From Kineosporia corallincola (lineage in GTDB: Bacteria; Actinomycetota; Actinomycetes; Actinomycetales; Kineosporiaceae), in assembly GCF_018499875.1 (NCBI RefSeq), contig NZ_JAHBAY010000013.1, positions 1-64,000 on the forward strand: 64,000 bases of DNA. Direction: 5' to 3'. A program made the position numbers and the translations under genes. The notes under the pieces were generated by a model. That model was not told where the DNA came from and made no database searches. It worked only from the letters and a program-made list of their open reading frames with translations. Below are positions 1 to 64,000 of the stretch, piece by piece (within the stretch, counting starts at the first letter, position 1; the number at the start of each line of letters is the position of its first letter).

Positions 1-59
1 GAGCCCGGGGCGGGACGTGCGCGGCCGGGACCCGCCGTCGTTCTGTCCGGGGCCTGAGG

Positions 60-332
60 TCAGAACGGGTGCTTGTCGGCCCAGTCCACGGCGAACACCC
101 ACAGCCCGATGATCTCCCCGCACACCGCGACGAACGCCACCGTGGTCTGGACGGCCCGTGACTGCCCGGGCAGCAGGGCTTTCGCCGCCGACCGGTTGAA
201 CACCCAGAGCCGGTGCCAGAGCCAGTTGACCATGTCGACGAAGACGAAGACCACGTCGCGCACCAGCCGGCCCGCGGCGTCAATCATCGGGGTTCCCTTG
301 TCCGATGGTTTTCCGGTCGAACGGGTGGGCAT
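60..332 (-). CDS. Small hydrophobic protein of unknown function
   Basis: A 90-residue protein whose function I do not recognise. It has two hydrophobic stretches, one around residues 26-46 (VVFVFVDMVNWLWHRLWVF) and one around 65-83, so it is probably a small membrane protein. The ATG at 332 was chosen because GGAGG lies five bases upstream; an in-frame ATG at 287 is weaker. The open frame continues far upstream opposite the DUF89 gene, but that extension has the Gln/Arg/Gly-rich composition of an antisense shadow. It is divergent from the DUF89 gene, with about 150 bp between them. Confidence 0.6.
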   Translation of the reverse strand: MPTRSTGKPSDKGTPMIDAAGRLVRDVVFVFVDMVNWLWHRLWVFNRSAAKALLPGQSRAVQTTVAFVAVCGEIIGLWVFAVDWADKHPF

Positions 333-482
333 GATCGCCTCCGGCGAGTAGTGAAGAGTTCCCATTCTGGCGGTGGTCGTGGTCCGTCCGGGATGCACCG
401 GCGCTGTCGGGCATGTCCCATTGTCGCAACTCCCGGTGTCGCCGCGAAGGCCTTCGGTGGTGCCGGCTGAGAGGCTGGGGCC

Positions 483-1658
483 ATGGATCTGGAACCACGC
501 ACCGCGCCCGGCGACCCCGGCCTCACCGCCTCCGTGATCACCGGCGAGAGCGGGTTCCCCCGCTCGGTGCTGCGCGACCGGCACCCGGAACTGCTGGCCA
601 GGGTGCTCGACGGGGTGCCCTGGCCGCCGGAGGTGCGGCTGGCGCTGAACGGCCTGGCGGAGGAGATCGAGGGCCCGATCCTGCCGCTGTCCGACACCTA
701 CGGCGACGCCGCGCAGTGGGCCGAGTGGGCCGCCCCCTACCTCGGCCGCTCCTGGTACGAGGTGCCGTTCCTGTGGGCCGAGAACTACTTCTACCGCAAG
801 CTGCTCGGCGCCACCGGCTGGTTCGCCCCCGGTCCCTGGCAGGGCGTCGACCCGTTCGGCCCGCAGAAAGAAGCCGAGCTGGCCGGTGCGGCGGTGCGGG
901 CCGAGCTGGAGGCCCTCGACGGCCTGGCCGGCCTCGGCCTGAACGAACTGCTGCTCGCGGCGCTGTGGGGCAACCGCGCCGATCTCGGGTTCCAGCTCCA
1001 GCGGCCAACGGTGGACGACGAAACACCGGCGACGTCCGGCCTGATCGCGGACGACCGCGCCGCCCTGCTCGCCCTGCTGCCGAGGGCCGACCGGCTGGTG
1101 CTGGTGACGGACAACATCGGCCGCGAGCTCCTGCCCGACCTGGTGCTCGCCGACCGACTGCTGAGTGCCCGGCCGGGCACGACCGTGGCCCTGCACGTGA
1201 AGCCGAGCCCCTACTTCACCTCCGACGCCACGCCCACCGACGTGCTCCGGACCCTGCGCCGGATGGCCGAAGGCCCGGCCGCTGCCGTCGAAATGGTCGA
1301 GCGCCTGAGGGATTTCATCGGTGAGGGCCGCCTGGCCGTGGTGACGCACCCGTTCTACGTGGCTCCGCTGACCTTCGCCGAGGCCCCGGCCGGCCTCCAG
1401 AAGGCTTACGCCGAGGCCGATCTCACCGTGCTGAAGGGCGATCTGAACTATCGCCGGCTGGTCGGTGACGTGGAATGGCCCGCCACCACACCGTTCGCGA
1501 GCGTGACGGCCTACTGGCCGGGCCGGGTGGCGGCCCTGCGCACGCTGAAGTCCGACGTGCTGGTCGGGGTGGACGCCGCCCGGCTGGCGGAGCTCGACGC
1601 CTCCGGGCCGGGCTGGCGGGTCTCGGGGGAGTACGCCGTGGTGCAGCTGGCGGGCTGA
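483..1658 (+). CDS. DUF89 / ARMT1-like damage-control phosphatase
   Basis: A 391-residue cytosolic protein of the DUF89 family, closest in motif to subfamily III (ARMT1-like) metal-dependent phosphatases that hydrolyse damaged or excess phosphometabolites. Visible hallmarks are VTDNIGRELLPDLVLAD in the middle, where the Asp and Asn bind metal, LKGDLNYRRLVGD near residue 320, and the C-terminal RTLKSDV motif. Length matches the family. The ATG at 483 follows a purine-rich GAGGCTGGGG stretch. The gene is monocistronic, convergent with the DHA2 exporter 19 bp downstream. The physiological substrate cannot be deduced from sequence. Confidence 0.85.
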   Translation: MDLEPRTAPGDPGLTASVITGESGFPRSVLRDRHPELLARVLDGVPWPPEVRLALNGLAEEIEGPILPLSDTYGDAAQWAEWAAPYLGRSWYEVPFLWAENYFYRKLLGATGWFAPGPWQGVDPFGPQKEAELAGAAVRAELEALDGLAGLGLNELLLAALWGNRADLGFQLQRPTVDDETPATSGLIADDRAALLALLPRADRLVLVTDNIGRELLPDLVLADRLLSARPGTTVALHVKPSPYFTSDATPTDVLRTLRRMAEGPAAAVEMVERLRDFIGEGRLAVVTHPFYVAPLTFAEAPAGLQKAYAEADLTVLKGDLNYRRLVGDVEWPATTPFASVTAYWPGRVAALRTLKSDVLVGVDAARLAELDASGPGWRVSGEYAVVQLAG

Positions 1659-1677
1659 CCGGTAGGCGGGCGACTCG

Positions 1678-3129
1678 TCAGCCGGTTTCGCCCGCCCGCA
1701 TCATCGGCAGCAGCACCGCCGAAAGGACCAGCGCGGTCAGGGCGAAGCAGCCGCCCACCAGGAACGCGTCGTGGAACACCGAGGCGCGGGCCACGTCCGT
1801 GCGTGCCGGGTCACCGTTCGCCCAGGCGGTCAGCTCGTCCACCCTGCGGAAGGCGATCGTCGCCGCCACCGCGACACCCAGGGCGCCACCCAGTTCCTGG
1901 CTGGTGTTGATCAGCCCGGCCGCCAGCCCGGCCTCCCGGTCGTGCACCCCGATCTGCGCCGCGATCTGGAGTGGTACGAACGACAGGCCCATACCCAGCC
2001 CGGTGACCAGGAAGGTTGGAAGGATCCGGGTCGCGTAGGAGGCGTCGGTGGGCAGCTGCCACAGCGAGATCATCCCGGCCGTGACCAGGGTGAGGCCGAT
2101 CAGCAGCACCGGCTTGGCGGCCGCCCTGCTGCTGACGTTCGATGCGACACCGGCGCCGACCCCGACGATCAGAGCCAGCGGGAGGTACGACAGGCCGGTC
2201 CGGACGGCCGAGTAGCCGAGCACCTGCTGCATGAAGAGGCTGGCGAAGAAGAAGATCGTCACCACGCAGCCGAGCAGGAACAGGGTCGCGAGGTCGGCCG
2301 TGCGCAGGGTGCTGTTGCGGAAGATCGAGAACGGCACGAGCGGTGCGCTGATGTGCCGCTCCACCATGACGAACGCGGTGAGGAGCCCGGTCGCCACGAC
2401 GATTCCGCCGATGATCAGCGGGTCGCTCCAGCCCTTCTCGATCGCCTCGGCCAGCGTGTGGATCAGGGCCAGCAGGCCGCCCGTCAGCAGCGCGGCACCG
2501 ACGATGTCGAACTTCTCGTGGGCCGCGGTACGGGTCTCCGGCAGGATGCGCGGGGCGAACAGCACGGCCAGGACGGCGATCGGTACGTTGATGAAGAAGA
2601 TCCAGCGCCAGCCCGGCCCCTCGGACAGCACACCGCCGAGCACGTTGCCCGCCACCGGCGCCAGACCGGTCAGGGCGCCCCAGATGCCGAGAGCCCGGTT
2701 CCGGTCCGGGCCCTCCTCGAAGGTCGCGGTCAGGGTGCTCAGGGCCGAGGGGGCCATCAGCGCCGCGCCGAATCCCTGCACACCGCGGGCGACGAACAGC
2801 ACGATCGGGTCGCCGGCCAGACCGGCGGCCAGGGAGGCCAGTCCGAACAGCAGGAGACCGGTCCGAAGGATGCGACGACGGCCGAACCGGTCGCCCAGCC
2901 GGGCGCCGGACAGCAGGCAGCCGCCCAGCATCAGGCCGTAAGCGGTGACCAGCCACGGAAGCTGGTTCTCCGGGATCGACAGCCCGGCCTCAATCGTCGG
3001 AAGCGCCACATTGACGATCGAGACGTCGAGGAAGACCATGAACTGCGCGATGCAGAGAAATGCCAGGACGACACCCGGGGTGACGCCGTCCGCGGCGGTA
3101 CTGCCCCGGGCCAGATCTGGGGACGACAT
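1678..3129 (-). CDS. DHA2-family MFS drug exporter (EmrB/QacA type)
   Basis: A 483-residue, 14-helix proton-driven exporter of the DHA2 family, expected to expel hydrophobic or cationic toxic compounds across the cytoplasmic membrane. The first helix carries FLDVSIVNVALPTI. Motif A is GARLGDRFGRRRIL, and motif C lies in the GGVLSEGPGWRWIFFINVP stretch. The ATG at 3129 is preceded by GGAG; a longer reading to 3219 lacks family similarity and is not used. It is divergently transcribed from an HxlR regulator, the usual arrangement for an inducible efflux pump. The substrate is unknown. Confidence 0.9.
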   Translation of the reverse strand: MSSPDLARGSTAADGVTPGVVLAFLCIAQFMVFLDVSIVNVALPTIEAGLSIPENQLPWLVTAYGLMLGGCLLSGARLGDRFGRRRILRTGLLLFGLASLAAGLAGDPIVLFVARGVQGFGAALMAPSALSTLTATFEEGPDRNRALGIWGALTGLAPVAGNVLGGVLSEGPGWRWIFFINVPIAVLAVLFAPRILPETRTAAHEKFDIVGAALLTGGLLALIHTLAEAIEKGWSDPLIIGGIVVATGLLTAFVMVERHISAPLVPFSIFRNSTLRTADLATLFLLGCVVTIFFFASLFMQQVLGYSAVRTGLSYLPLALIVGVGAGVASNVSSRAAAKPVLLIGLTLVTAGMISLWQLPTDASYATRILPTFLVTGLGMGLSFVPLQIAAQIGVHDREAGLAAGLINTSQELGGALGVAVAATIAFRRVDELTAWANGDPARTDVARASVFHDAFLVGGCFALTALVLSAVLLPMMRAGETG

Positions 3130-3294
3130 GACAAACTCCTGCTCCGTGACGGCGGGTGGGCGGTTCGCCTGATCGTTCAAAAGTGATGGCCAGCAACTGT
3201 TTCCAGAACTGCGCGGCACGTGATCAGGTTCGTTGAACAGGCGCTCCGCCGACGGTAACAGCCGTCGTCCATTACGTTCCTAGGGGGAAGTGGC

Positions 3295-3714
3295 TTGCTG
3301 GGGGAAACCGTGACCGACATCGAGACCGTTCCCGATCCGGTGCGTCGCCCGGACGGGCAGTCCCCGCCGGCCCAGGCCTGCCCGATCGGGCCGGTGGTCG
3401 ACCTGGTGTTCAGCCGCTGGACCACCCCGATCCTCTGGACCCTGAACATCTACGGCCGCATGCGTTACGTCGAGATCGAGCGCACGCTGGGCACGATCAC
3501 GCCCAAGGTGCTCACCCAGCGGCTGCGGCAGCTGGAGCGGGACGGTCTGGTGAAACGCACCTACCTGCCCCAGGTGCCGCCCCGGGCGGAGTACGAGATC
3601 ACCGAGCTGGGCCGTAGCCTGGCGCCGGTCTTCTCGGCCCTGGTCGAGTGGTCGGGCTCGAACCTGACCGAGGTGGAGCGGGCCCGCAGCGACTACGACA
3701 GTTCGCGGGGCTGA
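3295..3714 (+). CDS. HxlR-family winged-helix transcriptional regulator
   Basis: A 139-residue HxlR-type regulator. The family cysteine is in CPIGPVVDLV, followed by the winged helix (RWTTPILWTL, LTQRLRQLERDGLV, and the wing YEITELGRSL). HxlR proteins often respond to electrophiles or redox signals through this Cys. It starts with TTG at 3295 after AGGGGGA, or with GTG at 3310 after GGGGGAAA; both are well spaced and cannot be separated by eye. It diverges from the DHA2 exporter over 165 bp, so it probably controls that exporter and perhaps the MFS gene 54 bp downstream. Confidence 0.88.
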   Translation: MLGETVTDIETVPDPVRRPDGQSPPAQACPIGPVVDLVFSRWTTPILWTLNIYGRMRYVEIERTLGTITPKVLTQRLRQLERDGLVKRTYLPQVPPRAEYEITELGRSLAPVFSALVEWSGSNLTEVERARSDYDSSRG

Positions 3715-3768
3715 GCCGTCATCGCCGCCACGATGCCTGTCCTGCAACGGATCTGAGGCGGGGGATCG

Positions 3769-5019
3769 GTGTTCCGTTCCCTCGGGGTGCGCAACTTCCG
3801 CCTGTTCGCCGGTGGACAGGTGCTCTCGGCGCTCGGTACCTGGATGATGGTGGTCTGCCAGGACTGGCTGGTGCTCCGGCTGACCGGGGGTTCCGCCGCC
3901 GCGCTGAGCACCGTCACCGCCCTCCAGTTCACCCCGCTGGCCCTGTTCATGCTGCCCGGCGGGCGGCTGGCCGACCGCTACGACAAGCGCACGCTGCTGA
4001 TCGTGGCCAACGCCGTCTCGGCCGGATGGTGCGCGGTGCTGGCCGGTCTCGACCTCAGCGGCTCGATCCGGCTGTGGCACGTGTACCTGGTGGCGGCCGG
4101 CCTGGGGCTGGTCAACGCGGTCGAGATGCCGACCCGGATGGCGTTCGTGTCCGAGCTGGTCGGCCCCGAGCTGCTGCCCAACGCCTCGGCGCTCAGCGCG
4201 GCCTACTTCAACCTCTCCCGGGTCACCGGCACGGCACTGGTCGGGCTGCTGATCTCGACCGTCGGCACCGGCCCGGTGATGGCCCTGAACGCGGTCAGTT
4301 ACGCGGCGACCATCGCCGGCCTGGCCCTGATCCGGCGCTCCGAGCTGCTTCTCGGTGCCCGGCCGGCGGGCCGGGGCGGGGTGGTCGACGGGCTGCGCTA
4401 CGTGGCCGGGCGCAGTGATCTGGTCGCCGCCGTCGGCCTGCTCGCCGTGGTCGCCCTGGTGACGTTCAACTTTCAGGTCACGCTGCCGCTGCTGGCCACC
4501 CAGGTGCTGCATGCCGACGCCACCGCCTTCGGCCTGGTCTCCACCGCCTTCGCCGCCGGCTCGCTGGCCTCGGCCCTGGCCACCACGCTGCGCCGGCGCA
4601 GGCCGTCCGGAACCCTGCTGGTGGCCTCGGCTCTCGTGCTGGGCCTGATGGAGGTGGCGGTGGGGCTGGCCGGGGGCACCGTCGTGCTCATGCTGTTGCT
4701 GTTCGCGCTGGGCTTCGCCTCGCTGTTCTTCGGCCAGGCGGCCAACCACCGCATCCAGCTGGGCAGCGATCCGGCCTACCGGGGACGGGTTCTCGCGCTC
4801 TACTCGCTGATCATGCAGGGCTCCACACCGCTCGGCGCGCTGCTGGTCGGATGGACCGCCGGGCTCTGGGGAGTGCGCAGCAGCTTTCTGCTGGCCGGGG
4901 TGATCACCGCCCTGGCCGCGGTGCTGTGGTGGTTCCCCCTGGTGAAGCACCCGGCTGCCACCGGCCCTGACCCCGGTGGCAGCCGGGTGGTCGTCAGTCG
5001 GTCCAGAAGCCGGGGCTGA
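3769..5019 (+). CDS. MFS exporter, EntS/MFS_3-like
   Basis: A 416-residue, 12-helix major facilitator of the EntS-like (MFS_3) group. It starts FRSLGVRNFRLFAGGQVLSALGTWM, a typical opening, with motif A-like GGRLADRYDKRTLL near residue 65. The GTG at 3769 follows GAGGCGGGGG. It lies 54 bp after the HxlR gene on the same strand, so co-regulation is plausible. Its last 26 bp overlap the 3' end of the convergent propeller gene. EntS itself exports enterobactin, but no siderophore gene is present here and no substrate can be assigned. Confidence 0.85.
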   Translation: MFRSLGVRNFRLFAGGQVLSALGTWMMVVCQDWLVLRLTGGSAAALSTVTALQFTPLALFMLPGGRLADRYDKRTLLIVANAVSAGWCAVLAGLDLSGSIRLWHVYLVAAGLGLVNAVEMPTRMAFVSELVGPELLPNASALSAAYFNLSRVTGTALVGLLISTVGTGPVMALNAVSYAATIAGLALIRRSELLLGARPAGRGGVVDGLRYVAGRSDLVAAVGLLAVVALVTFNFQVTLPLLATQVLHADATAFGLVSTAFAAGSLASALATTLRRRRPSGTLLVASALVLGLMEVAVGLAGGTVVLMLLLFALGFASLFFGQAANHRIQLGSDPAYRGRVLALYSLIMQGSTPLGALLVGWTAGLWGVRSSFLLAGVITALAAVLWWFPLVKHPAATGPDPGGSRVVVSRSRSRG

Positions 5020-6421
5020 ACCGGTGCACGTACAGGTTGTCGACGTACGAGATCGGGTCGGCCACCAGGTTGGTGGCCCGGGAGGTGAACAGCACCGACG
5101 AGCCGCCCGGCAGCAGGGCCAGGCCCTCGCTGCCGCTGATGCCGTCGCCCTCGGTTCCGTCGGACGCCACGGAAACCCGCACCGTGCGACCGCTTTCGAG
5201 GCTCTGCACGAAAACGTCATAGGTGCGGTTGGTGTCGTCGGCCACCAGGTCGGACTCATAGGCCTGGAAGGTGACGAACGCGCCGTCCGGCGAGACGGTG
5301 GCGTGGCTGACGGTGTCGGTGGTCGGGCCGCCGGTGACGGTCTCACCCGCCACCCGCACCGCGCCGGTGGTCAGGTCGGTGACGAAACCCGTTGACCGGT
5401 ATGGAAGATCGTCGTCCACCAGGCCGTGCAGAGAGTTGCCGTCCCAGCCGATCACCGTGCCGTCGGCGGAGACGGTGACGTCGGTGGCGCCGATGCCCTG
5501 CGCGGCCACACCACCGGTGGCCTGCTCGCCGTTCGGCCCGACCGAGACCCGGGTGGTGTCGCCGGTGACCAGCGAGTGGGCGAACAGGTCGGTGAGACCG
5601 TTGGTGTCACCCGGCACCAGGTTGGTGGCCCCCGACACGAACACCACGGTCTTGCCGTCGCCGGAGACCTTCGGGCTCACCGAGTCCTGGCGTTTCGCAC
5701 CCGCCACGGACGTGGCCTGGGCGCCGGAGGAGGTGACGCTGACCCGGCTGATCCGCCCGGTGGAGCGCTGCCACACGAACACATCGGTGAGGCCGTTGGT
5801 GTCGCCCGGCACCAGGTCGGGCGAGGCGGACCGGAAGGCCACCACGCCGCCGTCGGCGGAGATCGACGACGCCGACCCGCCGCCGGAGTCGGGTGTGTCG
5901 TCGAGACCCGTGCTGATCTTGGTGATCCCGCCGGTGTCGAGGTCGCTGACGAAGATGTCGTAGGCGGCGATGTTGGTGCCGTCGACCGGCACCAGGTCGG
6001 AGGCGTTGGAGGCGAAGGCGACGTAGCGCCCGTCGTCGGAGATGGCGGGCGAGATGCTGTCCCGGTTGGCGGCGTCGCCGGCCGGGTTGTTCGAGATGCG
6101 CCGGGCGGTGCCGGTCTCGGTGTCGCGCACGAAGATGTCTTGCGCGTTGTTGCTGTCGGTACCCGGGGCGACGGGAATGTTGACGGCGCGCGACTGGAAG
6201 GCCACGTAGCGGCCGTCGGGGGTGACGGCCGGGGCGGTGGTGGACGCATCGGGCGCGCCGACGCCCGCCTCGCCGTCGACCGGGTTGACCAGTTCGGTGG
6301 TGCCGTGAGGACTGGTGCCCCGAGGACCCGCCGCCTGAGCCGGGACGGCCAGGAACCCGCTGATGGCAACGGCTGTAGCGAGGCTCAGCCCACTGCGCCT
6401 GCTGAAGACATGATGACGCAC
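4994..6421 (-). CDS. Secreted TolB/WD40-like beta-propeller protein
   Basis: A 475-residue exported protein. A Sec signal with AQA cleavage motif occupies about residues 1-30. The mature part is a series of about 50-residue repeats of the TolB/PD40 type, with recurring pieces such as VTPDGRYVAFQSRA, ISDDGRYVAFASNA and DIFVRDTETG, each blade containing S-x-D-G-x-x-V-x-F. This predicts a six- or seven-bladed extracellular propeller. No catalytic domain is attached, so a binding or scaffold role is likely. It overlaps the convergent MFS gene by 26 bp at the 3' end. Confidence 0.82.
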   Translation of the reverse strand: MRHHVFSRRSGLSLATAVAISGFLAVPAQAAGPRGTSPHGTTELVNPVDGEAGVGAPDASTTAPAVTPDGRYVAFQSRAVNIPVAPGTDSNNAQDIFVRDTETGTARRISNNPAGDAANRDSISPAISDDGRYVAFASNASDLVPVDGTNIAAYDIFVSDLDTGGITKISTGLDDTPDSGGGSASSISADGGVVAFRSASPDLVPGDTNGLTDVFVWQRSTGRISRVSVTSSGAQATSVAGAKRQDSVSPKVSGDGKTVVFVSGATNLVPGDTNGLTDLFAHSLVTGDTTRVSVGPNGEQATGGVAAQGIGATDVTVSADGTVIGWDGNSLHGLVDDDLPYRSTGFVTDLTTGAVRVAGETVTGGPTTDTVSHATVSPDGAFVTFQAYESDLVADDTNRTYDVFVQSLESGRTVRVSVASDGTEGDGISGSEGLALLPGGSSVLFTSRATNLVADPISYVDNLYVHRFSPGFWTD

Positions 6422-6515
6422 TGTGTCGATCCCACCCTTGCTCTCGCGCTCACCCCCGAGCCAGAACAGATTAGGCAGACACCTGATGATTTTGTGGGCG
6501 AATCGGGAAAACCGG

Positions 6516-7165
6516 TCAGCGAGCCAGGCCGGAGTGGATGGCGAACACCACCAGCTGGGCCCGGTCCCGGGCCTGGAGCTTGATCATCGCCCGGCTCACG
6601 TGGGTGCGCACGGTGTCGGCCGAAACCAGCAGCCGATCGGCGATCTCGGCGTTCGAGAGGCCGGCGGCCACCCACGACACCACCTCGCGCTCCAGGTCGG
6701 TCAGGTCGTTCAGCCGGGGATGCGGCCGGTGGGCGTGCGATCCGGTACCGAACTCCTCGATCACCCGGCGGGTCACCGAGGGCGCGAGCAGCGAGCCGCC
6801 GTCGGCGACCACTCGCACCGACTCCAGAAGCTGTTGCGGCGAGGCGTCTTTCAGCAGGAAACCGCTGGCGCCGTGGCGCAGTGCCTCGAACACGTACTCG
6901 TCCAGCTCGAACGTCGTCAGCATCACCACCCGTACCCCCTCAGGGCCGGGTCGGCGGTCACCGCGGCGAGCAGGCCCAGCCCGTCCAGCACCGGCATCCG
7001 GATGTCGCAGAGCGCCACGTCGGGCCGGGTCCGGCGGATCAGGGCCAGCCCCTCACGCCCGTTGCCGGCCTCGCCGGCGTGCTCCAGATCAGGTTCGGTG
7101 GCGATCAGCGTGGCCAGCCCCATCCGCACCAGCGGCTGGTCGTCGATCAGCGCCACCCGGATCAC
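6516..7165 (-). pseudogene. NarL/LuxR-type response regulator, frameshifted
   Basis: Remnant of a two-component response regulator. The receiver domain reads from GTG at 7165 (IRVALIDDQPLVRMGL, phospho-acceptor in ALCDIRMPVLDG), but the frame closes just after DPALRG. The rest of the receiver (VVMLTTFELDEYV, FLLKD) and the LuxR helix-turn-helix (LTDLEREVVSWVAAGLSNAE) continue in another frame to 6516. The switch falls at a run of five C on the plus strand (6935-6939), where adding one base would restore a normal protein. Its start overlaps the end of the kinase remnant. It is either genuine decay or a homopolymer sequencing error. Confidence 0.75.
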
Positions 7166-7787
7166 GGTGCCGCCGCAGGATCGACCGGGATCGTCGTACG
7201 CACCATGAATCCATCCGTGACATGCGGGGTTTCGAGCTGCCCGCCGATCTGCCGAACCCGGTAGCGCAGTCCGGTCAGGCCCATACCTGAGGACGGCGAG
7301 GAGCCCGCACGGCCCACGCCGTCGTCCACGACAGTCAGTGAGGTGGCCCCCGGAGCTGCGGAAGGAGACCGTGGCGCGCCGTGCCCGGGCGTGCCGCAGC
7401 ACGTTGGTCAGCGACTCCTGCACCACGGCGTACACCACCTGACCGGGCTCCTCCGGGATCCCCGAGGGCAGCCCCGAGGGGACCTCGACGACCAGTCCAC
7501 CCGACCGCACCCGCTCCAGCAAGGGGCCGAGCTCGGCGGGTCCCGGTGCGGGTGCGCGGGAGGCGGTGCCCGAGTTGATCGCCGCCAGCTCGCGGCGCAG
7601 GGCGGTGAGCGACTCCTGGCTGGAGGCGCGGATGGCGTCGAGGCTGCGGCGCAGCCGTTCCGCGTCCTCGGCCGGCACCGGGCTGCGCTCCAGCACGTGC
7701 AACGCGACCTGGGCGTGCAGGGCGATCACCGCGAGCCCGTGCCCGACCCCGTCGTGCAGCCCCTGGGCCATCCGCAGCTGTTCCTCG
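7162..7787 (-). pseudogene. Histidine kinase remnant (HisKA_3 type), truncated and frameshifted
   Basis: Only the cytoplasmic end of a NarL-partner kinase survives. It begins abruptly around NTEEQLRMAQ, just before the phospho-acceptor motif GLHDGVGHGLAVIALHAQ; the membrane sensor half is absent. The ATPase domain starts normally (QVVYAVVQESLTNVLRHARA) but shifts frame at a run of five C (7347-7351). In the alternative frame it continues as SLTVVDDGVGRAG, GMGLTGLRYR and VRTTIPVDPAAAP, ending at 7162 and overlapping the regulator start. The upstream boundary near 7787 is where plus-strand ABC ATPase sequence begins. Confidence 0.75.
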
Positions 7788-8410
7788 GTGTTCGGCCGCC
7801 CGGCCGGCCTGCCGGAGGTGACCGCGCGGGTGGGGGCGCTGATCGAGGGGCCGGGCTTCTACCCGTACCTGTCCGGGCACGACAACCTGCGGGTGATGGC
7901 CCGCTACCGGGGGTTGCCCGGGGCGGCGGCACCACGGTGGTGCTGTCGAGCCATCTGCTGGCCGAGGTGCAGGAGATCTGTGACCGGGTCGGCGTGATCA
8001 ATGCCGGCCGGCTGCTCAGCGAGTCCACGGTGGCGCAGTTGCGCGGCGGCACGTCGCTGCGGGTGCGTGCCAGCCCGGTCGAGACGGCGTTGGCCGTGGC
8101 GCAGCGGATCGCCGGGGACCACGGCGTGCGCCGGGTTGTGGAAAAGCGTGGGGACGTCGATGCGCTCGTGCTGGACCTGCCGCCGTCCTCGGCCCCCGAG
8201 GTCGCGCGTGTTCTTGTCGCCGAGGGCGCCCAGATACACGAGATATCCCCTCTGGAAAGGAGTCTGGAGGAGGTCTCTGAGATGACGGCGGACCGGGGGT
8301 TTTCCACCCCGGTGGACAAGGCTGTGGATATTTCCGGTGCCGGGCCGGTCCGGGTCTCTCGTCGTCCACAACCTGTGAAAAAACCTGTGGATAAGGAGTT
8401 ACAAGAATGA
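7788..8410 (+). pseudogene. ABC transporter ATP-binding protein remnant
   Basis: Fragments of an ABC-2 type ATPase. The first piece (VTARVGALIEGPGFYPYLSG to ARYRGLPG, about 7790-7920) is the segment that normally follows Walker A. It joins in a different frame to TTVVLSSHLLAEVQEICDRVG, the H-loop region and C-terminal tail, ending at 8410. The Walker A, LSGGQ signature and Walker B motifs are all missing, so ATP hydrolysis is impossible. Its stop still overlaps the permease start as ATGA, showing the ancestral operon order. Two deletions are needed to explain it, so a base-calling error is not sufficient. Confidence 0.78.
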
Positions 8411-9240
8411 ACAGCTTCCGCGCCGAACTGCTGCGGCTGCGCCGCTGGCCGGCGATCTGGGTGACGCTGGGCGCCTGGATCTTCCTGGCTCTCTTGTTCG
8501 GATATGTTTTCAATTACGTGACGTACACGTCAGGTGGCGGTAACTTCTCCAACGAAGGGCAGAGTCTGGCGCAGATCTACGTCCAGCTGCTGCCAGAAGC
8601 GCTGCCGGGCGTGCTGGTTCAGGGTATGCCGTTGTTCGGTGGGGCTCTGATGATGGTGCTCGGGGCGATCGTCGCCGGCAACGGGTACGGCTACGGAACC
8701 TGGAAAACCATTTACACGCAGGGCCCTTCGCGGCGTGCCGTCACTCTCGGCTCGCTGCTGGCCCTGAGCGCCCTGGTGGTCGGCGTGCTGCTGCTCACCC
8801 TGGCCCTGTTCGGCGCCTGCACCACGGCGATCGCGTTGAGTGAGGGTGAGGCGCTGGTGTGGCCGCCCCTGACCGACCTGGCCGCAGCCGTCGGGGCCGG
8901 CCTGCTGGTGCTGGAGATGTGGGCGCCGGCCGGGTACTTCCTCGGCACGGCGGCACGCGGGCCGGCCCTGTGGGTCGGGCTCGGGCTGGTCTGGGCCCTG
9001 GTGATCGAGCAGTTACTGCGCGGAGTCGGTGGGCTGCTCGGGCCGGTCGAGGCCGCCACCCGGGTGCTGCCGGGCACCGCGGCGGGCTCCCTGGCCGGTG
9101 CGATCGTGGGGCCCGGTGGCGACACACCCGGCGTGCTCGACGTGCTGTCCGGCCCGGTCGCCGCCGCCTCGGTCACGGGCTACCTGGTGGTGCTGGTGAC
9201 GGCGACAGTTGTCCTGGCTCAACGGCGCGACGTGGTCTGA
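8407..9240 (+). CDS. ABC-2 type transporter permease
   Basis: A 277-residue integral membrane protein with about six hydrophobic helices, the membrane half of an ABC-2 exporter. The first helix is near residues 15-38 (AIWVTLGAWIFLALLFGYVF), followed by a loop, GGALMMVLGAIVAGNGYGYG and TWKTIYTQGPSRRAV, a pattern usual for bacteriocin/antibiotic-type ABC-2 permeases. The ATG at 8407 overlaps the stop of the dead ATPase. The reading frame is intact although its partner ATPase and regulatory pair are broken, so it is probably an orphan unless another ATPase serves it. Confidence 0.75.
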   Translation: MNSFRAELLRLRRWPAIWVTLGAWIFLALLFGYVFNYVTYTSGGGNFSNEGQSLAQIYVQLLPEALPGVLVQGMPLFGGALMMVLGAIVAGNGYGYGTWKTIYTQGPSRRAVTLGSLLALSALVVGVLLLTLALFGACTTAIALSEGEALVWPPLTDLAAAVGAGLLVLEMWAPAGYFLGTAARGPALWVGLGLVWALVIEQLLRGVGGLLGPVEAATRVLPGTAAGSLAGAIVGPGGDTPGVLDVLSGPVAAASVTGYLVVLVTATVVLAQRRDVV

Positions 9241-9331
9241 CCATCTGTTTCGTCGGGGCGTTGCCTAGCATGAGCGGCCGTGTGGGCGGGCGAACGGCGC
9301 CGGGCCCGCAGGGCCGAGAGGAAGAACCGAC

Positions 9332-11257
9332 ATGCCCGGATTCCGGGACTGGCTGCTGGAAGGGCTGGCCGACCGGGCCACCACGATCCCCGGCCCGCAC
9401 GGCAAGCCGCAGGAGGAGGATCACGCCCGGCCCTGGTACCAGGTGATGTGCCTGACCGGTGTGGACTACTTCTCCACCCTCGGCTACCAGCCCGGCATCG
9501 CCGCACTGGCGGCCGGGGCGGTCGCGCCGATCGCCACACTGGTGCTGATCGTGCTCACCCTGCTCGGCGCGCTGCCGGTGTACCGCTGGGTGGCGCGCCG
9601 CAGCCCGCACGGCGAAGGCTCGATCTCGATGCTGGAGCACGTGCTGCCCTGGTGGGCGGGCAAGCTCTTCGTGCTGGTCCTGCTCGGCTTCGCGGCCACC
9701 GACTTCCTCATCACGATGACCCTGAGCGCGGCGGACGCCACCGCCCACCTGGTCGAGAACCCCTTCGCACCGAGCTTTCTCGACGGCCAGGAGGTGCTGA
9801 TCACCCTGGTGCTGCTGGCCCTGCTCGGCGGGGTGTTCCTGCGCGGGTTCAAGGAGGCCATCGGCATCGCCATCGTGCTGGTGACGCTGTACCTGTCACT
9901 CAACGCGGTGGTGGTGGGCGTGGCCGTGGTGCACGTGCTGGAGAACCCGCACCTGTTCGCGGACTGGACCGACCTGCTGGCCACCGAGCACACCAACTGG
10001 CTCGCGGTGGTCGGTGTGGCCCTGGTGGTGTTCCCCAAGCTGGCCCTGGGGCTGTCCGGCTTCGAGACCGGCGTGGCGGTGATGCCGCAGATCAAGGGTG
10101 ACCCGGACGACACCCACGCCGAGCCCCGGGGCCGGATCGCCGGGGCGCACAAGCTGCTCACCACCTCAGCCCTGATCATGAGCTGCTTCCTGATCCTGTC
10201 CAGCTTCACCACCACCCTGCTGATCCCGCAGGAGGAGTTCCGGGCCGGCGGCGAGGCGAACGGCCGGGCCCTGGCCTTCCTCGCGCACGAGTACCTGGGC
10301 GAGGTCTTCGGCACCGTCTACGACGTCAGCACCATCGCCATCCTCTGGTTCGCCGGCGCCTCGGCGATGGCCGGGCTGCTCAACCTGGTGCCGCGCTACC
10401 TGCCGCGCTACGGCATGGCCCCGCGCTGGGCCCGCGCGATCCGGCCGCTGGTGCTGGTGTTCATGGCCGTGGCCTTCTTCGTCACCTGGTACTTCAAGGC
10501 CGACGTGGACGCCCAGGGCGGGGCCTATGCCACCGGGGTGCTGGTGCTGATCACCTCGGCCGCGGTCGCCGTCACCCTGACCGCCCGCTCGATGCGCAAC
10601 CGGCGGGCGGCGGTCTTCTTCAGCGTCGTCGCGGTGATCTTCGTGTACACCACGATCGTCAACGTGCTGGAGCGGCCGGACGGCCTGCGGATCGGCCTGT
10701 GCTTCATCGTCGGCATCCTGGTGATCTCGTTCGTCTCCCGCGCCGGTCGTGCCCTGGAACTGCGCGGGGCCGGGCTCACCTTCGACGACGAGGCGCGGAA
10801 GTTCCTGCTGGACGCGGCGAAGTGCGGCACCCTGCGGCTGGTCGCCAACGAGCCGGACGCCCGCGACGCGGCCGAGTACCGGGACAAGGCCAACGAGATC
10901 CGCAGGGACAACGACGTGCCGAAGTGGGCGCCGCTGGTGTTCGTCGAGGTCACCGTGCAGGACGCCTCGGACTTCGAGACCGAGCTGCACGTGCGCGGCG
11001 AGGAGCGCTTCGGCCACCGGATCCTGCTGGTGAACAGCTCGGTGATCGCCAACACGATCGCCGAGATCCTGCTCGAGGCAAGGAATCTGACCGGGCTGGT
11101 GCCGCACGTCTACTTCTCCTGGACCGAGGGCAGCCCGTTCCGTAACCTGCTGCGCTTCCTCTTCGTCGGCGACGGTGAGGTCGCGCCGGTCACCCGCGAG
11201 GTGCTGCGCGAGGCCGAGCCGGACCGCGAGCGCCGCCCCCGCGTGCACGTGAGCTGA
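9332..11257 (+). CDS. APC-superfamily amino-acid permease with cytoplasmic C-terminal extension
   Basis: A 641-residue permease of the amino acid/polyamine/organocation superfamily. After a short cytoplasmic N-terminus, the first helix bears the unwound motif [21 protein letters not shown], followed by about eleven more helices up to residue 470. The last 170 residues are soluble ([34 protein letters not shown]) and resemble the tails found on long actinobacterial APC permeases. The ATG at 9332 follows GAGAGGAAG. It is monocistronic, convergent with the response regulator 6 bp downstream. The transported substrate is not evident. Confidence 0.82.
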
Positions 11258-11263
11258 CCCGTC

Positions 11264-11950
11264 TCAGGGCGCTCCCCGCCAGCGGTACTCGATCTCCGGC
11301 CGGCCGGTCCCGCCGTAGCGTGAGCCGCGGTGGGCCAGGCCGGTCTCCACCAGGTACTCCAGGTAGCGGCGCACCCCCACCCGCGACATGCCCACCGCCT
11401 CGGCCGCGTTCATCGCCGTGACCGCGGCGGGGGCGGCGCGCAGGGCCCCGATCACCCGCTCCAGCGACTCCGGGCTCATGCCCTTGGGCAACTGCTGGTC
11501 GGACGCGCCGCCGCGCAGCCCGCCGAGAAGCCGGTCCACCTCGCGCTGGTCGACCTCCTCGCCGGCGCCCCGGGTGAGCTGGGCGCGGGACTCGGCGTAG
11601 CTGGTCAGCCGGTCCCGCAGGGTGGCGAAGGTGAACGGCTTGAGCAGGTACTGGGCCACGCCGTTGGCCACGGCCCCGCGCACGACCGCCAGGTCGCGGG
11701 CCGAGGTGACGGCGATGACGTCGGCCTCCACCCCGCGCGCCCGCATGATCCGGTGCACCTCCAGGCCGTGCAGGTCGGGCAGGTTCATGTCGAGCAGCAC
11801 CAGGTCCACGCTCTGGTGGGTCACCTCGTGCAGCGCCGCGGCCCCGGTGCGGGCCACCCCGACCACGGTGAAACGGTCCAGCCGGCGCACGTACTCGGCG
11901 TGGGCCCGGGCGGCCAGCTCGTCGTCCTCCACCACCAGCGTCCGGATCAC
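11264..11950 (-). CDS. Response regulator, CitB/DcuR family
   Basis: A 228-residue regulator. The N-terminal receiver has acidic pocket VVEDDELAA, phospho-acceptor LVLLDMNLPD and conserved Lys in YLLKPFTF. The C-terminal half (from about 150) is the CitB/DcuR-type helix-turn-helix, with AVTAMNAAEAVGMSRVGVRRYLEYL. The ATG at 11950 overlaps the kinase stop (ATGA), so the kinase and regulator are translationally coupled. With the divergent dicarboxylate carrier next door, it most likely activates that transport gene in response to C4-dicarboxylates or citrate. Confidence 0.9.
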   Translation of the reverse strand: MIRTLVVEDDELAARAHAEYVRRLDRFTVVGVARTGAAALHEVTHQSVDLVLLDMNLPDLHGLEVHRIMRARGVEADVIAVTSARDLAVVRGAVANGVAQYLLKPFTFATLRDRLTSYAESRAQLTRGAGEEVDQREVDRLLGGLRGGASDQQLPKGMSPESLERVIGALRAAPAAVTAMNAAEAVGMSRVGVRRYLEYLVETGLAHRGSRYGGTGRPEIEYRWRGAP

Positions 11951-13590
11951 GCGGGCACCACCCTCGGCAGCGGCAGCCGGACGTCGAACACCGTCTCGCC
12001 CCGTTCCTCGTCCCGGTGCAGGGTGATCGAGCCGCCGTTGCGCTCCACCGCCTGCCGGACCAGCGCCAGGCCCAGCCCACGCCCGGTGCCGGTCCTGACC
12101 CCGTTCAGGCCGAACCCGGTGCCGGGCGCCTGCTTCGTGGACCAGCCGCGCCGGAATATGCGTTCCGGGTCGGGCACCGGCGCACCGGAGTTGCTCACGC
12201 GCAGGTGGAGTTCTGCCGGTCTTTCGTCGTCCATCGGCCGCACCACCTGGGCGACCACACCGACGCGGCGCTCGCCGGAGAACGCCAGGGTGGCCTCGAA
12301 GGCGTTGTCGATCAGATTGCCGAGCACGGTGAGCAGGTCGCGCGAGGGCAGCACCCCGTCGGGCACCTCCAGGTCGGTGGGGAACTCCAGCCGGATGCCG
12401 CGCTCGGCCGCCTCCGCGGCCTTGCCCAGCAGCAGCGCCGCGACCACCGGCTCGTGTGCCTGCCCGATCACCCGGTCGGTGAGTTCCTGCACCCCGGCCA
12501 GTTCCGAGGTGGCGAACTCCAGGGCCCGGTCGGTCTCGCCGAGCTCGATCATCGTGATCACCGAGTGCAGCCGGTTGGCCGACTCATGCGCCTGCGATCG
12601 CAGCGACTCGGTCAGGCTGCGGGTCTGGCTGAGCTCGTCGGTCAGCGAGACCAGGTCGGTGTGGTCGCGCAGGGTGACCACACTGCCCAGCACGCGGCCG
12701 TTCCAGCGGGCGGGCGAGACACTGACCACCAGCACACCCTCGCGGGTCAGCTGGATCTCGTCGACCTGGGTGTCACCGCGGCCCATCGCCTCCACCAGCC
12801 CGGCCGGGATCGGCAGGTCGTCCAGCCGGCGGCCTGCCACCGGGGACTCCAGGCCGAGCAGGCGCACGGCCTCGTCGTTGATCAGCTGCACCCGGCCGTC
12901 CCCGTCGACGATCAGCAGTCCCTCGCGCACGGCGTGCAGCACCCCCTCGTAGAACTCGAACATCCGCAGCAGCTCGGCCTGGCCCATGCCCAGCGTCTGC
13001 CGTTTCAGCCGGGCGCCCAGGGCATAGGCCACGGCCGCCCCGGTGAGCAGCACCACCGCCCCGGCGATGAACAGCGGGGGCAGCTGCTCCTGGGTCAGCT
13101 CACCCACGTTGTCGATCGTGACCCCGACGGCGACCAGCGCGACCACGTGCCCACCGGCGTCCTCGATCGGTGCCACGGCGCGCACCGACGGGCCCAGCGT
13201 GCCGGTGTAGGTCTCGGTGAACGCCGTGCCGGCCAGGGCCTGTTCGGTGTGCCCGATGAACCGCCGGCCGATCAGTGCCGGGTTGGTGTGCGTGTAGCGG
13301 ATGCCCCCGGGGGACATCACGGTGATGAAGTCGGTGCCGGTGGCCGCCCGCAGCCGCTCGGTGTACGCCTGGAGCACCGGGGAGGGGTTGTCATCACCCA
13401 GCGCGTCCAGCACCGTGGGGGTGACGGCGATCGACCGGGCCAGGGCCAGCACCTCGTGCGCCGTCGCGTCGCGCACCCGGTCGCGGGTCTGGAGGTAGGC
13501 GGCCACCACGGTGGACGCGACCAGCAGCACGACGGCGACGACGACGAGCCCGAAGGCCTGCCGGGCCACGCTCCAGTGCCGAGGGTCCAT
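11947..13590 (-). CDS. Sensor histidine kinase, DcuS/CitA family
   Basis: A 547-residue membrane kinase. The first helix is near residues 12-32, with an extracellular Cache/PDC sensor (AVTPTVLDALGD, ALIGRRFIGHTEQAL) up to about 165 and a second helix at 172-192. Next come a PAS domain (EGLLIVDGDGRVQLINDEAVRLLG), the Spo0B-like phospho-acceptor QAHESANRLHSVI, and an ATPase domain with LGNLIDNAFEA and GRGLGLALV. These features are diagnostic of the DcuS/CitA group that senses di- and tricarboxylates. It starts 145 bp from the divergent DctA start. Confidence 0.9.
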   Translation of the reverse strand: MDPRHWSVARQAFGLVVVAVVLLVASTVVAAYLQTRDRVRDATAHEVLALARSIAVTPTVLDALGDDNPSPVLQAYTERLRAATGTDFITVMSPGGIRYTHTNPALIGRRFIGHTEQALAGTAFTETYTGTLGPSVRAVAPIEDAGGHVVALVAVGVTIDNVGELTQEQLPPLFIAGAVVLLTGAAVAYALGARLKRQTLGMGQAELLRMFEFYEGVLHAVREGLLIVDGDGRVQLINDEAVRLLGLESPVAGRRLDDLPIPAGLVEAMGRGDTQVDEIQLTREGVLVVSVSPARWNGRVLGSVVTLRDHTDLVSLTDELSQTRSLTESLRSQAHESANRLHSVITMIELGETDRALEFATSELAGVQELTDRVIGQAHEPVVAALLLGKAAEAAERGIRLEFPTDLEVPDGVLPSRDLLTVLGNLIDNAFEATLAFSGERRVGVVAQVVRPMDDERPAELHLRVSNSGAPVPDPERIFRRGWSTKQAPGTGFGLNGVRTGTGRGLGLALVRQAVERNGGSITLHRDEERGETVFDVRLPLPRVVPA

Positions 13591-13735
13591 GGGGCACAGT
13601 CTGCCGACCCTTGCGGGTTACTCAATGAACGAAAGCGCGACCAGCGCCCGAAGGACGGGCACTCTCGTCGGCAGTGGCGCAGTTCACAACCGCGCAGCAC
13701 GCACGACACCTCATCCGATGACGCAGGAGGCGGCC

Positions 13736-15139
13736 ATGTCCGACACGACCCCCACGGCGAGCGCACCACCGGCACCACGTCGCGACCGAACCCACCTGCT
13801 CTACCTGACCGTGATCGTGGCCGTCGTGGCCGGTGCGGTCATCGGCCTGGTGTTCCCGGACTTCGGCCAGGAGCTGAAGCCCCTGGGCACCGGCTTCGTG
13901 GCGCTGATCAAGATGATGATCTCGCCGATCATCTTCTGCACCATCGTGCTCGGCGTCGGCTCGATCCGGGAAGCCGCCAAGGTCGGCAAGGTCGGTGGCC
14001 TGACCCTGGCCTACTTCCTCACCATGTCGACGATCGCGCTGATCATCGGCCTGATCGTGGGCAACTTCCTGCACCCGGGCTCGGGGCTGGACCTGAGCGG
14101 GCTGGAGGGCTCCGGCGCCGAGCAGGCCGGTGACGCGCACGAGACCACCACCGACTTCATCCTCGGCATCATCCCGACCACCATCGTCTCGGCGCTGACC
14201 GAGGGCGAGGTGCTCCAGACCCTGCTGGTGGCTCTGCTGGTCGGTTTCGCGGTGCAGCAGATGGGCTCGGCCGGGCAGTCGGTGCTGAACGGCATCAGCG
14301 TCATCCAGAAGCTGGTCTTCCGGGTGCTGAGCATGATCATGTGGCTGGCCCCGGTCGGCGCCTTCGGCGCGATCGCCGCGGTGGTCGGCGCGACCGGCAC
14401 CGATGCCCTGGTCAGCCTGGCCCGGATCATGATCGCCTTCTACATCACCTGTGCGATCTTCGTGTTCGTCTTCCTCGGCCTGCTGCTGCGGGTGTTCACC
14501 GGCCTGAACCTGTTCTCGCTGCTGAAGTACCTGGCCCGGGAGTTCCTGCTGATCGTCTCCACCTCGTCGTCGGAGTCGGCTCTGCCCCGCCTGATCGCCA
14601 AGATGGAGCACCTGGGCGTGTCCAAGCCGGTCGTCGGCATCACGGTGCCCACCGGTTACTCGTTCAACCTCGACGGCACGGCCATCTACCTGACCATGTC
14701 GTCGCTGTTCATCGCCGAGGCGCTGGGCAACCCGCTGAGCATCGGCGAGCAGATCTCGCTGCTCGGCTTCATGATCATCGCCTCGAAGGGAGCCGCCGGG
14801 GTGACCGGCGCCGGCATGGCGACCCTGGCCGGTGGTCTCCAGAGCCATCGCCCGGACCTGGTCGACGGCGTCGGCCTGATCGTCGGCATCGACCGGTTCA
14901 TGTCCGAGGCCCGCGCCGTCACCAACTTCGCCGGCAACGCGGTGGCCACGGTGATCATCGGCACCTGGGTGGGCGAGTTCGACAGGGAGACGGCGCTGCG
15001 CACCTTCCGCGGCGAGAACCCGTTCAACGAAGCAACTCTCATTGACGACCACGGTGCGCCGGCGGTGCCCGGTGCGACGGAATCCGCTGGTACCGGACCG
15101 GTTTCGGACGCCGGGCGGGGCGACCGGGTCGCGGTCTGA
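13736..15139 (+). CDS. dctA: C4-dicarboxylate:cation symporter, DctA family
   Basis: A 467-residue transporter of the DAACS family importing succinate, fumarate or malate with protons or sodium. Family motifs are KMMISPIIFCTIVLGV, the serine-rich STSSSESALPRLI hairpin, GYSFNLDGTAIYL and SKGAAGVTGAG. The ATG at 13736 was chosen because GGAGG precedes it by five bases; upstream in-frame sequence has no family similarity. It is divergent from the DcuSR-like pair, consistent with induction by external dicarboxylates. A short acidic insertion (GLEGSGAEQAGDAHETT) follows the third helix, a normal variable loop. Confidence 0.93.
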   Translation: MSDTTPTASAPPAPRRDRTHLLYLTVIVAVVAGAVIGLVFPDFGQELKPLGTGFVALIKMMISPIIFCTIVLGVGSIREAAKVGKVGGLTLAYFLTMSTIALIIGLIVGNFLHPGSGLDLSGLEGSGAEQAGDAHETTTDFILGIIPTTIVSALTEGEVLQTLLVALLVGFAVQQMGSAGQSVLNGISVIQKLVFRVLSMIMWLAPVGAFGAIAAVVGATGTDALVSLARIMIAFYITCAIFVFVFLGLLLRVFTGLNLFSLLKYLAREFLLIVSTSSSESALPRLIAKMEHLGVSKPVVGITVPTGYSFNLDGTAIYLTMSSLFIAEALGNPLSIGEQISLLGFMIIASKGAAGVTGAGMATLAGGLQSHRPDLVDGVGLIVGIDRFMSEARAVTNFAGNAVATVIIGTWVGEFDRETALRTFRGENPFNEATLIDDHGAPAVPGATESAGTGPVSDAGRGDRVAV

Positions 15140-15308
15140 AAAAGCTGGACCGTGGGTGTGGGCCGGGGCGGCAGCCCCGGCCCACACTGGTTCGGCGGTG
15201 ATGCTTCCGGGGTGCATGGGTCGAACGGGCCATCCGGGGCTTGGGGTAAAAGGCTGCTCTTGCGTCCAGACCGGCGCGCCTGGCTTGTCCAGTTCGTACC
15301 GTTCTTGT

Positions 15309-16655
15309 GTGAAGCGCCATTTCAATTCGCCACCGGGCTGGCCCCGGCCGCCGGAGGACTGGCTGCCCCCGCGCGGGTGGCAGCCGGATCCGCAGTGGCC
15401 GACCCCGCCGTTCGGCTGGCGGTACATCGTCGACGGTCCGGTGGGAACACCGATCAGGGACGACGCGGAGCTGGGCGAGTGCGCCCCCGACCGGGTCCCC
15501 AGGGGCTGGGCCAGGTCGGACGCCGACGTCCTGCTCGACGTGGGCATCGACCCCGAGGGCTGGGCCGACCGGTCGCAGTGGCTGCGCGAGAACTGGGCAC
15601 GCACCGACGTGATCCCCCGGGCCGAGGCGCTGCCGGAGCAGGAGCTGGGCCGGCTGAGCTGGGTGGGGGACGAGCCCGGCCCCGATGCCCTGCCGGATCC
15701 GGACGTGGCGCCCGGTGGTGCGCCGGACGTGTCCAACTGGCTGGACCGGCTCTACGGCGACGGCCCGGTCGGCACCGACCCGAGCGTGCGCGAGTACGAC
15801 CTCGGCATGCAGCGGCGGGTGGCCCGGCGGCCCGGGGTGCCGGCCCACTCCTCGCAGGACCCCAGCCGGTTCCGTGACCTGCCGGCCTGTGACGAGGCGG
15901 CCTCCCGGCGTTCCCGGCAGATCCGACGGCGGGTGCTGGCACCGGTGGTCGTGGCGCTGGTCGGGCTGGCCGGGGCCGGGCTGGGCCGGATCGCACTCAC
16001 CGGGGTCGGTGCGGAGGACGGCCGGGTGCTGGTGGCCGACCCGCCACTGCTGACCGGGCAGAAGGGGCCGGACGGTCTGGTCACCGTGTCGCCGGAGCCA
16101 GGGGGCTCGTCGCGGGCGAGGTCCGGAGCGGTGCGGGCCACGGCCGGGGCCACGCCGTCGGCGGGCACCGGCGACCAGGACGGGAACGGCGCCTCGTCGA
16201 GGCCGGAAGACACCGGCGCCGGGGGTGCGAGTGCCTCCGGGGGGACTGCCTCGGCCGGTGCCGAGGGGGCGGCCGGGGGCGGTGCGGCGGGTTCGGCTGC
16301 GGGATCCGGTGCAGATTCCGGCGCGCGTCCGGGTTCCGGGTCCGGCTCGGGTTCCGGCTCAGGTTCTGGCTCGGGGTCCGGCTCGGGGCAGGAGGAGGGG
16401 TCCCTCTCGTCGTCCTCCACCGGAAGGCACCGGGGCGACGGTGACCGTGACGACGACGAGGACCGGGGCACGACGTCCGGCCGTAACGGCAGGAAGTGCA
16501 ACGCCAACTACACGGTGAGCTGCGTGCCGGTCGCGAGCGACGTGGACTGTGCCGACAGCGGCGGCGACGGCCCGGCCTACCTGTCCACCCGGGCCCGCGT
16601 GGTGGGCAAGGACGTGTACCACCTGGATTCCAACGGTGACGGATGGGCCTGCTGA
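15309..16655 (+). CDS. One-TM protein with Gly-Ser linker and excalibur-like extracellular tail
   Basis: About 448 residues, function unknown. The N-terminus is proline/tryptophan rich (PPGWPRPPEDWLPPRGW). A single membrane helix lies near residues 208-230 (VLAPVVVALVGLAGAGLGRI). It is followed by a long low-complexity segment ending in a run of Gly-Ser repeats (about 16330-16390). The C-terminal 50 residues (CNANYTVSCVP, DVDCADSGG, YHLDSNGDGWAC) resemble the excalibur calcium-binding/nuclease-associated tail. The topology puts that tail outside the cell. GTG 15309 is the best start at the beginning of the PPGWP region, but no good SD is visible. Confidence 0.65.
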   Translation: MKRHFNSPPGWPRPPEDWLPPRGWQPDPQWPTPPFGWRYIVDGPVGTPIRDDAELGECAPDRVPRGWARSDADVLLDVGIDPEGWADRSQWLRENWARTDVIPRAEALPEQELGRLSWVGDEPGPDALPDPDVAPGGAPDVSNWLDRLYGDGPVGTDPSVREYDLGMQRRVARRPGVPAHSSQDPSRFRDLPACDEAASRRSRQIRRRVLAPVVVALVGLAGAGLGRIALTGVGAEDGRVLVADPPLLTGQKGPDGLVTVSPEPGGSSRARSGAVRATAGATPSAGTGDQDGNGASSRPEDTGAGGASASGGTASAGAEGAAGGGAAGSAAGSGADSGARPGSGSGSGSGSGSGSGSGSGQEEGSLSSSSTGRHRGDGDRDDDEDRGTTSGRNGRKCNANYTVSCVPVASDVDCADSGGDGPAYLSTRARVVGKDVYHLDSNGDGWAC

Positions 16656-16824
16656 AAAGGACTGTGCGGTAACCTGACTCGTCGGTATACCCGGAAGATA
16701 TGATTTATCACTACGACCGCGTAACTTGATGGACCGTTCCGTGCATCTGCGCCTAGTTTGCTCGGGTTGGCGAAAATCGGCGATGGAGCCCATGACTCGC
16801 CCATCCCCGACCGGACGTCACGTT

Positions 16825-16851
16825 GCCGACGGCTCAGCACCGCCCGTCGGC
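16825..16851 (+). promoter_or_regulatory. Leader hairpin before the glycosyltransferase operon
   Basis: GCCGACGG (16825-16832) and CCGTCGGC (16844-16851) form an 8-bp stem with an 11-base loop, 16 bases before the ATG of the three-domain glycosyltransferase and just upstream of its GAGGGAG ribosome binding site. It could influence translation; no known riboswitch consensus is recognised. Confidence 0.3.
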
Positions 16852-16867
16852 ATGAGGGAGCGCACCC

Positions 16868-19525
16868 ATGCCGGACATCTCTGTCGTCGTGCCCACGTGC
16901 CAGGAGGGCGACAACGTTGCCGAGCTGGTCGACAGAATTTCCCGCACGCTGCCCTGCGAGAAGTCCGAGATCGTCTTCGTCGACGACTCCGACGACCACA
17001 CGCCCCAGGTGATCGCGGCGCTCGCGCGCAGCAGTGCGATGCCGATCCGGCTGATCCACCGCGCGGGCGAACAGCGCAGCGGCGGTCTGGCCGGTGCCGT
17101 ATCGCGGGGAATTGCTTCCAGCAGTGGTGATTTCGTCGTGGTGATGGATGCCGACCTGCAACACCCGCCGGAACTGGCGGCGCAGCTGGTCCAGGTCGGC
17201 CGGGACGATCCGGCCGACGTCGTCGTGGCCAGCCGCTACGTCGGTGACGGCGACGCCGGCGGGCTCAGCTCGGTGGCCCGGCTGGTCACCTCGCGGGGCA
17301 GCGGATACCTCAGCCGGGTGATGTTCCCCCGTCGGGTGGGCCGGCGCTGCACCGACCCGATGACCGGCTACTTCTGCCTGCGTCGCGATGCCGTGGACCT
17401 GAACCGGCTGCGCCCCAGGGGTTTCAAGATCCTGCTGGAGATCCTCGCCAGTCACGACCTGGTGGTGCGCGAGGTGCCGTTCAGCTTCGGCGAGCGCCGG
17501 GCCGGCGAGAGCAAGGCGTCGCTGCGCAACGGCCTGCACTTCGTGATCCAGCTGCTGGCACTGAGAATCGGGGCGCCGGGCCGGTTCGCGGCGGTCGGCC
17601 TGGCCGGTCTGGTGCTCAACCTGGCGCTGATGTTCCTGCTGATGCAGGCCGGTTCGCACTACCTCTGGGCCGCCGTGGTGGCCACCGCGCTCACCATCCT
17701 GAGCAACTTCGTGATGCAGGAACGTCTGGTGTTCGACGGCCCCCGGCGCCGCAACCTGACCGCCCGGGCCGCCCAGACCTTCACCTACAACGGCCTCGAC
17801 GCGGTCGCCCGCATGCCCCTCCTGGTGTTCCTGGTCGAGCGCGGCATGGGATCGCTGCCGGCCCAGGCCGCCACCGTCGGGCTCTCGTTCGCCGCCCGGT
17901 TCGTGTTCACCAGCAAGGTCGTGTACCCGCGGCAGCCGACGGCACCCGGACCGGTCACGCCGCCCTCCGACGCCGAGAAAGACGCGTATCTGGCCGCACC
18001 GCAACACCGTTGGCTGTTCTGGGCGCAGGCCGTGGCGATGCTCGGGGTGGCCGTGTCGATGTACGGCCTGGCCACCAACACCTACTGGACGCTGATCTTC
18101 CTCGGGCCACTCGCGTTGATGGTGGTGGAACAGGCCCTGGCCCTGCGCACCTCCACGTTCACCCGCCGGGTCACCGTCGGCCGGCACCGCGAACTGGTGC
18201 GCGACTTCCGCGGCGCCCCCTCGGTCGACGTCTTCCTCCCGACCGCCGGCGAGCCGCTGGAGGTGCTGGCCAACACCTACGAGCACGTCGCCCGGCTGGA
18301 CTGGCCCGGGGAGCTGCGGATCCACGTGCTCGACGACTCCGCGCGCGAGCAGGTGCGGCGCCTGGCCGGCGCCCACGGATTCGAATACCTGGCCCGGCCG
18401 GGCAGCGAGTTCAAGAAGGCCGGCAACCTCCAGTACGCGCTGGAACGCAGCCGGGGCGAGCACATCACCATCCTGGACGCGGATTTCGTGCCCCGGCCGG
18501 ACTACCTGCGCGAGCTGGTGCCCTACCTCGACGACCCGTGGGTCGGCATCGTGCAGAGCCCTCAGTTCTTCGCCACCGACCGCTCGATGTCGTGGTTGCA
18601 GCGGTGTGCGGGGGCCACCCAGGAGATGTTCTTCCGTTTCGTGCAGCCCTCCCGCGACGCCGTCGGGGCGGCCATCTGTGTCGGCACTTCCGCGGTGTAC
18701 CGGCGGCGGGCGCTGGAGGCCATCGGCGGGTTCCCGCTGATCGGGCACAGCGAGGACGTGTACTGCGGAGTCATGATGGCGCGGAAGGGCTTTCAGCTGC
18801 GCTACGTGCCCGTGCTGCTCACCCGCGGGGCCTGCCCTGACAACCTGGACGCCTTCATCGCCCAGCAGTACCGCTGGTGCGAGGGCTCGATGTCGCTGCT
18901 GATGGACCGCAACTTCCACGAGGAACCCACGATGAGCGCGGCCCAGCGCGCCAGCTACTGGTCCGGCTTTCTCTACTACCTCGCCACCGCCGTCAACGCC
19001 GCCCTGGCACCGCTGGCCGTTCTGGTCATGGTGATCGCCTACCCCGACCGGGTGCAGAGCGGCAACATGCTCCCGCTCGCCGTCGCCACGCTGTTCTGGC
19101 TGGCGGTCTTCCCCGTGGTGGCCTTCGGGCGCTGGCGTTTCGAGGTGTTCCGGGTGCAGGCGGTCTACGGTTTCGCCCACCTGTTCTGCATCGGCGACCT
19201 GATCCGTGGGCGGGCGGCGGAGTGGGTGGCCACCGGGGCCGTGCGCACCGGCACCTCGCCGCGGGCCGCGGTCGGCGACCGGGTGCGCCGGCTGATGGGC
19301 CCCTACCTGCTGGCCACCCAGGCTGCCACGCTGATCGGGCTGGGCGCCGGGGCCATGGTCTACGGCTTCGCCCACTACTGGGCCAACATCGTGCTCGCCC
19401 TGCTGAACGCCTACGTGTACCTGCCGGTGGGCTGGGCGGCCGTGCGCGGCGGCGAGGGACGTCTGCTCGACCGGCTCCTCGGTCTGCGGCCCTCCAGCGA
19501 GCCGGCGATCGGGGAGACCGCATGA
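16868..19525 (+). CDS. Three-domain glycosyltransferase: DPM1-like GT2 + GtrA + cellulose-synthase-like GT2
   Basis: An 885-residue membrane protein with two catalytic units. Residues 1-230 are a dolichol-phosphate-mannose-synthase-like GT2 (VVVPTCQEGDN, VDDSDDHT, VMDADLQHPPE, DPMTGYFCLRR). Residues 236-355 form a four-helix GtrA domain (APGRFAAVGLAGLVLNL). Residues 375-885 are a processive GT2 of the cellulose synthase type, with HVLDDS near 487, LDADF at 536, HSEDVY at 626 and QQYRW at 666, plus C-terminal helices. It probably makes a lipid-linked sugar and polymerises or exports a polysaccharide. GAGGGAG precedes the ATG. It overlaps the next gene as ATGA. Confidence 0.85.
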   Translation: MPDISVVVPTCQEGDNVAELVDRISRTLPCEKSEIVFVDDSDDHTPQVIAALARSSAMPIRLIHRAGEQRSGGLAGAVSRGIASSSGDFVVVMDADLQHPPELAAQLVQVGRDDPADVVVASRYVGDGDAGGLSSVARLVTSRGSGYLSRVMFPRRVGRRCTDPMTGYFCLRRDAVDLNRLRPRGFKILLEILASHDLVVREVPFSFGERRAGESKASLRNGLHFVIQLLALRIGAPGRFAAVGLAGLVLNLALMFLLMQAGSHYLWAAVVATALTILSNFVMQERLVFDGPRRRNLTARAAQTFTYNGLDAVARMPLLVFLVERGMGSLPAQAATVGLSFAARFVFTSKVVYPRQPTAPGPVTPPSDAEKDAYLAAPQHRWLFWAQAVAMLGVAVSMYGLATNTYWTLIFLGPLALMVVEQALALRTSTFTRRVTVGRHRELVRDFRGAPSVDVFLPTAGEPLEVLANTYEHVARLDWPGELRIHVLDDSAREQVRRLAGAHGFEYLARPGSEFKKAGNLQYALERSRGEHITILDADFVPRPDYLRELVPYLDDPWVGIVQSPQFFATDRSMSWLQRCAGATQEMFFRFVQPSRDAVGAAICVGTSAVYRRRALEAIGGFPLIGHSEDVYCGVMMARKGFQLRYVPVLLTRGACPDNLDAFIAQQYRWCEGSMSLLMDRNFHEEPTMSAAQRASYWSGFLYYLATAVNAALAPLAVLVMVIAYPDRVQSGNMLPLAVATLFWLAVFPVVAFGRWRFEVFRVQAVYGFAHLFCIGDLIRGRAAEWVATGAVRTGTSPRAAVGDRVRRLMGPYLLATQAATLIGLGAGAMVYGFAHYWANIVLALLNAYVYLPVGWAAVRGGEGRLLDRLLGLRPSSEPAIGETA

Positions 19526-21150
19526 CCACCACCACGCTCGCTCCGGAGACCACGAGCCCGCAGACCACGGCGGTCCCGACGCCGCTGTGGCGCAGCGCGC
19601 TGCTGTCGTTCCTGCCCGGTGACCGTCCCTGGCGGGGCCGGGTGGTCGCGGCCCTCCCGTCGTCCCTCATCGTGCTGGTCCAATGTGTGACGACGATGAG
19701 GCTGCACAACATCGCCAACAGCGACGAGGCCCTCTACATCGATGCCGGGCATGCCTATTTCGCGCAATGGGCGGGCGGTGCGAAGGCCCCGGACTACGGT
19801 TCCTACTTCTCCGGTCACCCACTGGCCTACCCCTTGCCCGCGGCGGCGATCGATCACGTCGGCGGGCTGGAGCTGGTCCGGTTCACCAGCCTGCTGCTGA
19901 TGATCGGTGCCACGTTCTGCGTCGGGGCGGTGGCCCGGCACCTGGCCGTGAGCAACCACGACGCGGCGCGCTGGGCGGCCATGCTGTGCTTCGTGCTCAG
20001 CGGGGCGGTGATGTTCAACGGCAACCTGGCCACCTACGACGCGCCCTGCGTGCTGGCGGTGGCGCTGGCCCTGCGCTGGGCGGTGACCGGCTCGGGCCTG
20101 GTCTCGGCGTTCGGGGCGGGTGCGGCGCTGGCGTGCGGTGCGGTGCTGAAGTACGCCGGTGGCGGCTTCCTGCCGGTGATCGTGGCCCTGGCCGTGCTGG
20201 CCGCGCCCCTGGCCTGGCGTAATCTTTTGCGGGCCACGGTGATTCTGCTGACGGCCGGTGGTCTGCTGCTGCTCGTGTACCTGCCGAGCGCCGGCCTGAT
20301 CCGTGAGGGCATCGAGTTCACCACGCTCTCGCGGCAGGCGCACAACTACCGTTCTGTGTCGCTGCTGATCTGGGAATGGGTCTGCGGGGCAGGGGTTCTC
20401 GCGGTTCTCGCGATGGCCGGTGCGGTGCTGCTGGTGCGCCGGGAGCGCTCGTTCCGTCTGGCGCTGGTCTGCCTGGCGCTGGTGGCGGCGGCCCTGGCGA
20501 TCCCGGTGAGCCAGCTCAGGATGCACGAATACACCTCGTTCGACAAACATCTGGTGTTCACGGCGCTGTTCCTGGCTCCGTCGGCCGGGCTGGTGGTCAC
20601 GCTGCGCCGGGTGGAGGCACGGGCCCTGCTGCTGGCGGTCGGGGCTCACCTGCTCACCGTGACGGCCCTCTACCGGGCCGACTTCCTGTTCACCGAATGG
20701 CCCGACAGCACACCGGTTCTGAAGAAGATTCAGGCGGAGGACCGGGCCGGCTCCTACCTGGCCGTGGGGGCTCAGTCGATGGCCTACTACGCCAAGGACT
20801 TTCCGGAGCTGACCTGGGAGGAGCCCTGGGGCCTGTTCGGGGCCGGGCACCAGGCCGTGCGCAGGGCGGTGCAGGCCGGGCGTTACGAGGGGGTCGTGGT
20901 GGTGTCCGGCAGCACGGCCAGCGCCGAGCTGGACGCGAACGTGGCCTATCTGACCAGACTTTTGGACGCCGATCCGGCCTACGAGGTGGCCGGGTCGTGG
21001 GCCAAGCACCGCTACGACCCGAACCGGTTCACCCTGTACCTGCGGCGGGTGGACCCGGTCAGCTGTGACGCTGCCGCAGGTAGTGACGGTGCACCCGGAG
21101 TGCGGCCGGATCGGCATCCAGACGCCAGTCACGTTCCTTGCGCTGGTTGA
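19522..21150 (+). CDS. GT-C type membrane glycosyltransferase (family 39-like)
   Basis: A 542-residue polytopic membrane protein. After an N-terminal cytoplasmic tail, the first large loop holds the acidic motif NSDEALYIDAGHAYF, typical of GT39/PMT-like enzymes that use polyprenyl-phosphate sugars. About ten helices follow, then a soluble C-terminal segment. The ATG at 19522 overlaps the upstream glycosyltransferase stop, so the two are coupled and probably act on the same glycan; the upstream DPM1-like domain could supply its donor. The last about 30 residues (after YLRRVDPVS) lie antisense to the convergent hydrolase gene and look like a stop-loss extension. Confidence 0.75.
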   Translation: MTTTTLAPETTSPQTTAVPTPLWRSALLSFLPGDRPWRGRVVAALPSSLIVLVQCVTTMRLHNIANSDEALYIDAGHAYFAQWAGGAKAPDYGSYFSGHPLAYPLPAAAIDHVGGLELVRFTSLLLMIGATFCVGAVARHLAVSNHDAARWAAMLCFVLSGAVMFNGNLATYDAPCVLAVALALRWAVTGSGLVSAFGAGAALACGAVLKYAGGGFLPVIVALAVLAAPLAWRNLLRATVILLTAGGLLLLVYLPSAGLIREGIEFTTLSRQAHNYRSVSLLIWEWVCGAGVLAVLAMAGAVLLVRRERSFRLALVCLALVAAALAIPVSQLRMHEYTSFDKHLVFTALFLAPSAGLVVTLRRVEARALLLAVGAHLLTVTALYRADFLFTEWPDSTPVLKKIQAEDRAGSYLAVGAQSMAYYAKDFPELTWEEPWGLFGAGHQAVRRAVQAGRYEGVVVVSGSTASAELDANVAYLTRLLDADPAYEVAGSWAKHRYDPNRFTLYLRRVDPVSCDAAAGSDGAPGVRPDRHPDASHVPCAG

Positions 21151-22057
21151 AGAAGGCCAGGCCGGTCAGCCGGGAGAAGCTGGTGCTGCGGTAGAGGTCC
21201 TCGTACCAGCGGGCCGTGCCCGGGCCCGGGGCGCAGCCGATCTCGCCCACCAGGAACGCGGCGTTCGGGTGCAGGGCGCAGAGCCGGTCGTACATCGGCC
21301 GGATCAGCGCCTCGGGGTCGTGCTGGGGCGAGCCGTCGGGCAGCCAGCCCCAGTTGTAGCCGTCCAGGCCGATCAGGTCGACGAGGTCGGCGCCCGGCCA
21401 GTACTCCTCCATCGGGGTGCCGCCATCGTCGAAGGCGTTGGGGCAGAACAGGAACTGGAGATTGGGCGTGCCGTGGGCCCGGGCCAGGTCGACCACGTGC
21501 CGCCAGGCGTCCCGGAACTGCCCGGCATCGGTGACCGTGCGCTGTGGCCCGGCCAGCGACCAGGGGTACCAGGAGCCGTTCATCTCGTGAAACAGGCGCA
21601 CGATCACCCGTCCCGGGTAGCGGGCGGCGCCGTCGAAGAAGGACCAGAGGTAGTCGTCGCGCCAGCCCCGCACGATGTCGCCCAGACCGACGCCCCAGGC
21701 CTCCCAGGCGAGCATGCAGTCGTAGGAGCCGGGGCGGGCGGCGAGCTGGTCGGCCAGCCAGGGCTCCCAGCCGGTGTTCCAGTCCTTGAACCAGGAGAAG
21801 AGGGGCAGCCGGGCCCCGACGCTCTGTTCCAGGCGGAGATGGTCGCCCAGCAGGTCGCCGCCGAGGGAGGAGTAGGCCCCGAAGCGGCAGCGCTCGGCCA
21901 GCCGGGGGCGTCTCAGCAGTTGCCCGCCGGCCAGGGCGGCGGCGGTGAGGGCGGTCACGCCGGCGGCGGCACCGAGGGTGAGCAGCTCGCGGCGGGAGGG
22001 CGAGTCGGCGGTCGGGTGGGTCGGGCCTGGTGACGGCGGCCACACGGGATCGGCCAT
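21059..22057 (-). CDS. Tat-exported glycoside hydrolase, GH26-like
   Basis: About 332 residues. A twin-arginine signal (SRRELLTLGAAAGVTALTAAAL) sits near residues 20-45. The catalytic domain resembles GH26 beta-mannanase/endoglucanase folds, with acid/base Glu in RLFHEMNGSWYPWSL, substrate-site IGLDGYNWGW and likely nucleophile Glu in FLVGEIGC. ATG 22057 places the signal near the N-terminus; an upstream ATG at 22078 is possible, and neither has a strong SD. The 3' end overlaps the convergent GT-C gene by 92 bp. Location beside a synthase-type glycosyltransferase suggests it trims that polymer, an inference. Confidence 0.75.
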   Translation of the reverse strand: MADPVWPPSPGPTHPTADSPSRRELLTLGAAAGVTALTAAALAGGQLLRRPRLAERCRFGAYSSLGGDLLGDHLRLEQSVGARLPLFSWFKDWNTGWEPWLADQLAARPGSYDCMLAWEAWGVGLGDIVRGWRDDYLWSFFDGAARYPGRVIVRLFHEMNGSWYPWSLAGPQRTVTDAGQFRDAWRHVVDLARAHGTPNLQFLFCPNAFDDGGTPMEEYWPGADLVDLIGLDGYNWGWLPDGSPQHDPEALIRPMYDRLCALHPNAAFLVGEIGCAPGPGTARWYEDLYRSTSFSRLTGLAFFNQRKERDWRLDADPAALRVHRHYLRQRHS

Positions 22058-22223
22058 GACGCCCGACCCTATGCCCATTCCGTGGCACTGAGTGCGGTGA
22101 GTGCACTGAGGGTGACTATGTTGCGGCTTCGGGTGGGCTGCGCGGCGTGCTGGGTAACCCAGTTCGTCTTGGAGGCGAAGAACCGCTAATGTAGTCATCG
22201 CTCCCCCGGGAACAGGGGAGCAA

Positions 22224-22296
22224 GCGCCCGTAGCTCAACGGATAGAGCATTTGACTACGGATCAAAAGGTTAGGGGTTCGAATCCCTTCGGGCGCA
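22224..22296 (+). tRNA. tRNA-Arg (anticodon ACG)
   Basis: A full cloverleaf is visible. The acceptor stem pairs GCGCCCG with CGGGCGC, and the D-arm is GCTCAACGGATAGAGC. The anticodon stem TTTGA/TCAAA holds loop CTACGGA with anticodon ACG, and the T-arm is AGGGGTTCGAATCCCT. The discriminator is A and CCA is not encoded. The gene is preceded by a small GCTCCCC/GGGGAGC hairpin. No integrase or duplicated tRNA 3' end is seen nearby. Confidence 0.96.
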
Positions 22297-22460
22297 CTCG
22301 TTGAGACAGCGACGTGACAGGCCCTGGTCTGCGGAAACGCATTGATCGGGGCCCGTTGCGTTTTGCCCCGTGGTGACAGCCGCCGACCGGGAAAACCCAA
22401 GGGCGGCAAGAGGTTCGATCGCCCTATGATCCACCCGATTTACTCAGAATCGGAGGATTT

Positions 22461-23228
22461 GTGCCTGAACTTTACGCTGGCGCGCGACGGGCTGCCCCGC
22501 TCGTCCTGTGTGTGATCGTGCTGGTCGGCTGTGGCTCGGCGTCCACCCCGAAGGCCGAAACCGCCCCGTCGGCCGGCAGCGCCGCGAGCGCGACGCCCGG
22601 CGCCACCGAGCAGATCGCCCAGCTCGATGCCCTTCTGGAGAAGGCATCGGCCGCGCCGGCCTACTCGGCGACGCTGACGACCCGCACGCTCGTCGCGAAC
22701 CAGGAGGTGGTGGTGATGACTGGCAAGGTCAACTTCAACGACGGCGAGCTCAATGGTCACGTCGATGTCACCACGGCGGCCTCGGGCGACACCCCGGCCA
22801 GCCAGGTGCAGGTGGTGATGACGCGTGAGAAGCAGTACGTGCGGAACGTGGGAACCAGTTCGCAGAGGGAGGAGTGGCTGGAGGTGCCGGCCGACGGGGC
22901 GAGCTCGATCGCCGACCTGACCGGGTACGGGCGGCTCCTGCTCGCGCAGGGCCCCGAGGCGGTCAAGGGCGAGGAGACGGTGGGAACGGTCACGGCAACC
23001 CGGCTTTCGGGCGTCGTCACCACCGAGGACGTCCGCACCCTGGAGCCGAACCTCTACAACCGTCTGCGCACCGCTGGTGTCGAGTCGTTCGAGTGCGACA
23101 TCTGGGTGGACGGGTCCGGGCGCACGGTCCGGCTCGAGCAGTGGATCACCATGAGTGGCTACCCGACGCACAACGTCATGGAGATCTCGGAGTTCGGGAG
23201 CGCGTTCGAGCAGGAGGCGCCGGAATGA
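22461..23228 (+). CDS. LppX/LprG-like lipoprotein
   Basis: A 255-residue lipoprotein. The signal peptide ends in lipobox LVGC with acylated Cys24, followed by a Ser/Ala-rich linker. The mature domain (YSATLTTRTL, VNFNDGELNGHVDVTT, EEWLEVPADG, ESFECDIWVDGSGRTVRLEQW) has the pattern of the LppX_LprAFG half-barrel that carries lipids or lipoglycans in actinobacterial envelopes. GTG 22461 has GGAGG four bases upstream. It starts 165 bp after the tRNA and lies 353 bp before the PBP gene. Family is likely; the cargo is unknown. Confidence 0.7.
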   Translation: MPELYAGARRAAPLVLCVIVLVGCGSASTPKAETAPSAGSAASATPGATEQIAQLDALLEKASAAPAYSATLTTRTLVANQEVVVMTGKVNFNDGELNGHVDVTTAASGDTPASQVQVVMTREKQYVRNVGTSSQREEWLEVPADGASSIADLTGYGRLLLAQGPEAVKGEETVGTVTATRLSGVVTTEDVRTLEPNLYNRLRTAGVESFECDIWVDGSGRTVRLEQWITMSGYPTHNVMEISEFGSAFEQEAPE

Positions 23229-23581
23229 CGGGTGACCTGACCTCGTCCGGTTCCCCTCCCGGCGGCGGACACCGAAAACGTCGCGACGCGTTACTTCTTC
23301 GGTCTGACGATCTTGTATCAAGAGCACTTTGAGGACGACGGTGGCAGCGCGCTCTCGCTCGCCCCGGATCCCGGCGGCCCGGCCCCGGCCGAGGCCGCCG
23401 GTGATCACTCGAGGCCGCGCGCAAAGCGCATGCTCACCAGCACATGCGGGGCTGCACTGCCGGCCGGAAGTGTGAGGCGGTAGGCGGAGTCTCACCTCTG
23501 GGGCTGGCGTTCTGCTTGTTAACGGCCCGCTATGCTGACCTTTCGGCTCTATATGCAGACAAACTGGATCATTGGACGGGC
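23229..23581. other. Intergenic stretch before the class A PBP gene
   Basis: These 353 bp lie between the lipoprotein stop and the PBP start. No open frame has coding character, and no tRNA, transposon end or known riboswitch was recognised. The last 70 bp are AT-richer (TTGTTAACGG, CTATGCTGACC, CTATATGCAGAC), which fits the promoter of the PBP gene, but no pair of hexamers has convincing spacing. Confidence 0.5.
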
Positions 23582-25900
<2,319 letters not shown>

Positions 25901-25925
25901 TCTGAGCCGTCGCACGGCAGCTCTC

Positions 25926-25963
25926 AGCGAGGTCCGGTCAGGTGATCCTGGCCGGACCTCGCT
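25926..25963 (+). terminator. Stem-loop terminator after the PBP gene
   Basis: AGCGAGGTCCGG (25926-25937) pairs perfectly with CCGGACCTCGCT (25952-25963). An inner CAGG/CCTG stem and TGAT loop extend the helix. It lies 26 bp after the PBP stop and is followed by GTTCGTG rather than a long T-run. Confidence 0.7.
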
Positions 25964-26011
25964 GTTCGTGCGGCACGGCGCACCGTGACGATGCACGCCG
26001 ATAGGCCCGCC

Positions 26012-26040
26012 TTGACCAGGACCCTGGTTGCGCTTAAGCC
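26012..26040 (+). promoter_or_regulatory. Possible promoter of the chitosanase gene
   Basis: TTGACC (26012-26017), 17 bases, then TAAGCC (26035-26040), about 50 bp before the chitosanase ATG. The -35 is good and the -10 poor. The core CTTAAGC recurs at 27027-27033, upstream of the next secreted-protein gene. Confidence 0.3.
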
Positions 26041-26090
26041 TGGTATGCCTAGCGTGCTGGCCCGTCATCCCCCTGAAGGAAGGACCGCTC

Positions 26091-26951
26091 ATGCTCACCC
26101 TGAGAGCCAAGGCCGGTTTCCTGGTGGGCGGCGGGGCCGCGGTGGCCCTGGCCGCAGCCCTGGCTACCACGTCGGTGGGGTCCGCGCAGGCCACCCCCTC
26201 GAACCGCCCGGCCACGGTGACCTCGCAGGCAGCGGCCGCCGACCTGGACTCGCCGCAGAAGAAGGAGATCGCGATGCAGCTGGTCTCCAGCGCGGAGAAC
26301 TCCTCGCTGGACTGGCGCGCGCAGTACGGCTACATCGAAGACATCGACGACGGCCGCGGATACACCGGCGGCATCATCGGTTTCACCTCCGGCACCCACG
26401 ACATGCTGGAGCTGGTCGAGGCCTACACCGACGATCACCCGGACAACGGCCTGGCCGGCTACCTTCCCGCGCTGCGAGCGGTCGACGGCACCGACTCGCA
26501 CCAGGGACTGGGCACCGCGTTCGAGCAGGCATGGAAGGCGGAGGCCGAGGTAACGGCGTTCCAGCAGGCGCAGGACTCCGAGCGTGACCGGGTCTACTTC
26601 GACCCGGCGGTGCAGCAGGCCCGGGCCGACGGGCTGCGAGCCCTGGGGCAGTTCATCTATTACGACGCGATCGTCATGCACGGCCCGGGCGAAGACGACG
26701 TGAGCTTCGGCGGCATCCGCCGGACAGCACTGGAGCAGGCCGCCCCGCCCTCCGAGGGCGGCGACGAAACCGCTTACCTGAATGCGTTTCTCGATGCCCG
26801 CAAGGCCGCCATGCTGACCGAGGAGGCACACTCCGAGACCGGCCGGGTGGACACCGAGCAGCGGAAGTTCCTGCGCGAGGGCAACCTTGACCTGGACCCG
26901 CCGCTGCGCTGGACCGTGTACGAGGGCGACGAGACCTACGAGATCCTCTGA
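26091..26951 (+). CDS. GH46 chitosanase, secreted
   Basis: A 286-residue extracellular endo-chitosanase. The signal peptide ends near SAQA (about residue 36). The mature domain shows the GH46 catalytic region: general acid Glu in SSAENSSLDW, and base Asp in IEDIDDGRGYTGGIIGF, followed by SGTHDMLELVEAY. The C-terminal YLNAFLDARKAAMLTEEAHS and DTEQRKFLREGNLDL match the family. The ATG at 26091 follows AAGGAAGGA. It hydrolyses partially acetylated glucosamine polymers such as those of fungal walls. The gene is monocistronic, lying after the PBP terminator and 104 bp before the next secreted-protein gene. Confidence 0.93.
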   Translation: MLTLRAKAGFLVGGGAAVALAAALATTSVGSAQATPSNRPATVTSQAAAADLDSPQKKEIAMQLVSSAENSSLDWRAQYGYIEDIDDGRGYTGGIIGFTSGTHDMLELVEAYTDDHPDNGLAGYLPALRAVDGTDSHQGLGTAFEQAWKAEAEVTAFQQAQDSERDRVYFDPAVQQARADGLRALGQFIYYDAIVMHGPGEDDVSFGGIRRTALEQAAPPSEGGDETAYLNAFLDARKAAMLTEEAHSETGRVDTEQRKFLREGNLDLDPPLRWTVYEGDETYEIL

Positions 26952-27055
26952 GTAGTTGAGCGGCGACGCGGTGCCCCTGCCGAAAATGCGGTGCGATGCC
27001 CGGATTTAGGCAGGGCTCCAGCCGCTCTTAAGCTTGCTCACAGGATCATGGAGTC

Positions 27056-28435
27056 ATGCGAACTCCTTCCTCACCGGGCGGCGGCCGGAGGAAACCCTCC
27101 TGGCGTCTGTGGACCGTGGGCCTCAGCGCCGTGGTTCTTGCGGTCACCGGTACCACCGTCGCCCTTCAGTCTGCTTCGGCGGAGCAGGCGAGCACGGCGT
27201 CCACCAGCACCACGAGCAGCGCGAGCGCCGCGAGCTCGGACAGCAGCGACTCCTCGGTCAGCGCCTCGTCCACGGTCACCACCACGGCCGCGGCCTGCTC
27301 GCGGACCAAGTCCAAGACCGCGAAGACCAAGGTCACCAGCGTCTCCCTGCCCTACAAGGTCAAGGGCTACGGCGGCGAGGGCGACACCGAGGTGATCCCG
27401 ATGGCCGTCGCCGCGGCCCCCAACGGCCAGTCCTGGCTGGCCTGGGTCGGCACCAGCGGCAAGGTCTACCTGGGCAAGCTCGGCTGCAACGACAAGCTGA
27501 CCGGCAAGGTCACCAGCTTCACCGGCATCGACCTGCAAGACATCACGGCCGATGCCAACGGCGGCGCCATCCTGATCACCAAGAAGGGCAGCTGCGGTAC
27601 CGGCCCGCTCTGCGGCGGCACCTCCAGCCCGTGCAACACCATGCACCTGATCCGCTTCGACAACAGCGGAAAAACGGTGTGGAGCAAGCAGGTCACCAAC
27701 CTGAGCAGCACCAAGAAGGGCTACTCCAACGGCGCCCGGTTCGTCTGGTGGTACCAGCACCACGGCCGGATCGCGACCGGCGGCGGCAAGTACGCGGCCT
27801 ACTTCGGCACCGCGATCACCGTGAAGAACGGCAGCTGCGTCGACATCCACCAGGGTGACCGCCTCCAGGTCGTCACCTCGAAGGGCAAGGCGGTGGCGAG
27901 CGAGAGCACCGACTTCAGCTGTAGCCATGCCTGGAACTCGCGGGTGGTCTACGACCCGGCCAAGAAGAAATTCATCACGGTGTGCGCCACCGACAACGAG
28001 TGCCGAATCGCGCAGGCCAATCCCTACAGAACAGTGGTCGCCAGTAAATGCGACGGCACCCTGTTCGGCGGCGACCTGATCCTGGCGAAGACCGGTTACT
28101 GGACGGCGTGGAGCCAGGGTGGCAAGGCCAAGATCTCCCGCTTTACCACCGGCAAGGCCAACAAGACCGTGAATTCGGTTGCGGCCACGCAACATCCGCA
28201 CCTGGTGAAGTACGGCAGCAACCGCATGGTGCTGAGCTGGGGCTCCGGCTCCAAGATCAAGGCCAAGATCATGAACCGGTCCACCGGCGCCACCATCGGT
28301 TCGACGCTGACGCTCAACGCCAAGGACCACGACTACATGTCGTTCAAGGAGTACAAAGACGGCAGCGTGGCCTATGCTGCGGCCGGCGCGACCACCAAGA
28401 GCATCAAGATCGCCCGCGTGATGCCGATGACCTGA
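27056..28435 (+). CDS. Secreted protein of unknown function
   Basis: A 459-residue exported protein I do not recognise. A signal peptide with hydrophobic core WTVGLSAVVLAVTGTTVAL and ASAEQ cleavage region is followed by a Ser/Thr-rich linker (about residues 42-80). The remaining 370 residues have paired cysteines and repeated short strand motifs (SWLAWVGTSGKVYLG, GGAILITKKG, KFITVCATDN, RMVLSWGSGSK), suggesting an extracellular beta-propeller. The SD (GGAG) is only two bases from the ATG, so the start is slightly uncertain. A strong hairpin overlaps its stop codon. Confidence 0.65.
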   Translation: MRTPSSPGGGRRKPSWRLWTVGLSAVVLAVTGTTVALQSASAEQASTASTSTTSSASAASSDSSDSSVSASSTVTTTAAACSRTKSKTAKTKVTSVSLPYKVKGYGGEGDTEVIPMAVAAAPNGQSWLAWVGTSGKVYLGKLGCNDKLTGKVTSFTGIDLQDITADANGGAILITKKGSCGTGPLCGGTSSPCNTMHLIRFDNSGKTVWSKQVTNLSSTKKGYSNGARFVWWYQHHGRIATGGGKYAAYFGTAITVKNGSCVDIHQGDRLQVVTSKGKAVASESTDFSCSHAWNSRVVYDPAKKKFITVCATDNECRIAQANPYRTVVASKCDGTLFGGDLILAKTGYWTAWSQGGKAKISRFTTGKANKTVNSVAATQHPHLVKYGSNRMVLSWGSGSKIKAKIMNRSTGATIGSTLTLNAKDHDYMSFKEYKDGSVAYAAAGATTKSIKIARVMPMT

Positions 28436-28451
28436 TCCGTCTCGGATCAGG
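28431..28451 (+). terminator. Hairpin overlapping the stop of the secreted protein gene
   Basis: CCTGATCCG (28431-28439) and CGGATCAGG (28443-28451) form a perfect 9-bp stem with a three-base loop. The TGA stop (28433-28435) sits in the left arm. No T-run follows. Confidence 0.5.
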
Positions 28452-28465
28452 TTGAGGGTTCAGCC

Positions 28466-28525
28466 CACACAGCTCAGCGCCACACGGCTCAGCGCCACAC
28501 GGCTCAGCGCCGGACGGCTCAGCCC
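28466..28525. repeat. Four tandem 15-bp repeats
   Basis: Four consecutive 15-bp units based on CACACGGCTCAGCGC. Units 2 and 3 are identical, unit 1 has one change and unit 4 several. They occupy the space between two convergent genes, between two hairpins. Although an open frame can be read through them, it is the trivial product of the repeat. Confidence 0.85.
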
Positions 28526-28548
28526 TCACAGCGCAGCCCGGCAAACAG

Positions 28549-28584
28549 AAACTCCCCCGGCGGCCGCCCACGCCGGGGGAGTTT
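28549..28584. terminator. Bidirectional rho-independent terminator
   Basis: AAACTCCCCCGGCG (28549-28562) pairs perfectly with CGCCGGGGGAGTTT (28571-28584) around an eight-base loop. T-rich sequence follows on the plus side and A-rich precedes it, so it can terminate both the secreted-protein gene and terC, which converge here. Confidence 0.85.
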
Positions 28585-28606
28585 CTTCGTGTCAGGAGGT
28601 GGGGAC

Positions 28607-29614
28607 TCAGACCGCCCGGCGGTCCGCGGCGGCCACGGCATCCTGCTCCGGGTCGGGCCGGCGGCTCGACACCACCAGGCTGGTGACCGTGGTGATGGCC
28701 AGGGTGCCGATGATGACGGTGAGCGAGAGCCAGATCGGGATCTCGCCGTCGAACGGAGCCCAGTCCGCCCAGTGGTACTTGTGCATCGCGTGCAGCACCA
28801 GCTTCACGCCGATGAAGGCCAGGATGAACGACAGGCCCAGCGACAGGTAGATCAGCTTCTGGAGCAGCCCGCCCAGCAGGAAGTAGAGCTGGCGCAGACC
28901 CATCAGGGCGAACACGTTGGCGGTGAACACCAGGTAGGGCTCTTCGGTGAGGCCGTAGATGGCGGGGATCGAGTCGAGGGCGAAGAGCAGGTCGGTGCTG
29001 CCCAGGGCCACGATCACGAAGAACATCGGGGTGATCAGCCGCCGCCCGCCCTGCATCACGCTGAGGGAACGGCCGTGGAACTCGTCGACCGAGGGCAGCC
29101 GGCGCTTCACCAGCCGCATCAGCGCGTTGTCGACCTCCTCCTCGTCCTCGTCGTGCTTGCGGTACTCCTTCACCAGGTTGAACGCGGTGTAGATGAGGAA
29201 CGCGCCGAAGATGAAGAACACCCAGGAGAACTTGCTGATCGCGGCGGCACCGACGGCGATGAACACGGCCCGGAAGATCAGGGCCAGGATGATGCCGATG
29301 GTCAGCGCGTACTGCTGAAGATGCCGTGGCACCGCCAGTTTCGACATGATGATCAAGAAGATGAACAGGTTGTCGATCGACAGGCTGTACTCGGTGAGCC
29401 AGCCCGCGTAGAACTCGCCGGCGTAGGCCGAGCCGGCGGTGGCCCAGACGCCGAGACCGAACACGATCGCCAGGGCGACGAAGATACCGACGAACGTGCC
29501 GGCCTCCTTCATCGACGGCTCGTGCACGTTCCTGCCGATGACGAACACGTCGAGAGCGAGCACGGCGACCAGGACGACCGAGCTGATGATCCAGGTCGAG
29601 GTGGAGACATCCAT
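28607..29614 (-). CDS. TerC/Alx-family membrane protein
   Basis: A 335-residue TerC-family integral membrane protein with about eight helices. The acidic signature motifs are present: EYSLSIDNLFIFLIIM near residue 80 and GSTDLLFALDSIPAIYGLT near 205. A charged cytoplasmic loop (EYRKHDEDEEEVD) separates the halves. Family members Alx and MeeF/MeeY-type proteins export or load manganese; others affect tellurite resistance. The ATG at 29614 is preceded by GGAAGG, which lies in one arm of a long-range stem in the leader. It is downstream of the arabinofuranosidase gene but likely an independent unit. Confidence 0.88.
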   Translation of the reverse strand: MDVSTSTWIISSVVLVAVLALDVFVIGRNVHEPSMKEAGTFVGIFVALAIVFGLGVWATAGSAYAGEFYAGWLTEYSLSIDNLFIFLIIMSKLAVPRHLQQYALTIGIILALIFRAVFIAVGAAAISKFSWVFFIFGAFLIYTAFNLVKEYRKHDEDEEEVDNALMRLVKRRLPSVDEFHGRSLSVMQGGRRLITPMFFVIVALGSTDLLFALDSIPAIYGLTEEPYLVFTANVFALMGLRQLYFLLGGLLQKLIYLSLGLSFILAFIGVKLVLHAMHKYHWADWAPFDGEIPIWLSLTVIIGTLAITTVTSLVVSSRRPDPEQDAVAAADRRAV

Positions 29615-29623
29615 GCAGACGGA

Positions 29624-29747
29624 CCTTCCGGTTTGTGGCGTGCAGGGGTCAACCGGAGCGGCCGGTCAGAAGCCCAACGGCGATGACGCACGTCGAGTTC
29701 CGAGCGAGCACTCAGGCGCGACCCAGGTCACAGCGCAAACCGGAAGG
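29624..29747 (-). promoter_or_regulatory. Structured terC leader with SD-sequestering stem
   Basis: In the minus-strand RNA, CCUUCCGGUUUG (29747-29736) can pair perfectly with CAAACCGGAAGG (29635-29624), enclosing 100 bases. The 3' arm contains GGAAGG, the only SD candidate of terC, nine bases before its ATG. Inside is a further ACCGG/CCGGT hairpin (around 29654-29668). The position and logic resemble the manganese yybP-ykoY riboswitch, but its GGGGAGUA core is absent. It may be a different metal- or pH-responsive element or a plain attenuating structure. Confidence 0.45.
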
Positions 29748-29771
29748 CCCGAAAGTTGTTGCCTGGCTGAA

Positions 29772-31325
29772 CTATCGCCGAGTGAGGCGGATGGCTGTCC
29801 AGGAGACCGGCGGCAGGTCGAGCCGCAGCTCCCCGTCGTCCACCGTTACCCCTGACGCCTCGACCGGAACCACGCGGTCCGGCTGGTCGACGGTGTTCGT
29901 GGCGGACAGGTCGGTGTCGGACAGCGTCCACGACTCGGCCACCTGGAAGGCATGGTCGAAGCCGCCCAGCGGCACGGCCAGCGACACCTGCTCCTCCTGG
30001 TGCCGGTTGACCACGAACACGCTGAGCTCACCGGTCTCCGCGTCGTGCGTGGCGACGGCGTCCACCACCGGCACCTCGCCGTACTTCTCCGTGTCGTACA
30101 GCGGACCGCTCGGCTCCACCCGCAGCACGTCGCCCCGGGCGAACCGCGAGGTGATCGCGAACGGGTGGAAGATGGTCTGCCGCCAGGCCGGCCCGCCGGC
30201 CTCGCTGCGGATCGGCGCGATCACGTTGACCAGCTGCGCCTGGCAGGCGGCCGTCACCCGGTCGCTGTGCCGCAGCAACGAGATCAGCAGGTTGCCCACC
30301 ACCACGGCATCGGTGACCGTGTACTCGTCCTCGATCACCCGCGGCGCGATCGCCCACTCGGACGGGTCGGCCGCAGTGGCCCCGGACTCGAAAGCGCTCT
30401 GTTTCCAGACGTTCCACTCGTCGAACGAGATCATGATCCGCTTCGGGTTCTTCAGCCTGGCGCCCACGCTGTCCGCGGTGGCCACCACACTGTCGACGAA
30501 GTGGTCCATGTCCACGGCCGACGCCAGGAAGCTGGCCACGTCACCGTTCAGCGGCTCGTAGTAGGCGTGCGCCGAGACGTAGTCGACCACGTCGTAGGTG
30601 AGCTCGAGAACCTCGGACTCCCAGGCGGCGAACGTCGGCATCGACGAGCTGGAGCTGCCGACGGCCACCAGCTCCAGGTCCGGCTCCGCCGAGCGCAGGG
30701 CCCGGGCGGTCTCGGCCGCGAGCCGGCCGTACTCGTGCGCCGTCTTGTGGCCGGTCTGCCAGGGGCCGTCGAGCTCGTTGCCCAGGCAGAACATCGTGAC
30801 GCCGTACGGTTTGTCGACGCCGTTGGCCCGGCGCATCTCGGCGAAGTGGGTGCGGTCGGGCTGGTTGATGTACTCGTGCACGTCGAGGGCCTCCTGCACC
30901 CCACGGGTGCCGAGGTTCAGCGCGTACATCACCTCCACCCCGGCCTTGCCCGCCCAGCGCATGAACTCGTCGATCCCGACCTCGTTCGTCTCCAGGCAGT
31001 GCCAGGCCAGATCGCGGCGCACGGGCCGGTCGGCGACCGGCCCGACGCCGTCCTCCCAGCGGTACCCGGAGACGAAATTGCCTCCGGGATAACGGACCAG
31101 CGAGATCCCGAGCTCGCGGGCGAGGGCCAGGACGTCCTGCCGGAACCCGTCGGCGTCCGCCGTGGGGTGTCCCGGTTCGTAGATGCCGGTGTAGACGCAG
31201 CGCCCCATGTGCTCGACGAACGAGCCGAAGGTACGTCGTGACACGGGGGCCACGGTGAAGGCCGGATCGAGCCGGAACGTGGCAGAGAGCAAGGGTTTTC
31301 TCCCGGTTTCTGGCAGCGTGGACAT
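29772..31325 (-). CDS. abfA: Alpha-L-arabinofuranosidase, GH51
   Basis: A 517-residue cytosolic enzyme without signal peptide that removes terminal arabinofuranosyl groups from imported arabino-oligosaccharides. GH51 landmarks are GSFVEHMGRCVYTGIYEP, LVRYPGGNFVSGYRW, catalytic acid/base Glu in FCLGNELDGPWQ and nucleophile Glu in IMISFDEWNVWKQ. The C-terminal beta-sandwich ends with LDLPPVSWTAIRL. The ATG directly abuts the permease stop, so it is the last gene of a four-gene operon (binding protein, two permeases, hydrolase) and translated by coupling. Confidence 0.94.
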   Translation of the reverse strand: MSTLPETGRKPLLSATFRLDPAFTVAPVSRRTFGSFVEHMGRCVYTGIYEPGHPTADADGFRQDVLALARELGISLVRYPGGNFVSGYRWEDGVGPVADRPVRRDLAWHCLETNEVGIDEFMRWAGKAGVEVMYALNLGTRGVQEALDVHEYINQPDRTHFAEMRRANGVDKPYGVTMFCLGNELDGPWQTGHKTAHEYGRLAAETARALRSAEPDLELVAVGSSSSSMPTFAAWESEVLELTYDVVDYVSAHAYYEPLNGDVASFLASAVDMDHFVDSVVATADSVGARLKNPKRIMISFDEWNVWKQSAFESGATAADPSEWAIAPRVIEDEYTVTDAVVVGNLLISLLRHSDRVTAACQAQLVNVIAPIRSEAGGPAWRQTIFHPFAITSRFARGDVLRVEPSGPLYDTEKYGEVPVVDAVATHDAETGELSVFVVNRHQEEQVSLAVPLGGFDHAFQVAESWTLSDTDLSATNTVDQPDRVVPVEASGVTVDDGELRLDLPPVSWTAIRLTRR

Positions 31326-32186
31326 TTACTTGAGACTTCCCACGGTGAGACCGCCCTGCCAGTACCGCTGGAGGCTGAGGAAGGCGATGATGAGCGGGAG
31401 CGTGGAGAGCAGGGAACCGACGATGATCAGGTTCCAGAGTGACTGCCCGGAGCCGTTGTTCGACGTGGCCAGCGTCTCCCAGAGGTTGATACCCACGGTC
31501 AGCGGGTACAGCTTGGAGGTCGACAGCATGGTCAGGGGCAGGAAGTAGTTGTTCCAGGTGGACACGACCGACAGCAGCAGCACGGTGATCACGCCGGGCC
31601 GCATCAGCGGCAGCGCGACCTGGAAGAAGATCCGCAGCTCACCGGCACCGTCCACGCGGGCGGCGTCCACCAGTTCCTCCGGGATCGAGCCGCCGGCGTA
31701 GACCCGCATCAGATACACCGCGAACGGGCTGAGCAGTGACGGCAGGATCACCGCCCAGATCGTGTCGGTGAGACCGGCGTTCGAGAACATCACGAACGTC
31801 GGGATCACCAGGGCGGTCAGCGGAACCATCACGGCACCGAGCACACTGCCGAAAAACACGGTGCGGCCGGTGAACTTGTACATCGCGAAGCCGTAGCCGG
31901 CCAGCACCGAGACGATCGTGCAGCCGATCCCGCCGGCCCCGGCGTAGAGCACCGAGTTCCACATCCACCGCAGGTACTCGCCGTTGTTGTAGCTGAACAG
32001 GTCTCCCAGGTTGTCGAACAGGTGAAACCCGTTGAACCAGAGGGCACCCGAACCGGAGAACAGTCCCTTGGCGTTCTTCGTGCTGGCCACCACCAGCCAC
32101 CAGACCGGCAGCAGGAAGTAGCAGACCAGGGCCAGCAGGATCAGTTTGATCCCGGTGTGCCGGGGGACACGTCGCGGCTGGCTCAT
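31326..32186 (-). CDS. CUT1 ABC sugar permease, MalG/AraQ type
   Basis: A 286-residue permease with six helices. The ATPase-contact EAA loop reads EELVDAARVDGAGELRIFFQVALPLMRPG, a textbook CUT1 form. TMs begin at IKLILLALVCYFLLPVWWLV. The ATG at 32186 overlaps the stop of the partner permease (ATGA). It forms the membrane channel with that protein for oligosaccharide import. No ATPase gene is in the operon; as in many actinobacterial CUT1 systems, a shared MsiK-type ATPase elsewhere presumably energises it. Confidence 0.92.
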   Translation of the reverse strand: MSQPRRVPRHTGIKLILLALVCYFLLPVWWLVVASTKNAKGLFSGSGALWFNGFHLFDNLGDLFSYNNGEYLRWMWNSVLYAGAGGIGCTIVSVLAGYGFAMYKFTGRTVFFGSVLGAVMVPLTALVIPTFVMFSNAGLTDTIWAVILPSLLSPFAVYLMRVYAGGSIPEELVDAARVDGAGELRIFFQVALPLMRPGVITVLLLSVVSTWNNYFLPLTMLSTSKLYPLTVGINLWETLATSNNGSGQSLWNLIIVGSLLSTLPLIIAFLSLQRYWQGGLTVGSLK

Positions 32187-33130
32187 GTGAACAGACCTCC
32201 CCGCTTACGGGTGGCGAAGGTGAAGACGGCGACTGCCAGGAACACCACGAAGCCGAGCGAGAACGAGATCGCCGAGGCGTAGTTGAACTGTGCGTAGCGG
32301 AAGGCCAGGTTGAAAGCGTAGATGTTGGGCGTGAAGTCGGGCGTCACCGAGCCGTTCGCGATCGGGGAGACGATGGCCGGTTCGGTGAAGAACTGCAAGG
32401 TGCCGATCAGCGAGAAGACCAGGATCAGCACGAGCGCCGAGGAGACCAGCGGCACCTTGATCCGCAGGGCGATCTGCCGGGTGTTCGCCCCGTCGATCCG
32501 GGCCGCCTCGTAGAGCGAGGTGTCGATGCTCTTCAGGGCGGCGTAGATGATGATCATGTAGTAGCCGGACCACTGCCAGGTGACGATGTTGAGCAGGCCC
32601 TTGAAGATGTTGCCCTGACTGAGCAGGAACGGTGCCTGCACGTTGAACAACGAGGCGATCTGCTCGATCGGGCCGAAGCTCGGGCTGTAGAGGAAACCCC
32701 ACATCAGGGCTCCGATCACGGCCGGCACGGCGTACGGCAGGAAGATCATCAGGCGGCTGAAACTGGCCAGCCGGCCGGTGATCTCGTCGAGCATCAGGGC
32801 CGCGGCCAGGGCCACCCCGATCTGCAGCGGGATCACCACCAGGCTGAACCGGACGACCAGCCACAGGCCCTTACGGAACGACGGGTCGTGGAACGCCCGG
32901 GTGTAGTTGTCGAAGCCGGCGAACGTGGTGCCGGTGGCCAGGCCCTTGGTGTAGAGGCTGAGGTAACCGGCGTAGACCAGGGGGGCCACCAGGAAGGCCA
33001 GGAACACGATCAGGAACGGCAGCACGAACAGCCAGCCGATCTGGTCGCGGCGCAGGAGACGGGGCCGCACCCGCCGGATCGGCCGGGCGGGTGCGGCGCT
33101 CGTCGACATGACAGTGTCGACGTCGGTCAT
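32183..33130 (-). CDS. CUT1 ABC sugar permease, MalF/AraP type
   Basis: A 315-residue permease. Six helices start at IGWLFVLPFLIVFLAFLVAP. The EAA loop is DTSLYEAARIDGANTRQIALRIKVPLV. The ATG at 33130 is set by ATGA overlap with the binding-protein stop; longer upstream reading lies antisense within that gene and is rejected. Together with the downstream MalG-type subunit it forms the translocation pore for the substrate delivered by the lipoprotein encoded just upstream. Confidence 0.92.
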   Translation of the reverse strand: MTDVDTVMSTSAAPARPIRRVRPRLLRRDQIGWLFVLPFLIVFLAFLVAPLVYAGYLSLYTKGLATGTTFAGFDNYTRAFHDPSFRKGLWLVVRFSLVVIPLQIGVALAAALMLDEITGRLASFSRLMIFLPYAVPAVIGALMWGFLYSPSFGPIEQIASLFNVQAPFLLSQGNIFKGLLNIVTWQWSGYYMIIIYAALKSIDTSLYEAARIDGANTRQIALRIKVPLVSSALVLILVFSLIGTLQFFTEPAIVSPIANGSVTPDFTPNIYAFNLAFRYAQFNYASAISFSLGFVVFLAVAVFTFATRKRGGLFT

Positions 33131-34482
33131 CGAACGTTGAAGCCCTGGCTCTTGGCGTACTCCACCATGGTGGCCTGGAGGTCCGTGGCTGCCTGGTCGC
33201 CCGTGGTCTGGCCGGCGAAGAGCTTCACCAGCTGGGCCTGGAGCTGGGCGTAGTAGTACACCGTGAACGGGCTGTAAGTTGCTCCTGCGTAGGCGTTCTC
33301 GGCGGGGACATAGATGTCCTTGTTGGCCGTCTGGCCGTCGAAGAAGTCGATCTTCGCGTTGACGAACTCGTCCGACTTCAGCACGGTCTGGTTCAGCGGG
33401 AAGATGGTCTGCGTCTTCCAGCCGTCGGTCAGCGAGGCCTCGTCGGCGTACAGGCCCATGGCCACGGTGGCCGCGGCCTGCTTGTCCGAGGTCTGCGTGG
33501 TCACGGCGAAGGTCGAACCGCCCCAGTTCACCGACACCGGGTTGCTCTCGTCCCACTGCGGCAGCTCGGCGGCGGCGAACTGGCCGGCGTCGTCACCCTC
33601 ACCGACGCCCTGGCCGCTCAGGTAACCGGGGGCCCAGGCGGCCGACACGTAGGTGGCGTACTTACCGCCGACCACACCGGAGATGTAGTCGGTGGTGAAC
33701 TGGTCCTCCTTGCCGATCAAACCCTTCTTGACCAGGTCACCCCAGTAATTGAGGACGTCCTTGGTCGCCTGGTCGTCGAGCTTGATGCTGATGTTCAGCT
33801 TGTCGGAGAGGTCGTACTGGAAGGGCACCGCGCCCTTCTGGATCATCAGCGCGGTCACCGCTGCCGGGATGTTGCTGCCGATGTCCCCGAAGGCCGGCCC
33901 ACCGGCGTCCTTCAGTTTCTGCGCGGCCTCGGCGTACTCGGCCCAGGTCTTCGGCACGTCGATGTCGTACTTCTCGAGGATGTCCTTGCGGTAGATCATC
34001 CCCATCGGCCCGCCGTCGACCGGGATGGCGTACACCGCGTCGCCCTGCGAGACGTCGCTCCAGGCGCCCTCGCTGAAGTTGGACTTCACGTCGTTGGCGC
34101 CGAGCGGCGCGAGATCGACCAGTGCGTCCTGGATCTCGAAGCCGACCAGCTGCTCGGCCTCCAGCATGATGACGTCCGGCGCGCCCTTCTTCGCCGTGAT
34201 GGACGTCTGGAACTTGTCGTACTCGGTCTGGCCCTGACCGGCGTTCGTCCAGCAGACCTGGACGTCGGTGTGGTCGTTGTTGAAGTTGTCCACGACCTTG
34301 GCCATGTTGGGGTACCAGCCCCAGACCGTGACCTTCTTGGCGTCCGCGTTCACGATCTTGTTCGTGCACTTGGACGAGTCCGCGGCGCTTCCTGAGCCGC
34401 CGTCGCTTCCGCCGCCACAGGCAGCCAGCCCGATCGCGGCGACCATCCCGGTAGCGACAAGAGTGGGTGTGCGCAAGCGCAT
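33127..34482 (-). CDS. Extracellular sugar-binding lipoprotein (CUT1 system)
   Basis: A 451-residue family-1 solute-binding lipoprotein. The signal peptide ends in lipobox LAAC (Cys22), then GGGSDGGSGS. The mature protein opens KVTVWGWYPNMAKVVDNFNN and contains the family motif VMLEAEQLVGFEIQDAL and the YAIPVDGGPMGMIYRKDILEKY region. AAAGGAGG seven bases before ATG 34482 fixes the start. Operon context with GH51 predicts arabino-oligosaccharides as ligand, comparable to AraN. It is the first gene of the operon, controlled from the intergenic region shared with the LacI regulator. Confidence 0.9.
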   Translation of the reverse strand: MRLRTPTLVATGMVAAIGLAACGGGSDGGSGSAADSSKCTNKIVNADAKKVTVWGWYPNMAKVVDNFNNDHTDVQVCWTNAGQGQTEYDKFQTSITAKKGAPDVIMLEAEQLVGFEIQDALVDLAPLGANDVKSNFSEGAWSDVSQGDAVYAIPVDGGPMGMIYRKDILEKYDIDVPKTWAEYAEAAQKLKDAGGPAFGDIGSNIPAAVTALMIQKGAVPFQYDLSDKLNISIKLDDQATKDVLNYWGDLVKKGLIGKEDQFTTDYISGVVGGKYATYVSAAWAPGYLSGQGVGEGDDAGQFAAAELPQWDESNPVSVNWGGSTFAVTTQTSDKQAAATVAMGLYADEASLTDGWKTQTIFPLNQTVLKSDEFVNAKIDFFDGQTANKDIYVPAENAYAGATYSPFTVYYYAQLQAQLVKLFAGQTTGDQAATDLQATMVEYAKSQGFNVR

Positions 34483-34608
34483 GTCGATGCCTCCTTTGGT
34501 CATGACATGTCTGGCTACCGCAGGGACCACGCAGGGTGACGCACAGGGGCAGTCAGCCTGGTCGGCGGGTACCGATCAGGCCAGGGAGAGCTATGGGTGC
34601 GAGGTCCG

Positions 34609-34622
34609 TTGCAGCGCTGCAA
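34609..34622. promoter_or_regulatory. LacI-type operator palindrome
   Basis: TTGCAGCGCTGCAA is a perfect 14-bp palindrome with central CG, the usual shape of a LacI/GalR operator. It lies 126 bp before the binding-protein start and about 100 bp before the LacI gene, so it could repress both divergent transcripts until an arabinose-derived inducer binds. Confidence 0.7.
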
Positions 34623-34722
34623 AGGAGTATGCATGGGCGATAAGTGGGTGACAAGGGGTGATTGAAACGAAATACGATGGACGGCGCGAGCCTCTTCGGC
34701 TCGCCCGGCGGGAGAGGTGCCT

Positions 34723-35748
34723 ATGAAGGAAGCAACGCTGCGTGACGTCGCCGACCTGGCCGGGGTGTCCCCGCGCACGGTCTCGAACGTGGTCAACGGG
34801 TATGCCAAGGTCACCGACGTCACCCGCCACAAGGTGGAAGCCGCGATCGCCCAGCTCGGCTACCGGCCGAACGTGCTGGCCCGGCACCTGGCCACCGGGC
34901 GCTCCGGCCAGATCGTCGTGGTGGTGCCTTATCTCGACACGCCGTACTTCTCCGAGCTGCTCCAGGCGATCATCCCGGTGGCCCGGCGGGTCGGGTACAA
35001 CGTGCTGATCGACCAGTCCGACGGCGACCGGGAGCACGAGGGTCAGCTGATCGGGCAGGCGTCGCACCGGTCGCTGTTCGACGGCATCATCTACAGCCCG
35101 CTCGGCCTGTCGCAGGACGACCTGTCGAGGCGGGACCCGGCGCTGCCCATGGTGGTGATCGGAGAACGCACGTCCACGGCCAATTTCGACCATGTCGGCA
35201 TCGACGACGTGGCGGCGTCGACCGAGGCGGTGAACCATCTGATCGGGCTGGGGCGTCGCCGGATCGCCGCGATCGGCGACCAGCCCTACCCGACCGGTGA
35301 GGCGGCCCAGCGCCGCACCAAGGGTTTTCGCGCCGCGCATGCCGCGGCCGGCCTGCCGCTCGACGAGTCGCTGATCATCGGAACGCCGCGCTTCAACCGT
35401 CTGGACGGTGCCACGGCGATGGAAAGCCTTCTGCGACTGGATAATCCGCCGGATGCGGTGTTCTGCTACAGCGACCTGGTGGCGTCCGGCGCCATTCACA
35501 CCCTGCTGCACAACGGTTTACGGGTGCCGGAAGACGTGGCGGTGATCGGGTACGACGACATCGAGGACGGTCGTTACAGCCGGCCGACGATCAGCACGAT
35601 CTCGCCGGACAAGGCCGAGATCGCCCGGATGGCGGTGGAACGGCTGGTGATGCGGATCAAGAGCCGGGAGCCGGTGCCCGGCGTCGACCTACGGGCCGGG
35701 CACCGGCTGGTGGCCCGGCAGAGCACGGTGGGGGATGCGGCGGGCTGA
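34723..35748 (+). CDS. LacI-family regulator of the arabino-oligosaccharide operon
   Basis: A 341-residue repressor. The N-terminal helix-turn-helix and hinge are TLRDVADLAGVSPRTVSNVVNG and GYRPNVLARHLATG. The periplasmic-binding-like sensor follows (IVVVVPYLDTPYFSELL, FDGIIYSPLG, DAVFCYSDLVASGAI, VAVIGYDDIEDGRYSRP). The ATG at 34723 is preferred over GTG 34717 because GGGAGAGG is then five bases upstream. It is divergent from the ABC/GH51 operon, with a 14-bp palindrome between, so it is the probable local repressor. It converges on the Panacea gene with an 11-bp gap. Confidence 0.93.
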   Translation: MKEATLRDVADLAGVSPRTVSNVVNGYAKVTDVTRHKVEAAIAQLGYRPNVLARHLATGRSGQIVVVVPYLDTPYFSELLQAIIPVARRVGYNVLIDQSDGDREHEGQLIGQASHRSLFDGIIYSPLGLSQDDLSRRDPALPMVVIGERTSTANFDHVGIDDVAASTEAVNHLIGLGRRRIAAIGDQPYPTGEAAQRRTKGFRAAHAAAGLPLDESLIIGTPRFNRLDGATAMESLLRLDNPPDAVFCYSDLVASGAIHTLLHNGLRVPEDVAVIGYDDIEDGRYSRPTISTISPDKAEIARMAVERLVMRIKSREPVPGVDLRAGHRLVARQSTVGDAAG

Positions 35749-35759
35749 GGTGCTGGACC

Positions 35760-36323
35760 TCAGGGGGATTCGTCAGGAATGGTGGCCAGGCGCTCGTAGT
35801 AGGAGCGGATGTCGGAGAGCCGGATCTCCGTGCTGCTACTGGCTTCTGGGGCCAGTCCCTCCCGGGCCGCGAGCCATGGGCCCTCGCGGTGGCTGAGCTC
35901 ACTGAGCTGGGCCCCCGTCCAGTCGCGATACCTGCCCAGGGTGTTGTGGAGGGCGGTGCGGCCCGTCGGGTGTTGCTCGACGAGTGCCGCGTTGCCCAGG
36001 GCCTCACTCTGATAACGACGCTGCTTCCACAGCTCTCGCACCACGGGCCCTGCGGCCCAGGCCTCGATGCGCTCGGGGAAGAGTGGCTCGCCGGTGAGAA
36101 CCAGGTGCTCTGCCTGCGTGTAGTAACAGAGCTTCTGGAGCTTGAGTTCGCCGGCCTGAGGACACTCGTGCAGAATGGCTGCCGCCAGGTCGAGGACGCT
36201 CACCGGATGAGCTGTGACGACGTTCTCCGGTGCCCGCAGGACCGAGACGATGGTCTCGGGCGGCTCGTCCTCTTCGTAGAAGTCGCTGACACCGTCCCAA
36301 GTGGTCATGTGTTCAGTGTGCAT
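35760..36323 (-). CDS. Panacea (DUF4065/SocA-like) antitoxin
   Basis: A 187-residue protein. After an acidic N-terminus it carries the Panacea/DUF4065 signature GELKLQKLCYYTQAEHLVL, TGEPLFPERIEAWAAGPVV and RELW near residues 58-98, then a C-terminal helix-rich segment. The domain is known as a versatile antitoxin (PanA) that neutralises unrelated toxins, and from SocA. Its ATG at 36323 overlaps the stop of the small upstream gene as TGATG with GGAGGG ahead, so the two are co-translated. An alternative ATG at 36308 has no SD. Antitoxin role is inferred from family and pairing. Confidence 0.8.
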   Translation of the reverse strand: MHTEHMTTWDGVSDFYEEDEPPETIVSVLRAPENVVTAHPVSVLDLAAAILHECPQAGELKLQKLCYYTQAEHLVLTGEPLFPERIEAWAAGPVVRELWKQRRYQSEALGNAALVEQHPTGRTALHNTLGRYRDWTGAQLSELSHREGPWLAAREGLAPEASSSTEIRLSDIRSYYERLATIPDESP

Positions 36324-36601
36324 CAGCCCTCCACTTCATAGACGCTGCCGAGCGCGAAGGTCTCGCGATCTTTCGGGCTCGGGTAAAGGACGGCCAGGCA
36401 GCGCCGGCCCCGGATCTCGACCTTGAGGTAGTAGCGCGGTCCGCGTGGCGGGTCTTGCTCATGGCGACCTCGGAGCCGGGGTTTGCACTGGATGGCGTGC
36501 CGGACCTCGTCCGGAGTGATGCCGTGCTTGCTGATGATTTTTTGGGCCACCTGATCGCTGATAAGCAGGACCGCCACCCAGATCGGGACCATATGGGGCA
36601 C
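36323..36601 (-). CDS. Putative toxin paired with Panacea antitoxin
   Basis: About 92 residues starting at GTG 36601, or 89 from ATG 36592; neither has a clear SD. A short N-terminal strand leads to SDQVAQKIISKHGITPDEVRHAIQ, a helix-turn resembling the 'KHGI..DEV' segment of BrnT/DUF4258-like small toxins. A basic loop (RLRGRHEQDPPRGPRYY) and strands LKVEIRGRRCLAVLYPS and FALGSVYEVE follow. The size, basic core and TGATG overlap with a Panacea gene are typical of a toxin gene placed first. The target (RNA, ribosome or other) is not predictable from sequence. Confidence 0.55.
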   Translation of the reverse strand: MPHMVPIWVAVLLISDQVAQKIISKHGITPDEVRHAIQCKPRLRGRHEQDPPRGPRYYLKVEIRGRRCLAVLYPSPKDRETFALGSVYEVEG

Positions 36602-36765
36602 GGATTCAGTGTGGCGGAGTCATGCCGAGTCGATCGTGCTTTTGCCAATTCCCCCCCAGGTCCGCTCTTCTGTGGGGGCAGGCGAGCCGATTCCCCCATC
36701 CGCTCCATGGAGAAAGTATGTCGGTGGGGTCCGACAGTCTTGAAGTCGCGCGGGTCCGAACGACG

Positions 36766-36799
36766 CCGGCCCGCCGACGCGAAAGCGTGGACGGGCCGG
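36766..36799 (-). terminator. Hairpin downstream of ilvD
   Basis: CCGGCCCG (36766-36773) pairs with CGGGCCGG (36792-36799). An inner ACGC/GCGT stem is capped by a GAAA tetraloop. It lies 26 bp beyond the ilvD stop. No T-run follows, so termination is likely but factor-dependent help is possible. Confidence 0.55.
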
Positions 36800-36824
36800 T
36801 CGTTCAGACGATGAGCGCTGCGAC

Positions 36825-38672
36825 CTACTCCGGCACCCGCCGGTACGCGCCGTCCGAGGCCGCGGTGGCCATCGAGGCGTACGCCCGCAGCGCCGCCGAC
36901 ACCGGGCGCTGCCGGTCGAGCGGGCTGTAGGGCTTGTCGCGCTTCTCCTGGGCGGCCCGGCGCTGGTCGAGCACCAGCTCGTCGACGTCCAGGGAGATCT
37001 TGCGGTTCGGGATGTCGATCGAGATCGGGTCGCCGTCTTCGACCAGGGCGATCAGGCCACCGCCCGCCGCCTCCGGCGAGATGTGGCCGATGGAGAGGCC
37101 ACTCGTGCCGCCGGAGAACCGGCCGTCCGTGATCAGGGCGCATTTCTGGCCCAGGCCGCGGCCTTTCAGGAACGAGGTGGGGTACAGCATCTCCTGCATG
37201 CCCGGGCCGCCCTTGGGGCCCTCGTAGCGGATCACCACGATCATGCCCTCGGTGACCTTCTTGCCCAGGATGCCCTCGACCGCGGCCTCCTGGCTCTCGA
37301 ACACGATGGCCCGGCCGGAGAACGTCCAGACCGCCTCGGGCACACCGGCCGTCTTCACCACGCAGCCGTCGGGGGCGAGGTTGCCGGAGAGGATGGCCAG
37401 GCCGCCGTCGACGGTGTAGGCGTGCTCGACGTCGCGGATGCAGCCGTCGGCCGCGTCGGTGTCGAGCGAGGCCCACTCGTTCTCGGTGGAGAACGGCTCG
37501 GTGGTGCGCACACCGCCGGGCGCGGCCCGGAACAGCTCCAGCGCCCGCTGTGACGCGGAGCCGCTGCGGATGTCCCACTCCGCCAGCCAGGTGGCCATGT
37601 CGGCCGAATGCACCGGCTTCACATCGGTGTTCAGCAGTCCGCCACGGTTCAGCTCACCGAGGATGGCGGGGATGCCGCCGGCCCGGTGCACATCTTCCAT
37701 GTGGTACTTCGGCGAGTTCGGGGCGACCTTGGCCAGGCACGGCACCCTGCGCGAGATGGCGTCGATGTCGTCGACGGTGAAGTCCATCTCCGCCTCCCGG
37801 GCGGCGGCCAGCAGGTGCAGCACCGTGTTGGTGGAACCGCCCATGGCCACGTCGAGGGCCATGGCGTTCTCGAAGGCCGAGCGGCTCGCCACGTTGCGGG
37901 GGAGAACGGACTCGTCGTCCTTGCCGTAGTAGCGGTTGGCCAGGTCGACGACCGTGGTGCCGGCGTCCTTGAACAGCTGGCGCCGGGCCTCGTGGGTGGC
38001 CAGCGTGGAGCCGTTGCCGGGCAGCGACAGGCCCATCGCCTCGGTCAGGCAGTTCATCGAGTTGGCGGTGAACATGCCGGAACACGAGCCGCAGGTGGGG
38101 CAGGCCGAGCGCTCGATCACGTCGAGCTGGTCGTCGCTGATGCGCGGGTCGGCGGCCGCGACCATGGCGTCGACCAGGTCCAGCTTGGAGTGCACGATGC
38201 CCTCGATGGCCGTGGTCTTGCCGGCCTCCATCGGGCCGCCGGACACGAACACCGTGGGGATGTTCAGCCGCAGCGCGGCCAGCAGCATGCCGGGGGTGAT
38301 CTTGTCGCAGTTCGAGATGCAGACCAGGGCGTCGGCGCAGTGCGCGTTCACCATGTACTCCACCGCGTCGGCGATCAGCTCCCGGCTGGGCAGGGAGTAG
38401 AGCATGCCGCCGTGGCCCATCGCGATGCCGTCGTCGACGGCGATCGTGTTGAACTCCTTGGAGACCGCCCCGGCCTCCTGGATCGACTCGGCGACGATCT
38501 GGCCCACGTTGCGCAGGTGCACGTGGCCCGGCACGAACTCGGTGAACGAGTTGGCGATCGCCACGATCGGCTTGCCGAAGTCGTTGTCGGTCATGCCGGT
38601 CGCACGCCAGAGCGCCCGTGCTCCCGCCATGTTGCGACCAGAGGTCGAGGTGGCCGACCGAAGCTGTGTCAT
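36825..38672 (-). CDS. ilvD: Dihydroxy-acid dehydratase
   Basis: A 615-residue cytosolic enzyme, the normal length, catalysing the third step of valine/isoleucine synthesis (2,3-dihydroxy-acids to 2-keto acids). Cluster-binding cysteines are visible in [12 protein letters not shown] and [49 protein letters not shown] and the C-terminal [21 protein letters not shown] stretch are diagnostic. No other ilv genes are adjacent; it is monocistronic between a hairpin and a 356-bp non-coding interval. No leader peptide or attenuator was identified upstream. Confidence 0.97.
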
Positions 38673-39028
38673 CGTGAACAGTCTTCTTTCATGCGTCTAC
38701 GGTCGCGCGGTCCGGGGCAGACCGATGGGCGACCAGGTGTCGATGGACGCACGGTGAGGCCCGGGTCGGCCACGTGCGTCAGCGCCCGGTGCTGGAGGAC
38801 GGTCGCTTCTGGCGACACACCGATGGTAACTCGGGCGGCCGTGAGGTATTCCTCGATGTCGGAACGATCGGTCCGTCTTCCGCGCGCCTGAGTCACGTTT
38901 TGCTGGCAGTATGGCCCGAAACGTTGCGCTGCGTGATGAACTGGCCGGGGAGTGGACCACGGGCCTAGCCCTACCCGGAGTTGAACAGTAATCTTCACCG
39001 GCAAGATCGCAGAGTGAGCGGAGGCGCA
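38673..39028. other. Non-coding interval between ilvD and the PP2C gene
   Basis: These 356 bp separate divergent genes and must contain both promoters. Open frames across it show no coding character. No T-box, leucine/valine-rich leader peptide or other known riboregulator was recognised in the ilvD direction. The PP2C-proximal part has GCGGAGG four bases before the ATG at 39029. Confidence 0.45.
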
Positions 39029-39880
39029 ATGGCGCTGCGGATTCGTGCGTGCGTCAAGACGCACCCCGGGCTGCGCCGTACCAACAACGAGGATTCCGGC
39101 TTCATCGGTCGCCGGTTGTTCCTCGTCGCCGACGGCATGGGTGGTCACGACTTCGGCGAGGTGGCCAGCGCCATCGTCGCCCGCACGGTGGCCTATCTCG
39201 ACGACCACGGCACCAGTTTCGGGCCGGAGGGCGACATCGTCGGTGCGGTCGAGTTCGCCGACCAGCGCCTGGCCAGGGCCATCGGGAACAACCCCGAGCT
39301 GTCCGGCATGGGCACCACGCTCACGGCCATGCTGATCCACCGGGACACCATCGCGCTGACCAATGTCGGCGACTCCCGGGCCTACCTGCTGCGGGGCCGC
39401 GAGATGGTGCAGCTCACCCACGACGACACCTATGTGCAGATGCTGGCCGACAAGGGCTGGCTCGACCCCAAGCTGATCCCCCAGCACCCCCAGCGCAGCG
39501 TGCTGCTGCGGGTGCTCCGCGGCGGCGACGACGGCGGCACCGCCGAGGTCAACCTGTACCAGGCTGTCCCCGGCGACCGTTACCTGCTGTGCAGCGACGG
39601 CCTCAGCGACTACGTGGCCGGCGAGGCCATCCAGAAGGCGCTGGCCGGCACCAAGAACGCCGGCAAGGCGATCGACCGGCTGATCGCGCTGGCCCTCAAG
39701 GCGGGCGCCCCCGACAACGTCACCTGCATCATCGGCGACGTGATCGACGACGACTCCAGGCCGGGCGGCGGTGACGGTGAGTTCGTGGGTGCGGCCCAGG
39801 AACTCGGCGAGGGCGCGATCGAGGCGGCGGAGCAGAAGGTGGCCGAGGCCAAGGCCGCCGGCATGCTGAAGACCGCCTGA
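39029..39880 (+). CDS. PP2C-type protein serine/threonine phosphatase
   Basis: A 283-residue soluble phosphatase with no membrane helix. Motifs in order are RTNNEDSGFIG, LFLVADGMGGHDFGE (metal-binding DGMGG), MGTTLTAMLI, LTNVGDSRAYLLR, LTHDDTYVQM, LLCSDGLSDYV and GAPDNVTCII, all in PP2C order. An Ala/Glu-rich helical tail (EAAEQKVAEAKAAG) follows the domain. GGAGG precedes ATG 39029. It probably reverses serine/threonine kinase signalling or acts as an anti-anti-sigma phosphatase. No kinase gene is beside it. It converges with the next gene at one base distance. Confidence 0.93.
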   Translation: MALRIRACVKTHPGLRRTNNEDSGFIGRRLFLVADGMGGHDFGEVASAIVARTVAYLDDHGTSFGPEGDIVGAVEFADQRLARAIGNNPELSGMGTTLTAMLIHRDTIALTNVGDSRAYLLRGREMVQLTHDDTYVQMLADKGWLDPKLIPQHPQRSVLLRVLRGGDDGGTAEVNLYQAVPGDRYLLCSDGLSDYVAGEAIQKALAGTKNAGKAIDRLIALALKAGAPDNVTCIIGDVIDDDSRPGGGDGEFVGAAQELGEGAIEAAEQKVAEAKAAGMLKTA

Positions 39881-39881
39881 C

Positions 39882-41468
39882 CTAGGGCAACCGCCCGCTG
39901 ATGTCGTAGCCGTACTCCAGGATCTGGGTGCCGTCGCTGAGCGAGCGCACCCGCACGGCGTCCCCGAGGATGCGGTCCCGGTCGGCCGTGTCGCACCCGT
40001 GCGACCCGTAGTAGTCGGGCGACCAGATCAGGAACGTGGAGGACGCCTTGCGGGTGAGTCGCGCGGTGTCGCTGAGCCACGAGCGGGTCTGGAGCACTCC
40101 GTGGTCGCACTCCAGCTCGTACACCGTGCGCTCGCCCCCGGCCAGGTAGCTGCTCACGTTGCCGAACCAGTACGGGGCCAGGCCTTTCGCCGGCCCGGTC
40201 GCCCTCACCGCGTCGATCAGCTCGTCCTGCGTGGTCAGGGCGGTGGACGGGTGGGCGTTCGCCCGGATCGCGATGGTGGCGCCCGAGGCGCCCGTCACCA
40301 GGGCGGCACAACTGAGGACGACGAGGGCGGGCCGGGCCGGCCACCGTTCCGGCAGCCCGGGCAACAGCAGAACCGCGGTCACCGCCAGCTGGTACGGGGC
40401 CAGGATCAGGTAGCGGGTGGGGTGGTCGTCTTGCACCACGGTGCCGAGGAAGCACAGCGGCCAGGTGGCCACGATCGTGAACGGCACCAGCTCACGGGAG
40501 CGCCAGAAGCGCGCCGCACCGACGGCCGAACCGGCCACGAACAGCGCGAACACGCCGAGCATCAACAGGTTCGAGGTGATCACCAGCGGCGTCGTGCCGT
40601 GCCAGCGCTCCACGCCGAACTGGGTGGCGGTGTCGTGCAGCAGTTGGCCCCAGCCGTGGGTGGCGGCCGACAGGCTGGGTGAGAGCTGCTTGGTGTGGTC
40701 GATCTCCAGCCCCACCACCCCGACGGCCTGCTGGAGCAGCGGCAGCAGCAGGAACGAGCCGAGCAGGCACCCGGCCAGGTGCAGCAGCCGGGGGTCACGG
40801 GTGCGCAGCAGGTACCAGGCCGGTGCCAGCAGCATCAGCGGCAGGCCGACCAGCATCTCGAAGTACGGGTCGTCGAACCAGAACACGGCCAGGCCCAGGC
40901 TCACGGCCGCGGCGAGCAGCAGCGTCCTGACGGTGGACACCGGGGGACGACGACGGGCCAGGTACCGCGCGGCCAGTGCCAGCAACAGGAAGCACAGGCC
41001 GAGCTCGACGTTGCGGTAGTTGGGCAGGTTCCGGTTCGAGCCGATGCCGCCGCCCATCGCGGCCAGGAACACCAGCGGGGCGGCGAGCTGATACCAGCGG
41101 GCGCGCGGCGCGAGCAGCAGCACGCCGGCGCCCAGCAGCACGAACGTCAGGGCCGTCAGCACCAGCACGGCGATCAGCAGCTTGGTCACCGGGCTCAGCC
41201 CGATCGCCTCCAGCACCAGGTAGAGCGGGAACTTGAACAGCCAGGTGTCGGCGGGCAGATGGGTCGTGCCGTGACCGACGTCCAGCCAGGTGCGCACGAT
41301 CGACTGCTGTGCCGTGGAGTCGGAGGTGTACACCACCCGCGGGTGCCGGAGCACGGCCAGCAGGCAGGCGACCAGGGCCGGCACCACGATCGCGGCGGCG
41401 ATCCGGCCGCGGGCCGCCGGGGCGGTACCGGCCGGGTCGGCGTGCTCGGCGAGGCCGGTGTCTGCCAC
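39882..41468 (-). CDS. Polytopic membrane protein, GT-C-like
   Basis: A 528-residue protein with about eleven hydrophobic helices and a soluble C-terminal 110 residues. The first external loop holds YTSDSTAQQSIVRTWLD, an acidic motif position reminiscent of GT-C glycosyltransferases, but the canonical pattern is not complete. The tail (YELECDHGVLQTRSW, STFLIWSPDYYGSHGCD) could be extracytoplasmic. I do not recognise a specific family. It lies 71 bp downstream of the MarR gene on the same strand and its stop is one base from the PP2C stop. Confidence 0.6.
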   Translation of the reverse strand: MADTGLAEHADPAGTAPAARGRIAAAIVVPALVACLLAVLRHPRVVYTSDSTAQQSIVRTWLDVGHGTTHLPADTWLFKFPLYLVLEAIGLSPVTKLLIAVLVLTALTFVLLGAGVLLLAPRARWYQLAAPLVFLAAMGGGIGSNRNLPNYRNVELGLCFLLLALAARYLARRRPPVSTVRTLLLAAAVSLGLAVFWFDDPYFEMLVGLPLMLLAPAWYLLRTRDPRLLHLAGCLLGSFLLLPLLQQAVGVVGLEIDHTKQLSPSLSAATHGWGQLLHDTATQFGVERWHGTTPLVITSNLLMLGVFALFVAGSAVGAARFWRSRELVPFTIVATWPLCFLGTVVQDDHPTRYLILAPYQLAVTAVLLLPGLPERWPARPALVVLSCAALVTGASGATIAIRANAHPSTALTTQDELIDAVRATGPAKGLAPYWFGNVSSYLAGGERTVYELECDHGVLQTRSWLSDTARLTRKASSTFLIWSPDYYGSHGCDTADRDRILGDAVRVRSLSDGTQILEYGYDISGRLP

Positions 41469-41539
41469 GGGTACCGGCCTCTCGGGAGCTTGTGTCGGGT
41501 CTGCGTCGTGGTCAGGTCTGGGTCACGGCCCTGACCAGC

Positions 41540-42037
41540 CTAGGGGATCGGTCGGTTCAGCTCGGGGCACTCCCCGGCGGCGGGCACGCCCAGACCGCGT
41601 GAGATGCGTGACCCGATCTCGCGCAACTGCCGGGTCTGGGCCCGGGTGAGGGGATCGAGCACCAGCTGCCGCACCGCCTCCACGTGCCCGGGCGCGGTGG
41701 CGACGATCTTGGCGTAGCCGTCGTCGGTCAGCGTGGCCACGGTGTAGCGGCCGTCGTCCGGGTCGGTGGCCCGCCGTACCCAGCCCTGCTTCTCCAGCCG
41801 CTTCACCACGTGCGAGAGCCGCGACAGCGATCCGTTGGCCAGCGTCGCCAGCAGGCTCATCCGCAGGCTGCGGCCCTCGGTCTCGGAAAGGGCCGCCAGC
41901 ACCGTGTATTCGAAGTGGGTGAGCCCGGCGTCCCGCTGCAACTGGGCGTCCAGCGCGGCGGGAAGCGCGAAGACGATGCCGGCCATCGCTCTCCAGGCGT
42001 CCTGCTCCTCGTCGTCCAGCCAGCGCGGTTCGTTCAT
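41540..42037 (-). CDS. MarR-family transcriptional regulator
   Basis: A 165-residue winged-helix regulator. The recognition region reads LRMSLLATLANGSLSRLSHVVKRLEKQGWVRRATDPDDGRYTVATLTDDGY, a standard MarR DNA-binding domain with wing, flanked by dimerisation helices. It diverges from a DoxX-type gene. Two TTGA-N4-TCAA elements lie in the 96-bp gap, so autoregulation and control of the DoxX gene are probable. Ligand unknown. Confidence 0.92.
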   Translation of the reverse strand: MNEPRWLDDEEQDAWRAMAGIVFALPAALDAQLQRDAGLTHFEYTVLAALSETEGRSLRMSLLATLANGSLSRLSHVVKRLEKQGWVRRATDPDDGRYTVATLTDDGYAKIVATAPGHVEAVRQLVLDPLTRAQTRQLREIGSRISRGLGVPAAGECPELNRPIP

Positions 42038-42064
42038 GGGGCCAGCCTAGGACAGGCCCATCGC

Positions 42065-42108
42065 TTGACGCTTCAACTCTCGACGCTTAACTTCACTTGA
42101 AGCATCAA
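42065..42108. promoter_or_regulatory. Twin MarR operator candidates TTGA-N4-TCAA
   Basis: TTGACGCTTCAA (42065-42076) and TTGAAGCATCAA (42097-42108) share the inverted half-sites TTGA and TCAA with centres 32 bp apart, three helical turns. A degenerate copy (GACGCTTAAC) lies between them. They occupy the space between the MarR and DoxX starts. Confidence 0.65.
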
Positions 42109-42133
42109 GTCAATCGTGAGTGGGAGAAGCATC

Positions 42134-42508
42134 ATGGACGTCGTCCTGTGGGTTGTCGCGGCACTGCTGGCCGCGGCCTTCGCGGCGGCCGGCGCGATGA
42201 AGCTGGCCCAGCCCCGGGCCAAGCTGATCGAGTCCGGCATGGGCTGGGCCGGGGACTTCGGCGACGGTCAGGTGAAGCTGATCGGCCTGGTCGAGGTGCT
42301 CGGTGCGATCGGGCTGATCCTGCCCGCGGCCCTGGGGATCGTGCCGGTGCTCACCCCGCTGGCCGCGGCCGGGTTGTTCGTCACCATGGTGGTGGCGGTC
42401 GTGGTGCACCTGCGCCGCGGTGAGGGTGGCGGCGCCGTGCCCGCCCTGGTGCTCGGCCTGCTCTCGCTGTTCGTGGCGATCATGCGTTTCGGGCCGAACA
42501 GCTTCTGA
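42134..42508 (+). CDS. DoxX-family membrane protein
   Basis: A 124-residue protein with four helices, typical DoxX length. It opens with VVLWVVAALLAAAFAAAGAMKLAQPRAKL, then GLVEVLGAIGLILPAALG. The ATG at 42134 follows GGGAGAAG; a GTG at 42116 is possible. DoxX proteins are linked to thiol/redox stress and quinone-related oxidoreductases, but biochemical function is unclear. Expression is probably repressed by the divergent MarR regulator through the two TTGA-N4-TCAA elements. Confidence 0.85.
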   Translation: MDVVLWVVAALLAAAFAAAGAMKLAQPRAKLIESGMGWAGDFGDGQVKLIGLVEVLGAIGLILPAALGIVPVLTPLAAAGLFVTMVVAVVVHLRRGEGGGAVPALVLGLLSLFVAIMRFGPNSF

Positions 42509-42542
42509 CGATCGGCGGGCGACCGGGCCGGTTTAGGGTGGC

Positions 42543-43127
42543 GTGGTGGCAGATCGGGCGCGGTTCACGCGGGAACAGCTGGAGTCCTACCGCGACACCA
42601 CGGTGCCCGACCTGCTCGGCCCCCGGCTGCGTCTGCTGTTCGTCGGCATCAACCCGGGTCTGTGGACCGCCGCGGTGCAGGCGCACTTCGCCCGGCGTGG
42701 CAACCGGTTCTACCCGGCGCTGCACCGTTCCGGGCTGACCGACCGGCTGATCGACGCCTCGTCCGGCTACACCGACGACGACCGCCGGCACCTGCTCGAC
42801 CGGGGCATCGGCATCACCAACCTGGCCCACCGCGCCACGGCACGGGCCGACGAGCTGGATCCCGCCGAACTGGTGCGCGGCGCGGGGCAACTGGATCAGC
42901 TGGTGGCCCGGCGCGGTCCGCGGGTGGTCGCCTTCCTCGGGATCACCGCATACCGCACGGCTTTCCGGTTGCCCAGGGCGAGAACCGGCCCGCAGGAACA
43001 GAACCTGCACGACGCGCAGGTGTGGGTGCTGCCGAACCCCAGTGGCCTCAACGCCGGCACGCAGCTGCCCGAGCTGGCCGAGCAGTTCCGCCGCGCGGGA
43101 ATCGCCGCCGGGATATTCCAGAACTGA
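42543..43127 (+). CDS. mug: Mismatch-specific uracil-DNA glycosylase
   Basis: A 194-residue base-excision repair enzyme. The Mug/TDG motifs are present: FVGINPGL near residue 35 with the catalytic Asn, and LPNPSGLNA near residue 160 contacting the DNA. It removes uracil, thymine or etheno-cytosine opposite guanine. It starts with GTG 42543 (or GTG 42546) after TTAGGG. It is 34 bp downstream of the DoxX gene, possibly co-transcribed, and ends at a strong bidirectional terminator. Confidence 0.9.
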   Translation: MVADRARFTREQLESYRDTTVPDLLGPRLRLLFVGINPGLWTAAVQAHFARRGNRFYPALHRSGLTDRLIDASSGYTDDDRRHLLDRGIGITNLAHRATARADELDPAELVRGAGQLDQLVARRGPRVVAFLGITAYRTAFRLPRARTGPQEQNLHDAQVWVLPNPSGLNAGTQLPELAEQFRRAGIAAGIFQN

Positions 43128-43177
43128 AATTGAGGACGACGCTGAGCTTTTCAGGAGCTCAGCGTCGTCCTCAATTT
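43127..43177. terminator. Strong bidirectional terminator between mug and dps
   Basis: A 21-bp perfect inverted repeat (43128-43148 with 43156-43176, core GAGGACGACGCTGAGC) with a seven-base loop. An A-T extension and T-runs flank both sides, so it should stop transcription from both convergent genes. Confidence 0.93.
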
Positions 43178-43186
43178 TAAGGGTGA

Positions 43187-43672
43187 TCAGCGCTTGGCGG
43201 TGCGGTTCTCCGAACTGATCAGCCAGGCCTGCTTCTCCAGGTCGTGGATGATCGCGTGGAGCAGATCGGCCGAGGTCGGGTCCTCGTTGTCCACGTCGTC
43301 GTGTACGGCGCGGATGGTGCCGACGGTCTCGCGAATCAGCAGGGTGATCCGGTCGACGGCGTCGGAGGTGTCCACCTCACCGGTGCCGAAGTCGGTCAGG
43401 GAGGTCTGCGCGCACACGGTTTTCGGGCCGGCGTCGGGCGTGACGTCGAGGGCCCGCATGCGCTCGGCGATCGTGTCGCTGTGCTCGCGGGCGGCGTCGA
43501 CCAGCTCGTCGAGCTGGAGGTGCAGGTCGCGGAAGTTCTTGCCGACGATGTTCCAGTGTGCCTGCTTGCCGTACAGGTGCAGGGCCACCAGGTCGACCAG
43601 GACCCGCTGGAGGTTGTCGGCCAGGAAGTGCGAAGCGTGGAAACCGGTGGTTTTGTTCAGTGTTTCGGTCAT
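43187..43672 (-). CDS. dps: Dps-family ferritin-like DNA-protection protein
   Basis: A 161-residue Dps protein that assembles into dodecamers, oxidises Fe(II) with peroxide and can bind DNA. The ferroxidase region is [37 protein letters not shown], with the usual His, Asp and Glu ligands split between subunits. The C-terminal helix contains [14 protein letters not shown], and the basic C-tail (RTAKR) may aid DNA binding. It lies 19 bp downstream of a Fur-type gene on the same strand, so both are likely co-transcribed and induced by peroxide or iron change. Confidence 0.95.
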
Positions 43673-43691
43673 GATGTTCTACCCCTTCTTC

Positions 43692-44108
43692 TCAGCCCTG
43701 TGGGCGAGCCGCGCAGGTGTTGCAGATTCCCCACCAGACCACCTCGGCCTCGTCCACCCGGGCAAAGCCGTTGCTGGACGCCGGTGTCAGACAGGGGGCC
43801 TCGCCGGTGTGGCAGTCCACGTCGGCGACCACGCCGCACGACCGGCAGACCAGGTGGTGATGGTTGTCGCCGACCCGGGTCTCGTAACGGGTGGCCGACC
43901 CGGCCGGTTCGATGCGCCGCACCAGGCCGGAGTTCGCCAGATCATCGAGTGCGTTGTAGATGGTCTGGTTGGAGAGCTGCCCGTCCACCGCCTGGGACAG
44001 GTCGGTGACCGTGGAGTGCGGCCGGGTGATCAGCGCTTCCAGAACGGCCCGCCGGGGCGCCGTGCTGCGGAGGCCTGCTCCGCGCAGGAGCACTGTCGGA
44101 TCCGTCAT
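43692..44108 (-). CDS. Fur/PerR-family regulator
   Basis: A 138-residue metalloregulator. The winged helix is LRSTAPRRAVLEAL, STVTDLSQAV and SNQTIYNALDDLANSGLVRRI. Metal-site residues are DNHHHLVCRSCG, and a second CxxC (CNTCAA) at the C-terminus completes a structural zinc site. ATG 44108 is the likely start. The co-transcribed dps gene suggests a PerR/FurA-like peroxide sensor rather than an iron-uptake Fur. A 35-bp inverted repeat sits 13 bp upstream, consistent with autoregulation of the fur-dps unit. Confidence 0.9.
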   Translation of the reverse strand: MTDPTVLLRGAGLRSTAPRRAVLEALITRPHSTVTDLSQAVDGQLSNQTIYNALDDLANSGLVRRIEPAGSATRYETRVGDNHHHLVCRSCGVVADVDCHTGEAPCLTPASSNGFARVDEAEVVWWGICNTCAARPQG

Positions 44109-44120
44109 GGCCACCACTAT

Positions 44121-44155
44121 GCGCCCTTCTTTTGAGTCTGTCAAAAGAAGGGCGC
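44121..44155. promoter_or_regulatory. Fur/PerR operator candidate, 15-bp inverted repeat
   Basis: GCGCCCTTCTTTTGA (44121-44135) and TCAAAAGAAGGGCGC (44141-44155) are perfect inverted arms around GTCTG. The AT-rich core TTCTTTTGA/TCAAAAGAA is unusual in this GC-rich DNA. It lies directly upstream of the fur-dps start and 12 bp after the hydrolase stop, so it might also act as that gene's terminator, though no T-run follows. Confidence 0.7.
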
Positions 44156-44167
44156 ACCGTCGGCCGG

Positions 44168-44851
44168 TCAGGCCGGGGGATGGGCGTCCAGCCAGGTCAG
44201 CACCGTCTTGGTGAACTCCTCCGGAAGCACATCGTGCACGCTGTGCCCCCCGCCGAGCGTGATCAGCTCGGCGTGCGGGATGCGGCGCGTGGCCTCTTCC
44301 AGCCAGGCCTGGGGCACGTGACTGGTCTCGCCGCCACCGACGACCAGCGTCGGCATGGTGATGGTGTGCAGCCGGTCGAGCAGGTCCAGGGCCCCGGCGT
44401 CGATCTGCGGGCGCATCTGCACCACCATCTCCCAGTCCAGGGGTATCTCGCGATCCGGCCGGTCGGGCAGGGGACGGGGCGGGAACGGCGGGCCCGGGGC
44501 CACGTCCTCCACGATCAGCCGGTTCACCAGGTCGGGCCGGTCGACGGCGAGCATGAACGCGGTGATCCCGCCCAGGGAGTGCCCGAGCACGGTGCCCGGT
44601 GCGGGGGCAAGCGAGTCCAGCAGCTCCACGACGTCCGAAAAGAAGCTCTGGTAGGAGTATTCGCCCGGCCAGTCGCTCGGCGTGTGGCCGCGCAGGGTCA
44701 CGTTCAGCACGCGGTGGCCGGCCTCGAACGCCGGTAGCAGCGGGTGCCAGCTCACCCCGCCCTCACCCAGGCCGTGCAGTAGTACCAGGGTCGGGCCGGA
44801 GCCGGTGTCGGTGTACTCGATACCGACGCCGGCCGAGGTGGTGAACCTCAT
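44168..44851 (-). CDS. Alpha/beta hydrolase
   Basis: A 227-residue cytosolic alpha/beta-hydrolase. The oxyanion motif is LLHGLGEGG, the nucleophile elbow is GHSLGG (Ser) and the catalytic His is in LGGGHSVHDV. The insert PGPPFPPRPLPDRPDRE forms a proline-rich lid. The ATG at 44851 overlaps the stop of the upstream nuclease gene (TGATG), with GGAGGAGG upstream, so the two are in one operon although their functions are not obviously linked. Substrate unknown: ester, epoxide and lactone hydrolases share this fold. Confidence 0.87.
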   Translation of the reverse strand: MRFTTSAGVGIEYTDTGSGPTLVLLHGLGEGGVSWHPLLPAFEAGHRVLNVTLRGHTPSDWPGEYSYQSFFSDVVELLDSLAPAPGTVLGHSLGGITAFMLAVDRPDLVNRLIVEDVAPGPPFPPRPLPDRPDREIPLDWEMVVQMRPQIDAGALDLLDRLHTITMPTLVVGGGETSHVPQAWLEEATRRIPHAELITLGGGHSVHDVLPEEFTKTVLTWLDAHPPA

Positions 44852-46059
44852 CAGCCGAACACCTCCTCCACCCACTCGGGGTGATCGATGAACGGGTTGC
44901 GGTTGTGCTGGAACTGCTCGTAGATGGCGTCGTTCCGGTTCTGCTCGAAGCTGTCCACCGGATCTTCGTCGTTCCACTCCAGCAGGGTCGACAGCTTGCC
45001 GAAACGCGGTGCCGAGCCGCCGGTGGTGGCGTTGTCGAGGGTCAGGTCGGCGAAACCGTCGTCGCCGTCGTACCGCACGGCCATGTAGAAGATCATCCGG
45101 GCCACGTCGCCCTTCACCGCGTCCCGGGGTTCCCAGGAGTCGGAGTCGGCGTAATTGCCCGGGGCCTCGTCGTTCTCGGTTCCGCCGTCGTCGAAGTCCA
45201 GGTTCCCCCGGTCGGAGTTGACCGTGACGTCCTCGGGCCGCAGGTGGTGCAGATCGGTGCCCGGCCCGGTGGCGGTGCCGAAGTCGCCGTGCGACTTGGC
45301 CCAGACGTGCTCGCGGTTCCAGTCGTCCGCGTCACCGCCGTTCAGGCTCTTCGACCTGCTGGTGCCGCTGTAGAGCAGGATCACGTTGCCGGAGTTCTTC
45401 GGGTCCTGATCGGTGACCTTGAGGGCGTCCCACACCTGGTCGTACGAGAGCTTGGTGACGTTCGTGGAGATGATCTGGTGCAGGGCCTCGTGCAGGTCGT
45501 TGCCGGTCTTGCCCTCGGCCGCGGCGTAGTAGTCACCACTGGCCGGCGGGCTGGTCGTCGTGGTGGTGGTCGGGGTGGCCGTGGGCGTGGAGGTTCCGGC
45601 CGTGCTGATCGCCGACGGTGACTTCAGCCCGGCGTGGCTGAAATAGGCTGTGAGAGTGCCGGTCACGTCGAGCCGGGTGCCGATCAGGCCCGGGTTGCTC
45701 TGCAACCCGTAGGTGGACCGGTAGCTGCTGGTGATCTGCACGTAGAGCATGTCGTCGGTGTCGGTCTCGCCGGCCGAGTCGGCCAGGGCGATGGCGGTGT
45801 CACCGGTGAAGCCGCTGCGCAGCACGGTGTCGGTGGCGGTCGGCTGGCCCACCACGTAGCCGCGCACGAGCGAGCTGGTGCCGCTCTGGCCGGCGATCGC
45901 CTGGGCCACGGTGAGCGGGGTGGAGTCGGCGACCTGCTCGATCGAGGCGAGGGTCGGAGGGCCGGCCGAGGCCGGGTCGGCCGAGCAGCCGGAGAGCGCC
46001 GGGCCGATCAGGGCCAGGGGAAGGGCGAGCCAGGCCATGCGGCGCGAAGCGGTAATCAT
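44851..46059 (-). CDS. Secreted lipoprotein endonuclease I (OB-fold + EndA/NucM domain)
   Basis: A 402-residue nuclease. The signal peptide ends in lipobox LSGC (Cys25). Residues 45-165 form a YhcR/DUF6359-like OB domain (LVRGYVVGQ, LIGTRLDVTGTLTAYFSH). A Thr-rich linker leads to the endonuclease I domain, whose active site shows NREHVWAKSHGDFG, TDLHHLRPEDVTVNSDRGN and DVARMIFYMAVRYDGDDG. It should cut extracellular DNA or RNA at the cell surface. ATG 46059 has GGAG upstream. It lies downstream of a 5'-nucleotidase gene but behind a terminator. Confidence 0.9.
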   Translation of the reverse strand: MITASRRMAWLALPLALIGPALSGCSADPASAGPPTLASIEQVADSTPLTVAQAIAGQSGTSSLVRGYVVGQPTATDTVLRSGFTGDTAIALADSAGETDTDDMLYVQITSSYRSTYGLQSNPGLIGTRLDVTGTLTAYFSHAGLKSPSAISTAGTSTPTATPTTTTTTSPPASGDYYAAAEGKTGNDLHEALHQIISTNVTKLSYDQVWDALKVTDQDPKNSGNVILLYSGTSRSKSLNGGDADDWNREHVWAKSHGDFGTATGPGTDLHHLRPEDVTVNSDRGNLDFDDGGTENDEAPGNYADSDSWEPRDAVKGDVARMIFYMAVRYDGDDGFADLTLDNATTGGSAPRFGKLSTLLEWNDEDPVDSFEQNRNDAIYEQFQHNRNPFIDHPEWVEEVFG

Positions 46060-46108
46060 CAGGGGCTCCGATCGTCGTGGTCGTCCGAGCGTGGCGCACA
46101 AACAGGTT

Positions 46109-46152
46109 CGCGGTCATGCGGTTTCGCCCGGAGGAGAAACCGCATGACCGCG
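46109..46152 (-). terminator. Terminator after the 5'-nucleotidase gene
   Basis: CGCGGTCATGCGGTTTC (46109-46125) pairs perfectly over 17 bp with GAAACCGCATGACCGCG (46136-46152) around a 10-base loop. On the minus strand it follows the 5'-nucleotidase stop by 12 bp and is trailed by CCTGTTTG. It separates that gene from the nuclease gene. Confidence 0.85.
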
Positions 46153-46164
46153 AGGTGGAGCAGA

Positions 46165-48003
46165 TCAGTCCAGGGCCGTCACGCGGTCGGCGGCCGGGCC
46201 GGTCACCGGGGAGTTGGCCTCCAGGTAGGTGTTGAACGCGTCCAGGTCGACGCCACCACCGGCGCGGTCGGTGCCCTCGGTGAGAACGGTGAAACCGTCA
46301 CCACCGTCGGCCAGGAACGAGTTGACCGTGATCCGGTACGAGGCGTCCGGGTCGATGGTCTCACCGTTCAGCTCGATCGTGGAGGGGTCGACCTTGTCGC
46401 CCACCGCACCGGACTTCGACCAGGAGTAGGTGAAGCCCTTCGAGACGCCCAGGTGCAGGAACTTGACGCTGCCGTCGGTCTGTGTCGTCCACTGCTGCTC
46501 GAGCATGGTCTCGATCTGCGCGCCGGTCACCGTCATCGAGGTGAGCAGGTTGCCGAACGGCTGCACGGTGAACGACTCGCCGTAGGTCACCTTGCCGTCG
46601 CCCTCACCGGCGGACGAGCCCGCGTAGGTGAGGTCCGCCCGCACACCGCCGGGGTTCATGAACGCCATCTGCGCCCCGCCGTCGGCCTCGGCCGTGGTGG
46701 CGGACAGCTGCGCGTCGGCGATCAGGTCGCCCAGGCTGGACTCGGTGTCGCGGCTGACGCTGCGCTTGACGTCACCGGTGATCTCGCCGACGACCGTGTT
46801 CGCGATCGGGCCGACCAGCTCGTTCCACTTGGCGATGGTCTTGGTCTGGTCCGAGGCCTTCTTCTGGGTGCGGTCCACCAGGTGGTTGGCCGACTTCACC
46901 GAGGAGCGGATGACGTCGCCGGTCTTCTTGCTCAGCTTCAGATTGGTCTCGGTCACCGTGCGGCCGTAGGACAGGTCGCTGGTGACGTAGCGGGCGTTGC
47001 CCTTCGGGTCCGGGATGTTGCAGTTGTAGGACTCGTGGGTGTGACCGGTGACCACCAGGTCGATGCTGGAGCTGAGGTTCTCGGCGATGTTCACGATCGG
47101 GCCGGAGATGCCCGCCGCGCTGCCGCTGTTGCAGTCGAAGTCGTAGGTGGCGTTCTCGTCCACCGGGATGCCGCCCTCGTGCAGCAGCACGACGATCGCC
47201 TCGACGCCCTTCTTGCGCAGGTCCTTCGCGGCCAGGTTGGCGCTCTCGACCTCGTCGTTGAACTGGACGTCCTTGATGCCGGCCTGGGCGACCAGCTCCG
47301 GGGTGCCCTCCAGCGTCATGCCGATGAAGCCGACCTTGACGCCGTCCACCTTCTTGATCGAGGTGGGCGGAAGGATCGTGCGGCCGGTCGAGGCATTGAA
47401 CCAGTCGCCGTACTTCTTGGCCTTCTTCGGCTTGGTGACCTTGACGCCGTCCTTGTACTCCACGTTCGCCGCGAGGTACTGGAAGTCGGCGCCGGAGTAG
47501 CCGTCCTTGTCGAAGCAGCCCTCGGTCGGGTGGCAGCCGCCGTACTGGATGCGCAGGAGCTCGGACACCCCCTCGTCGAACTCGTGGTTGCCGACGCTGG
47601 AGACGTCGACGTCCATGTTGTTCAGGGTCTCGATGCTGGGCTCGTCCTTGAAGATGCCGGACAGGAACGGCGATCCGCCGATCAGGTCGCCGGCCGTGAC
47701 GGTCAGGCTGTGCTTCTGGTTCTTGCGGAGGGTCCGCAGCTCGGTGGTCAGGTACTCGGAGCCGCCGGCCGCCACCTCACCCTCGTCGGTGGTCACGGTG
47801 CCGTCGCTGCCCGAGGGCGTCTCGAGGTGACCGTGGTAGTCGTTGAAGCTCAGGATCTGAAGGTCGACCGTGTCGCTCTTCTTCTTCACCGCGGCCGTGT
47901 CACTGGCCTCGGCGGGAGATGACGGTAGTGCGAAAAGTGCTGCGACGGTGCTCGCGGCGATGACCGCGGTGAGCCCGCCTCTGCGCATCGTGAGGGGCTT
48001 CAT
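46165..48003 (-). CDS. Secreted 5'-nucleotidase / cyclic phosphodiesterase (UshA-like)
   Basis: A 612-residue exported phosphoesterase. The signal peptide spans about residues 1-34 (cut near AEA). The metallophosphatase domain carries LQILSFNDYHGHLE, TVTAGDLIGGSPF, SVGNHEFDEG, VVLLHEGG and VVTGHTHESYNC. The C-terminal 5'-nucleotidase domain has MAFMNPGGVRADL, GESFTVQPFGNLL and YRITVNSFLADGGDGF. It hydrolyses extracellular nucleotides to nucleosides and phosphate. No cell-wall anchor motif follows, so it is probably released or wall-associated. With the adjacent surface nuclease it would complete degradation of external nucleic acids. Confidence 0.94.
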   Translation of the reverse strand: MKPLTMRRGGLTAVIAASTVAALFALPSSPAEASDTAAVKKKSDTVDLQILSFNDYHGHLETPSGSDGTVTTDEGEVAAGGSEYLTTELRTLRKNQKHSLTVTAGDLIGGSPFLSGIFKDEPSIETLNNMDVDVSSVGNHEFDEGVSELLRIQYGGCHPTEGCFDKDGYSGADFQYLAANVEYKDGVKVTKPKKAKKYGDWFNASTGRTILPPTSIKKVDGVKVGFIGMTLEGTPELVAQAGIKDVQFNDEVESANLAAKDLRKKGVEAIVVLLHEGGIPVDENATYDFDCNSGSAAGISGPIVNIAENLSSSIDLVVTGHTHESYNCNIPDPKGNARYVTSDLSYGRTVTETNLKLSKKTGDVIRSSVKSANHLVDRTQKKASDQTKTIAKWNELVGPIANTVVGEITGDVKRSVSRDTESSLGDLIADAQLSATTAEADGGAQMAFMNPGGVRADLTYAGSSAGEGDGKVTYGESFTVQPFGNLLTSMTVTGAQIETMLEQQWTTQTDGSVKFLHLGVSKGFTYSWSKSGAVGDKVDPSTIELNGETIDPDASYRITVNSFLADGGDGFTVLTEGTDRAGGGVDLDAFNTYLEANSPVTGPAADRVTALD

Positions 48004-48103
48004 GGGCGCAAGCTATCCACTTGCTGTGCGCGGATCCAGGAATAAAAGGGCAAAGGTCGTCGACCGGGAAAGAGTTGATCTGCCGTTCACGCAGGTTGCA
48101 CAG

Positions 48104-48796
48104 CTAATCCCTATCCGCTCGGTCTTGACGCGGGGTGGTGAGCCGGGTCCGGGCCTCTTCCAGGTAGTCGGCGAGTTCCCGTTGTGCACCGGCGATGTCG
48201 CCGTCTTCCAGCAGCGACAGCAGGGTGGCGTTGCGCCGGATGTAGGGCTCGTGCAGACCCTGCGGGTCGTCGAGCACCAGGAAGGCCAGGCGCAGTTCGG
48301 CGAACAGCCCGCGCAGGTAGTCGGTCAGCCGGTGACTGCCGGCCAGCGCCACGATGCCCTGGTGGAAGTGGATGTTCGCGGTGCCGACGGCCTGCCAGTC
48401 CGCGCGCTGCGCCGCCGCCTCGGCCTCGGCCAGGGCAGCCCGTAGCTCGGACAGGTCGAACTCCTCGCCCAGCGAGCCCAGCGCCGCGTTCTCCAGCAGC
48501 ACCCGCACCCGGTAGAGCTCGGCGATGTCGGCGGGCGTCAGGCTGCGCACGAACACGCCGCGATTGCGCCGGTGCTCCAGCAGCCGCTCGTGGGTCAGCA
48601 GGCGGAAGGCCTCGCGCAGGGTGTTGCGGGAGACCTCCAGCGCCTCGCCGAGCGCCTCCTCGGACAGCCGGGTGCCGGGATCGAAATAGCCCTCGGTGAT
48701 GCGGGTGCGCAGGGAGTCGACGACCCACTCCACCGTGCTGGCCCGGGAGATCTGGCGCCGGTCGTCGGCGAAGTCTTCGACCATGCTCGCGCGCAT
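48104..48796 (-). CDS. GntR/FadR-subfamily (FCD) regulator
   Basis: A 230-residue regulator. The winged helix is ITEGYFDPGTRLSEEALGEALEVSRNTLREAFRLLTHERLLEHRRNRGVFV. The all-helical FCD sensor domain follows, with metal/ligand-site residues in RVRVLLENAAL and ANIHFHQGIVALAGSHRL. Starts at ATG 48796, ATG 48784 or GTG 48802 are possible, and none has a strong SD. It is divergent from the NRAMP-pxpBC operon across about 150 bp that contains two related odd palindromes, so it is the probable repressor of oxoproline metabolism genes. Confidence 0.9.
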   Translation of the reverse strand: MRASMVEDFADDRRQISRASTVEWVVDSLRTRITEGYFDPGTRLSEEALGEALEVSRNTLREAFRLLTHERLLEHRRNRGVFVRSLTPADIAELYRVRVLLENAALGSLGEEFDLSELRAALAEAEAAAQRADWQAVGTANIHFHQGIVALAGSHRLTDYLRGLFAELRLAFLVLDDPQGLHEPYIRRNATLLSLLEDGDIAGAQRELADYLEEARTRLTTPRQDRADRD

Positions 48797-48825
48797 GGCC
48801 ACAGGCTACCCAGGGGATAAGGGGA

Positions 48826-48899
48826 TTGCTCAACGATTGTTTCGCCGCGATGAAGAGCGACGAACGGTTCCACGAGTCAATTGAAGGATTGTTGAACAA
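48826..48899. promoter_or_regulatory. Two GntR operator candidates
   Basis: TTGTTGAACAA (48889-48899) is an 11-base odd palindrome typical of FCD-type GntR sites. A related inverted copy, TTGCTCAACGA (48826-48836; reverse TCGTTGAGCAA), matches at nine of eleven positions. Centres are 63 bp apart, about six turns, between the GntR and transporter starts. Confidence 0.55.
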
Positions 48900-48948
48900 A
48901 GGCTAGCTTCGAAAGGGTCAGCACCTCTCCAGATCGGGGGAACCTGTG

Positions 48949-50181
48949 ATGTCCGCTGCCACCACCTCGCAAGAAGCCCGTGCCGCCGGAGTGTCCCGCA
49001 ACCGGCTGATCGCCTACGCCGGGGCGATCCTGCTCATGGCGATGTCGGCCGTGGGACCCGGATTCATCACTCAGACAGCCAAGTTCACCGGCACCTACGC
49101 CGCGTCGTTCGGCGCCGCCATCCTGGCCAGCATCCTCATCGACCTGGCCATCCAGCTCAACGTGTGGCGCGTGGTGGGCCTGTCCGGCCGGCCCGCGCAG
49201 GACATCGCGAACCAGGTGCTGCCCGGGTCGGGCCACGTGCTCACCTTCCTGATCGTGCTCGGCGGCCTGATCTTCGGCATCGGCAACATCGCCGGGGCCG
49301 GGCTCGGGCTGCACGACCTGCTCGGCATCGACACCCGGCTGGGTGCCGTGATATCCGCTGTCATCGCCATTTTCGTGTTCAGCTACCAGGCGATGGACGG
49401 CGCCGTGGACCGTGCCGTGATCGTGCTCGGCGTGGTCAAGATCGGCCTGATCACCTTCATCGCGATCAAGGCCGCACCCCCGGTGGGCGAGGCGCTGGCC
49501 CGCACCGTGGACCCGCAGGGCCTCGACTTCCTGCCGGTGCTGACCCTGGTCGGCGGCACCGTCGGCGGCTACATCACCTACGCCGGGGCGCACCGCCTGC
49601 TGGAGACCGGAACCGTCGGCCGCGAGCACCTGGCCACGATCAGCCGCGGCGCCACCACCGGCATCCTGGTCACCGGGGCGGTGCGAATCCTGTTGTTCCT
49701 CGGCATTCTCGGGGTGGTCGCCGGTGGCTTCGCGCTCGCGGACGACGACCCGGCCGGTTCCGCCTTCCGGCAGGTGGCCGGGGAATCGGGCGTGCGGCTG
49801 TTCGGTCTGGCCCTCTGGACGGCCGGCATGACCAGCACGATCGGGGCGTCGTTCACCTCGGCCACGTTCCTGAAGACGCTGGTGCCCGTGGTGGCCCGCC
49901 GGTTCAGCCTGACCATCTCGCTGCTGATCACCGTGGCCACGATCGCCTATCTGGTGATCGGCCAGACCCCCACCTCGCTGCTGATCTTCGCCGGGGCGTT
50001 CAACGGCCTGGTGCTGCCGGTCGGGCTCGGGCTGCTGCTGTGGGCCGGCTGGCGCCGCCCGGATCTGCTGCCCGGCTACCGTTATCCGCGTGTGCTGCTC
50101 CTGATCGGTTTCGCCGCCTGGGCCTTCACCGTCTACGCCGGGTGGAAGTCCCTGGCCGAACTGCCGAAGATCTTCACATGA
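48949..50181 (+). CDS. NRAMP-like transporter (YcsG type) of the oxoproline operon
   Basis: A 410-residue transporter with eleven helices and the NRAMP fold signature GPGFITQTAKFTGTYAASFGAAIL in helix 1. The metal-binding DPGxxA motif of true manganese NRAMPs is replaced by GPGFITQ, as in the YcsG group that lies beside kipI-kipA (pxpB-pxpC) in Bacillus. It therefore probably imports an organic substrate such as 5-oxoproline or cannot use metals. ATG 48949 (or GTG 48946) follows GGGGGA. Its stop overlaps the pxpB start. Confidence 0.8.
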   Translation: MSAATTSQEARAAGVSRNRLIAYAGAILLMAMSAVGPGFITQTAKFTGTYAASFGAAILASILIDLAIQLNVWRVVGLSGRPAQDIANQVLPGSGHVLTFLIVLGGLIFGIGNIAGAGLGLHDLLGIDTRLGAVISAVIAIFVFSYQAMDGAVDRAVIVLGVVKIGLITFIAIKAAPPVGEALARTVDPQGLDFLPVLTLVGGTVGGYITYAGAHRLLETGTVGREHLATISRGATTGILVTGAVRILLFLGILGVVAGGFALADDDPAGSAFRQVAGESGVRLFGLALWTAGMTSTIGASFTSATFLKTLVPVVARRFSLTISLLITVATIAYLVIGQTPTSLLIFAGAFNGLVLPVGLGLLLWAGWRRPDLLPGYRYPRVLLLIGFAAWAFTVYAGWKSLAELPKIFT

Positions 50182-50807
50182 GCACGTCGCTGTACGCCTG
50201 GCCGGCCGGCGAGACCGGTTACCTGATCGACGTTCCGGAGACCGACCCGGCCCGGGTGGCGCAGGGCCTGCGGATCGTCGCCGGGCGCCGCCGGATCGAA
50301 CTGGTGGACGTCGTCCCCGGGCTCTCCACCGTGCTGGTCACCCTGGCGCGGCCGATGCCGCCCGGCGCGTTCCGGGCCCTGCTCGCCGAGGTCGAGTCGG
50401 AGCCGGTGGAGGACGCGGCCGACACCGGCACGATCACCGTCGGCGTGCGCTACGACGGACCCGACCTGGACGAGGTGGCGGCGCTGACAGGGCTGGGCGT
50501 GCAGCAGATCGTCGAGATCCACACCAGCACCGGGTTCCGGGCCGCGTTCAGCGGTTTCGCGCCTGGCTTCGTCTACCTCACCGGGGTGCCCGCGGTGCTG
50601 CGGGTGCCCCGGCGGGCCGAGCCGAGGGCCGTGGTGCCCGGTGGGTCGGTGGCGCTGGCCGACCGGTTCACGGCCGTCTACCCGCGGCCCAGTCCCGGGG
50701 GCTGGCGGTTGATCGGCAGCACCGACATGCAACTGTGGGACGACGCGGCGGATCCGCCCGCGGCCGTGCGCCCCGGCATGACCGTGCGATTCCGGCAGGT
50801 CGCCTGA
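50178..50807 (+). CDS. pxpB: 5-oxoprolinase subunit PxpB (KipI/YbgJ family)
   Basis: A 209-residue protein of the allophanate-hydrolase subunit 1/KipI family. Family motifs include GVRYDGPDLDEVAALTGL, IVEIHTSTGFRAAFSGFAPGFVYLTGVP and PRRAEPRAVVPGGSVALAD, ending PGGWRLIGST. PxpB together with PxpA and PxpC performs ATP-dependent opening of 5-oxoproline to glutamate. The ATG overlaps the transporter stop (ATGA) and its own stop overlaps pxpC (TGATG), giving tight coupling. The alternative annotation 'sporulation kinase inhibitor KipI' reflects the same family. Confidence 0.92.
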   Translation: MSTSLYAWPAGETGYLIDVPETDPARVAQGLRIVAGRRRIELVDVVPGLSTVLVTLARPMPPGAFRALLAEVESEPVEDAADTGTITVGVRYDGPDLDEVAALTGLGVQQIVEIHTSTGFRAAFSGFAPGFVYLTGVPAVLRVPRRAEPRAVVPGGSVALADRFTAVYPRPSPGGWRLIGSTDMQLWDDAADPPAAVRPGMTVRFRQVA

Positions 50808-51664
50808 TGCTGCACGTGATCCACCCCGGTCTGTTCACCACGGTGCAGGACGAGGGCCGCCCGGGTCATGCCTACCTCGGCGTGCCGCCCTCCGGCGCCC
50901 TCGACCGCGGCTCGTTCCACCTGGCCAACCGGCTCGTCGGGAATCCCTCCGGCGCAGCTGTTCTGGAAACCACCGTGCGCGGGCCGGAGCTGCGTTCCGA
51001 GGCGTCGTCGGTGCTGACGCTCGCGGTGACCGGGGCGCCCGCGCCGGTGCTGGTCGACGGCCGCCCGGCGCCCTTCGACGCCGCCTTCCGGGTGCTGCCC
51101 GGGCAGACCGTGCAGGTCGGCGCGGTGACCGCCGGGCTGCGGTCGTACCTCGCGGTGTCGGGTGGTCTGGACCTGCCGCCGGTGCTGGGCAGCCGCTCGG
51201 GCGACGTGCTGAGCGGTCTCGGCCCGGCACCGCTGGAGGCCGGGGCCACGCTGCCCGTCGGCCCGGCCGGCCTGGTGCCGGTTGTCGACTACGTTTGTCC
51301 GCCGGGGGTTTTCGCCGAACCGGTGCTCGACGTCGTGCCCGGGCCGCGGGCCGGCTGGTTCACCGACGCGGCGCTCGGCGTGCTGGCCCGCACGGCCTGG
51401 CGGGTCTCGCCGACCAGCAACCGTGTGGGCCTTCGGCTGGAGGGCGCCATGCTGGAGCGTCTCAAGAAGGGGGAGCTGCCGTCGGAGGGCACGGCGACCG
51501 GCAGCATCCAGGTGCCGGGCAACGGCCTGCCCGTGCTCTTCCTGAGGGACCATCCGGTCACCGGGGGCTATCCGGTGATCGGGGTGGTCACCCGGGCCGC
51601 GCTCGACCTGGCCGCGCAGGCGGCGCCGGGCACCACGTTGCGGTTCCGGGTCAGGGGCCGGTGA
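50807..51664 (+). CDS. pxpC: 5-oxoprolinase subunit PxpC (KipA/YbgK family)
   Basis: A 285-residue biotin-dependent-carboxyltransferase-like protein (allophanate hydrolase subunit 2 family). Motifs are IHPGLFTTVQDEGRPGHAYLGVPPSGALD, ANRLVGNPSGAAVLE, GLRSYLAVSGGLDLP and TGSIQVPGNGLPVLFLRDHPVTGGYPVIG. It is the partner of PxpB in 5-oxoprolinase. No pxpA (LamB/YcsF family) gene follows, and the operon ends with a 14-bp overlap onto the convergent MerR gene, so PxpA must be encoded elsewhere if the enzyme is active. Confidence 0.92.
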   Translation: MLHVIHPGLFTTVQDEGRPGHAYLGVPPSGALDRGSFHLANRLVGNPSGAAVLETTVRGPELRSEASSVLTLAVTGAPAPVLVDGRPAPFDAAFRVLPGQTVQVGAVTAGLRSYLAVSGGLDLPPVLGSRSGDVLSGLGPAPLEAGATLPVGPAGLVPVVDYVCPPGVFAEPVLDVVPGPRAGWFTDAALGVLARTAWRVSPTSNRVGLRLEGAMLERLKKGELPSEGTATGSIQVPGNGLPVLFLRDHPVTGGYPVIGVVTRAALDLAAQAAPGTTLRFRVRGR

Positions 51665-51995
51665 GCATGGCACTGATCGCCGTCCTGGCCCGGTGCAGTT
51701 CGTCGGCACGGGCATCGATCTTGTCCAGCTCGCAACGCAGCACCCGGGTGAGGGAGTCGCACGACTCCACCGCCAGATCGGTGTTCTGCACGCAGGGCAG
51801 CACCTCCCGGATCACCGCGAGCGACAGGCCGGCGGCGAGCAGGGCGCGGATCCGGGTGACGGTCTGCACCGCCTGCTCCGGGAACTCGCGGTAACCGTTG
51901 CCCAGGCGCTGCGGGCTGAGCAGGCCGGACGCCTCGTAGTGCCGCAGCGACCGCACGCTGGCGCCCGTGCGGTCCGACAGTTCCCCGATGCGCAT
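51651..51995 (-). CDS. MerR-family regulator
   Basis: A 114-residue MerR-type activator. The DNA-binding head is MRIGELSDRTGASVRSLRHYEASGLLSPQRLGNGYREF, followed by a dimerisation helix. The short effector end has two cysteines (VLPCVQN, ESCDSL), whose spacing does not match CueR or SoxR. It is divergent from an F420-type oxidoreductase gene with a stretched promoter between. The 3' end overlaps pxpC by 14 bp. The inducing signal is unknown; cysteines allow a redox, metal or electrophile signal. Confidence 0.9.
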   Translation of the reverse strand: MRIGELSDRTGASVRSLRHYEASGLLSPQRLGNGYREFPEQAVQTVTRIRALLAAGLSLAVIREVLPCVQNTDLAVESCDSLTRVLRCELDKIDARADELHRARTAISAMLTGP

Positions 51996-52010
51996 GCCCG
52001 CTCCCGGTGC

Positions 52011-52042
52011 TTGACCCTGACGCAGGTGTCAGTGTTTACGGT
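52011..52042 (+). promoter_or_regulatory. MerR-type promoter with long spacer and dyad
   Basis: TTGACC (52011-52016) and TACGGT (52037-52042) are separated by 20 bases containing the dyad CTGAC-N6-GTCAG (52017-52032). An over-long spacer occupied by an inverted repeat is the hallmark of promoters activated by MerR proteins. The oxidoreductase ATG is 43 bp downstream. Confidence 0.65.
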
Positions 52043-52084
52043 AACGGCCGGTCCAGCGGAATTCCTTCCTCAGGGAGCGGCATC

Positions 52085-52921
52085 ATGAGACTCGGCATCT
52101 TCACCCCGGTCACCGACGAGCAGACACCTCCGGCCGAGCTGGCCCGGCAGATCGAGGACCGGGGCTTCGAGTCGCTGTTCGTGCCCGAGCACTCGCACAT
52201 CCCGACCCGGTTCGCCACCCCCACGCCGGACGGAAACCCGATCTCCCGCGACTATTATCGCAACCTCGACCCGTTCGTCACGCTGACCGCGGCGGCTGTG
52301 GCCACCACCCGGCTGCGGCTCGGCACGTCGGTGCTGCTGGTGCCCCAGCGCGACCCGATCCACCTGGCCAAGGAGGTGGCCAGTCTGGACCTGGTGTCGG
52401 GCGGGCGGGCCGAGCTCGGGGCGGGGGCGGGCTGGTTGCGGGAGGAGATGCGCAACCACGGCACCGACCCGGCCACGCGGTTCGCCCTGCTGACCGAGCG
52501 ACTGGCGGCGGTGAAGACGATCTGGGCCGGTCCGGGCGCTGAGTTCCACGGCGAACTGGTGGATTTCGACCCGATCGAGATGTGGCCCAAGCCGGTGCAG
52601 ACGCCGCATCCGCCGGTCTGGCTCGGCGGCTGGGGGCCGACCACGCTGGGCCGGGTGGTGAGCTCGGGCAGCGGCTGGCTGGCGCCGCCCGGTCTGTCGA
52701 TGGACGAATTAGCCCGTGGCATCAAAGAACTCGCCGAGCTGGCCGATGCTCGCGCCGTCCCCACGCCCTTGGTGGTCGCCACCCTGTACGCCCCCACGCC
52801 GCATGATCTGGATGCGGCGCGGGAGCTCGGGGTGCACCGGGTGCTGCTCGGGCTGACCGGTGCGATCAGCCCGGGCAACACCCGGCGCGGTCTGGACGCC
52901 TACGCGGGGCTGTTGCCCTGA
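52085..52921 (+). CDS. LLM-class F420-dependent oxidoreductase
   Basis: A 278-residue TIM-barrel oxidoreductase of the luciferase-like monooxygenase class, F420 subgroup. Motifs are ELARQIEDRGFESLFVPEHSHIP, TRLRLGTSVLLVPQRDPIHLAKEVASLDLVSGGRAELGAGAGWLREE and PVWLGGWGPTTLGRVV. ATG 52085 follows GGGAG. It is transcribed from a MerR-style promoter and likely induced by the divergent MerR regulator. The substrate cannot be read from sequence. The last 22 bp overlap the Uma2 remnant on the other strand. Confidence 0.9.
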   Translation: MRLGIFTPVTDEQTPPAELARQIEDRGFESLFVPEHSHIPTRFATPTPDGNPISRDYYRNLDPFVTLTAAAVATTRLRLGTSVLLVPQRDPIHLAKEVASLDLVSGGRAELGAGAGWLREEMRNHGTDPATRFALLTERLAAVKTIWAGPGAEFHGELVDFDPIEMWPKPVQTPHPPVWLGGWGPTTLGRVVSSGSGWLAPPGLSMDELARGIKELAELADARAVPTPLVVATLYAPTPHDLDAARELGVHRVLLGLTGAISPGNTRRGLDAYAGLLP

Positions 52922-53188
52922 GGCGCCGGCTTTTCCGGCCAGATGCTGGAGAGATCCAGGTCGGCCAGCCAGGTCTGGGCACTGTCGACGAGCCCGAACT
53001 CGTGAATCTCCTGGGTGGCCGGGTCGAGCACCCAGGAGATCGGGGTGTCCCACTCCCGGTAGAAGTCCCGCTTGGCGCCGAGATCCGTCGTGCGGCTCGA
53101 CGGGGACATGACTTCGACTGCGAGACAGACGTCTTCGGGCACCAGGTAGGCGAGTTGTTCCTCCCGGGCGCGTTTCTTTTCCCAAATT
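52900..53188 (-). pseudogene. Uma2-family (DUF820) endonuclease-like remnant
   Basis: The C-terminal half of a Uma2-type PD-(D/E)XK-like protein. The readable sequence runs EKKRAREEQLAYLVPEDV, then CLAVEVMSPSSRTTDLGAKR, DFYREWDTPISWVLDPATQE and a short tail, ending at 52900. The E-V-x-S-P-S and D-x-G-x-K motifs are intact. The usual N-terminal 80-90 residues are missing: the frame runs directly into the coding end of the NCS2 permease with no start codon until GTG 53142. Uma2 genes are often multicopy in actinobacteria, so a recombination scar is likely. Confidence 0.7.
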
Positions 53189-54574
53189 CTAGACGCGCTC
53201 GGTCTTCAGTCGCTCCTTCAAGTGTGCCGGAGCCACCGTCCGGGCCAGGTGCCAGCCGACCACCGCGACGATCGTGCCCAGGGCGATGCCGGAGAGCGAG
53301 AAGTCGTCGGTGATCTTCACGCTGGTGTCGCCGATCGCGATGATCAGCCCGGCGGCCAGTGGCACCAGGTTGATCGGGTTGCCGAAGTCGACCCTGTTCT
53401 CGATCCAGATCTTCGCGCCGAGCAGGCCGACCATGCCGTAGAGCACCACGGTGATACCGCCCAGCACCCCGCCCGGGGTGGCGGCGACCAGGGCGCCGAA
53501 CTTGGGGCACAGGCCGAACAGGATGGCCACGACCGCCGCCACGTAGTACGCGGCGGTGGAGTAGACCCGGGTCGCCGCCATCACGCCGATGTTCTCCGCG
53601 TAGGTGGTGGTGGGCGAACCGCCGACGGCGCTGGCCAGCACCGTGCCCACGCCGTCGCCCGCGATCGCCCGGCCGAGCACCGGGTCCAGGTCGCTGCCGG
53701 TCATCTCGCCGACCGCCTTGACGTGCCCGGCGTTCTCCGCCACCAGCGCGATCACCGACGGCAGCACGAGCAGGATGAACGCGGCGGAGAAGGTGGGGGC
53801 GTGGAATCCGGCGATCTCCAGGCCGTCCGGGCCGATCACGGTCTTGTCGGGGAAGCCGAACCAGGCTGCGCTGTCGACACTGTCCCAGACCACCCGCCAG
53901 TGCGTGTCCACCTCACCGGTGCCCGCGTTGAAGGCGGTGATCTGGCCGAAGACCCGGTCGAACAGCCAGGAGATCACGAAGCCGAACACCAGACCGAGGA
54001 AGATCGCGACCCGGCCGACGAACCCGCCGGCGGCCACGCTGAGCACCACCACGAACAGCATCACCAGCAGGGCCACCCACTGGTCCTGCGGCCAGTAGGT
54101 GTCCGCGACCACCGGGGCCAGGTTGAAGCCGATCAGCATCACCACGGCGCCGGTCACGGCGGGCGGCAGCGCCTCGTTCACCAGGTGGCTGCCGGCGAAG
54201 TGGATGACGACGCCGACCACGACCAGCATCAGCCCGGCCACCAGGATCGCGCCGGTGACGTCGGAGGAGTCACCGCCCTGCGCCCGGATCGCCGCCACCC
54301 CGCCCACGAACGAGGCACTGGTGCCCAGGTACGAGGGCACCCTGTTCTGCACGATCAGCAGGAACACGATCGTGGCGATCCCGCTCATCATGATCGCCAG
54401 CTGCGGGTTGAGGCCCATCAGCACCGGGAACACGAACGTGGCGCCGAACATCGCCACCACGTGCTGGGCCCCGAGCCCGATCGTGCGGTCCCAGCTCAGC
54501 CGCTCGTCCGGGGCCACCACCTCGCCCGGTGCGAGCGTCTTGCCGTCTCCGTGCAGCTTCCATCCGATGGCCAT
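53189..54574 (-). CDS. NCS2 uracil/xanthine permease
   Basis: A 461-residue nucleobase:cation symporter-2 with 14 helices. Motifs are QHVVAMFGATFVFPVLMGLNPQ in helix 1, PSYLGTSASFVGG, SVIALVAENAGHVKAV (substrate-binding Glu) and GSPTTTYAENIGVMAATRVYS (second substrate motif). Together they favour the UraA/uracil branch over xanthine carriers. ATG 54574 follows GGAGG by eight bases. A Uma2 remnant abuts its stop. It is divergent from the DUF2877 gene across 337 bp. Confidence 0.88.
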   Translation of the reverse strand: MAIGWKLHGDGKTLAPGEVVAPDERLSWDRTIGLGAQHVVAMFGATFVFPVLMGLNPQLAIMMSGIATIVFLLIVQNRVPSYLGTSASFVGGVAAIRAQGGDSSDVTGAILVAGLMLVVVGVVIHFAGSHLVNEALPPAVTGAVVMLIGFNLAPVVADTYWPQDQWVALLVMLFVVVLSVAAGGFVGRVAIFLGLVFGFVISWLFDRVFGQITAFNAGTGEVDTHWRVVWDSVDSAAWFGFPDKTVIGPDGLEIAGFHAPTFSAAFILLVLPSVIALVAENAGHVKAVGEMTGSDLDPVLGRAIAGDGVGTVLASAVGGSPTTTYAENIGVMAATRVYSTAAYYVAAVVAILFGLCPKFGALVAATPGGVLGGITVVLYGMVGLLGAKIWIENRVDFGNPINLVPLAAGLIIAIGDTSVKITDDFSLSGIALGTIVAVVGWHLARTVAPAHLKERLKTERV

Positions 54575-54911
54575 CCGGTCACCCTCCTCGTCGCCTGCGC
54601 GAAGCGTAGAAGTACCGTTCACGGCTCGTCACCAAAGAGTGGCGGCTTTTTACGCGGAACTCACAAACCGGTTCACGGACGGCGTGGCCGCGCAGGTCCG
54701 GCCCGGTCCGCCACGGGCTCGCGAGGCCGTTCCCACCAGAGCGGTGGTGACGGCCTGGTGGCCCTCCGTGGCACGCCGTGGTGCCTGCGGGCGTGTCCGC
54801 GAGTCGCCCGGGACGGATGCCCGATCTGTCTCCCACGTCCGGTAGTTTCAGGGGGTTCCTCAGACGTGCTGTTGTCCACGTGGTCGCCTCGTGGACGTTC
54901 GGAGGTAAGAA
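54575..54911. other. Intergenic region between permease and DUF2877 genes
   Basis: These 337 bp hold both divergent promoters. No coding frame, RNA gene or known riboswitch (for example PreQ1, purine or PRPP) was recognised. A GGAGGTAAGA ribosome site for the DUF2877 gene lies at the right end. Short T-rich GGCGGCTTTTTACGCGG near 54641 could be part of the permease promoter. Confidence 0.4.
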
Positions 54912-55793
54912 ATGACGGCCGCGAGCCTGACCCTGTTCCCTCTGCTCGCCGGTCCGGCGAGACCGGCACGGGTGAGCGCGATCGTCTCGGGGGCCGTCTA
55001 CCTGGAGGTCGATCCGGCCACCGACGACGACGGGCGGCACCACCCCGGCGCCGTGGTCGCGTTGCTCGACCCGGCCGCCGTCCAGCTCCCGATCGGCCTC
55101 ACCCTGCCGCCCGGCGTCGCCGACCTGGTGCCGGTGTCGGTCGACGGCGCCCCGGTCTCGCCCGGCCCGATCGTGTTCGGCCACGGTGCGGTCTCGATGG
55201 CCGGCACCCGGCTGCCGGTGCTGCGCTGGTGGAACCCCACCGTGCCCAAGCAGGTGCTGCCGCCCCCCGCGCCCGAGATGCTGCCCACCGCCCTGCTCGA
55301 CGGCCTGCTCGACGAGGCCGCGCAGCCGCTGGCCGAGGGTCTCGACCTGCTGCGCTCCGGCGACACCGAGGCGGCCTTCGAGGCGCTGCTCGGTACCGGT
55401 CCCGGCCTCACCCCGGCCGGTGACGACGCCCTGGTCGGTGCGCTGGCCGCGCTCGCCGCCTGGGCCCCCCGCTCCACCGCGCACCGCCTGCTGGCCGACG
55501 GCGTGGCCGCGGCCGACGGGCGCACCACGGCGATCTCGGCCGCGCTGCTGCGCTCCGCCGTCACCGGTGCCGTGGTGCCGCAGCTGACCCGCTTCGTCGG
55601 CGCGCTGAGCACCGGCGACCCGGCGGCGATCCGTCCCGCCCTCGACGAGGTGCTGCCGGTCGGCGCCAGCTCCGGCGCCGCGATGGCGGCCGGTGCGGTG
55701 GCCCAGCTGACCAACCTGATGCAGGGTCCCTCGCGCCGGCGCCGGGTGGCCATCGACGCCACCGGCCCGATCGGGGCCTCCGCCGTTCTGTAG
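54912..55793 (+). CDS. DUF2877 protein (AllH/YlbF-like)
   Basis: A 293-residue protein of the DUF2877 family. The hallmark is LLGTGPGLTPAGDDALVGALAAL near residues 155-180, followed by TTAISAALLRSAVTGAVVPQLTRFVGAL and a Ser/Gly-rich segment PVGASSGAAMAAGAV. In Enterobacteria, AllH works with AllF and AllG in oxamate carbamoyltransfer during allantoin breakdown; here no AllF/AllG gene is seen, but a uracil-type NCS2 permease is divergent. ATG 54912 has an excellent GGAGG. Confidence 0.8.
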   Translation: MTAASLTLFPLLAGPARPARVSAIVSGAVYLEVDPATDDDGRHHPGAVVALLDPAAVQLPIGLTLPPGVADLVPVSVDGAPVSPGPIVFGHGAVSMAGTRLPVLRWWNPTVPKQVLPPPAPEMLPTALLDGLLDEAAQPLAEGLDLLRSGDTEAAFEALLGTGPGLTPAGDDALVGALAALAAWAPRSTAHRLLADGVAAADGRTTAISAALLRSAVTGAVVPQLTRFVGALSTGDPAAIRPALDEVLPVGASSGAAMAAGAVAQLTNLMQGPSRRRRVAIDATGPIGASAVL

Positions 55794-55794
55794 A

Positions 55795-55846
55795 GCCCCC
55801 GGCGGCGACGACCCGCCCCGTTGCACTCCGGCGAACCGCCGGGGGC
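55795..55846 (+). terminator. Inverted repeat after the DUF2877 gene
   Basis: GCCCCCGGCGG and CCGCCGGGGGC form an 11-bp stem starting one base past the stop codon, with a 30-base loop. No T-run follows. Confidence 0.45.
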
Positions 55847-55854
55847 GACGGGGC

Positions 55855-55902
55855 GGTGTCGCGTCCGGTGTCGCGTCCGGTGCCGCGTCGGGTGTCACGT
55901 CC
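55855..55902. repeat. Four tandem 12-bp repeats
   Basis: Four consecutive units based on GGTGTCGCGTCC. Units 1 and 2 are identical; units 3 and 4 have two and one changes. They are non-coding. Confidence 0.8.
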
Positions 55903-56183
55903 GGAGGCCGTTCGGGCCGTTCCGGGCGGATGGGGTCACGGTGCGGTGCGGACCGGGCGGCCCGGTGCTGTCGCCCTTCGGGAACTGCCTGTCGCAGAGG
56001 AGCTTTCGCACCGAAATGTCGTCACACTGGGTGGTGGATCAAGGCCACGGGGTGACGGAGCGCCCGGATCCTGCGCCGTTCGGGTGAGCCGGCGGGTTCG
56101 ACGTTAAAAGCCCTGGGGCGGCGTCGATAGGCATCCCGGTGGGGTTCAAGAGGGACCCCGAAGCTCTCTCACGGAGGAGACGC

Positions 56184-57218
56184 ATGCGCACCCCCAAGAT
56201 CACGGCCAAGCGGGCCCTGGGCCTGACCCTCGCCGGCGCCCTCGCCATCGCGGGCACCGTCGCCGTCGCCAACATCTCGCAGGCCGCCACGTCGATCACG
56301 ATCTCTCCGACCACCGGCCCCGCCAGCGCCACCCAGGTCATCAAGATCAAGGGCTCGGGCTTCGCGGACAGCACGGGGGCCGCGATCGCCAAGTCGGTGT
56401 CGTTCAGCAGCACCGCCTGCTCGGGCACCACCGTCCCGGCCACGGTCGCCACACCGTTCAGCGTCACCTCCGCGACCTCGGCCACCGTCACCGCCCCCAA
56501 CACCCTGACCGCCGGTACCTACTACCTGTGCGTCTGGGACAAGGCGGCCAGCGGTACCAGCGCCACCATCCTCGGCTCGGCGAAGTACGTGACCGCCGCG
56601 GCCCCGACCGCCACCACCATCGTCGGCGCGGCCAGCAACATCGCCAGCGCGTCGACCCTGGGCAACACCACGGTTGTGGTCAACGGCACGAACTTCGTCA
56701 AGACCGGTCTGTCCGCCTCGATCGGTGGCACCGCGGCCAAGGCCACCTATGTCAGCGCCACCAAGGTCTCGGTCGTGCTGCCCGCCCACGCGGCGGCCAC
56801 CGGTCTGGCCGTCAAGGTCACCACCCCGTACGGCTCGGCCAGCACCACCGACACCGTCAGCTACGTGCCGGTCGTCTCGGTCTCGCCGACCAGTGGTGAC
56901 GGCACCGCGGGCAACGTCCTCACGGTGACCGGAACCGGGTTCAACGCCAAGAGCTTCGCCGACGCGGCCGCCACCGGTAAGGCCGTCGTCGTTCTCTCGC
57001 CCGGTGGCTCGGCGATCACCACCACGATCCCGGCCTCCCCGAAGTACTGCACCTCCGTCCAGGTGGTCAGCGACACCGAGCTGGACTGCCAGCTCCCCGC
57101 GCTGACCTCCGCTCTCGGCGCCTACTCGGTGCAGGTGGTCGACGCGACCGGCGCCACCACCGCCACCGGCGCCACCACCGTCTCCAAGAGCGCGACCTAC
57201 ACCGCGGCCGCCTTCTGA
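56184..57218 (+). CDS. Secreted IPT/TIG repeat protein
   Basis: A 344-residue exported protein. The signal peptide ends near SQAAT (about residue 36). Three Ig-like IPT/TIG repeats follow, at about 37-130, 135-232 and 234-340, each opening with a strand like ISPTTGPASATQVIKIKGSGF, TTVVVNGTNFVKTG or VSPTSGDGTAGNVLTVTGTGF. They are rich in Thr, Ser and Ala, as in secreted adhesins. No LPXTG or transmembrane anchor is present, so it may bind the wall or be released. ATG 56184 follows ACGGAGGAG. It is monocistronic with a strong terminator. Confidence 0.85.
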   Translation: MRTPKITAKRALGLTLAGALAIAGTVAVANISQAATSITISPTTGPASATQVIKIKGSGFADSTGAAIAKSVSFSSTACSGTTVPATVATPFSVTSATSATVTAPNTLTAGTYYLCVWDKAASGTSATILGSAKYVTAAAPTATTIVGAASNIASASTLGNTTVVVNGTNFVKTGLSASIGGTAAKATYVSATKVSVVLPAHAAATGLAVKVTTPYGSASTTDTVSYVPVVSVSPTSGDGTAGNVLTVTGTGFNAKSFADAAATGKAVVVLSPGGSAITTTIPASPKYCTSVQVVSDTELDCQLPALTSALGAYSVQVVDATGATTATGATTVSKSATYTAAAF

Positions 57219-57249
57219 TCGGCCCCGTAGGTAGCACCGCCTGATACAG

Positions 57250-57287
57250 CCGGAGCCCGGCCCCCACGGATGGGGGCCGGGCTCCGG
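57250..57287 (+). terminator. Strong terminator after the IPT/TIG gene
   Basis: CCGGAGCCCGGCCCCC (57250-57265) pairs over 16 bp with GGGGGCCGGGCTCCGG (57272-57287) around a six-base loop, followed by CCTTCT. It lies 31 bp after the stop. Confidence 0.88.
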
Positions 57288-57318
57288 CCTTCTGACGCGG
57301 GTGAGCGATGATGCCGCG

Positions 57319-58044
57319 ATGACGGAGATCAACTTTCTGGCGGTCGTGGAGCGGGAGACCGAGCGGTTCGCGGTGATGCTGGAGACGGCCGACCTCGGCG
57401 TCCCGGTCCCGACCTGCCCGGGCTGGAGTCTGCACGACCTGGCCGATCACGTCGGCGGCGTGCACCGGTGGGCCCGGCACGCGATCGTCGAGGGGGTGGA
57501 GGGCGACGACCCGCCGGCCGCGCCCGGCGATCGGGCCGGACTGGTGGACTGGTACCGGGAGTCCGCCGCCGGATTGCTGGCGGCGCTGCGGGAGCTGCCC
57601 GCCGATGCCCCGGCCTGGCACTTCGGGACCGGCCCGCAGGTGGCGGGCTGGTGGCGGCGACGGCAGGCGCACGAGATCACCATGCATCTGTGGGACGCAC
57701 GCAACGCCCTGGGCGGTGGCGAGCCGGTCGACCCGGTGCTCGCGGCCGACGGGGTGGACGAGGCCCGTCACGTGTTCTTCCCGCGGCAGGTGCGGCTGGG
57801 GCGGATGCCCGCGCTGGACCGCTCGCTGGCCGTGGTGGTCGCCGAAACCGGCCGGCGGCACGTGTTCTCGGGCGACGGCACCGGGACGAGCGGCGAGGAG
57901 CCGGCGGACGCCACCGTCACCGGGCCGGCCGAGGCCCTGCTGCTCGCACTCTGGCACCGGATCCCGGCGGACGACCCTCGGCTGCTGGTCGAGGGGGACC
58001 GGTCCGCGGCGATCGAGGTGCTGTCGGCGAAAGTGACGGCCTGA
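57319..58044 (+). CDS. Maleylpyruvate isomerase-like (MDMPI/DinB superfamily) protein
   Basis: A 241-residue protein. The N-terminal DinB-like four-helix bundle carries the metal-site pattern CPGWSLHDLADHVGGVHRWARH, plus WWRRRQAHEITMHLWDAR near residue 120, giving the His-Glu-His set. The C-terminal segment (ADATVTGPAEALLLALWHR) matches the MDMPI C-domain. Members are mycothiol-dependent isomerases or transferases in actinobacteria. ATG 57319 is preferred, GTG 57301 possible; neither has an SD. It lies just after the IPT/TIG terminator and converges with mmuM. Confidence 0.82.
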   Translation: MTEINFLAVVERETERFAVMLETADLGVPVPTCPGWSLHDLADHVGGVHRWARHAIVEGVEGDDPPAAPGDRAGLVDWYRESAAGLLAALRELPADAPAWHFGTGPQVAGWWRRRQAHEITMHLWDARNALGGGEPVDPVLAADGVDEARHVFFPRQVRLGRMPALDRSLAVVVAETGRRHVFSGDGTGTSGEEPADATVTGPAEALLLALWHRIPADDPRLLVEGDRSAAIEVLSAKVTA

Positions 58045-58050
58045 CCGGGA

Positions 58051-58956
58051 TCAGGCCGTGGAGGAGACGACCCCGGCGATCGCCCGGATCTGCTCCGGAC
58101 CCACCCGGCAGCACCCGCCGACGATCTGCGCCCCGGACGTCACCCAGCCGTCGACATCACCCAGCAGCAGACCCTGGGACGGCGGGGCGGGCGTCCAGGC
58201 GCGCCGTCCGGCGTCCCAGCCCTCACCGCTGTTCGGGTACACCGCAACGGGTTTGCCGCTCGCCTCGTGTGCCACGGCCACCGTCTCACCGATCCCGACC
58301 GGGGAGGTGCAGTTGACGCCCACGGCGATCACCGACGGCACCGACGCGGCCAGCGCGAAGGCCTCGGCCGCGGGCTCGCCGCGCCGGGTTCGCGAGCCCA
58401 CGGTGGTCAGGCTGATCCAGGCCGGGTGTCCCAGCCGGTCCAGCTCGGCCAGCAGCGCCTCCACCTCGGCCAGCGACGGAACGGTCTCCGCGGCGATCAG
58501 GTCCACCCCGGCCTCGGCGAGCAGCTCCAGCCGGGGGCGGTGGAAGGCACGCAGCTCGTCCACGCCGACGTCGCCGTAGTCGCCGGTGTACTCCGACCCG
58601 TCGGCCAGCATCGCGCCGTAGGGGCCGACCGACCCGGCGATCAGGGCCGGGCGCCCGGACTCCTCGACCGCGCGCAGGGCCAGCAGCACCGACTGCCGGA
58701 TCAGGCCGGAGCCGGTGGCCAGGTCGACGCCCGCCCGGGCGAAGCCCTCGGGCGAGGCCTGGTAGCTGGCGGTGGTGACGATGTCGGCGCCGGCGTCGAG
58801 GTAGGCCCGGTGCGCCGCGACCACCGCGTCCGGGGCGTCCATCAGCAGCTGGGCCGACCAGAGCCGGCCGGAGATGTCGTGGCCGCGGGATTCGAGTTCG
58901 GTGGACAGGCCCCCGTCGAGGACGAGGACCCGGCCGCCGCTGAGAACGTCAGACAC
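58051..58956 (-). CDS. mmuM: Homocysteine S-methyltransferase
   Basis: A 301-residue zinc enzyme that makes methionine from homocysteine, using S-methylmethionine or S-adenosylmethionine as donor. The N-terminal VLDGGLSTELESRGHD opens the TIM barrel. Zinc ligands are Cys in GVNCTSP and the Cys pair in GGCCRVGPEQI. GTG 58956 (VSDVLSGG) is the start; upstream sequence belongs to the DUF4235 gene, whose stop is two bases away, so both are co-transcribed. No SAM riboswitch is visible upstream. Confidence 0.93.
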   Translation of the reverse strand: MSDVLSGGRVLVLDGGLSTELESRGHDISGRLWSAQLLMDAPDAVVAAHRAYLDAGADIVTTASYQASPEGFARAGVDLATGSGLIRQSVLLALRAVEESGRPALIAGSVGPYGAMLADGSEYTGDYGDVGVDELRAFHRPRLELLAEAGVDLIAAETVPSLAEVEALLAELDRLGHPAWISLTTVGSRTRRGEPAAEAFALAASVPSVIAVGVNCTSPVGIGETVAVAHEASGKPVAVYPNSGEGWDAGRRAWTPAPPSQGLLLGDVDGWVTSGAQIVGGCCRVGPEQIRAIAGVVSSTA

Positions 58957-58958
58957 GA

Positions 58959-59234
58959 TCAGTCCCGGATCAGGGCCTTCGGCATCGACCCGGTGGATTT
59001 CACGTAGTACGCCGCCGCCTTGCGGGTGGCGAACATCCGGGCCACCCCCATGATCGCGCCGGACAGCGCGGCCCAGGCGATCGCCTCCTTCCAGGTGGTC
59101 TCCGGGTCTTCGGGCACGGTCGGGGGCTGCCCACCGGTCGCGCCCTTCCAGACGATGTTCAGCGTCTGGTTCGCCGCCTGCGCCGCCGCGATCGCCGCGG
59201 CTGCCGACAGAACCTTCCACATCACCGATTTCAT
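58959..59234 (-). CDS. DUF4235 small membrane protein
   Basis: A 91-residue protein with an N-terminal helix (WKVLSAAAAIAAAQAANQ) and a second at EAIAWAALSGAIMGVARMFATR, the DUF4235 arrangement common in actinobacteria. The ATG at 59234 is supported by GAGGAG seven bases upstream. Function unknown. It precedes mmuM by two bases, but a metabolic link is not evident. Confidence 0.8.
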   Translation of the reverse strand: MKSVMWKVLSAAAAIAAAQAANQTLNIVWKGATGGQPPTVPEDPETTWKEAIAWAALSGAIMGVARMFATRKAAAYYVKSTGSMPKALIRD

Positions 59235-59343
59235 GCGCGCTCTCCTCACCGCCACCGACGTCTACACATCAATCTGGATCAATCCTGGCCCACCCGCGGC
59301 CGGGCGGCATCGCCAGGGGCCCACCAGTAGCGGGGTGACGACG

Positions 59344-59496
59344 TCAGAGCAGGCTGAACACCCAGCGGAACACCGGGATCAGCACCGTCGCGCTGGACCC
59401 GACCAGGCCGAACAGGAGCAGGAGCGCCAGGAGCCGGGCGAGCGGACTGGGCCCGCTGCCGTTCCGGGTGGTGCTGCGCAGCATCCTGAGGATCAT
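59344..59496 (-). CDS. Possible 50-residue membrane peptide
   Basis: A short frame encoding a basic N-terminus (MILRMLRSTTRN) and a hydrophobic helix LARLLALLLLFGLVGSSATVLIPVF. It has the look of actinobacterial single-helix micro-proteins, but no SD is seen before ATG 59496 and homology is not recognised. It could be a chance reading of a GC-rich intergenic area. Confidence 0.35.
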   Translation of the reverse strand: MILRMLRSTTRNGSGPSPLARLLALLLLFGLVGSSATVLIPVFRWVFSLL

Positions 59497-59626
59497 CGCA
59501 ACAGGGTGACATGCCCGGCGCGCGCTGTCCCGGAGCACGCCGCCCGGCGCCGGGCGGTCACCGGATGCGAGGGATGAGGTCATTGGTCCGCAGCGGATCG
59601 TGCCCAGGGGGTGTACCGTCGCAAGT

Positions 59627-59715
59627 GCGACAGGGGAGCGTCATGAGGGCGCTGAGAGTGCGGGCAACCGCAGACCCTCGAACCTGATCCGGGTCATGCC
59701 GGCGAAGGGAGTCGG
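59627..59715 (+). ncRNA. TPP riboswitch (THI element)
   Basis: The conserved THI core is unmistakable: AGGGCGCTGAGAGTGCGGGC, then CAGACCCTCGAACCTGATCC, GGGTCATGCC and GGCGAAGGGAGTCG. A CGAC/GTCG closing stem (59628-59631 with 59711-59714) completes it. It lies 100 bp upstream of the first gene of a ykoEDC-type transporter and should reduce its expression when thiamine pyrophosphate is present. Confidence 0.97.
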
Positions 59716-59790
59716 GCATCTCGGCCGTTTCCGAGGGCGCTCCGGCCGGTGGCTGCGCCCATCGGCGGTGGTTCCCCCGGCGACGGCCCC

Positions 59791-59806
59791 CCTCCGATGA
59801 CGGAGG
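59791..59806 (+). promoter_or_regulatory. SD-sequestering hairpin downstream of the TPP riboswitch
   Basis: CCTCCG (59791-59796) and CGGAGG (59801-59806) form a six-bp stem with an ATGA loop, hiding the GGAGG ribosome site of the ykoE-like gene (ATG 59816). This suits a translational riboswitch in which ligand binding favours the closed hairpin. Confidence 0.7.
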
Positions 59807-59815
59807 AGCACGCAC

Positions 59816-60574
59816 ATGAACACCCCCTGGGCCGGCCCACGCCTGTTCGCCGCGGGTGCCGCGGTCGCCGTGGCACTGGCGGTCTACCTGATCGGCCTAC
59901 CCGAAGGCACTTCGCTGTTCGGCACCCCGCTGTCCGACCTGACCCTGCCGACGGCCCTGTTCGTGGCCACCGCCGGGGTCGCGGTCACCGCCTCTACCGC
60001 GCGGGCCGGGCGCTGGCGGGTGGTCGACATCGTCACGGCCAGCGTGCTCGGTGTGGCCGGGGGCCTGGTGTTCGCGGTCTGGAACGCGGCGTCCACCCCG
60101 CTGCGCGACGCGATGGTGCCGCCGGCCTCCGCGATCATCGCCGGGGTCTGGCTGTTCCCGGCCGTGCTCGGTGCACTGGTGGTGCGGCGTCCGGGCGCCG
60201 CGGTGTACACCGAACTGGTGGCCGCCGTGCTGTCCGCACTGGTCGGCAACGAGTGGGGCTTCGCCACGGTCTGGTACGGCCTGGTCGAGGGGATGGGCGC
60301 GGAGGTGGTGTTCGCGCTGCTGCTCTACCGCCGCTACGGCCTGCCCACGGCGCTGTTCGCCGGGGCCGGTGCCGGTGTCGCGGTGGGTCTGCTCGACAGC
60401 CTGATCTACTACCCCGAGACCCTGGGCGCCGGCGGCAAACTCGCCTACGTGCTGATCGCGACGGCCTCCGGCGTGGTGATCGCCGGCCTCGGGTCGTGGC
60501 TGCTCACCCGGGCCCTGGCCAGCACCGGAACCCTGGCGCCGCTGGCCTCCGGCCGCAGCGCCGAACGCGTCTGA
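59816..60574 (+). CDS. ykoE: YkoE-like substrate-binding component of thiamine-precursor ECF transporter
   Basis: A 252-residue membrane protein with about six helices, belonging to the YkoE family: LIGLPEGTSLFGTPLSDLTLP, EGMGAEVVFALLLYRRYG and LDSLIYYPETLGAGGKLAYVLIATASG. YkoE acts as the S component for hydroxymethylpyrimidine or thiamine with the YkoD ATPase and YkoC transmembrane subunit. The ATG at 59816 uses the GGAGG that is sequestered in the riboswitch hairpin. It is first gene of a three-gene operon. Confidence 0.9.
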   Translation: MNTPWAGPRLFAAGAAVAVALAVYLIGLPEGTSLFGTPLSDLTLPTALFVATAGVAVTASTARAGRWRVVDIVTASVLGVAGGLVFAVWNAASTPLRDAMVPPASAIIAGVWLFPAVLGALVVRRPGAAVYTELVAAVLSALVGNEWGFATVWYGLVEGMGAEVVFALLLYRRYGLPTALFAGAGAGVAVGLLDSLIYYPETLGAGGKLAYVLIATASGVVIAGLGSWLLTRALASTGTLAPLASGRSAERV

Positions 60575-60588
60575 GAGCATGGCCGATC

Positions 60589-62094
60589 GTGTCCGACACC
60601 CGACTTCCGTTGATCGAGGCGCACAACTGGGGCTGGCGACACTCCACCCGTAAGGCCTGGGCGGTGCGCGGTCTCGACCTGCGGATCGAGCCCGGCGAGC
60701 GGGTGCTGCTGCTCGGCGCCAGTGGCGCCGGCAAGTCCACCCTGCTCGCCGGGCTGGCCGGTCTGCTCGACCCGGACGAGACCGGTGGTGACGAGGAGGG
60801 CGTGCTGCTGGTCGACGGCGTCCAGGCGCGCCGGGCCCGGCAGCAGGGAGTGCGTGACGGCCAGGCCGCCACCGGCCTGCTGCTCCAGGATCCGCAGGCG
60901 CAGACGGTGCTCGCCCGCTGCGGTGACGACGTGGCCTTCGGCCTGGAGAACCACGCCGTGCCCACCCACCTGATCTGGCCGAAGGTGTCGGAAGCCCTGG
61001 AGGGAGTGGGCTTTCCGTACCCTCCGGAGCATCCGACCGGCCGGCTGTCGGGTGGCGAGCGGCAGCGGCTGGCGCTGGCCGGCGTGCTCGCCCTGCGGCC
61101 CGGTCTGCTGCTGCTCGACGAGCCCACGGCGATGCTCGACCCGGAGGGCGCCGACCTGGTGCGCTCCAGCATCGCCGCCGTGCTGGAGCGCACCGGCGCC
61201 GGTTGCGTGCTGGTCGAGCACCGGGTGGAGCCGTGGCTGCCGCTGATCGACCGGGTGGTCGTGCTGGAGCCCGGCGGCGGCGTGCGGGCCGACGGTGTGC
61301 CCGGCCGGGTGTTCGCCGAGCAGGGTGAGTCGTTGTTCGCCGCGGGGGTGTGGGTGCCGGGTCTGCGTCCCGCGCCGACGAGCCCGACGGTGGACGACGT
61401 GAGCCCCGCGTTGCTCACCGCCTCGCGGCTGGGCGCACGCCGCCCCGGGCAGAAAGAACCGGCGGTGCGTGGCGTCGACCTGGTGGTCGAGGCCGGCCGG
61501 GCGCTGGCCGTCACCGGGCCGAACGGGGCCGGGAAGTCCACCCTGGCACTGACTCTCGCCGGTCTGACCGCTCCGGCCGAGGGATCGCTGGTGGCCTCCG
61601 AGGCGCTGGCCCGGGGCGCCGGGCCGAGCCCGCACGCCTGGAACGCGGGCCGGCTGGTGAGCCGGATCGGCACGGTGTTCCAGGACCCGCAGCACCAGTT
61701 CGTGGCGCCGACCGTGGCCGGTGAGCTCACGGTCGGGCCGGAACGGGTTGCGGCACAGGGACGCCGGTGGGGGCGGAGGCGGGCGGTTTCGTCGTCCACC
61801 ATTGGTGCCGACGAGATACTGGGACGGTTGCGGCTGGATCACCTGGCGCGGGCCAACCCCTACACACTCTCCGGCGGTGAGCAGCGGCGGCTCTCGGTCG
61901 CGACAGTGCTGGCCACCGCACCCGACGTGCTGGTGCTCGACGAGCCGACGTTCGGGCAGGACGCCCGCACCTGGACCGAGCTCACCGGCCTGCTGCTGGA
62001 GCTGCTCGGCGAGGGCCGGGCGGTGGTGGCGGCCACCCACGACCACGAGCTGGTCGAGGTGCTGGCCGCGTACGGATCGGTGGTGAAGCTGTGA
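60589..62094 (+). CDS. ykoD: ECF transporter ATPase with two ABC domains (YkoD)
   Basis: A 501-residue fused double ATPase. Domain 1 has Walker A GASGAGKST (about 43), Q-loop LLQDPQAQTVLA, signature LSGGERQRL and Walker B LLLLDEPTAMLD. Domain 2 has Walker A GPNGAGKST (about 311), Q-loop VFQDPQHQFVAP, signature LSGGEQRRL and Walker B VLVLDEPTFGQD. It energises import with the YkoE and YkoC subunits. GTG 60589 gives VSDTRLPLIEAHNW and lies 14 bp after ykoE. The longer upstream frame is an antisense-like artefact through ykoE. Confidence 0.93.
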   Translation: MSDTRLPLIEAHNWGWRHSTRKAWAVRGLDLRIEPGERVLLLGASGAGKSTLLAGLAGLLDPDETGGDEEGVLLVDGVQARRARQQGVRDGQAATGLLLQDPQAQTVLARCGDDVAFGLENHAVPTHLIWPKVSEALEGVGFPYPPEHPTGRLSGGERQRLALAGVLALRPGLLLLDEPTAMLDPEGADLVRSSIAAVLERTGAGCVLVEHRVEPWLPLIDRVVVLEPGGGVRADGVPGRVFAEQGESLFAAGVWVPGLRPAPTSPTVDDVSPALLTASRLGARRPGQKEPAVRGVDLVVEAGRALAVTGPNGAGKSTLALTLAGLTAPAEGSLVASEALARGAGPSPHAWNAGRLVSRIGTVFQDPQHQFVAPTVAGELTVGPERVAAQGRRWGRRRAVSSSTIGADEILGRLRLDHLARANPYTLSGGEQRRLSVATVLATAPDVLVLDEPTFGQDARTWTELTGLLLELLGEGRAVVAATHDHELVEVLAAYGSVVKL

Positions 62095-62876
62095 CCATGC
62101 TCTTCGACGGGCTCGACATCCGCGAGGCATCGTCCGCCCCGGTGGCCCGGGCCAACCCGGCCGCGAAACTGGCGGTGGCAACGGTGATCTCGGTGGCGTT
62201 GATCCTCACTGTCGACCCGGTGACCGCGGGGGTGGCCCTGGCCCTGGAGCTGGCAGCCCTGCCCTGGTGCGGTCTGTCCCCGCGGAACCTGTTGCGCAGC
62301 AGCTGGATCATTCTGCTCGGGGCGGTCCCGGCCGGGCTGCTGACGCTGTTCTTCGGGGTGGACAGTGGAACGACGCTGCTGGGAATGGGTTTCGTCAGTG
62401 TGACCCAGGGATCGCTCACCTCGGCGGTGGCGATCACCCTGCGCATCCTGGCGATCGGGCTGCCCGGCGTGGTGCTGCTGGCCACCACCGATCCCACCGA
62501 CCTGGCCGACGCCCTGGCCCAGAACCTGCACCTGCCGCACCGTTTCGTTCTCTCCGCGCTGGCCTCGCTGCGTCTGGTCGGGCTGCTGGCCCAGGAGTGG
62601 CAGACCCTGACCATGGCCCGCCGGGCCCGGGGCTTCGACCGCGGGCGCTACCTGCACCAGGTGTTCGCGCTGCTGGTGATCGCGATCCGGCGGGGAACCG
62701 TGCTGGCCACCACGATGGAGGCGCGGGGGTTCGGGGTGGACGCCCCGCGCACCTGGGCCCGGCCCAGCCGGTTCAGCCGGTTCGACCTGCTGGTGGTGCT
62801 GGGCGGGCTGGGGGTGGCCGTGGCGGCGACGGCGGCCGGTCTGCTGGCCGGCACCTGGAACCTGGTGCTGGCCTAG
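62091..62876 (+). CDS. ykoC: ECF transporter transmembrane component (YkoC/EcfT)
   Basis: A 261-residue EcfT-type protein with about five helices. The two Ala-Arg-Gly coupling motifs that contact the ATPases are TMARRARGFDRG and TMEARGFGVDAPR near residues 175-215. Start is GTG 62091 overlapping the ykoD stop (GTGA), or ATG 62097. It completes a YkoEDC importer under TPP control. Its stop is 5 bp from the convergent NuoF-like gene. Confidence 0.92.
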   Translation: MTMLFDGLDIREASSAPVARANPAAKLAVATVISVALILTVDPVTAGVALALELAALPWCGLSPRNLLRSSWIILLGAVPAGLLTLFFGVDSGTTLLGMGFVSVTQGSLTSAVAITLRILAIGLPGVVLLATTDPTDLADALAQNLHLPHRFVLSALASLRLVGLLAQEWQTLTMARRARGFDRGRYLHQVFALLVIAIRRGTVLATTMEARGFGVDAPRTWARPSRFSRFDLLVVLGGLGVAVAATAAGLLAGTWNLVLA

Positions 62877-62881
62877 CCTTC

Positions 62882-64000
62882 CTAGGCGTAGTGGCAGTAC
62901 CCGTCCACGTGGTTCTCGATCTCCGGGGCGAAGGTGTCGAGCATCGAGTTGACCAGCCGGGCCGTGCCGTCCGGGTGGGCGCAGGCGCCGCGCCCGGTGA
63001 CCAGGCCGGTGAGCTCCTGGATGCGTTCCACCAGGGTGGCCGACTCGCGGCGGGACCGGGCGCCGGGCAGGCGCATACAGGCGTTGGCCAAGGCGGGCAG
63101 GCCGTTGGTGCACGGCCCGCAGCGTTTGGCCCGCTGCTGCGCCAGGTAGTCGACGATCGAGGCGGTGTAGGTGAGCGGGCAGTCACCCGGCAGCATCGGC
63201 AGCAGCACCCCGGCCCCCAGCCGCGCGCCGAACCGGACCAGGTCTTTCGAGCTCAGCGTGCTGCCGGTGACCTGGTGCGGTGCCAGCCAGGTGCCGTGGT
63301 AGCCGCCGAGCAGCAGCGGCCGGGCCGGGTCGTAGCCGCAGAACTCCAGCAGCTCGGCCAGCGAGACCCCGTACGGTGCCTCCATCACCAGCCCACCCGG
63401 GCCGTCGGCCGAGATCGACAGCAGCCGGGTGCCGGGCTCGGCGGCGGTGCCCCAGCGGGAGTACTCCTCGGCACCCAGGGAGTTCACCGCCGCCAGATGG
63501 GCCAGCGTCTCGGCGTTGCACACCATGGTCGGCCGGCCCTTGAACCCGGAGATCGCCTCCGGGGTGCGGGCCGTCACCGGCAGGTTGTCGCGGCCGGACA
63601 GCATCTCCAGCACCGCGCGGGACTGCCCGCCGACGAAACCGCCGCTGGTGGTGTGCACCTCGAAGTCGATGGCCTTGCGCCCGCCCGGGCGCTCGTCGAT
63701 CGCCGCCCGCACCGCCCGCACCACGCCGGGCCGCTCACCCGGGGCGGAGATGTGCACGGTGTGCACGTCGAGGGCCTCGGCCAGCAACTGGGCACCGTCG
63801 AGCACCAGGTGCGGCGAGGTGAGCAGCAGACTGCTGTCTTTCGCGCTGGCCGGCTCACCCTCCGAGCAGTTGACCACCAGCTCACGTCTGCGCCCGGACT
63901 CGAACGCGGCCTGGAGCTTGCGGGCGAACGGGAACTCCGCCCCGCCGCGCCCGGTCAGGCCGATCTTCCAGCTCAGCTCGAGCAGCTGCTCGGCCGTCAT
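62882..64000 (-). CDS. NuoF-like flavin/Fe-S oxidoreductase, 5' end beyond window
   Basis: At least 372 residues; the reading frame is open at the window edge, so the true N-terminus is probably outside. The segment MTAEQLLELSWKIGLTGRGG is the start of the FMN-binding domain (GRGGAEFPFARKL) of NADH-quinone oxidoreductase subunit F. The chain continues LVVNCSEGEPASAKD and VCNAETLAHLAAV, then the 4Fe-4S region RCGPCTNGLPAL and GRGACAHPDGTARLVN. It is a stand-alone NuoF relative rather than part of an nuo operon in view; such proteins work with ferredoxins or membrane cytochromes. Confidence 0.85.
   Translation of the reverse strand: MTAEQLLELSWKIGLTGRGGAEFPFARKLQAAFESGRRRELVVNCSEGEPASAKDSSLLLTSPHLVLDGAQLLAEALDVHTVHISAPGERPGVVRAVRAAIDERPGGRKAIDFEVHTTSGGFVGGQSRAVLEMLSGRDNLPVTARTPEAISGFKGRPTMVCNAETLAHLAAVNSLGAEEYSRWGTAAEPGTRLLSISADGPGGLVMEAPYGVSLAELLEFCGYDPARPLLLGGYHGTWLAPHQVTGSTLSSKDLVRFGARLGAGVLLPMLPGDCPLTYTASIVDYLAQQRAKRCGPCTNGLPALANACMRLPGARSRRESATLVERIQELTGLVTGRGACAHPDGTARLVNSMLDTFAPEIENHVDGYCHYA

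Follow-up and report, generated by a model that had tools for sequence, protein, structure and literature searches.

The window analysed here, a stretch of 64,000 nucleotides of Kineosporia corallincola DNA, carries a two-gene module that we read, with a probability of roughly 70%, as a chromosomal type II toxin-antitoxin system in which a BrnT-like, RNA-cutting toxin would be neutralised mainly by a short acidic peptide of its antitoxin (residues 14-40), with the Panacea domain of the same antitoxin as an exchangeable accessory. BrnT-like toxins and PanA antitoxins were both known already, and the pairing of a BrnT-like toxin with a peptide-Panacea antitoxin appears to be new. BrnT was not found together with Panacea, DUF4065 or DUF433 in a literature search whose scope excluded most subscription papers, preprints and supplements, and it is absent from the main texts of two papers on Panacea systems (PMC8832971; PMC10440598); NetFlax does hold toxins of the RelE/ParE fold.

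The gene pair and the relatives of its toxin

The toxin gene lies on the minus strand (36323..36601) and encodes 92 amino acids from a GTG at 36601, or 89 from an in-frame ATG at 36592. The antitoxin gene (35760..36323, minus strand; 187 amino acids, alternative ATG at 36308) follows it directly, the toxin stop and the antitoxin start overlapping by one base (TGATG). The two form a toxin-antitoxin-like operon with the small gene first, contained within an insert of 1.08 kb. An earlier note on this DNA, made from the sequence alone, had described both open reading frames at these coordinates and with this overlap, and had assigned the second gene to Panacea; the frames were found again, and the assignment is borne out by a Pfam match to PF13274 (E 2.5e-14; 54.6 bits against a cut-off of 25.7). 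This Panacea (SocA/DUF4065) domain covers residues 62-150 (35874..36140, minus strand) and is a putative accessory or sensor domain; the antitoxin also matches the SocA model NF047745 with 43.6 bits, below the NCBIfam cut-off of 190 bits. Searches of the window proteins with NCBIfam and PADLOC gave no name for the small protein, and PADLOC was empty for both.

The small frame is conserved beyond chance: other genomes of the class contain eight relatives (L014-L021; 24-42% identity), among which L014, L016 and L017 are open frames of similar size, each with a matching partner gene. The relatives are found in the same class and hardly in the order to which the genome belongs. A search of the order at E <= 0.01 gave matches to the window protein in 13 of 297 genomes, its own included. 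Of the 12 non-self matches, 11 were judged to be chance, being very short or lying in frames that belong to other genes, and a 13-row profile of the toxin family (hereafter the A9 profile) recovered none of the 11 at E 0.1. The twelfth, L002, is a family member split over two frames. Within the class, 11 of 394 genomes match at E <= 0.001, again with the window's own; of the ten others, eight appear genuine. A family search returned two of 35 genomes, both already found, and a second one nine of 250, adding L028, L029, L031, L032 and L033; the A9 profile matched 19 of 296 genomes of the phylum, own genome included, and a scan of genome_contigs gave six loci, three of them known members that could now be named (two Frankia and Planobispora siamensis). 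A toxin-antitoxin pair with the toxin gene first, as the earlier note had it, is supported.

Several matches were set aside by judgement before partner genes were read: L022 and L023; L034, with E 3.2e-5 for the A9 profile but inside a long frame, and L035; L041-L043; L058, L059 and L062; and L057/L063, a single gene detected in two frames. Some relatives look broken, namely L002 (1309-1760) and L057/L063, each split over two frames, and L015 (1073-1288), where the match ends at residue 74, which suggests turnover of the module.

The acidic peptide and the domains behind it

When the gene after the toxin was read, seven of the eight toxins of the clade proved to adjoin an acidic N-terminal peptide (DFYEEDEP..., residues 14-40 of the window antitoxin; 36204..36284, minus strand; DFYEEDEPPETIVSVLRAPENVVTAHP), a putative neutraliser; the eighth, L015, has no such peptide downstream of its truncated match. 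What stands behind the peptide varies from locus to locus. In the window antitoxin the peptide (DFYEEDEPPETIV) is followed by Panacea, a fusion found in one genome only among the loci whose partners were read. Elsewhere it belongs to proteins of 73 amino acids (L014, DFYEDDEPVEKIV), 48 amino acids from the only start codon (L017, FFYEEDEPVEDVI), 111 amino acids (L028, SFYEDDEDPSELF), and 86 and 94 amino acids (L029 and L031, both with DF[FY]VEDESPxEI); the short partners in L014, L028 and L031 have no Pfam family over the cut-off. In L016 the peptide (DFYEDDEPLAKIL) precedes an HTH_66 domain over the Pfam cut-off and a weak DUF433 match. In the relatives, then, these regions or nothing recognisable stand where the window antitoxin has Panacea. 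The L016 partner resembles antitoxins of the VapB45 type, which we take to be HTH_66/DUF433 proteins acting on a PIN toxin; the L016 toxin, in contrast, is BrnT-like.

A model of the peptide built from the six loci other than the window ranked the window antitoxin first (E 5.1e-8; next 1.3) among 1074 open reading frames, a set limited to the window and 16 further Panacea loci; the window peptide had been seen by eye before this held-out test, but the six training loci had been chosen by toxin similarity and not for their peptide. A direct genome search with the peptide returned two of 296 genomes, both with the match beside the toxin, and was insensitive, missing even the window's own antitoxin. 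Alignments of the window antitoxin with the 16 remaining Panacea genes, which come from 15 of 215 further genomes of the class, begin at its residue 20 or later (14 of 16 at residues 38-42), and these genes have other neighbours, including Fic proteins (by Pfam in L073, by eye elsewhere). Neither the A9 profile nor the peptide model found its target at these 16 loci. The element that the window antitoxin shares with the partners of related toxins is hence the acidic peptide, not Panacea. Since the peptide stands beside toxins with and without Panacea and is absent from the 16 other Panacea loci, it is likely to be the active-site plug, and Panacea is likely to be an accessory or sensor domain. 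The earlier note had argued that Panacea neutralises and that the first gene must for that reason be the toxin; this argument is not borne out, the constant partner element being a peptide that also occurs without Panacea. The structure prediction of the antitoxin (pLDDT 39.6) was too poor for use.

Two characterised arrangements suggest how such an antitoxin could work. In Mycobacterium tuberculosis, the toxin RelS is BrnT-like and the N-terminal helix of RelI covers its active site, with RelI D8 and D12 salt-bridged to RelS K9, H10, H64 and R69 (PMC13284704). The Panacea domain, in turn, is described as able to neutralise alone and as an accessory where it stands beside a dedicated neutralising segment, perhaps one that senses some cue (PMC10440598). 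Taken together, the plugging of RelS by RelI and the accessory Panacea of PanA proteins with a dedicated segment lead to the proposal that in the window the peptide plugs the toxin and Panacea is exchangeable behind it: residues 14-40 would cover the basic active site much as RelI D8 and D12 do on RelS, and Panacea would most likely be a sensor or stability switch that times toxin release. The window pair is like RelS-RelI (Rv2663-Rv2664) in its BrnT-like toxin and in an acidic N-terminal antitoxin segment at a K-H active site, the latter as proposed for the window. The likeness to RelS is one of published description, and RelI has a helical, HTH-like body without Panacea, whereas the window antitoxin has Panacea. 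Panacea is likewise joined to a separate, toxin-matched neutralising segment in those PanAT systems that have a dedicated neutraliser (PAD1, Phd-C or an MqsA-type ZBD; PMC10440598), but the window pair differs from them in the kind of segment, a short acidic peptide, and in its BrnT-like toxin. The proposal would extend the recently reported RelS-RelI mode, in which an acidic segment blocks a BrnT-like active site, and would bring a BrnT-like toxin into the set of Panacea partners. Furthermore, one toxin clade and one peptide, with and without Panacea, make a natural matched set for asking what Panacea does in antitoxins already equipped with a neutralising segment, and comparison of the window antitoxin with the short partners in L014 and L017 could isolate what Panacea contributes.

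The exchange of domains also bears on what Panacea does. The peptide might neutralise while Panacea took over dimerisation or operator binding and so regulated the operon, rather than sensing, and the position of Panacea is consistent with this, as it occupies the place of the HTH_66 region in L016 and that of the RHH/CopG domains in the distant relatives L053 and L060. These two are the only partners with RHH/CopG over the Pfam cut-off; for those in L048, L050, L051, L052, L054, L055 and L056 the likeness to RHH was judged by eye (as for L054) or from weak matches. Autoregulation of transcription by Panacea is, however, argued against in PMC10440598, on the ground that many PanA proteins have a separate HTH, and we regard this regulatory role as unlikely. 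That Panacea itself binds and neutralises the toxin, as in a PanAT pair, with the acidic peptide as a minor contact or linker, appears rather improbable: standalone Panacea domains do neutralise directly (PMC10440598) and the domain in the window antitoxin scores well above its cut-off, but the partners of related toxins have the peptide without Panacea, and the 16 other Panacea genes are not beside toxins of this family. Neutralisation by the peptide, with Panacea as an exchangeable module that is most likely a sensor or stability switch, is the reading retained here. Whether the acidic peptide and the N-terminal tails of RHH-type (BrnA-like) partners descend from one ancestor was considered, and such descent is not established; when 674 open reading frames were searched with the peptide model, partners from the more distant RHH-type loci were barely picked up, and L048 was the only one to stand out (E 0.01 for the whole protein, 0.39 for the best stretch).

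Other gene arrangements were seen at these loci. L032 (1783-2187) and L033 (1003-1407, minus strand) belong to a more distant toxin subfamily with a partner that looks HicB-like, another partner exchange; this description is by eye only, as it is for L019, and Pfam was empty for the L032 and L033 partners. A third gene encoding DUF6941 (PF22091) follows toxin and partner in L014 (1992-2444), L032 (2070-2666), L033 (539-1345) and L019 (2075-2440), over the cut-off in the first three and weak in L019, with a similar gene by eye in L028; no paper joining DUF6941 with a toxin was found in the literature searched. Among the Panacea loci, a gene of ~80-107 amino acids with motifs like PYQGVRR..GFxNLW[YF]xxVP directly follows Panacea in four genomes (L067, L068, L072, L074; split over two frames in L074, Pfam empty for L068) and is a possible Panacea partner, and a ~158-amino-acid gene after Panacea in two genomes (L064 1958-2434, L065 1989-2468; Pfam empty) is a second possible candidate.

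Kinship of the toxin to BrnT

Structure prediction gives the small protein a BrnT/RelE fold. A Foldseek search with the model returned no match at E <= 0.001, BrnT being absent among the best 50 listed, and BrnT surfaced only in the VIA re-alignment. By sequence, the toxin matches BrnT (PF04365) with 13.5 bits and E 0.094, below the Pfam gathering cut-off of 34.5 bits, and just two of 13 family members reach E < 1. In a tree, a starred branch with support 96/95 unites six BrnT rows, of which three are annotated, two score above the Pfam cut-off and one scores below it; the window toxin falls outside this branch. The small protein is therefore best described, on the sequence and the predicted model, as a separate subfamily within the BrnT/RelE superfamily. 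It differs from BrnT of Brucella abortus in some six extra N-terminal residues with a short strand, in the sub-threshold Pfam score and position outside the BrnT branch, and in having Tyr where BrnT has the SAR arginine, presumably R72 of BrnT to judge by spacing. The window antitoxin differs from BrnA in lacking the C-terminal RHH domain, its C-terminal domain being Panacea.

The putative active-site pair is K25-H26 (92-residue numbering), the presumed counterpart of BrnT K16-H17, and the toxin would most likely stop growth by cutting RNA, mRNA or rRNA, at a site centred on this K-H pair. In the 13-row family alignment, which includes the window, H26 is kept in 12 rows, K25 varies, and K21, G54 and R56 are invariant; Tyr replaces the SAR-type arginine in nine of the 12 rows that reach that position, the window among them, so that catalysis may differ or be lost. 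A non-toxic BrnT-like protein, decayed or repurposed and kept as an RNA-binding or regulatory partner, would accord with this Tyr and the variable K25, but the conservation of H26, K21, G54 and R56 and the retention of an overlapping toxin-antitoxin-like operon make this reading quite improbable. The hunch of the earlier note that the KHGITPDEV segment recalls BrnT is supported; its idea of a new toxin type is not, since fold and motif place the protein in the BrnT/RelE superfamily, if in a separate subfamily. Other weak Pfam matches (Clp_N, RepB_primase_C, Inovirus_capsid and others) were rejected, each being below the cut-off and confined to single members; NCBIfam gave nothing consistent for the 13 family members, the best PDB sequence match of the A9 profile was a chance ribosomal protein (E 1.3), and a search for the BrnT family in 98 genomes of the class gave no match.

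Promoter-like element and insertion site

Some 120 nt before the toxin start lies a promoter-like element, TTCAAGACTGTCGGACCC-N6-CATACT (36715..36744, minus strand). The 18-mer TTCAAGACTGTCGGACCC occurs at 10 places in six genomes of the genus with up to two mismatches, the window included, and its reversed control at none; at the same spacing the next hexamer starts with TA in seven of the 10 copies (L090-L099) and with CA in three, and some copies may be orthologues. One copy precedes a gene named by eye as a dinB-type polymerase in a genus mate (L093). The consensus of RecA-independent damage genes has been given as tTGTCRgtg-8 nt-TannnT (PMC5656591), and PafBC acts on such promoters (PMC6789036). 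The window element has TGTCGG exactly and the spacing of 8, with C for T in its -10 hexamer CATACT; a loose form of the pattern is not rarer in the window than chance allows (two found, 0.63 expected, 12 of 100 shuffles with at least two), and a sigma-70 scan placed no promoter at the element before the toxin. The resemblance to an actinobacterial RecA-independent (PafBC) DNA-damage promoter is offered as a lead only. A wider picture, tentative and perhaps doubtful, would be a clade of BrnT-like RNase toxins held by a portable acidic peptide joined to Panacea, to HTH_66 or to no recognised domain, whose window version is driven by DNA damage of the PafBC type, with damage signal and Panacea trigger converging on one RNA-cutting toxin.

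The pair occupies an insert of 1076 bp (35749..36824) between the convergent ends of a gene for a LacI-family regulator (34717..35748, plus strand) and ilvD (36825..38672, minus strand), which we take to encode dihydroxy-acid dehydratase; both flanks lie outside the module. Among five genus mates, all have ilvD and three have the LacI-type gene adjoining the site on the fetched stretch (L081, L083, L084), the stretches for L082 and L085 ending before any LacI-type gene. In G135 (L083) the interval between ilvD and the LacI-type gene is ~50 bp, an empty site against the 1076 bp of the window, while G107 (L081) and G189 (L084) have other DNA, some 0.4-0.5 kb, before the LacI-type gene and in G121 (L085) ilvD is followed by another gene. 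Because the site is empty in G135 and holds different DNA in other genus mates, the module is accessory DNA at a variable lacI/ilvD site. The earlier note had seen no nearby mobile element or obvious cargo; none was seen beside the pair here either, but the pair is itself accessory DNA. An origin from a phage or plasmid was rejected on empty searches: at the sensitivities used, the window toxin has no match in the plasmids or phages searched, the L016 and L032 toxins have none in plasmids, and three viral_contigs scans gave no confirmed relative. The intervening DNA of L081 has ~55 bp in common with the window promoter region (L081 1392-1413 region / L094), perhaps a remnant of an earlier insert, and tblastn detected neither toxin nor antitoxin in that interval. 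Lastly, an HTH_17 gene and then a PIN_3 gene come after ilvD in G065 (L082, 3509-4608), likely a different, VapBC-like toxin-antitoxin pair, and the ilvD site may be a toxin-antitoxin hotspot.
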